Shown: in pieces, positions 1 through 45,339 of the stretch | Layout of the letters: the number at the start of each line of letters is the position of its first letter | Numbering within the stretch: the stretch's first letter is position 1 | Origin: Mariprofundus ferrooxydans PV-1 | GTDB lineage: Bacteria > Pseudomonadota > Zetaproteobacteria > Mariprofundales > Mariprofundaceae | Direction of reading: 5' to 3' | Length of the DNA stretch: 45,339 bases | Assembly: GCF_000153765.1 (NCBI RefSeq) | Contig: NZ_DS022295.1 | Span: 453,095-498,433, forward strand | Position numbers and translations under genes: made by a program | Notes under the pieces: generated by a model | What the model saw: only the letters and a program-made list of their open reading frames with translations | Database searches by the model: none | Told to the model about the DNA's origin: nothing

Positions 1-74
1 GATCGATCCGTCAGTTGGATCATCTCCCCTTCGCCAAAGCGGAGAATCATCTCGCTACGAGTGATATACATCAT
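1..74 (-). CDS. Mu gp36-like protein (DUF1320), 5' fragment
   Basis: The first 24 codons are visible and the rest lies outside the window. The N-terminus, Met-Met-Tyr-Ile-Thr-Arg-Ser-Glu-Met-Ile-Leu-Arg-Phe-Gly, resembles the DUF1320 / Mu gp36 family, a head-to-tail region protein. It begins 1 nt after the gp35 stop codon, the expected Mu order. Position 71 is an alternative Met start. The ribosome site is weak, suggesting coupling to gp35 translation. The identification rests on a short peptide plus synteny. Confidence 0.6.
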   Translation of the reverse strand, partial: MMYITRSEMILRFGEGEMIQLTDR

Positions 75-75
75 G

Positions 76-357
76 TTATGCAGCGCCTGCTACGGTTGTT
101 TCTGTTACGGCCAGCTTCGGCTCCGCCTTCAGGGCGGCAATCTGCTCATCGCTCAGGTCAGAAAGCTTGATGATGGTTTCCTTGCTGCCGAACGCATGCC
201 CGGCACGACGAAAACCCTCAACACTCGACGTGATACTCAGAGCCGGCGCTTTTTTGCCAGCTTTTTCAGCAGCAGCTTTTTCAGCATCAGCCTTTTCAGC
301 ATCAGCCTTTTCAGCAGCGGACTTTTCAGCAGGTGAATCGGTTTTATTTGCAGTCAT
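76..357 (-). CDS. Mu gp35-like virion-region protein (FluMu HI1506-type domain)
   Basis: A 93-residue protein. Residues about 7-33 are a low-complexity run of Ala-Glu-Lys/Ala-Asp-Ala-Glu-Lys repeats, likely a charged helix. The rest (residues 42-85, with Gly-Phe-Arg-Arg-Ala-Gly) looks like the small domain of FluMu HI1506 / Mu gp35. It follows the major capsid gene as in Mu and has a clear AAGGAG ribosome site upstream of the ATG at 357. The molecular role of gp35 is not established; it may be a minor head protein. The number of repeats could vary between related phages. Confidence 0.7.
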   Translation of the reverse strand: MTANKTDSPAEKSAAEKADAEKADAEKAAAEKAGKKAPALSITSSVEGFRRAGHAFGSKETIIKLSDLSDEQIAALKAEPKLAVTETTVAGAA

Positions 358-400
358 AAAATGCTCCTTAAATGGTTTTTACGGTTGCCTTAAGGCATAG

Positions 401-426
401 GAAAACGGGGCGGCCGAAGCCGCCCC
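401..426 (-). terminator. Rho-independent terminator after the capsid gene
   Basis: On the minus strand an 8 bp perfect GC stem (407-414 with 419-426) is closed by a UUCG tetraloop and followed by GTTTTCC. It lies just downstream of the major capsid stop codon, so it probably attenuates the head operon before gp35. Confidence 0.8.
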
Positions 427-435
427 GACCCCTCC

Positions 436-1497
436 TTAAGCCACAGTTCCGTCGCTACCCCAGGCGAGCTGCCAGAAGCCGTAGCCTGCTGCGGCGCGCG
501 CCTCTGCACCGAAGTTGAACTCAGCACGGTTGAACACGTTGTCAGCCATCGGATCAATCTGCTGTACGAAGACAGGCGCTTTGCGGTTCTGGTAGATGAA
601 CGGCCGCACAGGCTTACTGGTATCCAGCAGGAACCAGGCTGTATCACTGGTCAGCCAGTCACCGACTACCACTTCAACCGTGCCCCTGTACGGATTCTGC
701 TTGCCATCCTCCAGGCGCTCGTTGTTGGCCAGCACATTAGCCGTATCTTCCAGAGCCGGTGGAACCAGTAGCACTTTCGGGCGCACGCCCAGTGGACGTC
801 CCTCATCATCCTTGAACTTGCGCATGGTCGTGCGGGCTACACCCAGCGATGCCTGGGCAGCAGCCAGTGTGGCGCAGGAGAGCTTCTTCGTGCCCTTATT
901 GCTCACGCTTGCCGGCAGACCTGTAGCCGGATCATTCACCGGGTGATCGATATCGAAGAAGTATTGCCCGTCGTAGCAGAGTGCTGTGAAAGCAGCATTC
1001 ACTGCTTCATACACCAGCTCGTCGGGGAGCTGTGCCGATGAATAGGCGGCCATCTGCGCCTGCGGGTTGTATATGCCCAGGTTATCATCTTCGATATCGT
1101 TGCGTTTTACTACCACCGTCGCCTCGAAATCATCGTTGACGATCGCATACTTGAAGGCTTCGAAGTTATTTATGAACTTTTCGCCAACCCATTTGCGCAT
1201 CTTGGGAAACATCGACAGCCAGGCGTAATCATTCTTGCTGCCGGTTGAAGGGACCTCCATTGCAATTTTCTGCCAGGTTGTCTCGGCACCGGTGAATGCA
1301 TTATTGAACAGTGTCTTCAGGTTGGTGAAAATGACATCAAGGGAATCCTTGTTGACCAGCAAGCCGCCGAAGGCCATGCCTGCGACGTTTTCCGGCGTGA
1401 TCAGCGTTGCGGCATGTGCCGGCTCACCGACAAACCAGCAGCAGGCGATGATGGCAAATACAGACATCGCACCTATGGTTCTGAGAATATGTTTCAT
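436..1497 (-). CDS. Mu gpT-like major capsid protein with apparent signal peptide
   Basis: A 353-residue Mu-like major head subunit. The body from about residue 33 (Ile-Thr-Pro-Glu-Asn-Val) matches the gpT pattern, including a central Asp-Ile-Asp-His-Pro-Val segment and a C-terminal Gly-Phe-Trp-Gln-Leu stretch. Oddly, residues 1-30 look like a Sec signal peptide: Lys-His-Ile-Leu-Arg, a hydrophobic stretch (about 9-23) and a Pro-Ala-His-Ala-Ala cleavage-like site. The ATG at 1497 has a GAGG ribosome site about 10 nt upstream. No in-frame ATG, GTG or TTG lies near residue 31; only a CTG codon (Leu32) does. It follows the decoration gene and precedes a strong terminator. The capsid call is firm; export of it would be unexpected. 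Confidence 0.9.
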   Translation of the reverse strand: MKHILRTIGAMSVFAIIACCWFVGEPAHAATLITPENVAGMAFGGLLVNKDSLDVIFTNLKTLFNNAFTGAETTWQKIAMEVPSTGSKNDYAWLSMFPKMRKWVGEKFINNFEAFKYAIVNDDFEATVVVKRNDIEDDNLGIYNPQAQMAAYSSAQLPDELVYEAVNAAFTALCYDGQYFFDIDHPVNDPATGLPASVSNKGTKKLSCATLAAAQASLGVARTTMRKFKDDEGRPLGVRPKVLLVPPALEDTANVLANNERLEDGKQNPYRGTVEVVVGDWLTSDTAWFLLDTSKPVRPFIYQNRKAPVFVQQIDPMADNVFNRAEFNFGAEARAAAGYGFWQLAWGSDGTVA

Positions 1498-1532
1498 GAT
1501 TTTATTACCTCGCTTTGTATGTAGTGGTTTGT

Positions 1533-1934
1533 TTATTCGACCCAGACGCCGTCTGTGTCGATGCCGATGACAGTGCCGGCGGCGGAGAGCGTGCCCGTGC
1601 CATTGGTTGCTGCGACCGTCTGGTCATCCTCGATGTAGCAGGCCTTGCCGAGGCTCGCCTGGGTGACGGCATCCGTTGCCGAGTTGGCGAACTTGAATGC
1701 CTTCTTGCGGCGGACCTTTACGGTTACGGCGCCATCGGCACCCAGCGTATTATCCACGGCCTCTTCGGCGCGGCCGAGGTAGGTCAGGGTGGTGGCAGCT
1801 GCACCAGGCGTAGCAAAGCCGGTAGCATTGGCAGCTACAAGCGAGCCGGACTTGATGGCAACGCCTGTTGCGACAGGGGGCTCAATAAGATCCCCGTCGC
1901 GCATGGGAGTATTACGATCTGCTGTCAGAGCCAT
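1533..1934 (-). CDS. Mu gp33-like head decoration / structural cement protein
   Basis: A 133-residue Ala-, Gly-, Thr- and Val-rich protein between the protease/scaffold and capsid genes, the place of a DUF2190-type capsid cement protein in Mu-like phages. Near the N-terminus it has a Asp-Gly-Asp-Leu-Ile motif followed by short beta-strand-like stretches, as expected of a trimeric decoration fold. The ATG at 1934 is preceded by AGGAGG, which overlaps the 3' end of the protease gene, so the two are translationally linked. Assignment rests on composition, size and gene order. Confidence 0.7.
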   Translation of the reverse strand: MALTADRNTPMRDGDLIEPPVATGVAIKSGSLVAANATGFATPGAAATTLTYLGRAEEAVDNTLGADGAVTVKVRRKKAFKFANSATDAVTQASLGKACYIEDDQTVAATNGTGTLSAAGTVIGIDTDGVWVE

Positions 1935-1937
1935 TGG

Positions 1938-2447
1938 TTATACCTCCTTGGCCTTGTTCTTTTGATAATCTTCAGGACTCACGCCCATCTGCCTGCACAC
2001 GGCCAGCTCGGTTTCGCTAAGCGCGTCGGCCTCTGCACCCGCAGGCTTCTTGCCGCCTGTCTGACTTCCCTTGAGTGCAGCCAGGCCGGTGGCCTCATCC
2101 AGGTACTGTTTGAGCGCAGCGACATCGGATTCGCCTAGCTTGCGCGCCCACGCCTCCTGATTTGGCAGCAGCTTGCCGTCGGCCAGGCCGGCGGTAACAA
2201 GCACATTCACCTCAGCGTTATGGTCCTTCTGCTTCAGTGCAACCAGCTCATCTTTGGTCTGGTTGTAGGTTTCGATGTCGATGTGCCTGGCCGGATTGAA
2301 TTGCGTGGCTTTAAGCGCAGCGATCGTCTGCCCCTGTGTGTCGGCGGTGGCTGCCTGCTGCTTCAGCGCAGCGATAGCGGTTTTGATATCGCCATCGCTT
2401 GCATCGGCAGACAGGCCCAGCGCCGCAATGAGTTCTTCGCGGTTCAT
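1938..2447 (-). CDS. Nested in-frame scaffold protein (Mu gpZ-like)
   Basis: Inside the protease gene an in-frame ATG at 2447 is preceded by AGGAGG at 8 nt spacing, the best ribosome site in the gene. Translation from here gives a 169-residue protein equal to the protease C-terminus (starting Met-Asn-Arg-Glu-Glu-Leu). It is rich in Lys, Gln, Ala and Glu and predicted to be largely helical, as expected for a capsid scaffold. In Mu, gene Z lies in the same way within gene I. The separate product is an inference from the ribosome site and this precedent. Confidence 0.75.
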   Translation of the reverse strand: MNREELIAALGLSADASDGDIKTAIAALKQQAATADTQGQTIAALKATQFNPARHIDIETYNQTKDELVALKQKDHNAEVNVLVTAGLADGKLLPNQEAWARKLGESDVAALKQYLDEATGLAALKGSQTGGKKPAGAEADALSETELAVCRQMGVSPEDYQKNKAKEV

Positions 2448-2978
2448 AAGGTTTTCCTCCTGTGTTGTGTCGCTCTGAAATTTCGCAGCTGCGAGTGATA
2501 CGACTTCATCCATGCCATCAATGGCCGGTGTGTTGGTGAGGGCTGCATGCATAAAGCCGAGCACCTCGCCCGTTCCTTTGCGATACGGCAGAACGGGCGA
2601 TAGAAAGCCGTATTCGCGGTCATCAATGAATTTCTTTGCCCGATCGGTCCAGTCCACATCGGTGGCAAAAAGGCCTTCGCCTTCACGCCATTCCATTTGT
2701 GTGAATTTGGCGGCGCGCGGAGCCGGCTGGCCGTTTTTTTCGGACAGCAGTGTCTGATGTTCGTAATCGATAATGTAGGGGGTTTTGCGTATGGCGGCCT
2801 GAGCAATAATTACCTGTGCGATCGCGCCATCGATATACCAGGAATCGGCATCAAACGGACGTCCATCGAGCGCCCGAAAGTGGCCGGCAGGCGTAAGCTG
2901 TACCTCGCTGGATGCGCTGCTAATTTCAAATGAACAAACCGCAATCTGCGGCTTGTTTGATTTTCTCTTGGTTCGCAT
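1938..2978 (-). CDS. Mu gpI-like prohead protease with C-terminal scaffold
   Basis: A 346-residue protein of the Mu I (gp32) family. Residues about 12-170 form the protease part, with Ile-Asp-Tyr-Glu-His-Gln near residue 70 and Tyr-Gly-Phe-Leu-Ser-Pro near 123; both are conserved in this family. The remainder is the helical scaffold, also made from an internal start. It cleaves scaffold and possibly capsid during head maturation. No good ribosome site precedes the ATG at 2978, in contrast to the strong internal one, which would favour scaffold over protease, the ratio capsids need. The gene opens the head operon after a 255 bp leader. Confidence 0.88.
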   Translation of the reverse strand: MRTKRKSNKPQIAVCSFEISSASSEVQLTPAGHFRALDGRPFDADSWYIDGAIAQVIIAQAAIRKTPYIIDYEHQTLLSEKNGQPAPRAAKFTQMEWREGEGLFATDVDWTDRAKKFIDDREYGFLSPVLPYRKGTGEVLGFMHAALTNTPAIDGMDEVVSLAAAKFQSDTTQEENLMNREELIAALGLSADASDGDIKTAIAALKQQAATADTQGQTIAALKATQFNPARHIDIETYNQTKDELVALKQKDHNAEVNVLVTAGLADGKLLPNQEAWARKLGESDVAALKQYLDEATGLAALKGSQTGGKKPAGAEADALSETELAVCRQMGVSPEDYQKNKAKEV

Positions 2979-3007
2979 GCCGCAATGATGGGGCGGCGGG
3001 AGGGGGA

Positions 3008-3030
3008 GTTAAGGCGGAAGGGCTTCCGCG
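3008..3030. repeat. 23 bp palindromic element, copy 1 (head operon leader)
   Basis: A GTTAAGGCGGAAG...CTTCCGCG element with 7 bp inverted arms (GCGGAAG / CTTCCGC) around 2 nt. It is identical to 11,754-11,776 except for one spacer base. It sits 30 bp upstream of the protease start. A regulator-binding site or RNA hairpin common to two late operons is plausible. No T-run follows, so it is not an ordinary terminator. Confidence 0.7.
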
Positions 3031-3188
3031 TCACCCTTTCGGATATCGGAAGCGGGCTCACTCTGGCACCGGTGTAGTGAAAAAGCAAAACCGGCAGCAT
3101 ACGTGCGCACGCGCAATCGCGCACAGCCCGTTTAAGACCCGTTTAAAAATCGTCGGAGCGGTAAAGCCATTGGCTAGGCAGCAGAGCG

Positions 3189-3216
3189 ACTATAAAAACG
3201 CCTTAGAATCGATTCT
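3189..3216 (-). promoter_or_regulatory. Candidate activator-dependent late promoter
   Basis: The 255 bp between gpG and the protease gene holds no gene. Near its upstream end a perfect 12 bp palindrome AGAATCGATTCT (3205-3216) is followed, on the minus strand, by a TATAGT -10-like box (complement of 3189-3194) with no consensus -35. A palindrome over the -35 position is how Mu-family activators (Mor/C) engage their promoters. The leader further contains a tandem CCCGTTTAA repeat near 3,128-3,146 and the 23 bp element. Confidence 0.35.
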
Positions 3217-3233
3217 GTGCGCTCGCGCCATGA

Positions 3234-3707
3234 TCAGGATATCACGCCGCTCAGATAGTGACTGACGATACCAATGATCGCTTGCTCATCGTCGGCACTG
3301 ATGCCGAGGAAGGGGCGGGCGGGGATGGTCTTGCCGGGTATCGCGCTATTGGCTGCGGTCTCGCCGCCAAACTGCTGCATGGCAGCATAGATCCGATCAC
3401 TGCCGAATGCCAATCCGTTATGATCGGCATTATAACGCATAAACCCCATCAGGTCGCCTTCACCGATCAGTATCTTGTCGGCATTCTTTTTCTTCCGCGC
3501 CTTGGTTGCATCAGTCAGCTCAGCCCAGGGGTTCCCGTCCGGATCCACCTGGTCGGCAAAATGCTGCTGGGTAGACTCCAACAGATGCTCGCCGATATCG
3601 ATAAATGCCGGCTCCAGATCACCTGTAGCCTTCTGCAGCCGCTCCAGCGCTTCCGTGATAGCCTTGTCATCATACTCGATAGATATTATCTCACTTGCAC
3701 CAGCCAT
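3234..3707 (-). CDS. Mu gpG-like virion morphogenesis protein
   Basis: A 157-residue member of the phage virion morphogenesis family (Mu gpG), a tail-completion protein needed to join or finish tails. Recognisable features are the N-terminal helix with Ala-Leu-Glu-Arg-Leu, the central Asp-Gly-Asn-Pro-Trp motif after an amphipathic helix, and C-terminal Ile-Pro-Ala-Arg-Pro-Phe-Leu-Gly. It follows the MuF gene by 103 bp, in which I see no coding frame. The ATG at 3707 has only a weak AGG upstream. The stop codon is followed by the head-operon leader. Confidence 0.88.
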   Translation of the reverse strand: MAGASEIISIEYDDKAITEALERLQKATGDLEPAFIDIGEHLLESTQQHFADQVDPDGNPWAELTDATKARKKKNADKILIGEGDLMGFMRYNADHNGLAFGSDRIYAAMQQFGGETAANSAIPGKTIPARPFLGISADDEQAIIGIVSHYLSGVIS

Positions 3708-3810
3708 CAGGTTAGCCTATGATTCCCACTGCACGTCTGCAACCGGGTGGTCTCCGCGACCCAGCAACGGGAAACAGACATTAGAAGGCTGCGCCGGAGC
3801 GTGGCCTTCT

Positions 3811-5094
3811 TCATTTTTCCCCGCGCTTGTACAGCCGGATGCCGCGCCTGTTCAGAGTAATCTTGTTATCCCATTCATCGAACTGCTTTTGATCGGACTG
3901 ATAGGACGATACACCGTTCCAGCCATCTTTATCGTACTCGAACACACTCCAGGCTGCCTGCCGTTCTCCATTAATGGTATGTCGGGAGAGATAAACGCGC
4001 CGGGCAACCGTGCGCTTTGTGGCCCGATGGTATTCCATGAAGGCCCATATTTCATCAGGATCCCGCACGGTATCGGCCAGCAGTAGCAGGTAGCGATCAC
4101 GATCGCGGCGCATTTTCCATGCGCCGGTATGATCCTTGAACAGATCATCGGAGATCACCATTGATTCGCCGGCAACATCAGTGAACACCACCGGCTTGCC
4201 GATATCGGCTTTGAACGCCTGCAGGAATGCGCTGGCATAGGCCTCTTCCTTACCGGCCGGCATCGGCGGCAGCAGCTTCTTTGCCGGGAACGGGCGTGGA
4301 TCCGGCATCAGATCGTGAGACGCACGATCGGGGATGATGCGGAAATGGGCATCGCGCTTGTTAAACGGCGATGGTGCATCCATTTTTTCCGCCGGCACAT
4401 GGGCATGCATCCAGGCCGAACGGCCGGGCGCATAGGCGAAGCCGGGGCCAATACCTTTCGGCACGCTAACCGTGCGCGGGTTGGGGCCGCGCGTGCCGAT
4501 TGTTTTCTGCTCCATTTCGATCTTCGGCGACTGCGATGGTGTAAGCCCTTTGGCTGCCATACGCTGCTTGCTCAGGCCGGTGACCCAGCATTTGCAGCCG
4601 AAATCGTTGGGCGGGTAGTGGGTGAGCCAGAATGGATCATCCTTAGGCAGGATCAGCCCATCCCAGTCGACATGCTGCTTCCGTGGATCTTCGGAGGCAG
4701 GCGAATGGTGATATTGCCAGTACTCCAGCTTTTGCAGCTGCTCGAAGCGGCCGGCAGCATAGCTGGTGCGCAAGTTGGTTTGATAGATCACCTTGGTGCG
4801 CCAGGCGCGGCCGGCCTTTGTGCCTTCACCGGTCCAGCCGGTCCAGCCGCGCTCGGCCACAATGCGATCGAAATCCTTGCGGAACTCATGCAGCGTAGTG
4901 CCGTTCTCAATCGCCTTTTGCACCGCGCCCTGCATATCGGTGACCAGATCCATGCGCGTGGCGCCAGCAACAACGAAGGCATGATCGTGCTCGCCGTGCA
5001 TGATATCGGTCCAGGAGCGCGACGGCATGGCCAGCTTCTTTCTGAAGAAGGCAATCTGCGCATCGAACGGCAGCGAGCCGTATTTAACGGCCAT
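3811..5094 (-). CDS. MuF-like head morphogenesis protein fused to a PBECR2-type nuclease domain
   Basis: A 427-residue protein. Residues about 55-190 form the MuF (Mu gp30) minor head domain, with Tyr-Gln-Thr-Asn-Leu-Arg-Thr, His-Val-Asp-Trp-Asp-Gly and a Cys-Lys-Cys pair (167, 169) near its end. A Pro-rich linker leads to a C-terminal domain (about 295-424) resembling PBECR2, a phage-linked fold related to Barnase/EndoU/ColicinE5/RelE nucleases: Pro-Val-Val-Phe-Thr-Asp, Asp-Arg-Tyr-Leu-Leu-Leu-Leu-Ala-Asp, Pro-Asp-Glu-Ile-Trp and a terminal Arg-Arg-Gly-Ile-Arg-Leu-Tyr. MuF proteins are packaged in the head and such fusions are thought to be ejected effectors. No immunity gene is evident beside it; the preceding gene encodes a 52-residue membrane peptide. 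The fusion is recognised from motifs, not a profile search. Confidence 0.87.
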   Translation of the reverse strand: MAVKYGSLPFDAQIAFFRKKLAMPSRSWTDIMHGEHDHAFVVAGATRMDLVTDMQGAVQKAIENGTTLHEFRKDFDRIVAERGWTGWTGEGTKAGRAWRTKVIYQTNLRTSYAAGRFEQLQKLEYWQYHHSPASEDPRKQHVDWDGLILPKDDPFWLTHYPPNDFGCKCWVTGLSKQRMAAKGLTPSQSPKIEMEQKTIGTRGPNPRTVSVPKGIGPGFAYAPGRSAWMHAHVPAEKMDAPSPFNKRDAHFRIIPDRASHDLMPDPRPFPAKKLLPPMPAGKEEAYASAFLQAFKADIGKPVVFTDVAGESMVISDDLFKDHTGAWKMRRDRDRYLLLLADTVRDPDEIWAFMEYHRATKRTVARRVYLSRHTINGERQAAWSVFEYDKDGWNGVSSYQSDQKQFDEWDNKITLNRRGIRLYKRGEK

Positions 5095-5178
5095 AGTCAG
5101 AACCTTTCACCGGCCTCTCCTGCGCATCCTGCGCGCGAGGCATTTGGGCTCCTGCCCGGCACCCGGTCGCAGAGTAAA

Positions 5179-5337
5179 TCATCTTTTATCGCGGTCCATC
5201 AAGTGAGCCAGCAATAGGAATACAGCTACATTGGCATCACTAACCAGCAACCAGTGCCAGTCTGAATTGTGGCCAAGCGCAGATAAGATAGTGCATGAAA
5301 TGCAGATCAATAATGATGCAATATAGTTATTCTTCAT
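5179..5337 (-). CDS. Small membrane protein between portal and MuF genes
   Basis: A 52-residue protein not otherwise recognised. The ATG at 5337 has a strong GGAGG ribosome site. Two hydrophobic segments, about residues 6-21 (Ile-Ala-Ser-Leu-Leu-Ile-Cys) and 29-45 (Trp-Leu-Leu-Val, Val-Phe-Leu-Leu-Leu-Ala), are joined by a polar His-Asn-Ser-Asp-Trp-His turn. The tail is charged (Asp-Arg-Asp-Lys-Arg). It lies between portal and MuF, which are adjacent in Mu, so it is an insertion relative to Mu. Its ribosome site falls within or next to the 29 bp repeat shared with host DNA. An exclusion or immunity role is possible but unproven. Confidence 0.65.
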   Translation of the reverse strand: MKNNYIASLLICISCTILSALGHNSDWHWLLVSDANVAVFLLLAHLMDRDKR

Positions 5338-5342
5338 GCCTT

Positions 5343-5371
5343 CCTCCGTGTCCTTCGTGTACTCTGTGGTG
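5343..5371. repeat. 29 bp dispersed repeat, prophage copy
   Basis: Matches 31,232-31,260 upstream of hemE at 27 of 29 positions. Read on the minus strand it begins CACCACAGAG and ends GGAGG, and here it supplies the ribosome site of the 52-residue membrane protein. Repeats of the CACCACAGAGGACAC type occur in many proteobacterial genomes (general recollection, not checked). Confidence 0.8.
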
Positions 5372-5390
5372 CGAGTTCTGTGGTGTGTGC

Positions 5391-6977
5391 CTATTGCCCC
5401 TGGCTTACTTCGTACTGGCCTTCCAGGTTGGCTGTGGCGAATGCCTTATCCATCAGCTCGGTGAGGGCAGACGTGTCCATTGTGCCGAGCAGCTCCGGCA
5501 GCCGATCGGCGAACTCGGAGAGATCAGCACACTCATCCATCAGCGATCGTGCCTGATTCACCATCGCATCGGTAATCGGTTCGGCTTCACGCGCCAGCTG
5601 CTCGGCCAACCTGTCTGATGTATCGGGTGATGCCGAAGCCTCGGCAAATGAAGCTGTCGGAGTGGATACCTTCAGCGCAGCAGATCCGGATGAAGGCGGC
5701 GTGGCTGGCTTATCCGCGCGCATCAATACCGGCTGGCCTTCTTCCGGGATAGGAATACCAAGCTTCTCATTCGGATAGTTCCGTGGCACCTGCACACCGG
5801 CGCCGACAAGCCTATCCAGCGCTTTGGAGAACGGCTCCATATCTTCAGTTTCTGTTGTATCAAAGGCGAAGCGATACATGCGCCGGCTGTTCTCAACCCG
5901 GATGCCATTAAGCACGGCATACGGGAATACCATATCCCTTGTCAGTGTGCCGGCAATCTGCCTGGCATCGCTGATAAGCAGATCATGACGCACCTCGTTG
6001 TGTACATCACCGAGGTTTGAGCCCAAGCCCGTGCTCTGTGCACTGGTTGTAAGTGTGCCTCCAAGAATGGCCTTGGATTGGGTTCCCTCGCACCAGTCCA
6101 TCATGCACTTGTATGGATCGGCAGCACCCTTGGCGGCTTCGGTGAAATCAATGGCCATGCCATCGGGTATGATGCCGGCAGCTGCATGCCCGATCTGGGT
6201 AACGGCGCGCAGCAGTGTCATTTTATCGTCCTGTGTTGCGCCGGATGGATATTTGCCCAGGCGCAGCGGCAGGCCGTAGATCTCCAGAAATTCGGCCAGA
6301 TCGCGCACACTGAAATTCTTGAACAGGTATGGCCATGCAAGAATGCGGAACAGGCCGGCGCGTGCAATGTACCCGGACTTGGCCTTGTGCACATGCTGAA
6401 TCCAGCTAAACGGTTGCAACTCTTCACCCATACTGCTCATGCCGCGCAGACGCAGCTCATTGAGATCATAAGGGTTGAGCATGAACCATTCGGGCGGCCG
6501 GTGGGTTATCTCATTGAGCATCCACTCACGGCCCGCATTCTCCCACTCATATTCCAGGTGGCTGAACCCCTTGCCAATGGCATCGGCCATATCGAACAGC
6601 ACATCCTCGAAGTTTTCTATATCCTGGATCATTTCGGTAAGTCGCTCGGCATTGGCCTGTTCTGCAGCCGTGGCGCCACGCGGCGGCTTGATACACCAGT
6701 CAAGCCCCAGAATGGCGCGTTTCCGCTTGGATAGCTCAGCGAAAATATGGCCGTCCTTCTCCTCCATATCCTCAAACAGTTCGCACTGAGACCGGATATT
6801 GCCATGCTCGGCCTCTTGCAGAATGGCAGCCAGCCTGCCTGGCGTTAGCCCGCGCGACGGATGGCTGGAAAACTCACGATATAGCGAACCGACCAGGGCG
6901 TCCTGTCGCCTAGTTTGCTCTTCCTGCAGGGCAGCCATATCCACTTCATTGCCGCGATGATCGTATAGTTTCACCAT
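5391..6977 (-). CDS. Mu gp29-like portal protein (DUF935)
   Basis: A 528-residue portal protein of the DUF935 family, close to Mu gp29 in size. It forms the ring at the head vertex through which DNA is packaged and to which the tail joins. Visible family segments are Arg-Gly-Leu-Thr-Pro-Gly-Arg-Leu-Ala near residue 43, Lys-Arg-Lys-Arg-Ala-Ile-Leu-Gly-Leu-Asp-Trp near 82, Gly-Phe-Ser-His-Leu-Glu-Tyr-Glu-Trp near 152, and Tyr-Gly-Leu-Pro-Leu-Arg-Leu-Gly-Lys-Tyr near 234. The C-terminal 100 residues are Ala/Ser/Thr-rich and variable. The start overlaps the end of the terminase gene by 7 bp. Confidence 0.94.
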   Translation of the reverse strand: MVKLYDHRGNEVDMAALQEEQTRRQDALVGSLYREFSSHPSRGLTPGRLAAILQEAEHGNIRSQCELFEDMEEKDGHIFAELSKRKRAILGLDWCIKPPRGATAAEQANAERLTEMIQDIENFEDVLFDMADAIGKGFSHLEYEWENAGREWMLNEITHRPPEWFMLNPYDLNELRLRGMSSMGEELQPFSWIQHVHKAKSGYIARAGLFRILAWPYLFKNFSVRDLAEFLEIYGLPLRLGKYPSGATQDDKMTLLRAVTQIGHAAAGIIPDGMAIDFTEAAKGAADPYKCMMDWCEGTQSKAILGGTLTTSAQSTGLGSNLGDVHNEVRHDLLISDARQIAGTLTRDMVFPYAVLNGIRVENSRRMYRFAFDTTETEDMEPFSKALDRLVGAGVQVPRNYPNEKLGIPIPEEGQPVLMRADKPATPPSSGSAALKVSTPTASFAEASASPDTSDRLAEQLAREAEPITDAMVNQARSLMDECADLSEFADRLPELLGTMDTSALTELMDKAFATANLEGQYEVSQGQ

Positions 6978-8536
6978 GCCCCTGAACCTCCATCTCTTGA
7001 ATCACGCAATACATCATCGCGTCCGCCACCATCATCACCAGCCACATCGTCCCATCGCGATCGCGCGATCGGGGCGGGGGTCCATTCGATCGGGGCGACA
7101 TCTGCGAGCGATGCGGCATAGGCCAGGGCCAGCGCTACGGCATAGTCGGCGTGGCGCTGTTTACCGTCGGTACCCTTGCCCTTGTAGCTGTCCGGAATTC
7201 TGGCCACACCCTTGATCATCTGGATGGCGCGCAGATCCGTGCGGTGATCGGCTGATTTGCAGATCGATATCGTGCCGTCTTCAAAAGCAGTTTTGAGCTG
7301 CGGCATATTATCCCGGTACCATCCCTCGGTGAGCATCACCTGCTCGATGCGGTTATGGCCATAGTGGCTGGCTGCATACTCGGCCAGCGCCTGTCCATTG
7401 CCGCGCGCATCGTGCTTACCGGCTGTAAAGCGGGGCAGCTTCGGGATGATATAGTCCAGCACCTGTTCCTGTTGATCATACGGGACCTTGCGCATCTCCA
7501 GCACAAACTGCTCGATGCGATCCAGATTCGGCTGCGTGGCCAGCACGGGGATCACGGACAGATCTCCTGTCCGGCCGAAGTCCTGTCCATAGCTGTGCTC
7601 AAGTTTTGGATTGAGCATATCCAGTACCGGCTTCAGATGATCATCGAGCCATGCCTCGCAGATTGAGCGGCGTTCCGGGATCGGCTTCAGAGAAAATGCA
7701 TCATCGTATTCCATGCGCAGAACCGGCGCATTGCGCATACGCTTTTCAATCAGGATGCCAGCCAGATAGACGCCGGACCCTGCGGATGGGATAGCATCCA
7801 GTTCTTCGTCGGCATCTTCGCCATAGAAGGCATAGGCATCGAGCACCCACTGATCCTCTTTCTCCTGGCTCCACTCTTCGCCATTGAGCTCGCAGATCCG
7901 CTTGTACATGCCGTCGGCCACGGCCTTCCTGAATGGATAGTCGTGCACTGTGCCTTTACGTCGGCCGGCGCGGATCTCCTCGATCAGTTGATTAAACGGG
8001 TTCTCTTCTCCGTCGTGGGTACTGATAACACGCACCTTGCCACCGCGCAGGATGGCAGCCACTACGGATTTGAGTACGCCCGGAAGGTTGGGGTGGAAAG
8101 CACCCTCATCAAGCACAAACACGCCCTGTTTACCACGCGCGCGGGCCGGGGCCGATGATAATGCCTGGATCTTGAAGCTGGACGGGAATTTGATGGTGTA
8201 GGTTTTAATCGCTTTATCAGGGTCGCCTTCCGGCAATACCATGCCCAGCTCATCTTCCCAGCTTCCTTCCTCCATAGATCCGCATACCTTGTTGTAAGCC
8301 TTCGCCCACTTGGCACAGGTTTCGATATACTCTATCGCATCCTCTTTCGACTGCGGGTAGTAGTAGACATTCTGGCCGCCAGCCGCCTTGCTTGCGGCGG
8401 CAATTAGCACATCGTCGGATGCCTCTGCCCAGGTGATACCGGTTCGGCGCCCTTTGGGAATAACCTTCAATGGCGAAGGGTCAGCAACCCAATCGCGCTG
8501 ACCCTTGAGCAGAACACCGTCTGTCAGCTGAGCCAT
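6971..8536 (-). CDS. Mu gp28-like terminase large subunit
   Basis: A 521-residue DNA-packaging motor. The ATPase part has the Mu-type variant Walker A Lys-Gly-Arg-Arg-Thr-Gly-Ile-Thr-Trp (28-36) and Walker B Val-Phe-Val-Leu-Asp-Glu-Gly-Ala (139-146, Asp143/Glu144). The nuclease part begins about residue 310 with Gly-Gln-Asp-Phe-Gly-Arg-Thr-Gly-Asp (Asp319), and a late Arg-His-Ala-Asp-Tyr motif supplies another acidic residue. The C-terminus is Asp/Gly/Arg-rich and probably disordered. It docks on the portal and packages prophage DNA headful-wise with flanking host DNA. It overlaps the small subunit by 1 bp (TAATG). Confidence 0.95.
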   Translation of the reverse strand: MAQLTDGVLLKGQRDWVADPSPLKVIPKGRRTGITWAEASDDVLIAAASKAAGGQNVYYYPQSKEDAIEYIETCAKWAKAYNKVCGSMEEGSWEDELGMVLPEGDPDKAIKTYTIKFPSSFKIQALSSAPARARGKQGVFVLDEGAFHPNLPGVLKSVVAAILRGGKVRVISTHDGEENPFNQLIEEIRAGRRKGTVHDYPFRKAVADGMYKRICELNGEEWSQEKEDQWVLDAYAFYGEDADEELDAIPSAGSGVYLAGILIEKRMRNAPVLRMEYDDAFSLKPIPERRSICEAWLDDHLKPVLDMLNPKLEHSYGQDFGRTGDLSVIPVLATQPNLDRIEQFVLEMRKVPYDQQEQVLDYIIPKLPRFTAGKHDARGNGQALAEYAASHYGHNRIEQVMLTEGWYRDNMPQLKTAFEDGTISICKSADHRTDLRAIQMIKGVARIPDSYKGKGTDGKQRHADYAVALALAYAASLADVAPIEWTPAPIARSRWDDVAGDDGGGRDDVLRDSRDGGSGAW

Positions 8537-9102
8537 TATGACACCTGCATCAGGAAGTTGCGCAGCTCCGATTCCTGACTGACAGACAAGCCCTGATCGC
8601 GGACAAATTTCGTTGCTTCATCGGTAAGCCTAGCGCGCTCATCATCGCGGATCTTCTTTTCGCGATCTTCATTGAGGCTGGCGGCTTTCTCCAGACGGGC
8701 AACGGAAAGCGCCACATCCTTGAGCACGGACATGGTGGCTTCCAGATCAACATCCTCGCCAGCTTCCATCTTTTCCATCAGCTGCAGGTTTACATCGAAA
8801 ATCATCGTGCGGGTGAGCTCATTGATCAGCTGACCGGTTTTGCCCTGGGGCGCGTTGCCAAGCTTGGCAATCCACATCTCGGAGATATCGCGCGACTGGC
8901 GCAGCTTTTCGCCTGCCTTATCCATCTTCACCGCATAACGATTAAGAGCCGACTTGCTTAGCGGTTTTTCGCCACGATCGGCCAGCAGATCATTGATACG
9001 TGCCACGACCTCCAGCTGGGAGACGCGCCGATCGCGCAGCAGCGCTTGCAGCTTCTCCAGGATATCCGGCGGCAGTACTTCGATGGATGAGGGGCGGGGC
9101 AT
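8536..9102 (-). CDS. Mu gp27-like protein (DUF3486), probable small terminase subunit
   Basis: A 188-residue mostly helical protein starting Met-Pro-Arg-Pro-Ser-Ser, typical of DUF3486. An N-terminal helix-turn-helix-like region (about 10-55, with Ser-Lys-Ser-Ala-Leu-Asn-Arg-Tyr) is the presumed DNA-binding part, followed by a long helical region. It sits immediately upstream of the large terminase, with a TAATG junction, consistent with a recognition subunit for packaging. It lies 2 bp downstream of gp26. Confidence 0.9.
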   Translation of the reverse strand: MPRPSSIEVLPPDILEKLQALLRDRRVSQLEVVARINDLLADRGEKPLSKSALNRYAVKMDKAGEKLRQSRDISEMWIAKLGNAPQGKTGQLINELTRTMIFDVNLQLMEKMEAGEDVDLEATMSVLKDVALSVARLEKAASLNEDREKKIRDDERARLTDEATKFVRDQGLSVSQESELRNFLMQVS

Positions 9103-9104
9103 AC

Positions 9105-9401
9105 TTAATCCAGTCTCGGCAGGGCTACACCATCAACATGATTATGGCCTTTTGAGGTGCTCAGCCCCAGCTCCGTCAGCGTGGCAATCTGCAGCGTTAC
9201 AACCTGCTCGACTGTCAACAGTCCGCGCGCAGCCAACCAGGAGAGATCCTTGCGCACATCACCTGCCGACATGTCATGACCGAACAGGTGCAGCATCCGC
9301 TGCAGCTCACGATCATTCATCCGGTGCGCTGTATCTTCCGCCAGTGCCTGCAGGATAGCCAGGCGGCGATCTGCAGCCTTGGCCTCGGCAAATGGGTTCA
9401 T
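9105..9401 (-). CDS. Mu gp26-like winged-helix protein
   Basis: A 98-residue protein with an ArsR-like winged-helix pattern: a helical N-terminus (Arg-Leu-Ala-Ile-Leu-Gln-Ala-Leu-Ala), Met-Asn-Asp-Arg-Glu-Leu-Gln, a recognition-helix region near 47-60, and Gly-Leu-Leu-Thr-Val as the wing. In Mu-like phages it lies just before the small terminase. It may regulate late genes or take part in packaging; its role is not established. Its start overlaps a 12-codon minicistron by ATGA. Confidence 0.8.
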   Translation of the reverse strand: MNPFAEAKAADRRLAILQALAEDTAHRMNDRELQRMLHLFGHDMSAGDVRKDLSWLAARGLLTVEQVVTLQIATLTELGLSTSKGHNHVDGVALPRLD

Positions 9402-9436
9402 TTCATACCTCCATTGCTGTCATACGCCTTTGTCAT
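9398..9436 (-). CDS. Candidate minicistron 3 (12 residues)
   Basis: The frame Met-Thr-Lys-Ala-Tyr-Asp-Ser-Asn-Gly-Gly-Met-Lys overlaps the DUF2730 stop by ATGA and the gp26 start by ATGA. Its Gly-Gly codons are the GGAGGT ribosome site of gp26. It shares the Met-Thr-Lys start and double ATGA coupling with two longer minicistrons at 10,758 and 11,038. At this length coincidence is possible; the likely function is to pass ribosomes to gp26. Confidence 0.4.
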   Translation of the reverse strand: MTKAYDSNGGMK

Positions 9437-9750
9437 GCTTTCCCCTTGCTGTTGAGCAGGTGCTGGTTCATCAAGTCCACGGCTCGCTTCAAGCCGCCTA
9501 GCGTGCCCTCCACGTTCGACAGGGTTTTGTTGATCGAATCCAGATCGGTGTGTGTCGGCAGATGCTTGATATCCGACTCCAGCATGGTCAGACGTTTATC
9601 ATTCAATTTCTGCTGCTCAGCCACATGGGCCTTCATATCCTCAATGTTCTTCGTGGTTGCCTTGCGCCTGTTGCTGAAAAATACATAGAGGTAGACGGCT
9701 CCGGTTAACACATCCCGCAGCACAGCCAGCCAGAAATTTGCATCCATCAT
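9433..9750 (-). CDS. Mu gp25-like membrane-anchored coiled-coil protein (DUF2730)
   Basis: A 105-residue protein with one N-terminal membrane segment (about residues 5-25, Phe-Trp-Leu-Ala-Val-Leu ... Tyr-Leu-Tyr-Val-Phe-Phe) and a long helical cytoplasmic part with heptad-like Leu/Met spacing. This matches DUF2730. The start at 9750 is chosen because GGAGGGAA precedes it and it overlaps the TraR-like stop as ATGA. A second Met follows directly and could also serve. Function is unknown. Confidence 0.8.
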   Translation of the reverse strand: MMDANFWLAVLRDVLTGAVYLYVFFSNRRKATTKNIEDMKAHVAEQQKLNDKRLTMLESDIKHLPTHTDLDSINKTLSNVEGTLGGLKRAVDLMNQHLLNSKGKA

Positions 9751-9968
9751 TTCCCTCCCTCGTGTTCTTCCTGGCATGATGCGCAGCGCACGGCATGCGG
9801 TACTGCTGCGAGGCGTGCAGATGGAATAAGACACTCACAATCACGACAGATGCGCCTGTATTCCTCATCGAGTAGAGGCGCTTCCAGCGGCCGATAGCGC
9901 ACACGGTCCAGCGCCTCCTGGCGTGATATCTCTTCGCGTTCTGAGCCCATATCACACGGATCAGCCAC
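9747..9968 (-). CDS. TraR/DksA-family C4 zinc-finger protein
   Basis: A 73-residue protein with the TraR-type zinc finger Cys41-X2-Cys44 ... Cys62-X2-Cys65 after a short helical arm (Gln-Glu-Ala-Leu-Asp-Arg-Val). Such phage proteins can bind the RNA polymerase secondary channel and shift promoter output as DksA with ppGpp does. The start is GTG at 9968, within the TAGTG junction to the spanin gene. Family membership is clear; the effect on this host is inferred. Confidence 0.87.
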   Translation of the reverse strand: MADPCDMGSEREEISRQEALDRVRYRPLEAPLLDEEYRRICRDCECLIPSARLAAVPHAVRCASCQEEHEGGK

Positions 9969-10540
9969 TATTTCACCTCCGCGCCCAGCGATCGCAGGGC
10001 GGCCTCCAGCCCGGCAGTTCGGGCTTTTAATTTTTTGACATTGCGTCCCAGCGCTGCGGCTGCAGCATCATCCAGGCAGTAGTTGCCATCACGCACAAAA
10101 AAGGTGACCGGCTCCAGAGAATCGGCGGCAGGAATCACCACCTGAGCGGCAGGATTGCTGGCTACCAGCGTGGCCGGAGAGGCACATCCGACAAGAACCA
10201 GGCAGAGCAGCAACACGGGAAACAGGCTGTTCAGCTTATTGGCAGTGGCGGACTGATCCGGTCCGCCACTGCCACCGGAGCCAACATCCTTGTCGGCTTT
10301 CTGCTCTCTCTTCGGGGTTGTATCTTGCAGGGCCGTATCATGCGCGGCCTGATAGGCATGCTCGGCATCTTGTGCCGTTTGTGTGGTGCGCTGCTCGACA
10401 CGGGCGTTGTCACGCTCCTGCGTGGCGATTACAGCGCGTTTATTGGCCAGTTTAGCCTTGAGCTTCAACAGGCCGATATAACCGGCCAGCGCGGCAATCC
10501 CCGCGCCTGCGATGATCCATGAGAGAGGCAGACCGAACAT
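9968..10540 (-). CDS. Fused i-spanin/o-spanin-like lysis protein
   Basis: A 190-residue frame that looks like two lysis genes joined. Residues 6-27 are a membrane anchor and 28-80 a Gln/Ala/Lys-rich coiled coil, as in Rz (i-spanin). A Gly-Ser-Gly-Gly-Ser-Gly-Gly linker (about 87-93) follows, then a second hydrophobic stretch ending in a lipobox Leu-Val-Gly-Cys (Cys119), and a short Rz1-like domain with Tyr-Cys-Leu-Asp-Asp-Ala. Normally Rz and Rz1 are separate or overlapping genes. A GTG codon (residue 109, position 10,216) precedes the lipobox and could start a free o-spanin, but no ribosome site is visible. The linker DNA forms a 13 bp perfect hairpin. It lies downstream of holin-like genes. 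Confidence 0.7.
   Translation of the reverse strand: MFGLPLSWIIAGAGIAALAGYIGLLKLKAKLANKRAVIATQERDNARVEQRTTQTAQDAEHAYQAAHDTALQDTTPKREQKADKDVGSGGSGGPDQSATANKLNSLFPVLLLCLVLVGCASPATLVASNPAAQVVIPAADSLEPVTFFVRDGNYCLDDAAAAALGRNVKKLKARTAGLEAALRSLGAEVK
10241..10273. repeat. 13 bp perfect hairpin at the spanin junction
   Basis: GGCAGTGGCGGAC at 10,241-10,253 pairs with GTCCGCCACTGCC at 10,261-10,273 across a 7 nt loop. It lies inside the open frame of the spanin fusion and encodes part of the Gly/Ser linker. No T-run follows on either strand, so it is not a standard terminator. It may be a scar of the fusion or an element that influences internal initiation. Confidence 0.85.
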
Positions 10541-10761
10541 CAGGGCTTCGCCTTTGGATCGGCTGGATTCTTACCCTGCTGATGCGCGCGGAATACATAA
10601 GCGCCGCCACATGACGTGAGCAACATTGCTGCAGCTGTACCATCAAAGGGGCCGAGAACAACATCGGCGAGAATGTACTTCGCCATCACCACCAACCATG
10701 TGCTGACAAAGAGGAGGCGGGAGAGGCTGATTGTACCATCTGGATTTGAGATGAGCTTCAT
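10540..10761 (-). CDS. Holin-like two-segment membrane protein
   Basis: A 73-residue protein with two hydrophobic segments, about residues 15-31 (Leu-Leu-Phe-Val-Ser-Thr-Trp-Leu-Val-Val) and 42-58, and a charged C-terminus (Asn-Pro-Ala-Asp-Pro-Lys-Ala-Lys-Pro). It begins Met-Lys-Leu-Ile-Ser-Asn-Pro-Asp-Gly, a start seen in phage putative holins. The ATG at 10,761 has GGAGGTGCGAG upstream and overlaps a minicistron stop by ATGA. It ends in TGATG with the spanin-like gene. A holin role is inferred from size, topology and its place between endolysin and spanin. Confidence 0.65.
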   Translation of the reverse strand: MKLISNPDGTISLSRLLFVSTWLVVMAKYILADVVLGPFDGTAAAMLLTSCGGAYVFRAHQQGKNPADPKAKP

Positions 10762-10835
10762 CTCGCACCTCCATGTGCTCGACCCTTCGGGCACGCCGCT
10801 GGCGCGTGCAAACTACTGTCCTGTACTTTTGTCAT
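10758..10835 (-). CDS. Candidate minicistron 2 (25 residues)
   Basis: The frame starts Met-Thr-Lys-Val-Gln-Asp-Ser-Ser-Leu-His and ends Gly-Gly-Ala-Arg. It overlaps the upstream membrane-protein stop and the downstream holin-like start, each by an ATGA junction. Its first 10 codons match minicistron 1 except one conservative Glu/Asp change, while the second halves differ. The Gly-Gly codons are the ribosome site of the next gene. It may be a functional microprotein or a duplicated translation-coupling leader. Confidence 0.5.
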   Translation of the reverse strand: MTKVQDSSLHAPAACPKGRAHGGAR

Positions 10836-11041
10836 AGCGACACCGCCAGCCTGAGTGCGCAGATGGTAGCGCCCGCGAGCAGGGCTATGATGATGCAGAT
10901 AGCAGCCAGCACGGCATCGCCGAAGGCCTCAAAGCCTTCGGTGGTATTCCCGGCCTTCCATGCCTCCCAGCCAAACCAACCGGCGCTACCGATCGCAGTG
11001 ACAAACAGCAGCCACCAGATATCCAACATAGTTTGAATCAT
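10832..11041 (-). CDS. Small two-segment membrane protein, lysis region (possible holin/antiholin)
   Basis: A 69-residue, very hydrophobic protein: segments at about 7-25 (Ile-Trp-Trp-Leu-Leu-Phe-Val-Thr-Ala-Ile) and 43-67 (Val-Leu-Ala-Ala-Ile-Cys-Ile-Ile-Ile). The loop is acidic, Gly-Asn-Thr-Thr-Glu-Gly-Phe-Glu. AGGAGGTAAGGC precedes the ATG at 11,041. It lies between endolysin and the second holin-like gene, each joined by a minicistron. Two adjacent small membrane proteins in a lysis cassette suggest a holin/antiholin pair; which is which cannot be told. Confidence 0.65.
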   Translation of the reverse strand: MIQTMLDIWWLLFVTAIGSAGWFGWEAWKAGNTTEGFEAFGDAVLAAICIIIALLAGATICALRLAVSL

Positions 11042-11112
11042 GCCTTACCTCCTGTGCGGCACCCGATGGGCGACCTGCGGTCGTGCAAACTGCTTTCCTG
11101 CACTTTTGTCAT
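11038..11112 (-). CDS. Candidate minicistron 1 (24 residues)
   Basis: The ATG at 11,112 has a strong GGAGGT ribosome site inside the endolysin 3' end and overlaps its stop by ATGA. The peptide begins Met-Thr-Lys-Val-Gln-Glu-Ser-Ser-Leu-His and ends Gly-Gly-Lys-Ala, its TGA overlapping the next ATG as ATGA. The 5' half is about 90% identical in DNA to minicistron 2. Without it the region would be a 67 bp gap in an otherwise gap-free cassette. Confidence 0.55.
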   Translation of the reverse strand: MTKVQESSLHDRRSPIGCRTGGKA

Positions 11113-11654
11113 GACAGCACCTCCAGGGCTTTTGCATACAGACTCAGTCGATCGCCAAGCCCGTTGTAACCGCCATTGATGATGCGGGTGATGCCGCGCA
11201 TGTCGCCGACATCGGCGAGTTGATTGAGGTGATGCAGATCCCAGAACCAGGCGGCGGACATGGCTGCATGCTCCGGCTGCTCCAGCAGCTCCGGGTGATT
11301 GAGCAGATCCAGCCCGAGGGCGAGGCCGCAGCGCTTATAATTATCGTGACCTGTGACCATGATCAGTCCGCGTCCGCGATAGAATTGCCCGTCGTCATCA
11401 TCTGCGGGGGTATTGCCAAGGCGCGCTGCCAGCTGGCCGGTATCGTATTTGTCCAGATAATCGTGGCCGCCGAGTTCGCGTACATAGCGCAGCCGGCCGG
11501 ACTCATGGCCTATCTGGGCAATGAATGCAGCGACCTGCAGGGGCGTGATGATGCCGTAGTGACTGCATGCAGCAGTCAACGGGGCGGCCCACTTTTCAGC
11601 GCGGTCGCGCGGGATTTCCAGTATGTCGGTGAGATTATTCGGCGTGACAGACAC
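11109..11654 (-). CDS. GH19-family endolysin
   Basis: A 181-residue lysozyme of glycoside hydrolase family 19 (chitinase-like), which cuts peptidoglycan glycan strands at lysis. Key motifs are Gly-His-Glu-Ser-Gly (Glu51, proposed catalytic acid), a second Glu at 60 in Tyr-Val-Arg-Glu, and Tyr-Arg-Gly-Arg-Gly-Leu-Ile-Met-Val-Thr-Gly at about 92-102. It has no signal peptide, so it needs the holin-like proteins that follow. The start is GTG at 11,654 with GAGGT 7 nt upstream. It is the first gene of the late region after the terminator at 11,781-11,806. Confidence 0.92.
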   Translation of the reverse strand: MSVTPNNLTDILEIPRDRAEKWAAPLTAACSHYGIITPLQVAAFIAQIGHESGRLRYVRELGGHDYLDKYDTGQLAARLGNTPADDDDGQFYRGRGLIMVTGHDNYKRCGLALGLDLLNHPELLEQPEHAAMSAAWFWDLHHLNQLADVGDMRGITRIINGGYNGLGDRLSLYAKALEVLS

Positions 11655-11682
11655 GTGGACGACCTCGGCGGGAGGTGGATTG

Positions 11683-11710
11683 AGGGGTAACCGGACTAGT
11701 GGTTACCCCT
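11683..11710. promoter_or_regulatory. 10 bp inverted repeat in the lysis-operon leader
   Basis: AGGGGTAACC at 11,683-11,692 pairs perfectly with GGTTACCCCT at 11,701-11,710 around an 8 nt loop, about 30 bp before the endolysin start. No T-run follows on the minus strand. It may be a binding site for a late activator or an mRNA structure controlling lysin translation. Confidence 0.5.
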
Positions 11711-11753
11711 CGCACCCGCAATAGGCGTGATGATGGGATTAAGCTGGTGGGCG

Positions 11754-11776
11754 GTTAAGGCGGAAGAGCTTCCGCG
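11754..11776. repeat. 23 bp palindromic element, copy 2 (lysis operon leader)
   Basis: Same element as 3,008-3,030 with one base different in the spacer. It lies directly after the middle-operon terminator and about 100 bp upstream of the endolysin start. The two copies mark the leaders of the two late transcription units visible here. Confidence 0.7.
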
Positions 11777-11780
11777 CAAC

Positions 11781-11806
11781 AAAAAGCCCGGCGCAATGGC
11801 CGGGCT
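11781..11806 (-). terminator. Rho-independent terminator ending the early/middle operon
   Basis: On the minus strand an 8 bp GC-rich stem (AGCCCGGC with GCCGGGCT, 11,785-11,792 with 11,799-11,806) with a 6 nt loop is followed by TTTTTGTTG. It is downstream of mor and the periplasmic gene, separating them from the lysis cassette. Confidence 0.9.
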
Positions 11807-11835
11807 GTGTAAGAGGGGGGAAAGATACGCTTTCG

Positions 11836-12168
11836 TCAGCGCTTGTAAATCTCGGCAAACAGGCGCTGCGCCTGCGCTTCTGCAATGCGCTGCTGATCTT
11901 CAGTAAGCTGGCCGCAATAAACCTGGAAGTTGTTGGTATCAGTTTGGTCGACCTTTTCACTGCCGGAGCGCAGGATCAGCTTGCGCCAGGCACAGGCCAA
12001 AAGCGGGCTCTTCTCCTGTCCGGCATAGGGGTGTGAGCTGTATCCGTAGGCCAAATTGCGTTGCGCCTGGTAATCGCCGTGCATGGCTTTATCCCGCACA
12101 TTCTCGAAAGATCCGGCAAATGCCGGAAGGCTCCAAAACAGCGCCGCGATGATGATTGCTTTTTTCAT
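11836..12168 (-). CDS. Periplasmic Sel1/TPR-like small protein of unknown function
   Basis: A 110-residue protein with a clear signal peptide (Lys-Lys, hydrophobic 4-16, cleavage after Ala-Phe-Ala at 18). The mature part holds one Sel1-like repeat pattern, Gly-Asp-Tyr-Gln-Ala-Gln-Arg-Asn-Leu-Ala-Tyr-Gly-Tyr, followed by Ala-Cys-Ala-Trp-Arg-Lys and a second Cys (85), so a disulphide is possible. AGGAGGCCTT precedes the ATG. It follows mor by 22 bp and ends at a terminator, the slot where Mu carries gene C. An exported protein here suggests a cargo gene altering the host envelope. Confidence 0.75.
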   Translation of the reverse strand: MKKAIIIAALFWSLPAFAGSFENVRDKAMHGDYQAQRNLAYGYSSHPYAGQEKSPLLACAWRKLILRSGSEKVDQTDTNNFQVYCGQLTEDQQRIAEAQAQRLFAEIYKR

Positions 12169-12190
12169 AAGGCCTCCTGATGGCTAAAGT

Positions 12191-12598
12191 TTAGAACAGC
12201 ACCGCCTGCCTGTCATCGACAAGCGGGCCGCTGCTGTTGCAGATCGAGCGGATCTGCCGCTCTGTGAGCTTGTATTCTCGCGCCAGCGTGCGTATCGGCC
12301 GACCACGTACTCGCTGCCGGCGGATCTCACGATCACGGACAGCCAGCATGGCGCGCTCTGCCTTCGGGATATCGAAATGCGGTTCGCCGCCGAACATGGC
12401 CTGCAGTTTTCTGGTGGCATCGCATCCGATCAGTGCCGGCAGGTTGTGATCATCATCGACCGCAAGCTTCGGGATATAGAGGCGCACTCCGCCATATTCA
12501 CGCACCAGGCGCAGCGTCATGGGCAGCCCGATTAGTGCCACAATATCCTGCAGGATCTCCGGCAGTAGATCGATATCAATGGCGTCTTCCGTGATCAC
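12191..12598 (-). CDS. mor: Mor-family middle transcription activator
   Basis: A 135-residue Mor/C-family activator (Mu Mor is about 129). The N-terminal dimerisation region holds Leu-Leu-Pro-Glu-Ile-Leu-Gln-Asp-Ile and Tyr-Gly-Gly-Val-Arg-Leu-Tyr-Ile-Pro. The C-terminal helix-turn-helix (about 95-122) contains Ile-Arg-Thr-Leu-Ala-Arg-Glu-Tyr-Lys-Leu-Thr. Such proteins bind a dyad next to the -35 of middle or late promoters and recruit RNA polymerase. The start overlaps the gemA stop by ATGA. No separate C homologue is visible, so this one protein may drive the late operons. Confidence 0.88.
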   Translation of the reverse strand: MITEDAIDIDLLPEILQDIVALIGLPMTLRLVREYGGVRLYIPKLAVDDDHNLPALIGCDATRKLQAMFGGEPHFDIPKAERAMLAVRDREIRRQRVRGRPIRTLAREYKLTERQIRSICNSSGPLVDDRQAVLF

Positions 12599-13026
12599 TC
12601 TTTCACCGCCTTTTTGCGGTTAACGCTGATCTGCAGGGCTGCAACCAGTTTGCGCAGCTGCTCGGGGTTGAGCCATGCCACTTTATCCACCTTGAACATG
12701 CGCTGCGCCATGCCGTCGGCATAGCTCCACGCCAGGCGATTATCGGCAAGCAGTGCTTCCAGCTTACTCAGAAGCTGCGTTTTATCGGCTGTTACGGCCG
12801 GTTTACGGCCCCAGTTGCGGTTGCCTTTTTGCTTCCAGCCCAGAGACTCGAAATGCTTGATCAGCTTGAAGCGGGCGGTGCTATCCAGATCGGCAGCAGA
12901 GCGGACCCGGCAGATGGTCCACAACACATCGCGGTAGGTATCATCATCCAGCCCGAGATCCTTTTTGGCCAGGTGAATCTTGGCCAGCTCGGAGCGGCGA
13001 TACTCTGCAGGGGTTTTAGCTGCCAT
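12595..13026 (-). CDS. gemA: GemA-like regulatory protein (Mu gp16, DUF1018)
   Basis: A 143-residue DUF1018 protein. Features are the N-terminal Ala-Lys-Ile-His-Leu-Ala-Lys-Lys-Asp-Leu-Gly-Leu-Asp-Asp-Asp-Thr-Tyr-Arg segment, a central Ser-Leu-Gly-Trp-Lys, and the C-terminal Leu-Arg-Lys-Leu-Val-Ala-Ala-Leu-Gln. Mu GemA modulates host gene expression and DNA supercoiling. It directly precedes mor as in Mu and overlaps the upstream gene by 11 bp. Confidence 0.88.
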   Translation of the reverse strand: MAAKTPAEYRRSELAKIHLAKKDLGLDDDTYRDVLWTICRVRSAADLDSTARFKLIKHFESLGWKQKGNRNWGRKPAVTADKTQLLSKLEALLADNRLAWSYADGMAQRMFKVDKVAWLNPEQLRKLVAALQISVNRKKAVKE

Positions 13027-13462
13027 GACCGATCCGCACTACTTCGATGCATTCATTATTATTGACCAGCTTGCTTTTCATGGCTCGGAACGAGTTAAAA
13101 TGAAAGCAATAAAATGTTGTTTTTTCATATAATCCGGTGCCTTCGGCCTTCTGCTTGTCCAGCTGCCGTTTGGTCAACCCATCCAGTTTCGCCCACAGCT
13201 TTCTCTGCTTTTCTGTATAGCGATTGCGCTGGCGCTCGGGCAGAAACTTGCGGCGCTCCTCACAATTATCAACGATCCAGGCACCACGCATTAAGTGCTC
13301 CACATAGATGCCGATCACCAGTTTCATGCCATCGCGCATGACTTGAAGGGAGATATCATAACCGTCTATTTCCAAAAAAACGTAGCCAAATGGTCTGCAT
13401 AGTTCGCGTTCGATTTCAGCCCATTGCTCTCTAGTCGGTTGCTTGTTTGATTTATGCGGCAC
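13016..13462 (-). CDS. Phage protein of unknown function
   Basis: A 148-residue protein whose function I do not recognise. The GTG at 13,462 is chosen because GGGGAGGT lies upstream and it gives the same 11 bp overlap seen elsewhere in this operon; a longer frame to 13,525 lacks support. The N-terminal half has Phe-Gly-Tyr-Val-Phe-Leu-Glu-Ile-Asp-Gly-Tyr and a beta-rich Met-Lys-Leu-Val-Ile-Gly-Ile-Tyr-Val. The centre is a Lys/Arg-rich helix (Gln-Arg-Asn-Arg-Tyr-Thr-Glu-Lys-Gln-Arg). The C-terminus is basic and aromatic. Its DNA is more AT-rich than its neighbours' near the 3' end. Confidence 0.7.
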   Translation of the reverse strand: MPHKSNKQPTREQWAEIERELCRPFGYVFLEIDGYDISLQVMRDGMKLVIGIYVEHLMRGAWIVDNCEERRKFLPERQRNRYTEKQRKLWAKLDGLTKRQLDKQKAEGTGLYEKTTFYCFHFNSFRAMKSKLVNNNECIEVVRIGHGS

Positions 13463-13667
13463 AATGCACCTCCCCGGTTCCGGTTTCATAATTGATATGC
13501 AGCTCGCGCACATAGGCGCAGGCATTGCAGTGATTGATGCCCATCCATTCAGTACCGGTGCGCCCGGTGGAAAGGTCCCTGACGATCGGGCAGCGGACAG
13601 ACGGCATAACTGCCGGCCGCATATATGCGCTGCGTATCTGGATGGGGCGAATGGTGATGGTAGACAT
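13452..13667 (-). CDS. Small Cys-containing phage protein
   Basis: A 71-residue protein with Cys26, Cys47, Cys50 and Cys69. The Val-Arg-Cys-Pro-Ile-Val-Arg-Asp-Leu-Ser pattern followed by Cys-Asn-Ala-Cys resembles small phage zinc-binding proteins, and parallels Cys-Pro-Val-Ile-Gly-Asp-Ile in the protein at 17,545. It overlaps the next gene by 11 bp, and its stop is 1 bp inside the start of the winged-helix gene end. Role unknown. Confidence 0.65.
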   Translation of the reverse strand: MSTITIRPIQIRSAYMRPAVMPSVRCPIVRDLSTGRTGTEWMGINHCNACAYVRELHINYETGTGEVHCAA

Positions 13668-14011
13668 TATATCTTCAGCCCCAGCTGGCCGTGGATATCC
13701 GGCAGGCTGACTTTCTTCATGCGTGCCACCTTTTTCAGGCTGGCCAGCGCACGATCGGTGAGAAAGCGGCAGGTATCGTTCAGCTCCTGTTCATTTGCTG
13801 CGATGAAGTAGCCGGATGATGGATGGCCGCAGATGTGATGGCCTTCATCGCGCAGATCTTCAATGATATGGCGCAACCGCCGGCAATGAGCATCGCTCGG
13901 CGTTTTCCATGTTACTTCAGATACCAGCTGCCTGGCTGTGATACCGCGCGATTTGCCGATATGCTTTGTCAGCGCTGACAGCACCGAGTCCCGATCCAGA
14001 TCAAATGCCAT
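13667..14011 (-). CDS. Phage winged-helix-like protein
   Basis: A 114-residue protein. The first 70 residues fit a winged helix: Leu-Thr-Lys-His-Ile-Gly-Lys-Ser-Arg-Gly-Ile-Thr-Ala-Arg-Gln-Leu-Val, then Arg-Arg-Leu-Arg-His-Ile-Ile-Glu-Asp-Leu as recognition helix and His-Pro-Ser-Ser-Gly-Tyr-Phe as the wing. The ATG at 14,011 has AGGAGG 7 nt upstream and overlaps the previous gene by 11 bp. A DNA-binding regulatory role is inferred from the fold pattern only. Confidence 0.7.
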   Translation of the reverse strand: MAFDLDRDSVLSALTKHIGKSRGITARQLVSEVTWKTPSDAHCRRLRHIIEDLRDEGHHICGHPSSGYFIAANEQELNDTCRFLTDRALASLKKVARMKKVSLPDIHGQLGLKI

Positions 14012-14633
14012 TTTGCGCCTCCTGGTACATTTCACGCGCCCGCTGTTCGATGAGCGGAGCGATAATGAACTTCTCGTTCATGCCTTTGCCAACCAGGTCT
14101 GATCGGGCTTTATACAGCCAGTCTTCACGCTCAGCTCCCGGGATCTCCGGCAGCTCCGGATCCAGCGCCTTGCTGATTGCCTGCATGCCGGCTGATGTAG
14201 TCCGCGATGGTTCGCTGTTGCGCCGGACTTCATACCGTTCAGTCTGATCGATATCGGCGCGTTTGCTGAGCTGGCCTATGGCCACCTTGATCAGATAGTT
14301 GTGATTTGCGATCGGCCTTTGCAGATCAGGCTTATCCAACATGATCTGCAAAGACTGAGCCCAGATATTCGATGGGATGTGATAGCTGGCGCGATCGAAT
14401 GCGATCGACTCGGCCAGTACCAGCTCCGAGACTTCATCCAGCAGCTTGCGGGAACGGGCGGATGACAGGTTGCGCTTTAGTGGCGCAAACAGCTTCACGT
14501 ACCGGCCAACCAATGGCCCGCAATCGGACGGCAGCTGCAGAGCGATCATGAGTGCCCGGCGCCACTCCATGTCAGCGCCGAACAGCTCCTCATCGCCAGA
14601 GCACCCGCAGGATGGGCAGGTGAGTTTTGTCAC
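14001..14633 (-). CDS. Phage protein with N-terminal zinc-finger pair, function unknown
   Basis: A 210-residue protein starting Met-Thr-Lys-Leu-Thr-Cys-Pro-Ser-Cys-Gly-Cys. It has an incomplete zinc-ribbon (Cys6, Cys9, Cys11), then a helical body with Ser-Ser-Ala-Arg-Ser-Arg-Lys-Leu-Leu and Arg-Pro-Ile-Ala-Asn-His-Asn-Tyr-Leu. A basic/acidic C-terminal helix follows. The start is GTG in a GTGA overlap with the preceding gene. It is a conserved-looking early gene of Mu-like phages, but I cannot assign an activity. Confidence 0.65.
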   Translation of the reverse strand: MTKLTCPSCGCSGDEELFGADMEWRRALMIALQLPSDCGPLVGRYVKLFAPLKRNLSSARSRKLLDEVSELVLAESIAFDRASYHIPSNIWAQSLQIMLDKPDLQRPIANHNYLIKVAIGQLSKRADIDQTERYEVRRNSEPSRTTSAGMQAISKALDPELPEIPGAEREDWLYKARSDLVGKGMNEKFIIAPLIEQRAREMYQEAQNGI

Positions 14634-15550
14634 AGCTTCACCTGCACTTCATGCATGGGCACAATCACACGGGCTTTAACGCCGGCGCGCAGGGCATAGA
14701 GCAGTGACTCAATCGGATCGGCAAGAGCACGCAGCTCTTCCATATCACAACCCAGCTCGTCTTCCAGATAGCGCCGCGCAGCCTCCCGCGTGATCGCAAT
14801 ACGGATGATGGACGGAATCTGTGGTTCATCGGAAACAGCCGGCGTCTCATGTTGGTCGGTTGCGTCTGCGGCATGCGAATCTGCACTGTTTTGCTGCAGG
14901 TTTTCAGGCTGCGTGTCTGATTCTGTGACTGCAGCTTCGACCTGCTTGCGCTCAGGCTTCGGCTGTTTTAGCTCACCAATGTTGGCTTCGGCGACATCCA
15001 GGGCGGCCTTGAAGTGGTTGAAAAGATCTTTCGACATTTGTGTTGAAGGCGATATCTGCACGCTGATGCGTGAGCCCTTGAACTCAAAAACGCCGGCGGC
15101 ATTCAGGCTTTCAGCCACTTCATCCCAGCTCAGCCCGAGCGATTTCTTGAACGCCTTCAGCCGCTCTACAATCGCGCCTTTTTCAGCCTTGCTGGCCTTT
15201 TGGATATGCATTGCTTTTGAGGCTTTCTTGCCGCGCTTCTTTGCTTCACTCGAAACATTTGCAGAGGGCTTATCCTGTTTAACTGCAACGGCTTCTTGCT
15301 TCACTGGTTCCGATTCATCCTCCAGATCAAGATTGCGCAGCGCATGCAGCTTGTGCTGCAGGGGTACAGCATCGGCCATATCCATATAGATGCGCTCGGC
15401 ATAGGCATTGCAGCCTTCCTTTTGATTCATCAGCGGCGTGATGATGCCCGGCCGGAAGCCTAGGATACTTTCCATTTCTTTCACGGATGCCTTATTGGCT
15501 TCCATGAATTCTTTCAGTCTTTTTTGTGCCATCTCAAGATATACGCTCAC
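14630..15550 (-). CDS. Early phage protein of unknown function, donor of a duplicated module
   Basis: A 306-residue protein. The GTG at 15,550 is preceded by AGGAGG and overlaps the upstream stop as GTGA. The N-terminus (1-70) has a helix-turn-helix look (Met-Glu-Ala-Asn-Lys-Ala-Ser-Val-Lys-Glu-Met-Glu). A basic Lys/Ala linker (Lys-Lys-Arg-Gly-Lys-Lys-Ala-Ser-Lys-Ala) follows, then a second DNA-binding-like region with Leu-Gly-Leu-Ser-Trp-Asp-Glu-Val-Ala-Glu-Ser-Leu-Asn. The C-terminal 75 residues are a separate acidic domain (Arg-Tyr-Leu-Glu-Asp-Glu-Leu-Gly). Its middle part recurs in the gene at 15,914. Function unknown. Confidence 0.7.
   Translation of the reverse strand: MSVYLEMAQKRLKEFMEANKASVKEMESILGFRPGIITPLMNQKEGCNAYAERIYMDMADAVPLQHKLHALRNLDLEDESEPVKQEAVAVKQDKPSANVSSEAKKRGKKASKAMHIQKASKAEKGAIVERLKAFKKSLGLSWDEVAESLNAAGVFEFKGSRISVQISPSTQMSKDLFNHFKAALDVAEANIGELKQPKPERKQVEAAVTESDTQPENLQQNSADSHAADATDQHETPAVSDEPQIPSIIRIAITREAARRYLEDELGCDMEELRALADPIESLLYALRAGVKARVIVPMHEVQVKL
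15181..15310. repeat. Duplicated 130 bp segment, source copy
   Basis: Aligns with 16,120-16,246 with one in-frame 3 bp gap and very few substitutions. It encodes the Val-Ser-Ser-Glu-Ala-Lys-Lys-Arg-Gly-Lys-Lys basic linker in both proteins. Confidence 0.9.
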
Positions 15551-15762
15551 TGGTGAACCTCCTTTACAATTTGTCCCGTTTTTTTCGGGCAGACCGGGCA
15601 CTGCCAGCAGATCAACGGTTGGAGTCCGCCTCTGCCGGCCGGAGTTGAGTGGTGCATTATTCCACCCGTGGGCACCTCCGGCTGACCCTCGACCGTTCGG
15701 GAATGAATGACCCGGCCCGTCGTCGGCAAAATAGTCATTCGTTTGGTTGCCATATCAGCCAT
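15547..15762 (-). CDS. Small Cys-containing phage protein
   Basis: A 71-residue protein ending in a compact Cys-Trp-Gln-Cys-Pro-Val-Cys-Pro-Lys-Lys motif, a possible metal or disulphide site. The rest (Thr-Gly-Arg-Val-Ile-His-Ser-Arg-Thr-Val-Glu) is not recognised. Its stop overlaps the GTG start of the next gene and carries that gene's AGGAGG site, which supports real translation. The start is uncertain: Met at 15,762 or 15,753, neither with a good ribosome site, both overlapping the upstream gene. Confidence 0.5.
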   Translation of the reverse strand: MADMATKRMTILPTTGRVIHSRTVEGQPEVPTGGIMHHSTPAGRGGLQPLICWQCPVCPKKTGQIVKEVHQ

Positions 15763-15917
15763 TTTTCATTGAGCAAATGACAATCTGAACATGGGTGTAT
15801 GTGAGGTGATTTATCGTAATGCTCACAATTCTCACAACTTTTATTTAAAGGGCAGAATGCCGAATGTTCCCCCGCAGGAAGGTTGCGGCATATCTCTGCG
15901 CAGGTGAAATCCATCAC
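15735..15917 (-). CDS. Small Cys-rich putative zinc-binding protein
   Basis: A 60-residue protein with eight cysteines, including Cys-X2-Cys pairs at about 28/31 and 43/46. Residues 6-24 (Cys-Ala-Glu-Ile-Cys-Arg-Asn-Leu-Pro-Ala-Gly-Glu-His-Ser-Ala-Phe-Cys) recur at the N-terminus of the preceding mosaic gene. The start overlaps that gene's stop by ATGA. Probably a small zinc finger; function unknown. Confidence 0.6.
   Translation of the reverse strand: MMDFTCAEICRNLPAGEHSAFCPLNKSCENCEHYDKSPHIHPCSDCHLLNEKWLIWQPNE
15845..15890. repeat. 46 bp perfect repeat, copy 1
   Basis: Identical over 46 bp to 16,399-16,444, in the same orientation. Both copies encode Arg-Asn-Leu-Pro-Ala-Gly-Glu-His-Ser-Ala-Phe-Cys-Pro-Leu near the N-termini of two adjacent small genes. 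Confidence 0.95.
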
Positions 15918-16471
15918 GCCACCTCCAGTTTGCGGATTCGTGTCTTCAGCATTTTGATTAACGTGGAGCGCTTGCCGTCGGTCGATTCCCGGTCCAGCGC
16001 TGCGGTCAGGACACTGATGTCATCGCAGTTGCGAATGGCATAGCGTGCATCATCGACTGATGTGTTGATGATGTGGCGGACCTTTCCAGTCATGCAGCTA
16101 TCTTTGTGGCCTTTGAATTTTTCAGCCTTGCTGGCCTTTTGGATATGCATTGCTTTTGAGGCTTTCTTGCCGCGCTTCTTTGCTTCACTCGAAACATTTG
16201 CAGCGGGCTTATCCTGTTTTGCAACGGCTTCTTGCTTCACTGGTTCTCGTTTGATGGGGCTGCTTAAATTTTCGTTTATCCGTACCTTTATGACCGATAC
16301 ACCGAGATCCACTGGCTCCGGATTTTGCAGCAAGCGCAGCTTTGCCAGCAGCGGTTCCTCATCAGCTATATACATATAGATGCGCTCGGCATAATAGCTT
16401 AAAGGGCAGAATGCCGAATGTTCCCCCGCAGGAAGGTTGCGGCAGGTATCTTCGCATGAGCTATTCATCAC
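15914..16471 (-). CDS. Mosaic early phage protein built from two neighbouring genes
   Basis: A 185-residue protein whose pieces come from different sources. Residues about 8-24 match the Cys-rich 60-mer at 15,735; residues about 26-118 match the middle of the protein at 14,630 (Tyr-Ala-Glu-Arg-Ile-Tyr-Met, then the Lys-rich linker); the last 65 residues are unique (Asp-Asp-Ala-Arg-Tyr-Ala-Ile-Arg-Asn-Cys-Asp-Asp, Lys-Met-Leu-Lys-Thr-Arg-Ile-Arg-Lys-Leu). The DNA repeats are near-identical, so the event is recent. The frame is intact and has ATGA junctions on both sides, so it may be translated; function unknown. Confidence 0.65.
   Translation of the reverse strand: MMNSSCEDTCRNLPAGEHSAFCPLSYYAERIYMYIADEEPLLAKLRLLQNPEPVDLGVSVIKVRINENLSSPIKREPVKQEAVAKQDKPAANVSSEAKKRGKKASKAMHIQKASKAEKFKGHKDSCMTGKVRHIINTSVDDARYAIRNCDDISVLTAALDRESTDGKRSTLIKMLKTRIRKLEVA
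16120..16246. repeat. Duplicated 127 bp segment, derived copy
   Basis: Second copy of 15,181-15,310, inside the mosaic gene. The one-codon deletion keeps the frame open. Confidence 0.9.
16399..16444. repeat. 46 bp perfect repeat, copy 2
   Basis: Second copy of 15,845-15,890, at the N-terminus of the mosaic gene. The junction to the Tyr-Ala-Glu-Arg-Ile module lies just to its left. Confidence 0.95.
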
Positions 16472-16995
16472 GCCACCTCCTCAAGCTCGGACTCGTGCGG
16501 TTTGATCACGAAATCTTCGCCCTGGGTGATGCTGATGCCGGCAATACCATCAACTGCATCAGGCTCGGCCAGAATGGCATCCTTGTTGATCTCTTCCTTG
16601 CTGCGGATAAAGCGATCGAGGCCCAGCGACTTCAGGTTTTCAATCACGCCCATGATGTTGCGCAGCGACACCTTCGGCGGCGTAATGCGCCAGGCTATTT
16701 CACCAGCTCCGAGGTCAGCCGACTTGCGCTTGCCGTTGTTGGTGAGATCGCCGCGATTGGCCTCGCACCACACATGCAGGCCCTGCGAGAGCTCATTGAT
16801 CTGCTCGGCATGCGGTGCCGCCAGCGCCTGATACTTGTCGCGGATCTTCTGGATCTGCTCATTCATAGTGGCTTCGATCCGCTTGCGCTCGTTCTGATGG
16901 CTGCCGATCCGGCGCATATATTCCCGAGCCTCATCCCGGCTCTGTGGAACAGGTCCTACAGCCTTGTTTTTGATGCGTTTTGCATTACTTGCCAT
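16468..16995 (-). CDS. gam: Gam-like host-nuclease inhibitor
   Basis: A 175-residue protein, the size of Mu Gam (174). Gam is a Ku-like protein that binds double-strand DNA ends and shields them from RecBCD. Family features are the N-terminal long helix (Glu-Ala-Arg-Glu-Tyr-Met-Arg-Arg-Ile-Gly), Trp-Cys-Glu-Ala-Asn-Arg, and the core Gly-Glu-Ile-Ala-Trp-Arg-Ile-Thr-Pro-Pro-Lys-Val. The ATG at 16,995 (Met-Ala-Ser-Asn-Ala-Lys-Arg) with an AAGGAG site is preferred over a longer frame. It overlaps the upstream small membrane gene by 11 bp. Confidence 0.93.
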   Translation of the reverse strand: MASNAKRIKNKAVGPVPQSRDEAREYMRRIGSHQNERKRIEATMNEQIQKIRDKYQALAAPHAEQINELSQGLHVWCEANRGDLTNNGKRKSADLGAGEIAWRITPPKVSLRNIMGVIENLKSLGLDRFIRSKEEINKDAILAEPDAVDGIAGISITQGEDFVIKPHESELEEVA

Positions 16996-17152
16996 GATCT
17001 TCTCCTTGCTCGAGCCAGCGCTCGATATCTTTTGATTCTTCATCCCATTTTTGCATGTCGGAAGTGATGTAGCGCAGGCCGGCCAGCGTGACGATGAGGG
17101 CCACAACCATCACAGCGATCATCAGCAGCGATGCCTCATTATCCGTGAGCAT
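16985..17152 (-). CDS. Small single-pass membrane protein, early operon
   Basis: A 55-residue protein with one membrane helix (about residues 8-27, Leu-Leu-Met-Ile-Ala-Val-Met-Val-Val-Ala-Leu-Ile-Val) and a charged cytoplasmic tail (Trp-Asp-Glu-Glu-Ser-Lys-Asp-Ile-Glu-Arg-Trp). The ATG at 17,152 gives a 14 bp overlap with the preceding gene, while gam starts inside its 3' end. It is an early-expressed membrane peptide; superinfection exclusion is one possible role, but there is no direct evidence. Confidence 0.6.
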   Translation of the reverse strand: MLTDNEASLLMIAVMVVALIVTLAGLRYITSDMQKWDEESKDIERWLEQGEDHGK

Positions 17153-17555
17153 GGCGCTGCTCCCTGCGTGTCTGCGTGCTATATAGACGTGATCTGATGA
17201 ATGAACGACGGCACTCCGGGCATAGGTCCTTTTCGTCCAGACCGCCGGATGCCATGCTCCAGAAGCGCTCGCACCAGCCGCATTCACCAGCGCGCGGGGC
17301 AGGGGTATTGATCACCAATTCACCACCCTCTCTCCGGCAGCCTCCGCCGGCATCGAGGTGCGCAGCAATGCGATCGTATTGCCGCGGTGACTCCAGATAT
17401 TCCACGAACGTCAAACCCATCAAAGCAAAGATGCGGTTGGCCTGAAATCTAACACCGAGCATATTGATCCGATCATCGGTGATCTGCTCGATGGTGAAGT
17501 CAGATATATTTGTTGTCGGCGCTACTCTCCATTTACATGCTAGATTATTCATCAC
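17139..17555 (-). CDS. Phage protein with C-terminal zinc-finger pattern
   Basis: A 138-residue protein. The C-terminal third has Cys-Gly-Trp-Cys-Glu-Arg-Phe and Leu-Cys-Pro-Glu-Cys, a four-cysteine knuckle. The N-terminal half is not recognised. It overlaps the neighbouring genes by 11 bp and 14 bp. A nucleic-acid-binding or adaptor role is likely for such a ribbon, but it is not assignable. Confidence 0.65.
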   Translation of the reverse strand: MMNNLACKWRVAPTTNISDFTIEQITDDRINMLGVRFQANRIFALMGLTFVEYLESPRQYDRIAAHLDAGGGCRREGGELVINTPAPRAGECGWCERFWSMASGGLDEKDLCPECRRSFIRSRLYSTQTRREQRHAHG

Positions 17556-17877
17556 TTCCTCCTGTATTTCTGTTGTTGCGGCATGTTTTGCAGGCCCGAT
17601 GCAGCATCACGCGCAGCGGATTGGTGGCAGCGAATGGCCGCGACTGGTTTTCAATACAGCGGTTTAGCGGGATATCTCCGATCACGGGGCAATCGACGGT
17701 GATGCCCATCAGAGCGCCTTCAACGCGCTTTTGAACATTATCCAAGCGACCGTTATACGTGCCTTTAAGCACCTGATTCACGACCGCCGGACTCATACCG
17801 ATCTGGGTAGCAACAGCAGCCTGGCTGTTAATTTTGCAGGCTTTACGCAGTACGATAATCCACGCCTCACTCATCAC
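17545..17877 (-). CDS. HTH protein with C-terminal Cys motif
   Basis: A 110-residue protein with an XRE-like helix-turn-helix (residues 17-47: Ser-Gln-Ala-Ala-Val-Ala-Thr-Gln-Ile-Gly-Met-Ser-Pro-Ala-Val-Val-Asn-Gln-Val-Leu). The C-terminal part has four Cys (about 63, 73, 96, 99), including Asp-Cys-Pro-Val-Ile-Gly-Asp-Ile-Pro-Leu. This architecture is common in early regions of Mu-like phages of Gram-negatives. It is probably a DNA-binding regulator; its target is unknown. It overlaps both neighbours by 11 bp. Confidence 0.72.
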   Translation of the reverse strand: MMSEAWIIVLRKACKINSQAAVATQIGMSPAVVNQVLKGTYNGRLDNVQKRVEGALMGITVDCPVIGDIPLNRCIENQSRPFAATNPLRVMLHRACKTCRNNRNTGGSDE

Positions 17878-18205
17878 TCACCTCCGCCGGATCGAAGGTT
17901 TTTCCGGAATTGGGGTCGAAAACAACGCCGCCTTTACCTGCCACCGGCTGGATTGGTCCGCTGTTGTTGGCCACTGCATAAATAGCATGGCCGCCGGCCG
18001 ATCCATGCCGCTTGGCGCGGGCAATGCGCAGGTGTCCGGAGGCAACCAGTGCCCGGATATATTTGGTGGCGTTGCTGTCGCTGATCTCGGCTGTTGCCAC
18101 GATCTCGGGGATGGTGAAACGGCGCAGCATGCGCATCGACTGCCAGGCGCGATAGCGTGATGTCCTGTGCGGGTTTTTGGTTCCGCACCCAATCAGTCGC
18201 GCCAT
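17867..18205 (-). CDS. Winged-helix/HTH early phage protein
   Basis: A 112-residue protein. Residues 22-75 fit a MarR/ArsR-like winged helix: Arg-Arg-Phe-Thr-Ile-Pro-Glu-Ile-Val-Ala-Thr-Ala-Glu-Ile-Ser, then Ala-Thr-Lys-Tyr-Ile-Arg-Ala-Leu-Val-Ala-Ser-Gly-His-Leu. It follows the MuB-like gene with a 1 bp overlap. A helper role in transposition or an early regulator are equally possible. Confidence 0.7.
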   Translation of the reverse strand: MARLIGCGTKNPHRTSRYRAWQSMRMLRRFTIPEIVATAEISDSNATKYIRALVASGHLRIARAKRHGSAGGHAIYAVANNSGPIQPVAGKGGVVFDPNSGKTFDPAEVSDE

Positions 18206-18915
18206 CAGCCGACCTCCGGACCGACAAAGAACGGCTCACCCTTCGGCCAGTCGGCCAGCGACATGCGAGCCTTGCCGTTCTTTTTACCACGTGCCTCGAT
18301 ACGAGACAGGCCGACTGTCATATTGCGGGCCAGACCGTGGGTGGATTTATGCAGGGCTGCAAGCAGATCATCATCGACAATCACTTCACACAGTCCATCG
18401 GCCAGCAGGCGGGCATCATCCAGATCGCACGGCGTGAACTCGACCCATTCGGCCAGACGGCCCGATACCTGCTTGCGCGCCTGGATCTTGCGATGGATTC
18501 CTTCCATGCCGATGAGAATCACTGGAACTGCGCTCATATCGTGCAGATCGCGCAGGGTTTCCACCATGCGTTGCTGCTCGATCACATAATCAGCCTCATC
18601 GATAAACAACGGCCGGCCTGTCTCTTCCAGCTTGGCCACGATGGCGGCGGCCATTGATGCCAGCGAGCGCATCTTAGGCAGGTTCAGTTCTGAGCTGATC
18701 GCCTCAAGCATGGCGGAAGGGGACCAGACCGCCCATGCCCGCACATAAACACCGTTGCACTGATTGATATACCACGTGATGGCAGTGGTTTTTCCGGCGC
18801 CGGTCGGGCCATATATCAACCCCATACCGGGCATGCCGATAGAGCGGCTGGTAAGCGCTTCTCCGGCAATGGTCAGCCGGGCCACATTCTTGACTTTCAA
18901 TATCTTTGATCGCAT
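18205..18915 (-). CDS. MuB-like transposition target-selection ATPase
   Basis: A 236-residue AAA+ ATPase with Walker A Gly-Pro-Thr-Gly-Ala-Gly-Lys-Thr-Thr (36-44), Walker B Leu-Phe-Ile-Asp-Glu-Ala-Asp (103-109), and Val-Ile-Leu-Ile-Gly-Met-Glu as a sensor-like strand. It binds target DNA, stimulates MuA and gives target immunity. It is shorter than Mu MuB (312) because the N-terminal helix-turn-helix domain is absent, as in BcepMu/IstB-like versions. AAGGAG precedes the ATG. It lies 57 bp downstream of the transposase, the only sizeable gap in the early operon apart from the operator region. Confidence 0.93.
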   Translation of the reverse strand: MRSKILKVKNVARLTIAGEALTSRSIGMPGMGLIYGPTGAGKTTAITWYINQCNGVYVRAWAVWSPSAMLEAISSELNLPKMRSLASMAAAIVAKLEETGRPLFIDEADYVIEQQRMVETLRDLHDMSAVPVILIGMEGIHRKIQARKQVSGRLAEWVEFTPCDLDDARLLADGLCEVIVDDDLLAALHKSTHGLARNMTVGLSRIEARGKKNGKARMSLADWPKGEPFFVGPEVG

Positions 18916-18934
18916 CGTTCTCTCTCCTTGAATT

Positions 18935-18974
18935 GGCTGCCTGTTGACTTCTCACGGTCGGGCAGCCTTTTTTT
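18935..18974 (+). terminator. Plus-strand terminator-like hairpin between muA and muB
   Basis: GGCTGCC (18,935-18,941) pairs with GGCAGCC (18,961-18,967) and is followed on the plus strand by seven T. It faces opposite to the phage genes, so it could stop antisense transcription that would otherwise run through the transposase gene. The long 19 nt loop makes it weaker than usual. Confidence 0.45.
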
Positions 18975-21201
18975 ATTCAGCTTCGTTAAACTTCTTCATG
19001 GCCACGTACTCATTGCTGCGGGCATAGGACACCATCATCTCGCGTTCTCTCGGCTTCAGTTGATCTCCGCGTGCATCACGCGCCTGCAGCGTTTCCCAAA
19101 GACGGAAGTTACGCACTGGGTCATCGCCGAACTCGAGTATGCTGGTGACATTTTCAGCCTCGCTATCGGCAGCCTTAAGCCGCTCGAATTCAACCTGTTC
19201 ACGCTCTGAAAGCGGCTTGATAACATCTTCACCATTGCGCGCTGCTCTACCTGCCTCATGCAGTCCTGTAGTCCGATGTACTTCTGATCGGTGCGGTATG
19301 GATACGATGTTTTCGGACTCGGCAATGCGATGCTCCAGCACCGTTTCGGCCATGTTGGTTTTGATTTCCTTGCTGAAGGCGCGATATTCTTTGGTCTGCT
19401 CGGCAAGCAGCTTCTTCTGTTTGGATTTGACTGCGACTGCAGCCTCCTGGCGCGATATGCCCAGGATTTCATGGCACAGCAGAACGCCGATAAAACGATC
19501 TTCTACATAGGCGTAAAGCCGGCCTATATCCTGTTCGTCGTACTTGAGCAGGGCGTTTTTGCCGATATATTGACCGATCTCATCATTGAAATAGGTGTGA
19601 TTTTCAAAGCGGACGCCTTTCTTGCCTATCCTGCGCACGCCGCCGATTTCACAGAGCAGCATATCCAGTGCCCGTTCATCTTCGATACGGCGGATCGTGC
19701 CACGGTAACTGCGGGCCTTCTGGTTCGGGCTCATGCCGAGGCCGGCATGTTTGTCATTGCCATAATAGTGTTCACACCAGTCATCCAGATGCTGCTGCAG
19801 ATCGGCGGCTGTCATCTCCACTTCCACGATTTCACCATGTGTCATCAGGCGGGCAGAGAAGCTTTTGCGTGCTTCAATCGCCTTACGTTCAGCCACATTG
19901 TGGCCGATAAAGCCGGGCAGAAGATTCAGAATGCCGTGGCTCATCGTGCGCATGACTCGCTCGATAGTTCCTTTCTCTTCAGAGGCAAACGGGATGCATA
20001 CCTGGTGGGCGATAGTCAGGCCATCCAGCACCATGTCGTACTGATCAGAGACATAATCCTTGCCGTTATCAGTACGCACGCCTTCAGGTACACCCCAGTC
20101 GAGTATTGCCCGGCGGGTGACCTGACATACAGCCATCGATTTGCTGGTTTTTGAGACGTAATATTTCAGCCGCTTGCTGTCCATATCGATCACGCCAACC
20201 ACTGAGTGGCGGCCATCGGTCAGCAACCAGTCGGCAGGCGTGCTGTCCAGCTCCCATAGCTGATTCAGTCTGTTGATATTCTCGGTATGTGAACCGGCGG
20301 CGGACATATACACATTTTTCCACTGATCCGGATTGATGATCTTGGTCCATATCTGTTTGTTTTCCGCAATCCAGCTACCACGAAACCGCTCATAGGCGCG
20401 TTGACTGGGCACTGGCAATGCGGGTGCATCAGCAGTAGGGGCACGCAGACGATTGGTTGCCTCGATGAATTCGATCATCGCTTTGCCGGTGATTTGCGGC
20501 GCTTTAATCATGGCGCCAATCACCAGCCGGAAGAGCCCTTCATTTGTCTCGATGATTGATTGATGTTTGCGATTGCCGTAGCCATCTGTCAGGGCCATGA
20601 TGCCTTTTTCTCGATAATCAGCGTCCCATTTGGCCAGCGTCGCGGGCTTCAGGCTCTGCTGGCCGCGATAGGTAGGCATTTCAGCCTGCACCCACTCAGG
20701 CAGGGCGTATTCGCCGCTTTCAATCGCTGCTGAAAGGCCATGATATGCAGCTGTGCGTGAGCATTTATGGTCACGAATAAAATTGCCCAGCGCAGTCATG
20801 ATCCAGCGGCGCGCGATGGCCTTCTTTTTCCTGCGATGACCGGCTGGAATACTGGCAAACTCGGCAATGCCGCGCGCAATCAACCGGCGATGCTCAGCGG
20901 CCTCTTCATCCAGCATCTCGCGTGTCTTGACGCCGGGGATGCTTTCTACCGGTTCAGCTTCGGCATACTGGGCATATTCCGGCTGCTTTGAGACCTCATC
21001 CATCGCCGCCTTCACGCTAAGGTGCGCCAGATGGGTGCGGGTGACTTCCGGCAGGCTTGAAGGGCTATATTCCAGGCCTTTTCCTTTCTGACGCTTGCGT
21101 GACTGCCAACCTTCACGATCCGCCAGTTTTCTGATTCCGCGATCAGTGCCGGGAAGTCCAGGCAGGCCTGCTAGTTCTGAAGCTGGCATCCATGCGTTCA
21201 T
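18973..21201 (-). CDS. MuA-like DDE transposase
   Basis: A 742-residue transposase (MuA is 663). The N-terminal Mu-type winged helix (residues 1-65) starts Met-Pro-Ala-Ser-Glu-Leu-Ala-Gly-Leu-Pro-Gly-Leu-Pro. End-binding domains follow, then the RNase-H-like core with Asp319 (Trp-Glu-Leu-Asp-Ser-Thr), Asp378 (Arg-Thr-Asp-Asn-Gly-Lys-Asp) and Glu414 (Gly-Thr-Ile-Glu-Arg-Val), a D,D(35)E spacing. The C-terminal barrel contains Gly-Met-Ser-Pro-Asn-Gln-Lys-Ala. It cuts and joins phage ends during integration and replication. All catalytic residues are intact. The start overlaps the upstream stop as ATGA. Confidence 0.96.
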   Translation of the reverse strand: MNAWMPASELAGLPGLPGTDRGIRKLADREGWQSRKRQKGKGLEYSPSSLPEVTRTHLAHLSVKAAMDEVSKQPEYAQYAEAEPVESIPGVKTREMLDEEAAEHRRLIARGIAEFASIPAGHRRKKKAIARRWIMTALGNFIRDHKCSRTAAYHGLSAAIESGEYALPEWVQAEMPTYRGQQSLKPATLAKWDADYREKGIMALTDGYGNRKHQSIIETNEGLFRLVIGAMIKAPQITGKAMIEFIEATNRLRAPTADAPALPVPSQRAYERFRGSWIAENKQIWTKIINPDQWKNVYMSAAGSHTENINRLNQLWELDSTPADWLLTDGRHSVVGVIDMDSKRLKYYVSKTSKSMAVCQVTRRAILDWGVPEGVRTDNGKDYVSDQYDMVLDGLTIAHQVCIPFASEEKGTIERVMRTMSHGILNLLPGFIGHNVAERKAIEARKSFSARLMTHGEIVEVEMTAADLQQHLDDWCEHYYGNDKHAGLGMSPNQKARSYRGTIRRIEDERALDMLLCEIGGVRRIGKKGVRFENHTYFNDEIGQYIGKNALLKYDEQDIGRLYAYVEDRFIGVLLCHEILGISRQEAAVAVKSKQKKLLAEQTKEYRAFSKEIKTNMAETVLEHRIAESENIVSIPHRSEVHRTTGLHEAGRAARNGEDVIKPLSEREQVEFERLKAADSEAENVTSILEFGDDPVRNFRLWETLQARDARGDQLKPREREMMVSYARSNEYVAMKKFNEAE

Positions 21202-21632
21202 ACTGCGCCACTAATCCGCTTTTGCAGATCGCGGATTTCCTCTTCCAGTTGCTTTTTCTGTGATAGCCGCTTGCCGAGTCTGGCTTGCAGGACATCGGCA
21301 CCGATCAGGAATGTACCGCCGCATTTTTCGGCCATATGATGGCTCACCAGATGGGTGCCTGTGGCCACTTCAAATGCGGCCAAATATTGTAAGGGGAAGC
21401 GCCACTGTGTTTTTGATTTCGCTGTCCAGGCATTGAGCATATCTTCGGAGATATGGTCGCCAGTAAGGCGGCTCATCTGGAAGGCAATCACATCGCGATC
21501 CATGCCGCTATCCTTAATGGCCAAAGAGAGCATGCCGGGCACTTCAAGGTTGAGATTTAATGCTCCGGGAATGGTGCTTTGAACAGGTACAGAGAAGAGA
21601 TCCAGCGTTCGAGAATCAACCACCTTTCTCAT
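21198..21632 (-). CDS. Early phage protein upstream of the transposase, function unknown
   Basis: A 144-residue protein not recognised with confidence. The N-terminus has Asp-Leu-Phe-Ser-Val-Pro-Val-Gln, and the middle helices (Ile-Ala-Phe-Gln-Met-Ser-Arg-Leu-Thr-Gly) suggest a helix-turn-helix. The C-terminal 30 residues are a coiled coil (Lys-Lys-Gln-Leu-Glu-Glu-Glu-Ile-Arg-Asp-Leu-Gln-Lys). Similar proteins sit between Ner and MuA in several Mu-like phages, and a DNA-binding role is plausible. ATGA junctions flank it on both sides. Confidence 0.68.
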   Translation of the reverse strand: MRKVVDSRTLDLFSVPVQSTIPGALNLNLEVPGMLSLAIKDSGMDRDVIAFQMSRLTGDHISEDMLNAWTAKSKTQWRFPLQYLAAFEVATGTHLVSHHMAEKCGGTFLIGADVLQARLGKRLSQKKQLEEEIRDLQKRISGAV

Positions 21633-21850
21633 GCGGTGCCGTCCTGTTTTGCTTTTTTTATTGTTTCTCTGCGGTGTAAAATATCACGCAATGCAAGCAG
21701 TTTTGTTGTATTTATAAGCAGCGTTTCGTGGTATAAATATTCATCAATGCGTGCTTCAAGCAGATCCCGCTCATCATCAGACAATTCTGATGTGGCCAAT
21801 ATGCTGAAAAACTCTCGTTGCATATCATTTGCAGTTGGGCAATGGCGCAT
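21629..21850 (-). CDS. Small acidic helical early phage protein
   Basis: A 73-residue protein rich in Glu, Asp and Leu (Glu-Leu-Ser-Asp-Asp-Glu-Arg-Asp-Leu-Leu-Glu), probably all-helical, with a basic tail (Lys-Lys-Ala-Lys-Gln-Asp). It is AT-richer than its neighbours. It begins 2 bp after the Ner-like gene and overlaps the next gene by ATGA. No family recognised. Confidence 0.6.
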   Translation of the reverse strand: MRHCPTANDMQREFFSILATSELSDDERDLLEARIDEYLYHETLLINTTKLLALRDILHRRETIKKAKQDGTA

Positions 21851-21852
21851 GT

Positions 21853-22173
21853 CTACTTCACCACCTGAAGTTCGACGTTGCGCGGGCGGCCTGCATGGCT
21901 TAACTTAACCATGTTGGGATTGCCGTCCTGGACAGGCTGTCCGTAGTCGTTATAGCGATGCGGCCAGATCTCCCAGGGCTCAACCTCAAGGATATTGGCT
22001 ATAATGCGCTCCATCTTCGGCCATGAATGACCCAGGGTGGCCTGCGCGGATTTCCGTGCGTAACCATGCTCTGTGGATACGCGAACCAGCGGCCATCCGC
22101 GCTTACGCAGCTCAGCCTTGATATCCTCGCGGTGCCATCCTGTACGGGGTCTTTTGACCCTTTTTGGCTGCAT
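21853..22173 (-). CDS. ner: Ner-like early regulator
   Basis: A 106-residue Nlp/Ner-type protein; an in-frame ATG at 22,200 would add nine residues. The Ner core is clear: Gly-Trp-His-Arg-Glu-Asp-Ile-Lys-Ala-Glu-Leu-Arg-Lys-Arg-Gly-Trp, then a helix-turn-helix and Trp-Glu-Ile-Trp-Pro-His-Arg-Tyr. Ner shuts down early and repressor transcription to favour lytic growth. I prefer 22,173 because it matches the usual Ner N-terminus, while 22,200 would leave an almost leaderless mRNA (the -10 box is at 22,208-22,213). Ribosome sites for both are weak. Confidence 0.85.
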   Translation of the reverse strand: MQPKRVKRPRTGWHREDIKAELRKRGWPLVRVSTEHGYARKSAQATLGHSWPKMERIIANILEVEPWEIWPHRYNDYGQPVQDGNPNMVKLSHAGRPRNVELQVVK

Positions 22174-22207
22174 GTCTATTTTTGTACTTTCGCTCGTCAT
22201 GTGGCGA

Positions 22208-22237
22208 AATATAGTGCAGATATGCGACGCTTGTCAA
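22208..22237 (-). promoter_or_regulatory. Early promoter (Pe-like)
   Basis: On the minus strand a perfect -35 TTGACA (complement of 22,232-22,237) is followed after 18 bp by TATATT (22,208-22,213). Transcription would start near 22,201 and read the ner-muA-muB operon. The -35 lies against the inverted repeats of the operator, so repressor binding would block it. Confidence 0.8.
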
Positions 22238-22238
22238 G

Positions 22239-22395
22239 CATAAGTGCGAGTTCCGATTTGCACTTATGCAATATGCATTTCTTATGTGTGGTAAAGTGTT
22301 GATATGATAGAGAAAGATAGAGAATCGGAGCGCTATGACAAATCGGAACTCACAGTTCCGATTCTCGTCGATGGAATCGGAACGCGCATAAGTGC
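22239..22395. promoter_or_regulatory. Operator array of the immunity switch
   Basis: Two sequence words recur. CATAAGTGC occurs at 22,239-22,247, inverted at 22,260-22,268 (a perfect pair 12 nt apart) and at 22,387-22,395. ATCGGAAC or its complement occurs near 22,250-22,257, 22,342, 22,355 and 22,375, with a perfect 10 bp palindrome pair at 22,341-22,350 / 22,354-22,363. The array spans the intergenic region and the first 90 bp of the repressor gene, as expected for autoregulated repressor and Ner sites. Confidence 0.7.
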
Positions 22396-22813
22396 GGCAT
22401 CTAGCCTTATTGGCGGGAAGAGAAAGCTCGCAGAAATGACTGATGTGTCAGAGTCCCAGCTGCATCGTATCATTGCTGGAGATAGCAAGGCCAAGATAGA
22501 TACGATTGTAGCTATCGCCAAAGCAACGGATGTTAATATCGAATGGCTGGCTACAGGCGAAGGCCCGATGCTCCCTGGTGATGAGCTTGCTGCACCGGCT
22601 GGGTTCGATATTGATCTGATGGGGCAGATCATGGCTATCTTTATGGATGCGGCCTATACGCAAAAAACAGCCATCCCGGCCAAAGATATCGGTGAGATGG
22701 CCGCCAGAGCATACGTGGATATCCTGGCCGACTTCCCTGATCCTGAAAACAGACAAAAGGCGCTGCGCCAGCTCGCCACCATCGCTAACAACATCACCAG
22801 GCTTTATGGATGA
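22304..22813 (+). CDS. Phage repressor (CI/Cro-like HTH)
   Basis: A 169-residue repressor transcribed away from the early operon. The helix-turn-helix spans about residues 27-75 (Gly-Gly-Lys-Arg-Lys-Leu-Ala-Glu-Met-Thr-Asp-Val-Ser-Glu-Ser-Gln-Leu-His-Arg-Ile) and is followed by Ile-Glu-Trp-Leu-Ala-Thr-Gly-Glu-Gly, typical of phage repressors. The C-terminal half is helical and lacks a LexA-type protease, so SOS self-cleavage is unlikely. The start codon has only a weak ribosome site, and operator-like repeats lie inside its coding sequence. The divergent arrangement mirrors Mu c and ner. Confidence 0.87.
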   Translation: MIEKDRESERYDKSELTVPILVDGIGTRISAASSLIGGKRKLAEMTDVSESQLHRIIAGDSKAKIDTIVAIAKATDVNIEWLATGEGPMLPGDELAAPAGFDIDLMGQIMAIFMDAAYTQKTAIPAKDIGEMAARAYVDILADFPDPENRQKALRQLATIANNITRLYG

Positions 22814-22877
22814 TTAAACCCATTGAGTATGCTATATATAGTAAGTAAGGTAGTATTTGCCGATCAGGAGGTGTAAG

Positions 22878-23354
22878 ATGGAAAGCTTTACGATTATCGC
22901 TATTGCTATCGCATTTATCACCCCTCTTCTACTGATGTTAATTGGACTTATTCACCCAGGTATTGTATTCACATCAAATAGGGGGCTGGTGGTAAGTAGG
23001 TTTGGCGGAGGGTTTCTTTTCATTGCGGTTATTCTTGGTGTTGTCGGCCTATTTGTCGCGCCTTCGGTAAAAAAAACAGCTTCTTCCAAAGCAAATTCTG
23101 TTAAGCACGCCGTCGTATATAATAGCTCTTGGGATGGGTCGGTATCTCAGATTGAAGATTACCTGCAACGCAACCTCAATGATCCTTCCTCATTGCAAAT
23201 AGTTGAATGGAGCAAGGTCATCAAGGGTGGTGAATACTTCATGGTGCGGGTGAAGTATCGCGCCAAGAATGCCTTCGGTGCATATATCATTCAGAACCAG
23301 ATTTTTTCACTCGATAAAACTGGAAAGGTTGTGCTGGTGTCTGATTACCAATAA
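22878..23354 (+). CDS. Small two-pass membrane protein at the prophage edge
   Basis: A 158-residue protein. Two membrane segments (about 5-28 and 42-62) flank a Ser-Asn-Arg-Gly turn. The C-terminal 80 residues form a soluble domain with Tyr-Leu-Gln-Arg-Asn-Leu-Asn-Asp-Pro-Ser-Ser-Leu and Ala-Lys-Asn-Ala-Phe-Gly-Ala-Tyr, a pattern I recall from small membrane proteins of unknown function. AGGAGGTGTAAG precedes the ATG at 22,878, and it lies 64 bp after the repressor on the same strand. It could be a lysogeny-expressed exclusion gene or a host gene. Its DNA is AT-richer than nhaA. Confidence 0.7.
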   Translation: MESFTIIAIAIAFITPLLLMLIGLIHPGIVFTSNRGLVVSRFGGGFLFIAVILGVVGLFVAPSVKKTASSKANSVKHAVVYNSSWDGSVSQIEDYLQRNLNDPSSLQIVEWSKVIKGGEYFMVRVKYRAKNAFGAYIIQNQIFSLDKTGKVVLVSDYQ

Positions 23355-23360
23355 CCAAAA

Positions 23361-23405
23361 CCATGTGTCGCAAGCGTCCAAATTGCTATCCGTCCATGTG
23401 TCGCA
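23361..23405. repeat. Repeated 12-mer, candidate transposase end sites and prophage boundary
   Basis: CCATGTGTCGCA occurs at 23,361-23,372 and 23,394-23,405, 33 bp (about three helical turns) apart. Read from the phage side each starts TGCGACAC, so the outer copy would give the TG...CA end common to MuA-type elements. Only one end is in the window, so this cannot be confirmed. The 150 bp to the right has the nhaA promoter and several TTCCCG repeats. Confidence 0.5.
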
Positions 23406-23413
23406 GTAAATTT

Positions 23414-23442
23414 TTGACCGTTTCTTTATAGGCGCTTTAAAT
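23414..23442 (+). promoter_or_regulatory. Candidate sigma-70 promoter of nhaA
   Basis: TTGACC (23,414-23,419), 17 bp spacer, TTAAAT (23,437-23,442). It starts 9 bp beyond the proposed phage end and would give a leader of about 120 nt containing four spaced CCCG/CCCA motifs. Confidence 0.55.
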
Positions 23443-23567
23443 TCTCTTTAATGCCTTTGTTTTTCCCGCTATTTCCCGTCTGATCCCACTAAATCCCGGC
23501 CAATTATGATCCTTCCTGTATATATAGAACCATCTGCCGCGTCACATGCAGATAGAGGAGGGTGCAT

Positions 23568-24746
23568 ATGCTTTCAGCAGTAAATGCTTTTTTCAGGCTC
23601 GAGGCAGCAAGCGGCATTTTGCTGATTTTTGCAGCCCTGTTTGCCGTTGTACTGGCAAACTCTCCGCTGTCGCACTACTACGACCTGCTGCTGGATACAC
23701 CGGTGGAGGTGCGAGTCGGCGCCATTGAGATTGCCAAGCCGCTGTTGCTATGGATCAATGACGGGCTGATGGCGGTATTTTTCTTTATTGTCGGCCTGGA
23801 GCTGAAGCGGGAAGTGCGTGAAGGGGAGCTGGCCAGCATGCAGGCCATTGCTCTGCCGGCATTCGGTGCGCTGGGTGGCATGATTGTGCCGGCTGTGATC
23901 TATATCCTGATGAACAGGCACGACCCGATTGTCCTGCAGGGGTGGGCTATTCCGACGGCGACCGACATCGCTTTTGCACTGGCCATTCTGACACTGCTGG
24001 GCAAGCGTGTGCCCTTGGCGCTGAAGACCTTTCTGGTTTCTCTGGCGATCTTCGATGACATCGGTGCGATCATCATTATTGCTATCTTCTATACCAGCAA
24101 TATCTCCACAATCAGCCTTGTTATCGGCGCCGCGTGCCTGGCTGTGCTGGCGCTGTTGAACAGGATAAATGTCTACAGGCTGACGCCATATCTTTTGGTA
24201 GGTCTGATCATGTGGGTGGCGGTGCTGAAGTCAGGAGTACATGCCACGCTTGCCGGTGTACTGTTGGCTCTGTTTATTCCGCTTGCCCCTGATCCGCGTA
24301 GTGATCGCTCTCCGCTGAAAGATCTGGAGCGGGATCTCCATGCCGTCGTTGCTTTTGTGATTCTGCCCCTGTTTGCCTTCTTTAATTCCGGACTGGATTT
24401 GACTGAGGTAGGTGTCGAACAGCTGTTACACCCGGCGACAATCGGCGTTGCACTTGGTCTGTTTGTCGGCAAGCAGTTAGGTGTGTTCACCTTTGCATGG
24501 TTGGCTGTAAAAGCGGGGCTGGCCAGGTTGCCTGGTAGTGTGAACTGGCGTCATATATATGGTGCTTCCCTGCTCTGTGGTATCGGCTTTACAATGAGTT
24601 TGTTTATCGGTTCTCTCGCCTTTGAAGGCAGTCGCGACAATTTCCTCTTCGATGAGCGGTTGGGCATTATTGCCGCATCTACACTGTCGGCTGTTTGTGG
24701 CTATCTCTGGCTGAACAGAGTCCTTGGCAAAGCTAATACAGGATAG
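23568..24746 (+). CDS. nhaA: Na+/H+ antiporter NhaA
   Basis: A 392-residue inner-membrane antiporter (E. coli NhaA, 388) that exports Na+ or Li+ for two H+. The key residues stand at the E. coli positions: Asp133 (Thr-Asp-Ile-Ala-Phe-Ala) and Asp163-Asp164 (Ile-Phe-Asp-Asp-Ile-Gly-Ala-Ile). Many hydrophobic segments fit 12 helices, and the end has Cys-Gly-Ile-Gly-Phe-Thr-Met-Ser-Leu-Phe-Ile. The ATG at 23,568 has AGGAGGG 5 nt upstream. It is the first host gene next to the prophage and its frame is intact, so the insertion was upstream of the gene. Confidence 0.96.
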   Translation: MLSAVNAFFRLEAASGILLIFAALFAVVLANSPLSHYYDLLLDTPVEVRVGAIEIAKPLLLWINDGLMAVFFFIVGLELKREVREGELASMQAIALPAFGALGGMIVPAVIYILMNRHDPIVLQGWAIPTATDIAFALAILTLLGKRVPLALKTFLVSLAIFDDIGAIIIIAIFYTSNISTISLVIGAACLAVLALLNRINVYRLTPYLLVGLIMWVAVLKSGVHATLAGVLLALFIPLAPDPRSDRSPLKDLERDLHAVVAFVILPLFAFFNSGLDLTEVGVEQLLHPATIGVALGLFVGKQLGVFTFAWLAVKAGLARLPGSVNWRHIYGASLLCGIGFTMSLFIGSLAFEGSRDNFLFDERLGIIAASTLSAVCGYLWLNRVLGKANTG

Positions 24747-24850
24747 AATGGAACCCTCGCCATTTCGACCGGCTCTGTGCTGGCTCGATAGCTATGAGGA
24801 ATGAGAACATTGGAGCCACGCCAAATCACATGGTTATATCTGAATATACC

Positions 24851-24879
24851 TTGCACCGTTCAGATTGTGCGATTATAAA
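24851..24879 (+). promoter_or_regulatory. Candidate sigma-70 promoter
   Basis: TTGCAC (24,851-24,856), 17 bp spacer, TATAAA (24,874-24,879), about 35 bp before the start codon of the SH3b protein gene. It gives this gene its own transcription start. Confidence 0.65.
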
Positions 24880-24913
24880 TCCACCAGTGATGTGGGCCTG
24901 AGGGGGGAGTCGT

Positions 24914-26113
24914 ATGTGGAAAAAGTCGACCGAAGAATCTGCGGATATGCAGAACAGACTGGACCATCTGGTCGACGAGCTGGATCATCTGGATGAATCC
25001 TTTGCCAATCATACATATGAGGATACATCGGATGAGAGTGACATGTCCTGGCTGGATGCGGATGATCACGGTATGCAGCAGGGCAACGACATGCCGCATG
25101 CCGATTATTCGACCGATATGTTTGAAGGTGAGGCGCAGGGCAGGCGTCCTTTCAAGTTTCTGTTTGGGCTCTTCGCCGTATCCACATCGCTGATGCTGGC
25201 GCTGCTCTGGTTCTTCTGGCCGAATACAACAGACATTAACAGTTCCGTGTCACAGTCGGTGGCTCAGCATGATGTCAAAGCGACGCCTGACGCGCCCGCA
25301 GCTTCAGGCGAAGCGGATCAATCAACTGCCGTGGCGCAATCATCACCTGACCCGGTTGAAGACAAACCTGCTGCTCAGGATAACCCTGTGCCGGCAAGCG
25401 CTGCAGATGTTCCTGAAGTAGCACCCAAAAAAGTCGAAGTGACTAAAAATGTAGCGCCATTGCCGGCCGGCATAGTGAAGAGTCAGCAGCAGTCCTCTGC
25501 CGCCAATCAGCAGCCAGCAGTACAGCCAGCAGCAAATACGGCGGTTGAAAAAGATATGCAGCGTCAGTTGCTCACCGTTGATGTTCATCTGGGGCTGATC
25601 AGGGATGCGCCAGGCAGCGAGGGTAAGGTGGTTGCGCGCTTAAAGAGGGGAACAGTTGTGTTGAGCCTGTTTCGTCAGGGGGACTGGTACCGGATTCGCC
25701 TTCCCGATAGCAGGGAAGCATGGGGTAACAAGGTTATTTTTGCTATAGCTAAGGGCGAGCCTGCGGAAAAATCAACCGGACAGGTGTCCGGATCTGGCAC
25801 AGCGGCCCCCGTCACTGCTTCTCAGCCAGATGCTGCCGCTGATCAAGCCGGCGCGAACTCATCTGAAACGACGGCTTCCTCGACAGATACAGTGTCGGCT
25901 ACAGCAAACTCTGAAGTTAAACGGGTAGAGCAGAGACAAGTGCTTACTGTCAGTGTGCATCTCGGCATTATCAGGGATGCACCCGGCAAGCATGGCAAAG
26001 TGGTGGCCAGATTAAAACAGGGAACTCCTGTGATAACCTTGTATCGTCAGGGAGAGTGGTATCGGGTGCTGTTGGCGGGTCATGAGGCGTGGGCGCATCA
26101 GAGTATTTTCTGA
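24914..26113 (+). CDS. Membrane-anchored protein with two SH3b domains
   Basis: A 399-residue protein: an acidic cytoplasmic N-terminus (residues 1-75, many Asp, Glu and Met), one membrane helix (80-103, Phe-Leu-Phe-Gly-Leu-Phe-Ala-Val), a long Ala/Pro/Gln/Ser linker, and two bacterial SH3 domains (about 217-276 and 341-399). The SH3 copies share Val-His-Leu-Gly-Ile/Leu-Ile-Arg-Asp-Ala-Pro-Gly and Arg-Gln-Gly-Asp/Glu-Trp-Tyr-Arg, so they arose by duplication. Such domains usually sense or bind peptidoglycan peptides. It has its own promoter. No enzymatic domain is present, so it is probably an envelope sensor or scaffold. Confidence 0.85.
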   Translation: MWKKSTEESADMQNRLDHLVDELDHLDESFANHTYEDTSDESDMSWLDADDHGMQQGNDMPHADYSTDMFEGEAQGRRPFKFLFGLFAVSTSLMLALLWFFWPNTTDINSSVSQSVAQHDVKATPDAPAASGEADQSTAVAQSSPDPVEDKPAAQDNPVPASAADVPEVAPKKVEVTKNVAPLPAGIVKSQQQSSAANQQPAVQPAANTAVEKDMQRQLLTVDVHLGLIRDAPGSEGKVVARLKRGTVVLSLFRQGDWYRIRLPDSREAWGNKVIFAIAKGEPAEKSTGQVSGSGTAAPVTASQPDAAADQAGANSSETTASSTDTVSATANSEVKRVEQRQVLTVSVHLGIIRDAPGKHGKVVARLKQGTPVITLYRQGEWYRVLLAGHEAWAHQSIF

Positions 26114-26207
26114 TACAGGCCCAGCAGAATCAGGATATGCAACGGGCACAATATCCTGTCAATGCCAAGGGTTGAATGGTGATGTCCTTCATCGGATAAT
26201 TTAATAG

Positions 26208-27113
26208 ATGGAGAATCACGCACACGACCACCACGGTCATAGCCATGGCCACCACGGCCATAAACTGGATCTGGCACTAGGGCTGACACTGCTGTTTGCC
26301 ATTGTTGAGTTGATTGGCGGCCTGATTTCCAACTCTCTGGCACTGCTGGCTGATGCGGCACATATGTCATCCGATGTGATTGCGCTCGCGCTTGCGGCAT
26401 TTGCCGGCAGGCTGGCGTTGAAACCGGCCCATAGCGGCATGACTTACGGTTACGGACGTGCACGCGTACTTTCCGCGCAGCTAAACGGCTTTGCCCTGTG
26501 GTTTCTCAGTGGCTGGATTACATGGGAGGCAACTGGTCGTCTGAGTGCGCCGCCAGCTGTGCATGGCGGTATGGTCATAGCGATCGGCGCGATTGGCCTG
26601 ATAGTGAATCTGGTTATTTTAACATGGCTACATGGAGAGCATGATATCAATTCACGTGCTGCATTCTGGCATGTGGTAGGGGATGCGCTTGGTTCCGTCG
26701 CGGCGGTTATTGCCGGCGTGGTAATCTATTTCACGGGATGGATGCCGATTGACCCGATTCTTTCATTCCTTGTGGCTGCAATTCTCGCATGGGGAGGATG
26801 GCGACTGATCCGTGAGACTACCGCGGAGTTGATGGAGGCCGTTCCTGATGCTATCGATACTGAGGTTGTCGAAGCCTGTCTGAAAGCTGTGCAGGGTATT
26901 TCCGATATTCACCATATCCATCTCTGGAAATTACCGGATGGCCGTATGGGTATGTCAGCTCATGTTGAGATTGAATCGATGTCGGAATGGGATGAAATCC
27001 TGCCTCTCCTGCTGGAGAAACTGCGCAAGCAGGGGGTGGATCACGCCACGCTGCAGCCCGAATCATCTCATCTGCAGGGTGATTGCTCTCCCTGTAACGA
27101 TCATCATTGCTGA
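26208..27113 (+). CDS. Cation diffusion facilitator, zinc exporter type
   Basis: A 301-residue CDF (ZitB/CzcD-like) inner-membrane exporter. The N-terminus is a His-rich metal-binding run (His residues 4-18). The transport site is His52/Asp56 in helix 2 (Ala-Ala-His-Met-Ser-Ser-Asp) and His155/Asp159 in helix 5 (Trp-His-Val-Val-Gly-Asp), the HD-HD set typical of zinc and cadmium. Six helices are followed by a cytoplasmic domain with Ile-His-His-Ile-His-Leu-Trp and a C-terminal Cys-Ser-Pro-Cys-Asn-Asp-His-His-Cys. The ribosome site is weak. It is transcribed convergently with accC. Confidence 0.93.
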   Translation: MENHAHDHHGHSHGHHGHKLDLALGLTLLFAIVELIGGLISNSLALLADAAHMSSDVIALALAAFAGRLALKPAHSGMTYGYGRARVLSAQLNGFALWFLSGWITWEATGRLSAPPAVHGGMVIAIGAIGLIVNLVILTWLHGEHDINSRAAFWHVVGDALGSVAAVIAGVVIYFTGWMPIDPILSFLVAAILAWGGWRLIRETTAELMEAVPDAIDTEVVEACLKAVQGISDIHHIHLWKLPDGRMGMSAHVEIESMSEWDEILPLLLEKLRKQGVDHATLQPESSHLQGDCSPCNDHHC

Positions 27114-27192
27114 TCCGCTTTACCTGTTATTGCTATTGCCGTGCAGATTTGATTTACATGCAGCCGGGGTGCCACGACCCATGGCGTGAATC

Positions 27193-27230
27193 AGGCGTAA
27201 AGGGTGTGTGATACAACACCCTTTACGCCT
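27193..27230. terminator. Bidirectional terminator between the CDF gene and accC
   Basis: A perfect 15 bp stem (27,193-27,207 with 27,216-27,230) with an 8 nt loop lies between convergent genes. The plus-strand side is followed by TTGTCTTTT, and the minus-strand side by a weak T content, so it works best for the CDF transcript. Confidence 0.85.
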
Positions 27231-27236
27231 TGTCTT

Positions 27237-28586
27237 TTACAGGTGCATCTGGTTGAGCCAGCGCTCCAGAAAGTGAATATTGAAATCGGCACTTTGGAAC
27301 CCCGGATTGGCCAGCAGGCGCTGGTGTAGTTCCTGGTTGGTGGTAACACCCAATACGACCAGTTCATCCATTGCCCGCTGCATGCGGCGGATGCATTTCT
27401 GGCGGTCACGTGCATGGGTGATGATTTTGGCAATCATGGAGTCATAGTAGGGGGGGATGGAGTAGCCGGTATAGAGGAATGAGTCCACACGTACACTGCG
27501 ACCACCCGGTGCGTGATACAGCTGAACAGTTCCAGGTGACGGAGTGAACTTGAATGGATGCTCGGCGTTGATGCGGCACTCAATGGCATGCCCCTTCATT
27601 TTGATATCATCCTGAGTGAAGGCGAGCTGCTCACCACTGGCAACGCGGATCTGCCATTCGATCAGATCGACGCCTGTGATCCATTCGGTAACAGGATGTT
27701 CAACCTGAATACGTGTATTCATCTCTATGAAATAGAAGGATTTATCCGGATTCATAAGGAACTCGATGGTGCCTGCTCCGACATAATCAACAGCCCTGGC
27801 GGCGGCAACGCCGGCAGCACAAATCTTTGCGCGCGTCTCGTCATCCACGAAGGGGCTGGGCGCCTCTTCCAGTACTTTCTGATTATTCCGTTGCATGGAG
27901 CACTCGCGTTCAAACAGGTGCACGATATTGCCGTGCTTGTCGCCGAGTACCTGTACTTCGATATGGCGCGGCTCTTCCAGATATTTCTCGATAAATACGG
28001 TGTCGTCACCGAATGCAGCTCCGGCCTCGCTCTGACACATGGAGAAGGCATTCGGCAGTGAAGCCTCACTATGAACTACCTTCATGCCGCGTCCGCCACC
28101 ACCGGCAGAAGCTTTCACAATGACCGGAAATCCGGCTGCCTTGGCAATTGCTTTTGCCTCATCGACAGTGGTAACTGCACCATCTGAGCCCGGCACCAAC
28201 GGCACATTGGCCTCATCCATCTTCTGTTTGGCAGCCACCTTGTCGCCCATAATGCGCATCGATTCAGGTGTCGGGCCAATCCAGACAAGACCGGATTCAC
28301 TGACAATCTCCGCGAATGAAGCGTTTTCAGCCAGAAACCCGTAACCCGGATGGATGGCCTCGGCATCGGTCAGTTCGGCTGCAGCCATGATGGCTGCTAT
28401 ATTAAGATAGGATAATGTGCTGGGAGCTGGTCCGATACATATAGATTCATCGGCCAGACGCGTGTGCATGGCATCCTTGTCGGCTTCAGAATAGACGGCG
28501 ACAGAACGGATGCCCATCTCTTTGCAGGCGCGAATAATACGGACTGCGATTTCGCCGCGATTGGCAATAAGAATTTTGTGAAACAT
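27237..28586 (-). CDS. accC: Biotin carboxylase subunit of acetyl-CoA carboxylase
   Basis: A 449-residue enzyme, the length of E. coli AccC. It carboxylates the biotin on AccB with ATP and bicarbonate, the first step of fatty acid synthesis. Features are N-terminal Lys-Ile-Leu-Ile-Ala-Asn-Arg-Gly-Glu-Ile-Ala, the Gly-rich ATP-grasp loop Ala-Ser-Ala-Gly-Gly-Gly-Gly-Arg-Gly-Met, and catalytic-site Glu-Met-Asn-Thr-Arg-Ile-Gln-Val-Glu-His. The ATG at 28,586 gives the standard N-terminus. It lies 10 bp downstream of accB in the operon tpr-aroQ-accB-accC. Confidence 0.98.
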   Translation of the reverse strand: MFHKILIANRGEIAVRIIRACKEMGIRSVAVYSEADKDAMHTRLADESICIGPAPSTLSYLNIAAIMAAAELTDAEAIHPGYGFLAENASFAEIVSESGLVWIGPTPESMRIMGDKVAAKQKMDEANVPLVPGSDGAVTTVDEAKAIAKAAGFPVIVKASAGGGGRGMKVVHSEASLPNAFSMCQSEAGAAFGDDTVFIEKYLEEPRHIEVQVLGDKHGNIVHLFERECSMQRNNQKVLEEAPSPFVDDETRAKICAAGVAAARAVDYVGAGTIEFLMNPDKSFYFIEMNTRIQVEHPVTEWITGVDLIEWQIRVASGEQLAFTQDDIKMKGHAIECRINAEHPFKFTPSPGTVQLYHAPGGRSVRVDSFLYTGYSIPPYYDSMIAKIITHARDRQKCIRRMQRAMDELVVLGVTTNQELHQRLLANPGFQSADFNIHFLERWLNQMHL

Positions 28587-28596
28587 GTAACCCCCG

Positions 28597-29067
28597 TTAT
28601 GCCAGAGGCGTGATGATAAACATAGGCTGGCCATACTCGAGCGGGGAGGCGTTATCAACCAGAATGGCCTCGACAATACCACCGTATTCCGCTTCGATTT
28701 CATTCATCATTTTCATTGCTTCGATAATGCACAGTGTATCGCCCTTGGCCACTTTCGCGCCTACGCTGATAAAGGCATCAGCATCCGGGCTGGGGGCAGA
28801 GTAGTAGGTGCCGACCATGGGGGATTTGACGACATGTGCATCATCCGGCTCGCTTGCTGCGACTGGAGCTTCGGCAGCAGCTGGTGCTGGTGTTGCTGCA
28901 GGTGCGGCTGCTGCGTAGACCTGCTGAGCGGCGGCTGGCGTCTGCGTGGCAGCAGCCTGATTCTGGCGTGAGATGCGCACCGTTTGGTCAGCTATAGTGA
29001 CCTCAAGTTCTGTAATGTCGGTGTTTCTTACCAGTCCGATCAGTTTGCGAATTTGCGATATGTCCAC
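28597..29067 (-). CDS. accB: Biotin carboxyl carrier protein of acetyl-CoA carboxylase
   Basis: A 156-residue AccB. The N-terminal 37 residues (Met-Asp-Ile-Ser-Gln-Ile-Arg-Lys-Leu) bind the complex, a Pro/Ala linker spans about 38-75, and the C-terminal lipoyl-like domain has Glu-Ala-Met-Lys-Met-Met-Asn with biotinyl Lys119. The start is GTG at 29,067, with AGGAG inside the 3' end of aroQ just before it. The start codon lies 1 bp after the aroQ stop, so translation is probably coupled. Confidence 0.97.
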
Positions 29068-29068
29068 A

Positions 29069-29536
29069 TTAAACTCCTGTATTGATATGTTGTATACGTA
29101 GTAAGTCGTTCAGCCCGCGCAGGGCAAGCAGATAGGAAGTAGCGCCGAAGCCTGCAATGACTCCGGCGGCAGCATCTGCCAGCATGGAGTGATGGCGGAA
29201 GCTTTCCCGTTGGTGAATATTGGACAGATGTACTTCAATGAAAGGCAGTGCGGTGGCCAGCAGTGCATCACGCAGCGCGATGCTGGTATGGGTATAAGCG
29301 GCCGGATTGATGACAATGCCATCCACATCTTCAGAAACCGCCTGCTGGATGCGGTCAACCAATGCACCCTCATGATTGCTCTGGAAGTTCTCAATTTCGA
29401 TGTCGAGAGACTCAGCCAGTGTGTGCATGTTGTTCGTGATTTCCGCCAGTGTCTGATTGCCATAATGGCCGGGTTCGCGCGTGCCCAGCATATTCAGGTT
29501 GGGACCGTGCAGCACAAGTATGCGTAATGTTTTCAT
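29069..29536 (-). CDS. aroQ: Type II 3-dehydroquinate dehydratase
   Basis: A 155-residue shikimate-pathway enzyme converting 3-dehydroquinate to 3-dehydroshikimate. It has the family start [14 protein letters not shown], catalytic Tyr25 (His-Tyr-Gly), Asn-Pro-Ala-Ala-Tyr-Thr-His-Thr-Ser, and Glu-Val-His-Leu-Ser-Asn-Ile with the active-site His. The ATG at 29,536 has GGAGAG upstream and overlaps the TPR gene stop by ATGA. The aroQ-accB-accC order is widespread in proteobacteria. Confidence 0.97.
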
Positions 29537-30012
29537 TCCGGTCTCTCCAGTAGCCACTTCTCTTTAAGTTGTATCAGCACGGCGTCCCCCGGCTTTAGTT
29601 GCAGTAGTCGGTCGAGCATATGTAGCGCCTCATCGTGCTCACCCTGTTCAAAGAGAAGTCGGGCAAGGGTGATCGAGGCGGCCGGGTCATGTCTTTTATT
29701 GAGTTCCTGAAGCTGTAGTGCGCGGATAGCACTGGCAATGCCGGCATCAATATGGCCGAGCTTTCTCTGAATTCTGGCAAGCAGCTTCCAGGCGCGCATT
29801 TCCGCCGGCGCAAATTCGAGCACATCTCTGAGAATAACTTCGGCTGTTTCCAGTTTGCCGTTGCGGGCCGCAGCAAAGGCGGCGGCCATACCTTCTGAAA
29901 CACCACGCCAGTTTACCGGCTTTGGCATCGATTTGGACGAATGGGTATTGGGCGCAGATGTGCTTGCTGCTAGCATGCCCCTGAAGCTACGCAGTCGCGC
30001 ATAGCGGGTCAA
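29533..30012 (-). CDS. TPR-repeat protein at the head of the acc operon
   Basis: A frame of up to 159 residues. Residues about 45-155 contain three TPR-like helical pairs (Ala-Glu-Val-Ile-Leu-Arg-Asp-Val-Leu; Trp-Lys-Leu-Leu-Ala-Arg-Ile-Gln; Ala-Arg-Leu-Leu-Phe-Glu-Gln-Gly-Glu). The N-terminus is low-complexity. The start is uncertain: TTG at 30,012 or ATG at 29,976 or 29,928, none with a good ribosome site. A protein-interaction role is inferred; its partner is unknown. It overlaps aroQ by 4 bp. Confidence 0.75.
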
Positions 30013-30098
30013 TCCGATTTTGTGAAAAATGAGTAAAAACAGGCCCGTATTGAATCAATATGCTGCAAAATCGAGTCGTTTCTGGCCAGAGAGGGAAT

Positions 30099-30308
30099 AT
30101 GCCGAAAACAATTATGATCCGTTTGAACGGGGAAGAGTACAGTACCGGGGCCGCCACGCTGGCAGGGCTTATCAGCGAGCTTGGTCTGGAGCAACGGATG
30201 ATCGCAATAGAACGAAACCTCGAAGTTGTGCCGAAAAGTCAATATGCTTCGACGCCGCTGATAACTGGTGACCGTATTGAGCTGGTGCACATGATAGGTG
30301 GCGGCTGA
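30099..30308 (+). CDS. thiS: Sulfur carrier protein ThiS
   Basis: A 69-residue ubiquitin-like protein that carries sulfur as a C-terminal thiocarboxylate for thiazole synthesis. It ends in the required Gly-Gly (His-Met-Ile-Gly-Gly-Gly) and contains Leu-Asn-Gly-Glu-Glu-Tyr and Val-Pro-Lys-Ser-Gln-Tyr. The ATG at 30,099 with GAGAGGG upstream is preferred to a longer frame. It lies 52 bp before thiG. No TPP riboswitch was found in front of it. Confidence 0.95.
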   Translation: MPKTIMIRLNGEEYSTGAATLAGLISELGLEQRMIAIERNLEVVPKSQYASTPLITGDRIELVHMIGGG

Positions 30309-30360
30309 CATGAAATCATGCTTGTAATGCATTAATTCGGATCATTGAACGGGAGAGGAC

Positions 30361-31137
30361 ATGACAGACAGTTTCAAGGTTGGCACACATGAATTCAAAT
30401 CACGTTTGATTGTGGGCTCCGGAAAATATAAGGATTTTCAGACCACGAAAGGTGCCACCGAGGCGGCGGAAGCGGAGATGATTACCGTGGCTGTACGTCG
30501 GGTGAATATTACCGATCCGGGCAAAGAGAATATGCTCGATTATATTGATCCGAAAAAATATACCATTCTGCCCAATACTGCAGGTTGTTTTAATGCCGAT
30601 GATGCCGTGCGCACGTTGCGGCTGGCCCGCGAGGCAGGCGGCTGGAATCTGGTCAAGCTGGAAGTGCTCGGCGATACGCAGACGCTCTATCCGAATGTGG
30701 TGGAGACGATCAAGGCGGCGGAAACGCTGGTGGCCGAAGGATTTGAAGTCATGGTATATACCAATGACGACCCGATTGTAGCCACACGACTGGAAGAGAT
30801 CGGCTGCGTGGCTGTGATGCCTCTGGGTAATCCGATCGGCTCCGGTCGCGGCCTGGCCAACCCGTTCAATATTCGTGTTATCAAGGAGCGGGCAAAGGTG
30901 CCGATTGTTGTCGATGCAGGGATCGGTACGGCTTCCGATGCAGCCAAGGCTATGGAGTTGGGGGCGGATGCGGTTTTGATCAACACCGCTATTGCCGAAG
31001 CAAGAGATGAGTGCATGATGGCTCGTGCCATGCGCGATGCGGTCAGGGCAGGGCGCATGGCGTATCTGGCAGGCCGTATGCCCAAGCGTGCCTTTGCTTC
31101 TGCCTCCAGTCCGACAGAAGGTTATATCTGGGACTAA
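30361..31137 (+). CDS. thiG: Thiazole synthase ThiG
   Basis: A 258-residue TIM-barrel enzyme that makes the thiazole of thiamine from deoxyxylulose 5-phosphate, ThiS-thiocarboxylate and dehydroglycine. Schiff-base Lys99 is in Asn-Leu-Val-Lys-Leu-Glu-Val, and the phosphate-binding loop Gly-Ser-Gly-Arg-Gly and Val-Asp-Ala-Gly-Ile-Gly-Thr are clear. GGGAGAGG precedes the ATG. It pairs with thiS; other thi genes are not in the window. Confidence 0.98.
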
Positions 31138-31231
31138 ATGCAACATTTCAATATCTCCCATCGCAGGCAGAGGAGTGTAATGTCTCTGCTCTTTGTGTGG
31201 GAGTGTCTTGTGACGAAACTATAACAATTAC

Positions 31232-31260
31232 CCTCTGTGTCCTTCGTGTCCTCTGTGGTG
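31232..31260. repeat. 29 bp dispersed repeat, host copy
   Basis: Matches the prophage copy at 5,343-5,371 with two mismatches. It lies 20 bp upstream of the hemE start in the 142 bp thiG-hemE gap, which otherwise shows no gene. Confidence 0.8.
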
Positions 31261-31279
31261 AGAAAAAAGGAATATAAGA

Positions 31280-32347
31280 ATGACTGAATTGAAGAATGAT
31301 CTGTTTTTGCGTGCATGCCTGAGAGAAGATGTAGAGCGCACCCCGGTATGGATGATGCGTCAGGCCGGGCGCTATCTGGCTGAATACCGGGCGACAAGAG
31401 CCCGCGCCGGTGGTTTCCTGAATCTGTGCCGCTCACCTGAGCTCTGCTCGGAAGTGACGCTGCAACCGATTGATATACTGGGTGCCGATGCCGCCATTCT
31501 GTTTTCCGATATTCTGGTAGTCCCGGAAGCTATGGGTATGGAGTTGACCTTTGGCGTGGGGGAGGGACCGAAATTTCCCGATCCGATCACCTGTCGTGCC
31601 GATGTGGAAAAACTGCCCGTATTGGACGATCCATCCAAAGAGCTGGGTTATGTGATGGATGCAGTAAGCACGATTCGCAGGGATTTGAACGGACGTGTGC
31701 CGCTGATTGGTTTTGCCGGTAGTCCGTGGACACTGGCTACCTATATGGTGGAAGGTGGCGGTTCCAAGAATTTCTCCAAAGTCAAAGCCATGATGTTCAA
31801 TGAGCCGGAGACCATGCATTTACTGCTTGAGAAGTTGGCCGACTCTGTTGCAGCCTATCTGAATGGACAGATTGCTAACGGCGCTCAGGCAGTACAGATC
31901 TTTGATACCTGGGGCGGCATTCTCAATACAAGTAACTATAAAGAATTTTCGCTGGCCTATATGCAGCGCATTGTGCAGCAGTTGACCCGTGAGAATGACG
32001 GGCGCCGCGTGCCTGTTATTCTCTACTCCAAGGGCGGCATGGGCTGGCTGGAAGCGATGGCTGATACCGGTTGCGATGTGCTGGGGCTGGACTGGTCGAT
32101 TGATATCGATGTGGCAAAAGCCCGCGTTGGTGACCGTGTTGCCCTGCAGGGTAATATGGACCCGACCATGCTGTATGCAAAACCGGAGCGGATTCGTGCC
32201 GAGGTGAAAGATATTCTGGCCCGATTCGGACACGGCAACGGCCATGTGTTCAACCTGGGGCACGGTATTACCCCGGATGTGCCGCCCGAGCACGCGATCG
32301 AATTCTTCAAGGCTGTGCGCGAAGAGTCTGTGCGCTATCATGGTTAA
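31280..32347 (+). CDS. hemE: Uroporphyrinogen decarboxylase
   Basis: A 355-residue cytoplasmic enzyme (E. coli 354) that removes four acetate carboxyls from uroporphyrinogen III on the way to heme. Signatures are [13 protein letters not shown], Leu-Phe-Ser-Asp-Ile-Leu-Val, and [12 protein letters not shown]. AAGGAATATAAG precedes the ATG. It is followed after 27 bp by a NYN-domain gene on the same strand, so both are probably cotranscribed. Confidence 0.98.
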
Positions 32348-32374
32348 ACCGGTTATAGTAATAAGGAGACAGGT

Positions 32375-33208
32375 ATGAGCGGCAGAGATGATTCACGCAG
32401 TATGGCCCTGTATTGCGACTTCGAAAATGTCGCACTGGGTGTACGCGATATCAAACTCGATGCATTCGATATCCAGCGGGTACTCGAACGCTTGTTGCTC
32501 AAAGGTAATATTGTCGTCAAAAAAGCTTACTGTGACTGGGCGCGCTACAAGGATTTCAAGGCACCGATGCATGAGGCGGCTTTCGAGCTGATCGAGATCC
32601 CGCATGTGCGGCAAAGCGGTAAAAATTCTGCCGATATCCGCATGGTCGTTGATGCACTGGACCTGTGCTACACCAAGGCGCATGTGGATACGTTTGTTAT
32701 CATTTCCGGCGACTCCGACTTCTCACCTCTGGTCTCCAAGTTACGCGAGAATAACAAACTGGTGATCGGGGTGGGTGTCAAACAGTCGACTTCCGACCTG
32801 CTTATCGCCAACTGCGATGAGTTTATCTATTACGATGATCTGGTGCGCGATTCGGAGAAGCAGGTCAAGTCACGCCGGCGTCGCTCGTCAGGCAAGTCCA
32901 AAGCCAAAGCGAAAACCGAGAATAATGAGCTGCCGGTCGATGAAGTTACCCTTCAGCAGGAGGGGATCGACCTGGTGCTGGAAACGGTCGAGGATCTGTT
33001 CAAGGAGCGCAGTGATGAAGACAAGGTTTGGGGCTCCATGGTCAAGCAGACCCTAAAGCGCCGCAAACCGGGCTTCTCCGAGGGCTACCACGGATTCAGC
33101 AGTTTCGGAAAAATGCTTGAAGAGGCGGAAAAGCGCGAGTTGCTGACTCTGGAGAAGGACGAGAAATCCGGCGGTTATATCATCAAGGATTTTTCGCACG
33201 AAGAGTAG
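32375..33208 (+). CDS. NYN-domain (PIN-like) putative RNase with C-terminal OST-HTH/LOTUS domain
   Basis: A 277-residue protein. The N-terminal NYN/LabA-type domain (about 8-160) has the acidic residues of PIN-like nucleases: Asp15 in Tyr-Cys-Asp-Phe-Glu-Asn, Asp87 and Asp93 around Ala-Asp-Ile-Arg-Met, and Asp113/Asp115 in Ser-Gly-Asp-Ser-Asp-Phe-Ser-Pro. A basic Arg/Lys linker (165-185) leads to a LOTUS domain (about 195-272, Lys-Gln-Thr-Leu-Lys-Arg-Arg-Lys-Pro-Gly-Phe and Phe-Ser-Ser-Phe-Gly-Lys). It is probably an RNA-binding RNase; the substrate is unknown. AAGGAG precedes the ATG. Confidence 0.9.
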   Translation: MSGRDDSRSMALYCDFENVALGVRDIKLDAFDIQRVLERLLLKGNIVVKKAYCDWARYKDFKAPMHEAAFELIEIPHVRQSGKNSADIRMVVDALDLCYTKAHVDTFVIISGDSDFSPLVSKLRENNKLVIGVGVKQSTSDLLIANCDEFIYYDDLVRDSEKQVKSRRRRSSGKSKAKAKTENNELPVDEVTLQQEGIDLVLETVEDLFKERSDEDKVWGSMVKQTLKRRKPGFSEGYHGFSSFGKMLEEAEKRELLTLEKDEKSGGYIIKDFSHEE

Positions 33209-33262
33209 GTTCACTTCCGGGCATTAAAAGCTCTCTGCCACGTAAGAAGGGTGCAATAATAG

Positions 33263-33294
33263 AAAACGCCGGCATATACAGATGCCGGCGTTTT
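33263..33294. terminator. Bidirectional terminator
   Basis: A 13 bp perfect stem AAAACGCCGGCAT / ATGCCGGCGTTTT (33,263-33,275 with 33,282-33,294) with a 6 nt loop lies between the convergent NYN gene and the 33,331 gene, giving a T-run in both directions. Confidence 0.92.
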
Positions 33295-33330
33295 CCGTTT
33301 CCGGTGAGTTAAACTCCCTCGGGTTGTGTC

Positions 33331-33717
33331 TCAGGCCTCATAAGCGGCGATCAGCGCAGCTTTCAGCTTCGGATGCTCATCGAGGTTGGTAATGGACAAA
33401 TATGTCGCAGCGATCGGTTGCAGAATACGCATGGTACACTCTTCCAGCCATGCCTTTCTGAATCGTTCGAAATCCAGCTTGTTATCGGTAACACAATCAG
33501 TCGCCAGCCCTGTCGGGTGATCAAATGAGAGTTCCCCTTCGATCATGATATCAAATTCGTGCGAATAGGTGCCGATGCCGCAGTCAGCTGCGAGCATTCT
33601 GAAAATGTAGTCAACCGGATCATGATGGCGCATGCACTCATCGAGGTTAATGATGGCAGCCGGGGCATAGCGAATGCCTTTAAAGTCAAATTCAACCTGC
33701 GCTTCTACAAGATTCAT
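33331..33717 (-). CDS. Conserved-looking protein of unknown function
   Basis: A 128-residue soluble protein, not recognised. It begins Met-Asn-Leu-Val-Glu-Ala-Gln-Val-Glu-Phe-Asp-Phe-Lys-Gly, suggesting a beta-rich N-terminal half, with Asp-Glu-Cys-Met-Arg-His-His and Cys-Gly-Ile-Gly-Thr-Tyr-Ser-His-Glu in the middle, and a helical C-terminus. No signal peptide or membrane segment. It is a single-gene unit ending at a shared terminator. The 269 bp upstream, to the mutarotase start, contain no gene that I can support. Confidence 0.75.
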   Translation of the reverse strand: MNLVEAQVEFDFKGIRYAPAAIINLDECMRHHDPVDYIFRMLAADCGIGTYSHEFDIMIEGELSFDHPTGLATDCVTDNKLDFERFRKAWLEECTMRILQPIAATYLSITNLDEHPKLKAALIAAYEA

Positions 33718-33986
33718 GTTTTACCTGCCTGTTTCTGCCCGGACACTCTGCCATTGGCTAATGTCACAATCATAGTGGCTTTTGATTTTCTCTCCACAGT
33801 AAACTTGATCTATTAAAGTAGGGCGGGGCAAAACACAGAGTGTGTTGCCTCTATCGGAAGGTCACTGTTTTTATGTTATACCGGAGGGTCATGGGCGCGG
33901 TGATGACTTTTTACAAACTCTTCATTATTTACCTTGCCCAACACTCTGCAATGCCTCAAGCTATGACAGTTGCACAGGGAGATGTT

Positions 33987-34886
33987 ATGAATGCAAAAGG
34001 TTTTACACTGAATGATGATTTCGGCATAGCAGAGCAACTGGCCTTTCGCGATGCCGGAGGCGGTTTTATTGTCATTGATGTCGATAATAGTCAGTGCACG
34101 GCCAGCATAGCCATGCAGGGGGCTCATCTGATGAGGTGGAACCCGAAGGGTGAGGAGCCGGTCATCTGGATGTCGCCCGTGGCGAAACTTGCACAGGGCA
34201 AGTCTATTCGCGGCGGGGTGCCGATCTGCTGGCCCTGGTTCGGCGCGCATGCCAGCGAAGCCTCTTTTCCCGGCCACGGTTTTGCCCGCACGGTGGCATG
34301 GGATGTGATTGCTACAGCGGCACTGGATGATGGCTCCACGTCGATCAGCTTTCGTATTGCCGAGATCAACAGAGAGCTGTGGCCATATGATGCACCGGCT
34401 GAAATGCATATGGTGATAGGCAGCAAACTTGAGATGGAACTGGTTACTGAAAACCGGGGTGAGGAAACGATTACCGTCGGTGATGCGCTGCATACCTATT
34501 TTTGCGTCAGCGATATCAGCAGGATTGCTGTTCGAGGGCTGGACGGCTGTGACTATCTGGACAAGGTCGGGCCTGCCGCGCGCAGGACACAGAAGCATGA
34601 TATCAGGATCGCCTCAGAGGTGGATCGCATCTATTTCGATCAGGGGCAGGATATTGTGATCGAGGATCCTGGGCTGGATCGCGGTATACGCATCGAAAAA
34701 AGAGGCAGCCACTCAACAATAGTCTGGAATCCGTGGATTGATAAATGCCGGGCTATGGGTGATTTCGGATCGGATCAGGGTTTTCTTGGTATGGTATGCG
34801 TGGAGAGCGCCAATGCCGCCGAGGATGTTGTGCAGCTGACCGCTGGTGACAGGCATAGTTTATGGGTTCGCTATAGCGTCGAATAA
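33987..34886 (+). CDS. D-hexose-6-phosphate mutarotase (YeaD-like)
   Basis: A 299-residue aldose-epimerase-fold enzyme interconverting alpha and beta glucose 6-phosphate. Motifs include Gly-Ala-His-Leu-Met-Arg-Trp, Ile-Arg-Gly-Gly-Val-Pro-Ile-Cys-Trp-Pro-Trp-Phe-Gly, Ala-Leu-His-Thr-Tyr-Phe (catalytic His), Val-Trp-Asn-Pro-Trp and Val-Cys-Val-Glu-Ser-Ala-Asn (catalytic Glu). The start at 33,987 with GGGAGA upstream is chosen; an open frame extends back to 33,840 but lacks family similarity. It runs convergently with the ParA gene. Confidence 0.9.
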   Translation: MNAKGFTLNDDFGIAEQLAFRDAGGGFIVIDVDNSQCTASIAMQGAHLMRWNPKGEEPVIWMSPVAKLAQGKSIRGGVPICWPWFGAHASEASFPGHGFARTVAWDVIATAALDDGSTSISFRIAEINRELWPYDAPAEMHMVIGSKLEMELVTENRGEETITVGDALHTYFCVSDISRIAVRGLDGCDYLDKVGPAARRTQKHDIRIASEVDRIYFDQGQDIVIEDPGLDRGIRIEKRGSHSTIVWNPWIDKCRAMGDFGSDQGFLGMVCVESANAAEDVVQLTAGDRHSLWVRYSVE

Positions 34887-34956
34887 CCCCGGTTGCCGAT
34901 GGCGGAGAGATTCAACTGAGGTGCCGATAACAAAGCGCTAAAGCACGATACTCTGG

Positions 34957-35724
34957 TCACTCCGGGGTGCAGGGTAGTTTCAGACCACCGGGAATGGCGT
35001 CCCATATTTCGGCCCAGAGTACGCCGTAGGCCATGGCTGCCGGTGCCAGACGGTTGAATTCGGGCAGTGGTTGTCTGAGCTCGGCCATCTGCTCGACGGC
35101 GCTGGCATAAGGAATGCAGGCCTGCATCATCTGTTTGCCGATACGATGCCGTTGGCCAAGGATGTGAAGGTGCAGTTTCTTGCGGCGATCCACCATATTG
35201 AGAAAGGCGCGGATACGCAGCTTGCCTATACTGTGCTCTTTCTTGAAGTCGATAACCTGTTTGAGCATGCGTAGAGAAAGCACTGACGGCAGCGTAGGTA
35301 CGATGAGCATGTCTGCTGCGTGGAAAATAGCCTCGGAAAGCAGTGTAAAGCCGGGCGGGCAGTCCATAATCACCAGATCGTAATCGCGTGAGAGCGGGGA
35401 GAGAATTTTCTGCAGTTGTTGTTGCGATTTCTTCATCCCATGTAGTAACAGGTCGGCATGTCGCATGGAGAAGTCCGAGGGTAGCAGGTCGAGGTTGTCG
35501 TAGAGCGTTGGTTTGACAATATTTTCGGCATCCACCTTGCCACGCAGCAGCCGGTCGGGGCGTTTTCCCGGTTTGACCTGCAGGCAGTATGTTGAGGCCC
35601 CCTGAGGATCAAGGTCCCATAACAGGACGCGTTGCCCCTGACTGGATGCGTACCATGCCAGATTCACAGCCGTCGAGGTTTTTCCCACGCCACCCTTGAT
35701 GTTATAAACGGCCAGCACCTTCAT
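34957..35724 (-). CDS. Orphan ParA/MinD-family ATPase
   Basis: A 255-residue deviant Walker ATPase: Lys10-Gly-Gly-Val-Gly-Lys-Thr-Ser, then Asp-Leu-Asp-Pro-Gln-Gly-Ala-Ser (Walker A' partner) and Leu-Val-Ile-Met-Asp-Cys-Pro-Pro-Gly (Walker B). Family members form dimers on DNA or membrane and position cargo. No ParB or parS is adjacent, so this is not the chromosome segregation pair; it may place a protein complex. GGAGGGAG precedes the ATG. It is divergent from the lytic transglycosylase. Confidence 0.9.
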   Translation of the reverse strand: MKVLAVYNIKGGVGKTSTAVNLAWYASSQGQRVLLWDLDPQGASTYCLQVKPGKRPDRLLRGKVDAENIVKPTLYDNLDLLPSDFSMRHADLLLHGMKKSQQQLQKILSPLSRDYDLVIMDCPPGFTLLSEAIFHAADMLIVPTLPSVLSLRMLKQVIDFKKEHSIGKLRIRAFLNMVDRRKKLHLHILGQRHRIGKQMMQACIPYASAVEQMAELRQPLPEFNRLAPAAMAYGVLWAEIWDAIPGGLKLPCTPE

Positions 35725-35821
35725 CCAATCACTCTCCCTCCTGCCGGTTGCAGTGACTCAATGATGGCAGACCAGCGCTCTGATACAAGTGACTTGGCAT
35801 GTCTGTTGCTGATTCACCATT

Positions 35822-36646
35822 ATGAACAGTTATCAAAATATAGGTGTGGCCGGCTGGAGCCTGAAGCCTGTAAAGCTGCCGGAGCAGGGCGGTACGCATA
35901 CCGCTGCCGGTCTGTTCCAGCAATATCTGGATAAAAGCAGCGGTGGTGGGTTGCCGCTATCAGACAAAACATTGACGCCCGATGCCATCCGGACACTGGC
36001 GGCAAACCTTATTTCAGCACTGGAGCGGGCCAGCATGCATGCCCTGTTTTCCGAATCCGGAAGTGGTGGTTCGGATGCAGGTTTTGCCTCCACCGACCTG
36101 TTTATGGCCATGCGTAACAGTGCCGTTATGCCGGCAGCCTCTGCCGTGCCTGCGGCAGGCGAAAAACCGGCTATATCAACACCCGTGATGAAGGACTCTG
36201 AACCACCAGTGATATCAACGAAAGAAGAGATCAAGCAGTCCGGTGTCGTGCCAGGTGCCGATACACGGGCACAGTATGGACCAGTGATTACACGTGCAGC
36301 AGCAGCCTTCGGGCTGGACCCGAAGTTGATAAAAGCCGTCATTCAGACAGAGAGCGGTTTTAATGCTCAGGCGGTTTCTCCTGTCGGGGCACAGGGGCTG
36401 ATGCAGCTGATGCCCGGTACGGCGGCGGATCTCGGCGTTAAGGATGCTTTTGATCCCGAGCAGAATATTCAGGCGGGCAGTAAATACCTGAAGCAACTGA
36501 TGGATCGATATCACGGAGATACCGGGCTTGCGCTGGCAGCCTACAACTGGGGTATGGGCAATCTCGAGCGAAACCCTGAACGCATGCCGCAGGAGACCGT
36601 AAATTACGTTGCCAAAATCACCGGCCTGATGAATAGCGCAGCCTGA
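35822..36646 (+). CDS. Lytic transglycosylase (SLT domain)
   Basis: A 274-residue protein. The C-terminal 130 residues are a soluble lytic transglycosylase domain cleaving peptidoglycan to 1,6-anhydro ends: catalytic Glu177 in Gln-Thr-Glu-Ser-Gly-Phe, Gly-Ala-Gln-Gly-Leu-Met-Gln-Leu-Met-Pro, and Ala-Tyr-Asn-Trp-Gly-Met-Gly. The N-terminal 140 residues are low-complexity, with no signal peptide, as in transglycosylases linked to export or flagellar machinery. The ribosome site is poor. It ends 25 bp from the convergent antiporter gene. Confidence 0.9.
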   Translation: MNSYQNIGVAGWSLKPVKLPEQGGTHTAAGLFQQYLDKSSGGGLPLSDKTLTPDAIRTLAANLISALERASMHALFSESGSGGSDAGFASTDLFMAMRNSAVMPAASAVPAAGEKPAISTPVMKDSEPPVISTKEEIKQSGVVPGADTRAQYGPVITRAAAAFGLDPKLIKAVIQTESGFNAQAVSPVGAQGLMQLMPGTAADLGVKDAFDPEQNIQAGSKYLKQLMDRYHGDTGLALAAYNWGMGNLERNPERMPQETVNYVAKITGLMNSAA

Positions 36647-36671
36647 GATGTGCATGGAAGGCTCGCGTCAG

Positions 36672-39194
36672 TTAACGCTTGCCGGCCGGTGACAAAGGTT
36701 TCTGTTGTGTCAGCGAATAACTTTCACCCAGTTCAGCATCACGGGTAGTGAGTTTGTTGGCAAGCTCTTGCTCCTGCTCAAGCAAAGTAAGCAGCCGGTC
36801 GCGGCTGATCACATGAACCATACACGGAATTATGGCCTCCACCTTAACGGTTGATGCACTGTCCATATCAGAACCATGGCCCATCAGTGCCTTCTCCCCG
36901 AAACACTCACCTGTTAACAGGGCTCCTTCGCGGTGTTCGTCACTCGAATCGAAAGTGATACGTACAACACCGCGAGCGATGATAAAAAGACTTTCGTTCT
37001 GTTTGTCGGGCCGCACAAGATACTCGTGTTCCAGCAGACTGATCGTCTTGAACTGTGCTGCGAGCTGTCCGATTTCACTATCATTCAGGTCAGAAAACAG
37101 TGGGACGCGACGAATCATGTCGGGCACGTTGTTCGGGATCGGTTCTACCTGTTGGCCACGCAGTGTCCCCAGCCTCCTGGAGAGTCCTGCCTCGATATTT
37201 TTGGCCACACTTTCGGGCAGGGCCCCCTGTTCAGCTTTTTCCTCTGCGGTTTCAAGCTCGGCGAGCAGGAGCATGCGCTGCCCCAGTCGGGTCTGCATCG
37301 AGTTGACGAACTCCGGATATTGCTCGCTAACCTGATAGAGATGGCGGGTGGCAATTTCGTGCCATGAACGATATTTGTCGATCACCTCTTCAGCATTCGT
37401 CTCGCTCATCAACTCCATTTTCGCCAGCTTGCCAAGCGACCTGATGACGTGCTGGCTGCCAAGAAAGTGCGCCCATATCTGCTCATAATCGAGAATGATT
37501 CGCGACATACGTATTTTTTCAGCCACCGGCATTAACCAGGGGGCCAGGTTAGCCATATGGAAAAAGGACTGCTCCAGTACGCGTTTGATGCGATGGGAGT
37601 GCACATGCTCGAAAGCGCCGTGATAGCGCAAGGCATCAATCTGCAGGTTCAGAACCAGTGATAGCTCCCGATAGGCCCCTTCACTGATATGGCCCTTGTT
37701 GTACATCTCTGTGTAAAAGGACTTCTCTTCGCTCAGCGCCCGCAGATAGATCAGGTTTAACTCATTGTTTCTGTCCAACTCTGATGCACGCAGCTCATCA
37801 ATCCTTTGCAGGGCACTGCTGATGGCATGATCACACTCCACAGTCAGGTTATGGGCGATACGACTGGAAAAAAAGCCCCCATCCCTGAGAGATGGCAGTT
37901 GTTCCATGGCCCGTTGCCTGGAGGCCAGATCGAGTTCGATGAAGGCGAACCGGTCGGCAAGCGGAGGGACATTGAGTCTCAATTTTTTCATCACCCATTC
38001 GATCGAGAGCCCCTGTACCAACAGCGTGAACAGGACGGCTCCCATGACCATCGCCACGAACAGATCGGAGTACTCAAATTCCGGCAGGCTGAGTACCAGT
38101 GCCAGCGCGATTGCACCGCGCAGGCCACCCCAGAACATAATGAACTGGTAGGGGATGGATATAGGCCGGGATCCCGGCAGCCGGCCGATCAGTGGAATCA
38201 GGCAGAAAATGACAATGGCCCGTGCAACCAGCATGGCAATAATAACCCAGACAAGCATGCCCATGGTTTGCCACATATCGGCAAGGTTGACCTTCATGCC
38301 GACCAGAAGAAATAACAACGCATTGGCGATAAAGGCAAGCAGCTCCCAGAAGTGTTCCAGGTAGATGCGTACCGATGTAGAGATACGGATACGACCCCAG
38401 CTTCCCAGTGTCAACCCTGCACCGACGGTGGCCATGACGCCGCTGACATGGAATACCTCTTCGGCCAGCAGAAAGGAGAGATAGGCCAGTGCTGTGGTCA
38501 GGCCTATCTCGATAAAGGATTCCGATTCAACCCAGCCGATAATTTTGCCGGTAAGGAAGCCGAGCCCGATGCCGGTTGCCAGACCACCGATAAAAAGCCA
38601 AAAGAATGTTATTATTCCACTGCTGATAGAAGCCTCGCCACTGTGTTCGATGACCATGCCAATCAGAATGCCTGCGACTACGATTGAGGTAGCATCGTTA
38701 AAGAGACTCTCGCCTTCGATCAGTGTATTCAGGCGGTCCGGGGCGCCGATCTGGCGGAAAATGGAAACAACAGCAACAGGATCGGTGGCGCTCAGGATAG
38801 CGCCGAGCAGCAGTGCCATGGAAAATGGAATAGCGGTGGCCCACCATAGGATGCAGCCGATTGTAAAAGTGGAGATCAGCAGCCCCGGCACAGCCAGGGT
38901 CAACACAGGGCCAATATTGTGGACAAGTCTTCGGGCATTGAGATTATAACTGGATTCGAAAATCAAGGCAGGCAGGAAGACGTAAAGAATCATGTCCGGG
39001 GATATCTTTAAGGCATGAAAAATACTGAAGCCGGGATATACGTCGTGCAGGGAATTCAGTCCAATGCCGACGAGTACCAGCAGGATGGTGAAGGGCAGGC
39101 GGACACGTTGAGCCAGAAACTGGATGAAGAGTGCTACCAGCAGCAGGCTGAAAATACTCCAGATGACTGCGCTGACCAGAGAGGTGTGTTCCAT
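36672..39194 (-). CDS. CPA1-family Na+/H+ antiporter with C-terminal cyclic-nucleotide-binding-like domain
   Basis: An 840-residue protein. Residues 5-410 form the 12-13 helix exchanger, with Ala-Thr-Asp-Pro-Val-Ala (Asp138) and the Asn166-Asp167 pair in Gly-Glu-Ser-Leu-Phe-Asn-Asp-Ala, typical of electroneutral CPA1 exchangers. A long helical cytoplasmic region (about 410-690) is followed by a cNMP-binding-type domain (about 693-815). Its phosphate-binding cassette keeps Gly-Glu-Cys-Phe-Gly-Glu-Lys-Ala-Leu but lacks the canonical Arg, so ligand binding is doubtful. With NhaA, it points to a Na+-rich habitat. The two copies of the SLT 3' end flank it. Confidence 0.93.
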   Translation of the reverse strand: MEHTSLVSAVIWSIFSLLLVALFIQFLAQRVRLPFTILLVLVGIGLNSLHDVYPGFSIFHALKISPDMILYVFLPALIFESSYNLNARRLVHNIGPVLTLAVPGLLISTFTIGCILWWATAIPFSMALLLGAILSATDPVAVVSIFRQIGAPDRLNTLIEGESLFNDATSIVVAGILIGMVIEHSGEASISSGIITFFWLFIGGLATGIGLGFLTGKIIGWVESESFIEIGLTTALAYLSFLLAEEVFHVSGVMATVGAGLTLGSWGRIRISTSVRIYLEHFWELLAFIANALLFLLVGMKVNLADMWQTMGMLVWVIIAMLVARAIVIFCLIPLIGRLPGSRPISIPYQFIMFWGGLRGAIALALVLSLPEFEYSDLFVAMVMGAVLFTLLVQGLSIEWVMKKLRLNVPPLADRFAFIELDLASRQRAMEQLPSLRDGGFFSSRIAHNLTVECDHAISSALQRIDELRASELDRNNELNLIYLRALSEEKSFYTEMYNKGHISEGAYRELSLVLNLQIDALRYHGAFEHVHSHRIKRVLEQSFFHMANLAPWLMPVAEKIRMSRIILDYEQIWAHFLGSQHVIRSLGKLAKMELMSETNAEEVIDKYRSWHEIATRHLYQVSEQYPEFVNSMQTRLGQRMLLLAELETAEEKAEQGALPESVAKNIEAGLSRRLGTLRGQQVEPIPNNVPDMIRRVPLFSDLNDSEIGQLAAQFKTISLLEHEYLVRPDKQNESLFIIARGVVRITFDSSDEHREGALLTGECFGEKALMGHGSDMDSASTVKVEAIIPCMVHVISRDRLLTLLEQEQELANKLTTRDAELGESYSLTQQKPLSPAGKR

Positions 39195-39251
39195 TAACCT
39201 ATCCTAGACCATGGGCGCTCTGTACTTAAGCGGAAACGTTCAATTTGATGA

Positions 39252-39452
39252 CACCGGGGGAGTGCCGCGTGGGTCGGGCCGTCAGAAAATGCCTTTAAAC
39301 AGCAGATGGGCTGCTACTATGGGAATACGAAACTGGCCCTTGCAGACTATGACCGGGGGATGGGGAGTCTCGAACGTGACCCTGAACGCATGCCGCAGGA
39401 GACCGTAAATTACGTTGCCAAAATCACAGGGCTGATGAATCACAATGCCTGA
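39252..39452 (+). pseudogene. Remnant of a second lytic transglycosylase 3' end
   Basis: From about 39,297 the frame aligns with the last 50 residues of the transglycosylase at 35,822, ending Thr-Gly-Leu-Met-Asn-His-Asn-Ala. A 48 bp core (39,380-39,427) is identical to 36,574-36,621. There is no start codon, no catalytic Glu and no visible upstream homology; the catalytic-fold Asn-Trp is Asp-Arg here. The frame is closed by a TGA upstream at 39,249. The rest of the 410 bp gap to 39,607 shows no gene. Confidence 0.8.
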
Positions 39453-39606
39453 AGCTTATCCGTAATCTGCAAGTAACCTCCGGATCACTCCTGCTATGAC
39501 AAAGGTTTGTATTTATATGATTTGATTGACTTTATACTGTGATAGTGCTATCAAGGCACGCATTTGTTGCTTGGAGGGCTGCTTTTGACAGAGAGGTAAA
39601 GCGAGC

Positions 39607-40839
39607 ATGGATAAGAATAAAACAGTTACTGCACGCGACAGACAGAAAAGAAAAGGGCTTTTTCGGGCAGTGCTTCTTTACCTGCTGGTTATAGCAGTTG
39701 TTGAATTCATGATCATGCTGTCGATTAATGGCTTGGATCATAAACTTGAATGGCTGACCGTCGCGATACTGGATGCGGCTCTACTGATCATTGTTTTGTT
39801 TCCGATTTCCTACTTTATGATTCTCAAGCCGCTGCATGCACACTTGTTACAGGCCCTGCGTCAAAGCGAGGATCAGTTTCAGTCCCTGACGAAAACGGCT
39901 ACAGATGCCATTCTCGGAGTGGATGAGTTCGGAAAGATTAGTATCTGGAATGATGCTGCGACAAAAATGTTGGGTTATAAAGCAAGTTATGCCATTGGAC
40001 ACTCGTTAGATACGCTTGTTGTGCCGCAGGGGTACAGGGCCACGCTGCGCGATGCACTGGCGTATCATCATGATTCTGACCGGGGAAATGGGGGCGGAGA
40101 AACCCTCGAGCTAGTGCTGTTGCATAAAGATGGCACGGAGATTCCGGTTGAGTTGTCTGCCTCTTCCTACCTGCGTAACGGATGCCGGCATGCAACGGCG
40201 ATTATCCGCAATATCAACCACAGAAAGCAGACCGAGGCGGAACTGCTGTCTCTTACCGAGCGATTGAGAAAGAGCTTGATCACCACGGTCCAGATTGTAG
40301 CCAGAGCTGCTGAGGCAAAGGATTCGTATACCGGAGGTCATCAGCTGCGGGTCTCAAGACTTGCCCGAAGGATGGCCCAGGAAGTGGGGCTGGAGAGTCA
40401 GCAGGTAGAGGGGATACGTTTGGGAGCGCTGGTTCATGATATCGGCAAGATTCAGATTCCATCTGAACTGCTGTCAAAACCGACGAAGTTGAGTGCTGCT
40501 GAATTCGAATTAATCAAGGAGCACGCACTGAATGGCTACAATATCTTAAAAGGCATTGAATTTCCCTGGCCAATCGCTGAAATCGCCTATCAGCATCATG
40601 AACGATGGGACGGAAGCGGCTACCCTCAGGGGCTGAAAGGGGAGGCGATCTGTCTTGAGGCAAGAGTGGTTGCCGTGGCTGATGTGGTGGAGGCTATAGG
40701 ATCGCATCGTCCCTATCGTGCGTCAAAAGGGCATCAGGAGGCGTTGGATGAAATTACAAAAAATCGTGGTAAAAAGTACTGCCCGATCGCGGTGGATGCC
40801 TGCCTGAAAGTATTCGCTGATAATTTCAGTTTTGAATGA
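39607..40839 (+). CDS. Membrane-bound PAS / HD-GYP c-di-GMP phosphodiesterase
   Basis: A 410-residue signalling protein: two membrane helices (about 18-40 and 48-72), a PAS domain (about 88-205) and an HD-GYP domain (about 222-405). The catalytic signature is intact: His277-Asp278 in Val-His-Asp-Ile-Gly-Lys-Ile-Gln-Ile-Pro, and His-His-Glu-Arg-Trp-Asp-Gly-Ser-Gly-Tyr-Pro (GYP 338-340). It is expected to degrade c-di-GMP in response to the PAS input, lowering biofilm signalling. It is followed by a terminator for its convergent neighbour. Confidence 0.93.
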   Translation: MDKNKTVTARDRQKRKGLFRAVLLYLLVIAVVEFMIMLSINGLDHKLEWLTVAILDAALLIIVLFPISYFMILKPLHAHLLQALRQSEDQFQSLTKTATDAILGVDEFGKISIWNDAATKMLGYKASYAIGHSLDTLVVPQGYRATLRDALAYHHDSDRGNGGGETLELVLLHKDGTEIPVELSASSYLRNGCRHATAIIRNINHRKQTEAELLSLTERLRKSLITTVQIVARAAEAKDSYTGGHQLRVSRLARRMAQEVGLESQQVEGIRLGALVHDIGKIQIPSELLSKPTKLSAAEFELIKEHALNGYNILKGIEFPWPIAEIAYQHHERWDGSGYPQGLKGEAICLEARVVAVADVVEAIGSHRPYRASKGHQEALDEITKNRGKKYCPIAVDACLKVFADNFSFE

Positions 40840-40850
40840 GAGTGCTGTTA

Positions 40851-40891
40851 AAAAAACGACCGGCACCTTTTACATACAGAGGTGCCGGTCG
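40851..40891 (-). terminator. Terminator of the glycine-zipper gene (shared convergent hairpin)
   Basis: CGACCGGCACCT (40,857-40,868) pairs with AGGTGCCGGTCG (40,880-40,891), an 11 nt loop. On the minus strand it is followed by TTTTTT (40,851-40,856), a good intrinsic terminator. On the plus strand no T-run follows. Confidence 0.88.
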
Positions 40892-40937
40892 CTGAGAGAT
40901 GGGCTTGCCTCACAGGTGAGGCTTTTAGACTAAGCAA

Positions 40938-41393
40938 TTAGTCGCGGCGCTCATGCCCATAGCTACGATTGTCGGCATAACGGGAGTATTGGCGGTTGTT
41001 GCTGCGGACCTGACGACTGTGTGAGTAGACAGGCCTCTGTACGCGATGTTCATAGATGGGTCTCTGTGTGCGATGCACATAGAGAGGTCTCCGCACGCGG
41101 TGCTCATATCGCGTCACTACCGGTTTGTGGTGGACGCGTGGTTGATGCGGTGCCACATAAACAACCTGCTCCTGATATTGGCTGGCAATGACCGCGCCGG
41201 CAATGGTACCCAGTACGGCGCCGAAGATAGCGCCCTGCAGGGCCTGATCGCTGGAAGAACCGGCAACAGCGCCGGTGGTTGCACCGACAACGGCACCGGT
41301 AGTCATGGCCCGATCCTGATAGGATGCAGCCTGAACAACAGGTGCGGCAAGCAGAGTCGTGGTCAACAGGGTAATAGTCACTATTCGTTTCAT
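40938..41393 (-). CDS. Periplasmic/outer-membrane glycine-zipper protein with His/Arg repeats
   Basis: A 151-residue protein. A signal peptide (1-22, cleavage near Val-Val-Gln-Ala-Ala) precedes a glycine-zipper (31-70, Gly-Ala-Val-Val-Gly-Ala-Thr-Thr-Gly-Ala-Val-Ala-Gly), which resembles the 17 kDa surface antigen/YMGG class. The C-terminus (96-128) has three and a half nine-residue repeats of the type Tyr-X-His-Arg-X-X-Arg-Pro-X. The ATG at 41,393 has AGGAGA upstream. No Cys follows the signal, so it is not a lipoprotein. Its role may be in envelope integrity; the basic repeats suggest binding to phosphate-rich surfaces or metals. Confidence 0.8.
   Translation of the reverse strand: MKRIVTITLLTTTLLAAPVVQAASYQDRAMTTGAVVGATTGAVAGSSSDQALQGAIFGAVLGTIAGAVIASQYQEQVVYVAPHQPRVHHKPVVTRYEHRVRRPLYVHRTQRPIYEHRVQRPVYSHSRQVRSNNRQYSRYADNRSYGHERRD
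41010..41108. repeat. 27 bp tandem repeats coding the His/Arg motif
   Basis: About three and a half degenerate 27 bp units encode the Tyr-X-His-Arg repeats of the glycine-zipper protein. The unit pattern ATA-GA-GGTCT with GCG-TG is visible on the plus strand. Confidence 0.7.
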
Positions 41394-41637
41394 ATCTGTC
41401 TCCTGTAGGGATATATCCCTCATAGTGGGAAACCCTAGGCGGAGAAATGCATAGAAGTGCATCCACTGTGCAAAGCTATGTAAGGAAATTGTAAATTCGT
41501 GCTATCCTGATGCCGGGTAAGAGGTGCTTCTGTTGTTGTAACCTGAAGCAAGGTATCAGCTGAGAGAGTACGCGCCGTCCTCTGCGAGTAACGGAGCAGC
41601 TGATTGCTCTGAAATGGAAACCGGGTTGTTAACCGCT
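41394..41637. other. Gene-free stretch with several hairpins
   Basis: 244 bp between two minus-strand genes without an open frame. It contains an extended -10-like TGCTATCCT (plus strand, near 41,500), a GTGCTTC/GAAGCA stem, a CAGCTG...CAGCTG pair, GAGCA/TGCTC and CGGGTT/AACCG. This could be an untranslated leader, or a plus-strand structured RNA, but no known riboswitch or sRNA consensus was recognised. Confidence 0.3.
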
Positions 41638-42393
41638 TCAGTGCTTTTCATTTCCCCACGGGTGCAGTTTGCTCGGGCTGATGTATTCAATCTTCACACT
41701 GGGAATGGGCGCCAGCTCAACCTCCACATGGTTAAATGGCATGTCGGGATCTTCCACCTTGTCCTGTAGCTTGCCCGCTTGTGAGATGGCCATGACCAGC
41801 GCCTTGCCGATCAGGTTGTCATGCAGAGCTTGCATGGCCTGTTCTTCATCGACTTTTCCGCTGCCGTGATGATGAAAATGGACAAACACTTTTGGCGGCA
41901 CACCGACCTCAATATCGATCTCGGTCAGCGTATAGCCCGCCTTTTTCAGATATGGCAACGTTGTCTTGATATCCGAGCTGATGTGCTCAAGGGAGAGCTC
42001 CTTGTTAAAGACCTGTGATATTGCACTGTTGGTCAGTCCCAGAAACTGGCTGGCGGCGGCGGTATAGTGCCCCTGTTTAAGCTCCGCTTTCCACAGATTG
42101 GCATGCTCGCCGGTCAAGGCTACTTCAAACGAGCGGTATATAGCCCAGGAAGAGAGCAGCAATGCCAGCACGGTAAGTCCGATTAACAGCCGTAGCAAAC
42201 GACGCTTGTGGTGATGCCAGCGTCCTTTTTTTGCATGCGGGTGGCGTTTGTGATGATGGTGTGCGGATGCCTTTTGCTGTTGTGCAGATCCAGTGCCTGG
42301 TCTGATCGGCTGTCCTGGTGCGCCACTCCGGCCGGTATTTGCAGCCGATTGTTCAGTTTTCTGCGGGGGTTCTTCATTTTTGTCGATGGTCAC
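41638..42393 (-). CDS. Single-pass membrane protein with His-rich N-terminus, function unknown
   Basis: A 251-residue protein. The N-terminal 65 residues are Gln/Ser/His/Lys-rich, with His-His-His-His-Lys-Arg-His-Pro-His and a Lys/Arg cluster; one membrane helix follows (66-85, Leu-Leu-Arg-Leu-Leu-Ile-Gly-Leu-Thr-Val). The remaining 165 residues are an extracytoplasmic domain with Val-Phe-Val-His-Phe-His-His-His-Gly. By the positive-inside rule the N-terminus is cytoplasmic. Several His clusters suggest metal binding. No known family recognised. Confidence 0.75.
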   Translation of the reverse strand: MTIDKNEEPPQKTEQSAANTGRSGAPGQPIRPGTGSAQQQKASAHHHHKRHPHAKKGRWHHHKRRLLRLLIGLTVLALLLSSWAIYRSFEVALTGEHANLWKAELKQGHYTAAASQFLGLTNSAISQVFNKELSLEHISSDIKTTLPYLKKAGYTLTEIDIEVGVPPKVFVHFHHHGSGKVDEEQAMQALHDNLIGKALVMAISQAGKLQDKVEDPDMPFNHVEVELAPIPSVKIEYISPSKLHPWGNEKH

Positions 42394-42413
42394 GTTTGGC
42401 TGCTCTGTATGAT

Positions 42414-42773
42414 TTAGTCGGTTTTCTCTGTCGTGCCCATGTTGTCTTTGGCGTCTTCAATCAGGCACTGGATCTCATCAATGGCGGCACTGTTACCGGC
42501 TTCAATCAGGCCGATAATGAAGTTTTCGATGGTGCGCGGCAACAGTGCAGGGTCATCCGGCGTACCGCGTGAGTAGAGAATGAAACCGTTGAGAAATGCT
42601 TCAAACTGTTCGTCGGACAGCTTCTCGTGATTTTTGTTTTGTGAACCGGCCATAAATGCCTTGACCTGACTGCTGCTGAATTCGAAACCGCCAAGCTCGA
42701 AAATCTCCTTGATCTCGAAATGTTTGAGATTGTTGGCGATGGATATCTTCTTGAGAATCATATTATTTTTCAT
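42414..42773 (-). CDS. DUF1456 (YehS-like) protein, single repeat
   Basis: A 119-residue cytoplasmic protein. The start Met-Lys-Asn-Asn-Met-Ile-Leu-Lys-Lys-Ile-Ser and the later Ile-Phe-Glu-Leu-Gly-Gly-Phe-Glu-Phe-Ser-Ser-Ser-Gln-Val and Ala-Phe-Leu-Asn-Gly-Phe-Ile-Leu-Tyr match the DUF1456 repeat. E. coli YehS carries two such repeats; this protein has one plus an acidic C-terminal helix. Molecular function is unknown for the family. It ends 20 bp before the neighbouring minus-strand gene, which probably forms an operon with it. Confidence 0.78.
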   Translation of the reverse strand: MKNNMILKKISIANNLKHFEIKEIFELGGFEFSSSQVKAFMAGSQNKNHEKLSDEQFEAFLNGFILYSRGTPDDPALLPRTIENFIIGLIEAGNSAAIDEIQCLIEDAKDNMGTTEKTD

Positions 42774-43009
42774 GGGCGAAAGCCTAGTGCAACGGGGGCT
42801 CAATCAGGTAGTCTTTTTTTCAGTCATGTTACCTCGGCTTGTCTTGCTGCATCGGTATGGGATCAGCCTGGTTCCACTATTCCCAAAGCAATGGTGCGTT
42901 GGCATGATGCGCCGCCTTTTGATGCAGGCCAATCGACTATTAGCACAGGTGCAGCAAATCCGGCTGGCTAACAGCTACCTTTAATCACGGATATAGTGGA
43001 GATGAACAG
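42774..43009. other. Intergenic region, divergent promoters expected
   Basis: 236 bp between the divergent DUF1456 and PstS-like genes. A run of seven T at 42,815-42,821 follows a CAATCAGGTAG stretch. Short open frames occur on the plus strand, but none has a ribosome site or recognisable product. Nothing else supported. Confidence 0.4.
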
Positions 43010-43843
43010 ATGACCAGATTCAGAGCGCTCGCAGCTGTCGCTGCGTTTGTGAGCGCAACCTCTGCCCATGCAGGCGTAATTACTTCGGCCGGTTCGACCA
43101 CCGTTCAGCCGGCGATGAAGGCCTGCTCACAGGCCTATAAAAAGACCCATGCTGACATGCAATTTATTATTGCAGGAGGTGGCTCGAGCAAAGGCGTGAA
43201 GACTATTGCAAGAGGTAAAGTGGATATTGGTCGTGCCTCTCGTGCCATCAAGGATAAGGAGCTGGCAGCCTATCCGGAGATGAAAACCTTCAAGCTTGCA
43301 ACCGACGGTGTAGTGCTTGTGGTAAATGCCGCCAATACCATTTCAGATCTGAGTTCCGCACAGGTGGAGCAGTTGTTCAAGGGCGCAGTGAGTAACTGGC
43401 AGGCAGTAGGCGGCGCGAATGCTGCGGTGAATCTGATTTCACTGGGTACGGAGCATGGAACCTACGAGCTGTTTTCCCACCATTTTCATCTGAAGGGTGA
43501 GGAGGTAGACGGCAATCTGGTATTTGATCATGGACATGCATGGATCGCTTTTTCACAGGATATCGCGCTGGATAAAGTAGCCCATGATGTAGATGCGATC
43601 ACATTTGCATCAGTCGGTGTTGCCGGTGAATTTTCCCGCAACGGGAGTGTGAAGCTGTTGAGGCTGGATGGTATTGAGCCGACGACCGCCAATGTGGTGA
43701 ACGGCACATACAAGCTCTCGCGCCCGTTGTTACTGCTGACCAGGGGCGAGCCGGTGGGTGAAGTGAAAGACTTTATCGACTATATGCAGGCAGATGAGTG
43801 CCAGGCAATCGTAAAGAAGCTCGGTTATATCCCGCTTCATTGA
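43010..43843 (+). CDS. PstS-like periplasmic phosphate-binding protein
   Basis: A 277-residue periplasmic binding protein of the PBP-like / PstS superfamily. Signal peptide 1-21 (cleavage after Ala-His-Ala) then Ser-Ala-Gly-Ser-Thr-Thr-Val-Gln-Pro, Gly-Gly-Gly-Ser-Ser-Lys-Gly, and Asp-Ile-Gly-Arg-Ala-Ser-Arg, the anion-contacting segments of this family. No pstCAB transport genes are adjacent within 1.5 kb, so it may serve a distant ABC transporter or bind phosphate alone. GGAG sits 8 nt before the ATG. It is followed by a small secreted protein gene. Confidence 0.9.
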   Translation: MTRFRALAAVAAFVSATSAHAGVITSAGSTTVQPAMKACSQAYKKTHADMQFIIAGGGSSKGVKTIARGKVDIGRASRAIKDKELAAYPEMKTFKLATDGVVLVVNAANTISDLSSAQVEQLFKGAVSNWQAVGGANAAVNLISLGTEHGTYELFSHHFHLKGEEVDGNLVFDHGHAWIAFSQDIALDKVAHDVDAITFASVGVAGEFSRNGSVKLLRLDGIEPTTANVVNGTYKLSRPLLLLTRGEPVGEVKDFIDYMQADECQAIVKKLGYIPLH

Positions 43844-43888
43844 ATATAAGTAATCTATATAAAACAATCATATAAACGGGGTATTTTA

Positions 43889-44410
43889 ATGCGTTATATT
43901 ATTGCTGTGCTGCTTGCAACGGCAGGTATGAATCTGATGGCAGCTAATGTTCAGGCGGATGAGTCCAGAAGCGTGAATTTCATGATCTTTGTCAAGGTGC
44001 AGCCGAACTATGAGTATGACCCGATCATGTTTGGCAATTTCAGCCAGTTTATTGACAAGATGAACGGTACGCGCCTGCTGCTTCTGTCGCACAGTGCAAG
44101 GGCGCTGAGCGGAGACGTGATCAACCTTCAGCAGGATGTGCTCAGTGACAATGAGAGTGGTGGTCTGGACGATGTTGGTGTGAATTGCCAGCTGAGTTTT
44201 CTCTACACCGGTGAAGCCCGGGATACGGAATATCAGCTCAATGGTGACTGCCAGATTATCGGTCGTTTCAATGGCGAGAGCACAAGCCTGAAAGCCCATA
44301 TTCCGGACACAGACCTGCCGGATGCGGCCAGGGGTACAGATGTCTGGATGGAGGTTTACGAAGATGCCAAATCCGGAGTGGCCTTTTACGCCAACGTAAG
44401 CAAGCGATAG
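43889..44410 (+). CDS. Secreted protein of unknown function
   Basis: A 173-residue protein with a signal peptide (1-23, cleavage near Val-Gln-Ala-Asp). The mature protein is beta-rich with two Cys (about 101 and 122) and the motif Tyr-Asp-Pro-Ile-Met-Phe-Gly-Asn-Phe. It lies 45 bp after the PstS-like gene with its own GGGG site; both were probably acquired or regulated together. No family recognised. Confidence 0.7.
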   Translation: MRYIIAVLLATAGMNLMAANVQADESRSVNFMIFVKVQPNYEYDPIMFGNFSQFIDKMNGTRLLLLSHSARALSGDVINLQQDVLSDNESGGLDDVGVNCQLSFLYTGEARDTEYQLNGDCQIIGRFNGESTSLKAHIPDTDLPDAARGTDVWMEVYEDAKSGVAFYANVSKR

Positions 44411-44459
44411 TTTGCTGCTTAAGGTTCGGCGCGTGTAACCCGGGCCGGGGGAGAGAGTC

Positions 44460-45339
44460 ATGAGTGAGAGCTTTAGCTTTGCGGCAACACCACATATCCA
44501 TTTTGGCGTTGGCAAGCGACATGAACTGGAGAAAGTGATCGCATCATTCGGACGGCGGGTATTGCTGGTTACAGGTGCTGCATCCTTTGAAGCATCTGGT
44601 TATGGACAACTCCTGCTGGATAACCTGCAGGCTCAATTCGAGCTCAGGCGAGTTCGTGTCAGCGGTGAGCCATCGCCGCAGCTGGTGGATCAGGCGGTTG
44701 CCGGATATGCCGGCTGGCTGCCCGATTGTGTGGTAGCCATCGGCGGCGGCAGTGTGATCGACGCCGCCAAGGCCATTGCCGGCCTGCTGCCGAGTGGCGC
44801 TTCGGTGATGGAATATCTCGAAGGGGTAGGGCGGGGTAGTATATATAACGGGCCATCGACGCCATTCATCGCGCTTCCAACCACGGCAGGAACCGGTGGC
44901 GAAACCAGCAAAAATGCAGTGTTATCGGTGGTCGGTAAAAATGGATTCAAGAAATCGTTTCGTCATGACCTGTTGGTGGCGCGCGTTATTATTCTGGATC
45001 CGGAGTTATCTCTGGGCTGCCCGCCCGATGTGACAGCGGCCTGCGGTATGGATGCCTTGACCCAGTTGCTGGAATCCTATCTGTCATCTGATGCCAGTCC
45101 GATCACCGATGCGCTGGCTCTGAGTGGGCTGGCGCATGTGCGGGAGTCTCTGATCCGGCGGTAGAGCAGGGCGATAATCTGGAGGCGCGCTCAGGCATGC
45201 TCTACGCTTCGTCCATCTCCGGTCTGACACTGGCTAATGCAGGGCTCGGCAGTGTGCACGGATTGGCTTCCCCACTGGGCGCTTTTTTTCCGATTCCGCA
45301 CGGCGTGGTATGTGGTACGCTGGTCTCTGCGGCAGCCAG
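44460..45339 (+). pseudogene. Iron-containing alcohol dehydrogenase, frameshifted and cut by the window end
   Basis: Residues 1-234 (to 45,161) are a good group III Fe-ADH N-terminal domain: Gly-Gly-Gly-Ser-Val-Ile-Asp-Ala-Ala-Lys (NAD(P)-binding), Pro-Thr-Thr-Ala-Gly-Thr-Gly-Gly, and Gly-Met-Asp-Ala-Leu-Thr-Gln (metal Asp; a Gln stands where many members have a ligand His). A TAG at 45,162 stops this frame, but from 45,158 the -1 frame resumes the family sequence: [11 protein letters not shown], then Val-His-Gly-Leu-Ala and Pro-His-Gly-Val (further metal His). One lost base near 45,156 explains both halves. It may be a sequencing error. The 3' end is outside the window. Confidence 0.85.

Follow-up and report, generated by a model that had tools for sequence, protein, structure and literature searches.

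MuF-PBECR fusions were described by Iyer et al. in 2017 (PMC5512222), so such a fusion alone is of a known kind. In the passages of that paper on these proteins, the BECR active site is defined by a His in the N-terminal helix, replaced by Arg in one family, and a Ser or Thr in strand 4, and Mu gpF is assigned an inactive PBECR domain and its orthologues active ones. The window (the whole 45,339-nucleotide stretch of DNA analyzed) encodes the same MuF-PBECR architecture; those passages mention no adjacent RNA and do not link active-site loss to a neighboring element. Polymorphic toxins of temperate phages that combine a MuF N terminus with exchangeable C-terminal toxin domains were described by Jamet et al. 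in 2017 (PMC5576092). The conserved N terminus and exchangeable C-terminal domains are shared with the locus in the window, whereas those systems have a small protein ORF after the toxin gene and the window has, on the opposite strand, a gene for a structured RNA. The type III toxin-antitoxin systems ToxIN, CptIN and TenpIN likewise consist of a protein of endoribonuclease type and an RNA partner with a pseudoknot-like fold, but the window protein is a head protein of an unrelated family, and its RNA is a single unit located downstream on the opposite strand instead of an upstream, co-transcribed repeat array. In the Bacillus type I system txpA/RatA, a convergent antisense RNA overlaps the toxin transcript at its 3′ end. 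The window resembles it in having a convergent RNA gene over the 3′ end of the putative toxin transcript and differs in that the toxin would be a large head-protein domain and the RNA has a conserved tertiary pairing. The RNA in the gap between genes F and G and its link to the active site are the new part of this work, and the RNA may be the equivalent, in RNA, of the immunity genes that encode proteins in polymorphic toxin systems.

The locus is part of a Mu-like prophage, and Pfam and PHROGs identify gp27, terminase, portal, G, I-protease and gpT as its Mu-like neighbors. A zetaproteobacterial host is probable, the closest named relatives being Mariprofundaceae. The MuF-PBECR2 gene (3811–5094, minus strand) encodes a 427-residue minor head protein homologous to Mu F/gp30 that matches the PHROGs annotation 'minor head protein and DNA pilot' with E = 6.8e-90. 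The gene lies within the head cluster, flanked by the portal protein gene upstream (Mu gp29; 5391–6977, minus strand; Pfam E = 1.1e-98) and a gpG homologue downstream (Phage_tail_S; 3234–3707, minus strand; Pfam E = 5.8e-36). The Phage_Mu_F domain (PF04233) covers residues 54 to 171 (4582–4935, minus strand; E = 3e-13) and is separated by a Pro-rich linker at about residues 235 to 285 from the PBECR2 RNase-like domain (PF18810) at residues 289 to 413 (3856–4230, minus strand; E = 1.1e-25), which scores 90.6 bits against a curated Pfam cut-off of 27.1. These matches confirm the preliminary description, which had read 3811–5094 as a MuF head protein fused to a C-terminal PBECR2 domain behind a Pro-rich linker. 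They are the only Pfam matches in the protein, and the putative toxin falls outside the ToxN, CptN and TenpN families. The ORF of the gpT major head protein (window 436–1497) has a signal-peptide-like start (MKHILRTIGAMSVFAIIACCWFVGEPAHA), possibly reflecting a wrong start codon.

AlphaFold2 models the window PBECR2 domain (57 sequences, pLDDT 92.9) as four long strands preceded by a helix. Comparison of conservation between the two groups of homologues described below gives K327 (4114–4116), R332 (4099–4101) and S396 (3907–3909, all minus strand) as active-site candidates, with R329 and Y286 as further candidates. In the model, R332 is at the start of the helix that precedes the four strands and S396 is in the fourth strand, a predicted placement matching the published BECR definition (PMC5512222). 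With K327, R332 and S396 in place, the window domain is of the type with an intact predicted active site. Foldseek against the PDB returned no solved relative of the window domain at E < 0.001 and no significant match to a known nuclease fold for either model, so the term RNase draws on the family assignment and the active-site residues. The predicted helix and four strands agree with a BECR fold, and the structure search gave no match to a solved nuclease.

The F-G gap in the window is 103 nucleotides long, has no ORF and contains a small RNA gene on the plus strand (3730–3818, approximate ends), as predicted from its fold (z = −2.5), an alignment with relatives and covariation within the family. 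The outer stem pairs 3735–3739 with 3775–3779, the inner stem pairs 3745–3748 with 3759–3762, and kissing pairs form between CUCCG at 3752–3756 and CGGAG at 3795–3799 (all plus strand). Upstream is a predicted sigma70-like promoter (3695–3723, plus strand) consisting of TTGCAC at 3695–3700, a 17-nucleotide spacer and TATGAT at 3718–3723; its −35 element overlaps the first codons of G and is partly constrained by them. The RNA ends in an intrinsic terminator (3783–3818, plus strand) with a hairpin at 3783–3810 and a T-rich tract at 3811–3818. When the window is aligned with five close relatives, the same stems and kissing helix are present, and compensatory changes give kissing pairs such as CUCCG/CGGAG, UUCCGG/CCGGAA, UUCCAG/CUGGAA and CCCAG/CUGGG. 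The covariation score of the window's own group is 0.356 versus 0.182 (0/500 shuffles). The RNA had no match in Rfam 15 at gathering score, the weak sRNA matches found there were far below gathering scores and were rejected as an identity, and a search of the open-access literature returned no report of such an RNA. As judged from its sequences, the RNA is an undescribed family with strong pseudoknot covariation.

The F-G distance in relatives is either about zero or about 90 to 140 nucleotides without an ORF. In their common architecture, the gaps have one hairpin at the F end and a compound hairpin in front of G, with complementary loops. Pairing was scored on the strand opposite the late genes: 32 sequences have 94.7% of cells paired, and their covariation score is 0.704, compared to 0.195 ± 0.014 for shuffled alignments and no more than 0.14 when partners are slid. 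The kissing (loop-loop) helix is 96.3% paired and has double-sided changes in five of its six pairs. The opposite strand has 28 G·U and 6 A·C mismatches (p = 2e-4), and it carries a T tract after the hairpin in 40 of 46 relatives, compared with 7 of 46 for the late strand (p = 8e-9). A structured element on the late strand was therefore rejected, since its mismatches would be A·C instead of G·U and the T tract lies on the other strand. The promoter-like sequence TTGCxC-17-TAtAcT is found upstream of the RNA in relatives, with a −35 that overlaps conserved G codons.

Two models, R1 and R2, were built for the RNAs of gamma- and betaproteobacterial phages; among the MuF loci searched they match PBECR2 loci only. 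The models miss divergent members, the window copy included, which were recognized as this RNA by their architecture. R2 gave five matches over 398 genomes, three of them adjoining MuF. Weak R2 matches away from MuF (4970–5060 on the minus strand of the JBD67 record, and in L178 and L179) are due either to chance or to remote relatives of the RNA. The RNA was absent elsewhere in the full records of gap-less phages that were searched, save for a weak match in the JBD67 early region. Two isolated phages, RcWaterboi of Rhodobacter and RR1-B of Rhizobium, combine an intact PBECR2 with an RNA that has a 6-bp kissing helix, and are the best bench models. The gap RNA of L234 and L241 has a tRNA-like look, with a 7-bp acceptor-like stem, a T-arm-like CCUGUUCGAAUCAGG and a terminator; tRNA mimicry by the L234 RNA was discarded after ARAGORN called no tRNA. 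In L033, L034, L108 and L230, the junction has extra sequence flanking the RNA toward either F or G, suggesting that the F-G junction also takes cargo.

The presence of the RNA was compared with the state of the PBECR2 active site. The RNA was scored as present on a model match or an F-G gap of 60 to 180 nucleotides, with divergent clades scored by gap and architecture, and the sample is weighted toward loci close to the window's protein. Every one of the 101 distinct PBECR2 domains whose gap is 60 to 180 nucleotides has K327, R/H332 and T/S396. K327 is present in none of the 44 distinct domains with a gap below 40 nucleotides; R/H332 is also missing from 43 of these, and T/S396 is still found in 32. 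The fold residues D306, G309, A340, P346, E348, W350, R366, Y368, W392, R416 and G418 are common to both groups, and the complete set K327, K/R329, R/H332 and T/S396 occurs only in domains with a gap. Domains with larger gaps are intact in nine cases and dead in one (L129); in the resolvable intact cases the RNA lies directly after F or beyond inserted sequence, with L159 and L303 outside these. About a quarter of the distinct PBECR2 homologues have no RNA, and their predicted active site is dead. At least a dozen near-identical Mu-like MuF loci (L142–L154) are found on different contigs of Methylophaga thiooxydans DMS010.

A tree was calculated from the N-terminal half of the protein with the active-site residues excluded. 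The best tree has at least 10 changes in RNA presence, each accompanied by a change in K327. On well-supported branches, the RNA and K327 change together in five of five independent pairs; the sign test on these branches alone gives p = 0.06, so the strength of the result lies in the absence of exceptions. The pairing between the RNA and the predicted active site is well supported by these comparisons, and the presence of the RNA would predict which phages carry a live nuclease.

The RNA appears to be dispensable with a dead nuclease and kept with a live one, an antidote-like pattern. We think it probable, with considerable room for doubt, that the locus encodes an RNase delivered in virions and a matching antidote RNA that binds PBECR2 in a type III-like manner. 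The minor head protein would bring the BECR-type endoribonuclease domain into the next host together with the phage DNA. The RNA, folded into two hairpins locked by the loop-loop kissing helix, would be expressed from its own opposite-strand promoter and could work both in the lysogen and shortly after entry. It would most likely bind and block the PBECR2 active site, which would make it a type III-like RNA antitoxin. The lysogen or producing cell would be protected, and so would a newly infected cell after transcription of the phage genome; exposure would persist in cells that destroy the phage DNA after the nuclease has entered, or that have no prophage. We infer virion delivery, RNase activity, expression in the lysogen and, from co-distribution only, direct inhibition of the nuclease by the RNA. 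The earlier proposal of an RNase-like effector on the head protein gains from the PBECR2 identity, the intact predicted site and the exchange of C-terminal domains described below; ejection into the host has the conditional standing just given. Several points weigh against the antidote reading: a cofactor or substrate RNA would be co-distributed in the same way, only five of the changes are on well-supported branches, RNA presence was scored in part by gap length and architecture, the −35 element is under some constraint from G codons, and neither structural model has a solved nuclease as a Foldseek match. What the C-terminal half does in Mu gpF homologues becomes directly testable through the pairing, and the RNA may offer an antidote for expressing the nuclease.

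The alternative that survives best, though we consider it unlikely, is type I-like antisense control, in which the RNA pairs with the F-G late mRNA and RNase III decay curbs leaky synthesis of the nuclease without touching the protein. The position of the RNA directly after F on the opposite strand and its full complementarity to the late mRNA fit this mechanism, which predicts the active-site co-distribution equally well. A perfectly complementary RNA could do without a conserved fold, whereas strong covariation is seen in both the stems and the internal kissing helix, and other BECR domains have differently folded RNAs. The covarying kissing helix favors a fold recognized by a protein over antisense pairing, and the type III-like antidote is preferred for this reason. 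Less probable still is a partner role in which the RNA is a cofactor, guide or preferred substrate in a ribonucleoprotein with the MuF protein. Co-distribution with the active site fits a cofactor and an inhibitor alike, but the RNA is predicted to have a promoter and a terminator of its own on the opposite strand, and the RNA-less quarter of homologues occurs only with a dead site, for which relief from toxicity is the simpler fit. It is very unlikely that PBECR2 is a structural or RNA-binding part of the head and no toxin. The 44 distinct homologues that retain the fold residues after losing active-site residues speak for such a part, as does the RNA binding that Iyer et al. propose for Mu gpF in the passages on that protein (PMC5512222), but the full K-R/H-T/S set is kept in 101 of 101 RNA-associated members. 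The terminator and promoter-like sequences in the gap could belong to a late-operon regulatory element unrelated to the nuclease and associated with it by lineage, but this is hardly credible given about 10 independent changes matched by the active site each time, a rule seen in three domain types and a kissing loop that covaries.

The C-terminal domain of MuF is exchanged between related Mu-like phages (PBECR2, MuF_C, PBECR3, ART and zincin) and the N terminus is conserved, which supports a predicted effector role of the C-terminal domain. In MuF_C (PF18819, the Mu gpF type), the motifs D..H..R..K and N.[VIL][RN][TS] are present in 8/8 proteins with a gap of at least 110 nucleotides and in 0/10 with a gap below 10 nucleotides, Mu and JBD67 included. 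In a divergent His-type PBECR2-like clade, the helix His is found in all members with a measured gap and in neither of the two gap-less members. MuF_C and PBECR3 gaps have opposite-strand promoter-like boxes and differently folded RNAs, as far as the few sequences go. A 73-residue ORF lies downstream of the MuF-ART protein of L004, and a 65-residue ORF downstream of the MuF-zincin protein of the Vibrio phage L330. The RNase-type domains thus go with gap RNAs and these two other toxins with a small ORF. We give an even chance to the generalization that several BECR-type MuF domains (PBECR2, the His-type clade, MuF_C and PBECR3) each have their own structured, opposite-strand antidote RNA in the F-G junction and that loss of the RNA is accompanied by loss of catalytic residues. 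Such guarded virion RNases, if real, would to our knowledge represent the first case in which immunity to a polymorphic toxin delivered by virions is based on RNA.

Immunity had been sought in the preliminary description as a protein gene, and the likely antidote, an RNA gene directly downstream on the opposite strand, was overlooked. Its judgment that the 52-residue membrane protein encoded upstream is not an obvious immunity protein was correct. This ORF (5179–5337) is within the portal-F slot (5095–5390, minus strand), whose length and content vary among relatives. Because of this position and because it is unique to this prophage, with no relatives among 40 related genomes, it was ruled out as an immunity gene. 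The slot in Pseudomonas phages often contains unrelated small ORFs of 70 to 230 residues on the opposite strand, and this variable content gives it the look of a moron or cargo slot. A segment of approximately 31 bp resembling CACCACAGAGTACACGAAGGACACGGAGG lies upstream of the 52-residue ORF at about 5341–5374 and repeats at several other sites in the genome; one copy is inside the window at about 31232–31263.

Follow-up and report, generated by a model that had tools for sequence, protein, structure and literature searches.

Minicistrons at ATGA overlaps of a prophage operon: copies of a dispersed structured repeat and candidate translational-coupling linkers

The mycobacterial interspersed repetitive units, or MIRUs (Supply et al. 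1997), are short, apparently mobile repeats, both dispersed and in tandem, that insert at start codons and whose internal ORF is coupled through a 4-nt overlap with the gene; in the excerpts of the two sources used here (PMC12548453, PMC2734929), such insertion is proposed to do expression little harm. In the bicistronic design (BCD), as outlined in part of PMC6302717 (citing Mutalik 2013), a first SD (SD1) precedes a short leader ORF that holds a second (SD2), and the leader's stop lies over the target start. ORF-11 of attI1 in class 1 integrons is a very short translated ORF that aids a downstream cassette lacking start signals of its own, its amino acid sequence being of little importance (PMC8876359, excerpt), and the mgtQ small ORF of Salmonella lies between two operon genes and promotes translation of the second (PMC8092293, excerpt). 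The GTAG and CGTC REP families are palindromic dispersed repeats, mostly intergenic, which form single hairpins of 20-40 bp with a terminal tag; a coupling ORF is not described in the portion of PMC3733652 drawn upon. In the literature covered, with little from subscription journals, no element such as the one reported below was found described outside mycobacteria.

Here we analyzed a window of 45,339 nucleotides from Mariprofundus ferrooxydans PV-1, in which a repeat unit of ~75 nt forms minicistrons within a prophage operon. Compared on architecture alone, and as far as the excerpted sources go, the unit resembles MIRUs in being a dispersed repeat in the 40-100 bp range that also occurs in tandem, in having an internal ORF at -4 spacing to the neighboring gene (18/18 junction copies, coupling being predicted), and in being inserted at start codons, where some relatives have the empty site. 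Unlike MIRUs, it is found in the class to which the window's host belongs and in further genomes of the same phylum, also inside phage operons, and it has three covarying hairpins and a junction-specific SD. As in BCD, an SD1, a leader ORF holding SD2 and a stop overlapping the next start can be read in the sequence of all three minicistrons; unlike the synthetic design, the unit is natural, sits behind another gene within operons and derives from a repeat. The other systems, as excerpted, differ further: attI1 ORF-11 is part of a recombination site, takes its stop codon from the cassette and is no dispersed repeat; mgtQ is a single regulated case in which the peptide residues matter and no repeat is involved; and the REP sequences are single tagged palindromes rather than ~75-nt units with three helices. 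By this analogy, the best reading of the unit is as a natural "bicistronic" translational-coupling linker that would work like mycobacterial MIRUs and synthetic BCD.

Three minicistrons among the prophage genes

The features of the region are given below in the direction of transcription; R1 denotes a covariance model of the ~75-nt unit built in this analysis, and the SD assignments are sequence readings.

11109..11654, minus strand: GH19-type endolysin gene, the partner upstream of minicistron 1 (phrog_181, E 4.2e-69; PF00182, E 1.6e-9)
11038..11112, minus strand: minicistron 1, 24 aa, MTKVQESSLHDRRSPIGCRTGGKA; repeat copy (R1 match 11035-11114, E 2.6e-19, whole genome)
11047..11052, minus strand: GGAGGT in minicistron 1, SD of the 69-aa gene
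10832..11041, minus strand: protein of 69 aa, resembling a holin in appearance only, with two hydrophobic stretches (neither Pfam nor PHROG gave a match)
10758..10835, minus strand: minicistron 2, 25 aa, MTKVQDSSLHAPAACPKGRAHGGAR; repeat copy (R1 match 10755-10837, E 9.0e-22, whole genome)
10767..10772, minus strand: GGAGGT in minicistron 2, SD of the 73-aa gene
10540..10761, minus strand: protein of 73 aa, resembling a holin in appearance only, with hydrophobic stretches (PHROG membrane protein, only E 0.052)
9433..9738, minus strand: DUF2730 gene, Mu gp25-like, the partner upstream of minicistron 3 (PF10805, E 1.2e-8)
9398..9436, minus strand: minicistron 3, 12 aa, MTKAYDSNGGMK; probable repeat copy with its middle deleted
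9407..9412, minus strand: GGAGGT in minicistron 3, SD of the gp26-like gene
9105..9401, minus strand: Mu gp26-like gene (phrog_436, E 9.9e-22; matches Mu gp26)

Each minicistron shares one ATGA with the stop of the gene before it and another with the start of the gene after it, and in each an in-frame Gly-Gly pair is encoded by GGAGGT located 5 nt ahead of the next ATG. Minicistrons 1 and 2 have 9 of their 10 N-terminal residues in common. Apart from the 5-nt spacing, this had been put forward in an earlier sequence-only reading of the region, and examination of the sequence and its ORFs bore it out. The GGAGGT ahead of minicistron 1 is supplied by the tail of the endolysin gene; the SD ahead of minicistron 2 is weak (GGCGGT). 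Among 173 loci (1.27 Mb), the combination of ATGA at both ends, flanking frames of at least 60 codons and an internal SD was found only at these three places, with 12 further double-ATGA sites carrying no SD, so the arrangement goes beyond chance. No promoter-like site was found in the region, and terminator-like sites were situated elsewhere.

Neither holin-like gene had relatives outside this phage in the viral collections searched. The endolysin had many, and the minicistron arrangement was absent from both of those whose annotated neighborhoods were read. In Mu, the gp25-gp26 junction is a bare 4-nt overlap. The sequence-only reading had named lack of conservation in related phages as evidence against its proposal, and 5/5 Mu-like reference phages examined had no such insert; despite this absence, the unit is common in the host's relatives.

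Minicistron 3 had been flagged earlier as possibly a chance frame. It ranks third among the 495 ATGA sites of the window, with 14/20 bases (the next site has 12), and its score was equalled in 28/2000 shuffles of a conservative test. A search with R1 did not match it, even at E<=5. A repeat member that has lost its middle is likelier than chance, and we regard minicistron 3 as probably such an internally deleted copy.

A structured repeat of the host class

Minicistrons 1 and 2 belong to a dispersed, structured repeat of ~75 nt and do not represent a phage-specific peptide family. BLASTN with copy 2 found relatives across the host's class, and R1 matched at least 52 of the 78 genomes of the class (E<=1e-5), in 12/18 genera, reaching at least 57 matches in a genome for which 58 candidates were scored. 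The host's own genome has matches at at least 57 places (E<=1), at least 52 of them at E<1e-3, and at least 20 further matching genomes are labelled only as belonging to the same phylum. Tandem units are present in genomes G019 and G010, and such units are undercounted because cmsearch drops overlapping same-strand matches. When R1 was run on the window and 80 viral loci, strong copies were found only in the window, L075 and L290; BLASTN of the consensus against plasmids and phages gave no match. Rfam searches of 11 copy-bearing loci at E<=1 yielded no known family, only tRNAs and sub-threshold matches.

The frames had also been proposed to be a duplicated coupling leader. The anatomy and the host copies agree with a coupling leader, while duplication does not quite describe the pair: minicistrons 1 and 2 are only 75.6% identical, no closer to each other than to copies elsewhere (79.5% for copy 2 against copies in related host genomes), and give the impression of distinct members of a dispersed family, not of a single recent duplication. 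A direct-repeat search did find a 45-nt stretch of 82% identity recurring 277 nt apart, and the strict decapeptide was absent from everything else searched, both as expected of a phage leader duplicated locally with no relation to the host. The class-wide BLASTN and R1 matches rule out that plain form of duplication and leave it next to no credence.

The family alignment revealed three helices with strong covariation. Paired cells amounted to 91%, compared to 68.8% in shuffles and 31-44% when the alignment was slid, and 14 of 16 pairs had two-sided changes; the stem sequence varies freely and the CAGGA loop core is fixed. Folded singly, the window copies were no better than shuffles (z 0.22, -0.55, 0.25), and a verdict of "no structure" read from that folding alone was overturned by the alignment. 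Predicted SD accessibility among junction copies ranged from 0.02 to 0.80, so that melting of a hairpin would be no uniform requirement. The anti-SD was assumed in these readings, since the 16S tail pattern had no match in the host's own genome.

Copies at gene junctions

From 238 R1 matches, 211 unique copies were retained by keeping lengths of 60 to 130 nt and removing duplicate contexts. Eighteen of the 211 lie between frames of at least 80 codons and were scored as junction copies, at sites including nuoE|nuoF, nuoF|nuoG, nuoG|nuoH, sucC|sucD, sufC|sufD and others. Most copies are non-coding, and 193/211 lie outside scored junctions. An in-frame ATG..TGA minicistron was present in 18/18 junction copies versus 15/193 others (Fisher 2e-17), and GGAGG in 17/18 versus 15/193 (Fisher 2e-15), P-values that overstate the independent evidence because the 18 copies represent ~8 gene pairs with shared ancestry. 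Twelve of the 15 non-junction positives are of the ATGA/ATGA type and adjoin short genes, further repeats or contig ends, and GGAGG without the ATGA/ATGA in-frame form occurs in 3/193 non-junction copies. Junction copies have a length divisible by 3 in 18/18 cases versus 67/193 for the others, the latter being even across the three phases, and all 18 junction ORFs close on the start of the next gene with ATGA or GTGA.

The phage case L075 has GGACG instead of GGAGG ahead of its gene. In G010 and L388, the tail of the upstream gene matches the tail of the unit over ~17 nt, and some of the SDs could therefore come from a target duplication or from gene conversion.

Coupling and its alternatives

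Beyond the repeat membership, the conserved structure and the association of junction, frame and SD observed here, we infer that the frames are translated, that their translation is coupled and that the unit is mobile. We consider it probable (about 0.82) that minicistrons 1 and 2, and probably the shortened minicistron 3, are repeats of the host lineage located at ATGA overlaps that would serve as coupling linkers. The ~75-nt three-hairpin repeat would insert at an ATGA stop/start overlap, and a ribosome completing the upstream gene would restart at the ATG of the minicistron, translate 12-25 codons through the hairpins and stop at the second ATGA. The unit's GGAGG would then let the terminating ribosome, or a fresh subunit, begin the next gene, the minicistron peptide being a by-product. 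Translation could continue from gene to gene because a junction unit brings its own start, stop and ribosome-binding site.

The earlier reading also offered lysis microproteins; a role of these with the holin-like proteins, under conservation of the amino acid sequence, would fit the 9/10 common residues, the differences at third codon positions and the location among lysis genes. The same letters recur in respiratory operons of the host and in arrays that are non-coding, and of the three third-position differences, two together make up one compensatory pair (alignment columns 17/26, a G-C in copy 1 and an A-T in copy 2); what had been taken for silent changes is thus mostly a single base pair, and the conserved letters track the repeat hairpins. 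By eye the peptides show no hydrophobic stretch, and they match nothing in Pfam or PHROG. The phage collection held no homologous peptide by tblastn of the 25-aa sequence, and strict and loosened decapeptide patterns recovered in IMG/VR only two records related to the unit, both identical to the window. The looser pattern gave 32 IMG/VR loci in all: those two, L012, which has the pattern and a downstream SD and was judged a chance match, and 29 in which inspection by eye showed no relative of the unit, with 19 of these sharing one unrelated 20-aa ORF. Pattern matches L005-L009 in genome contigs were likewise attributed to chance from their context. A lysis-microprotein role is unsupported, and we hold it very improbable; tiny ORFs resembling conserved phage microproteins can be repeat copies.

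The covariation, the freely varying stems, the fixed loop core and the empty Rfam search would also suit an RNA or DNA structural signal, such as a processing site or protein-binding hairpin, with coupling secondary. We find this improbable, as it leaves the frame and SD at junctions unexplained and the region holds no promoter-like site. Somewhat better placed, if still unlikely, is the proposal that the units are inert REP/MITE-like repeats tolerated at junctions, where ORF and SD outlast purging and do nothing to enhance expression. In its favor, the majority of copies are non-coding, tandem arrangement is frequent, and insertions must preserve downstream expression, so that only harmless copies would persist. 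Even inert units must still carry translation across, the sole difference being whether expression improves, and the near absence of GGAGG from copies away from genes speaks against the proposal.

Repeats inside operons are usually regarded as harmful. Here a structured repeat separates core genes (nuo, suc, suf) as well as the lysis genes of a phage, with all scored junction copies in frame and nearly all equipped with a ribosome-binding site. Tentatively, and at somewhat less than even odds, a mobile repeat of environmental bacteria and phages may target NTGA overlaps, inserting a minicistron with its own ribosome-binding site, and a single loop base change from GGATG to GGAGG may separate the intergenic from the coupling form. 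Such a unit could spread through essential and phage late operons with translation kept intact.

Examination of 30 nuoE-nuoF junctions revealed 19 bare 4-nt overlaps and 5 with the unit. On the NuoF tree the filled state requires at least three changes, gain or loss being possible for single events. The flanks match between the sister genomes G005, which is empty, and G010, which carries two units. The same junction, empty and filled in close relatives, provides natural replicates for testing translational coupling.

Minicistrons 1 and 2 as copies of a structured repeat

Reading and translating the sequence placed the three minicistrons precisely where the sequence-only reading had put them:

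11038-11112, minus strand: minicistron 1; with minicistron 2 it flanks the first of two small holin-like genes behind the endolysin
10758-10835, minus strand: minicistron 2
9398-9436, minus strand: minicistron 3, between the gp25-like and gp26-like genes

All three have ATGA overlaps at both ends and GGAGGT 5 nt ahead of the next ATG. When 173 loci (1.27 Mb) were scanned strictly for an ATGA-minicistron-ATGA arrangement with a ribosome-binding site (SD), only these three sites came up. Copies 1 and 2 form a 45-nt direct repeat with 82% identity and a spacing of 277 nt.

When copy 2 was used as a DNA query against 78 genomes of the class, strong partial matches were obtained in several genomes; one fell outside the phage in the host genome itself, and some matches were paired at a spacing of about 74 nt. 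Reading these sites revealed a unit of about 75 nt. In a sequence-based MAFFT alignment of 28 copies, RNAalifold predicted 16 pairs, with compensatory changes in 14. The structure paired in 91.0% of cells, compared to a mean of 68.8% in shuffles and 30.5-43.9% after a shift of 1-3 columns, and its covariation score was 0.565 versus 0.185 in shuffles, none of 500 reaching that value; as the structure was derived from the alignment being scored, the test somewhat favors it. Helix 1 varies freely in sequence about a fixed CAGGA core. In tandem and head-to-head arrays of the repeat (loci L198, L202, L208, L209, L210, and L266), helix 1 was wholly different between units yet still paired. No Rfam family fit the repeat at the 11 loci searched.

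The covariance model of the unit, R1, was scored on 150 of 929 candidates in the host genome and found at least 57 places there at E<=1, at least 52 of them at E<1e-3. Within the class, matches at E<=1e-5 were present in 52 of 78 genomes and 12 of 18 genera. A draw from the phylum gave matches in 65 of 249 genomes, 20 of the 65 being labelled only "same phylum"; copies from three "same phylum" genomes (G072, G114, and G118) carry GGATG. A further copy lies 250 nt past the window's right end (G000:C3:498683-498764, in the host's own genome), possibly near the prophage edge.

The minicistrons had been suggested to represent a duplicated leader or a set of lysis microproteins. The identity between copies 1 and 2 is 75.6%, against 79.5% for copy 2 with copies in related host genomes and 77.6% for copy 1 with a copy in the viral contig L290; the pair is better read as two family members than as a recent duplication. 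Outside the window's phage, the shared decapeptide was found only in two IMG/VR records identical to it and one chance match, in searches of IMG/VR, a phage collection, the genomes of 100 relatives, and the 78 class genomes. Three bases differ between the copies across the decapeptide, and two of these (GTG/GTA and AGC/AGT) form the two sides of one helix 1 pair, which is G-C in copy 1 and A-T in copy 2. Being a single compensatory pair, this synonymous-looking change is no evidence for a conserved peptide. Five of five Mu-like reference phages (Mu, MuM16-2, Vibrio 1.028.O, Fc02, and Pmp9) had no gp25-gp26 insert, the two genes overlapping by 4 nt in Mu; the PV-1 genome paper reports a prophage cluster similar to D3112 and MP29 (PMC3179512). 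The minicistrons are not a phage peptide family. An unrelated 20-residue ORF, MKKVQEAV[RK]ISNETGKA[YF]G[AV], with an SD at its end, recurs in 19 of 32 IMG/VR pattern loci (L147, L150, L152-L158, L160, L162, L163, L166, L168-L172, and L175).

Copy 3, which had been thought perhaps a chance occurrence, retains both ends of the unit, including ATGACAA, GACAGCA, and ATGGAGGT, with the middle missing. A score as good was reached by 28 of 2000 constrained shuffles, and copy 3 is probably a deleted repeat copy.

The junction form and the genes it joins

We classed 211 unique copies from the fetched loci by their flanking open frames, a junction copy having one frame of at least 80 codons ending at the unit's start and another beginning at its end; neither ATGA nor an ORF within the unit was required. 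GGAGG was present in 17 of the 18 junction copies (GGACG in the other) and an in-frame ATG..TGA reading in all 18, although these represent about eight gene pairs and hence fewer than 18 independent cases. Among the 193 other copies, 15 had GGAGG and 15 an in-frame reading. Unit length was divisible by three in 18/18 junction copies versus 67/193 others, the lengths of the 193 being spread evenly over the three phases. Of the 15 non-junction copies with GGAGG, 12 share the ATGA/ATGA in-frame type and stand beside short genes, further repeats or contig ends, and three are otherwise; the window pair is among the 12, its neighbours being short genes. In the commonest non-junction form, ATCA replaces ATGA at the ends and GGATG replaces GGAGG, the latter a hairpin-loop change in helix 3 that needs no stem change. 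Similarity to copy 2 and model score both played a part in which copies were fetched, and this sampling raises the overall share of GGAGG; it does not create the tie of GGAGG to junctions. In the host's own genome, with a 60-codon threshold, 4 of 44 copies examined were junction copies (sucC-sucD, nuoF-nuoG, and two in the window), all with GGAGG.

Gene pairs carrying the unit (names partly from Pfam, partly from our own reading of the sequences)
nuoE, nuoF
nuoF, nuoG
nuoG, nuoH
sucC, sucD
sufC, sufD
membrane-fusion protein, AcrB-type pump
two FAD monooxygenases
ahead of ftsW (lower certainty)

In genome G024, the unit separates two proteins that match PHROG families, one of the matches being to tail fibre. 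Viral contig L075 has two chained minicistrons, with GGACG instead of GGAGG, ahead of a PHROG protein of unknown function.

Empty and filled sites

Of 30 nuoF loci (29 resolved), nuoE and nuoF overlap by 4 nt in 19 and by 1 nt in 3, lie 2-4 nt apart in 2, and are separated by the unit in 5, one of which has two units. For sucC-sucD (27 of 30 sucD loci resolved), there were 4-nt overlaps in 11, 1-nt overlaps in 3, spacings of 0-2 nt in 5, the unit in 2, and other longer gaps in 6. The sucC end is lengthened in several genomes (L293, L294, L305, L309, and L316, upstream of sucD) by the stretch GAGCAAGCATCGCTGTCCCGATG and its variants, perhaps a second dispersed repeat at this junction.

The NuoF tree covered 32 genomes, of which 7 are filled; it requires five changes for the filled state, at least three of them on well-supported branches. 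The sister genomes G005 and G010 have a bare ATGA and two tandem units, respectively, with identical flanking bases on both sides. Since the nuoE tail in G010 matches the unit's tail over about 17 nt, G005 might instead have arisen by deletion between short repeats, and either gain or loss of the unit could explain the difference.

Proposed coupling and neighbouring features

The arrangement of these sequences suggests that genes are probably coupled through translation of the minicistron. Upstream translation would terminate at ATGA and reinitiate at the minicistron, with the help of an SD in the tail of the upstream gene (GGAGGT ahead of copy 1, the weaker GGCGGT ahead of copy 2); the ribosome would pass through the hairpins and terminate at the second ATGA, where the unit's own GGAGG would serve the next gene. 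In the phage, two small membrane-protein genes would thereby be set behind the endolysin with translational linkage preserved. Efficient coupling by -4 overlaps and ribosome delivery by short ORFs are described as established in other systems (PMC12548453). The unit would be alike in manner of working to MIRUs, the BCD element, and integron ORF-11; for MIRUs the likeness is one of arrangement.

Two further features were observed nearby:

9968-10540, minus strand: a single 190-residue ORF resembling a fusion of two spanins: an inner-membrane spanin, with an N-terminal hydrophobic stretch and a match to phrog_739 (E 0.0014), and an outer-membrane spanin lipoprotein, with the lipobox-like LVLVGC and a match to phrog_3198 (E 0.0024)
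10240-10274: a perfect 14-nt inverted repeat with a 7-nt loop, within the spanin-like gene

Many genomes of the genus contain matches to the gp26-like protein (29-38% identity) within longer frames, most of them 220-310 codons long, as at G000:C3:572563-572829 in the host's own genome and at similar places in relatives; these matches perhaps represent a host protein sharing the gp26 domain.
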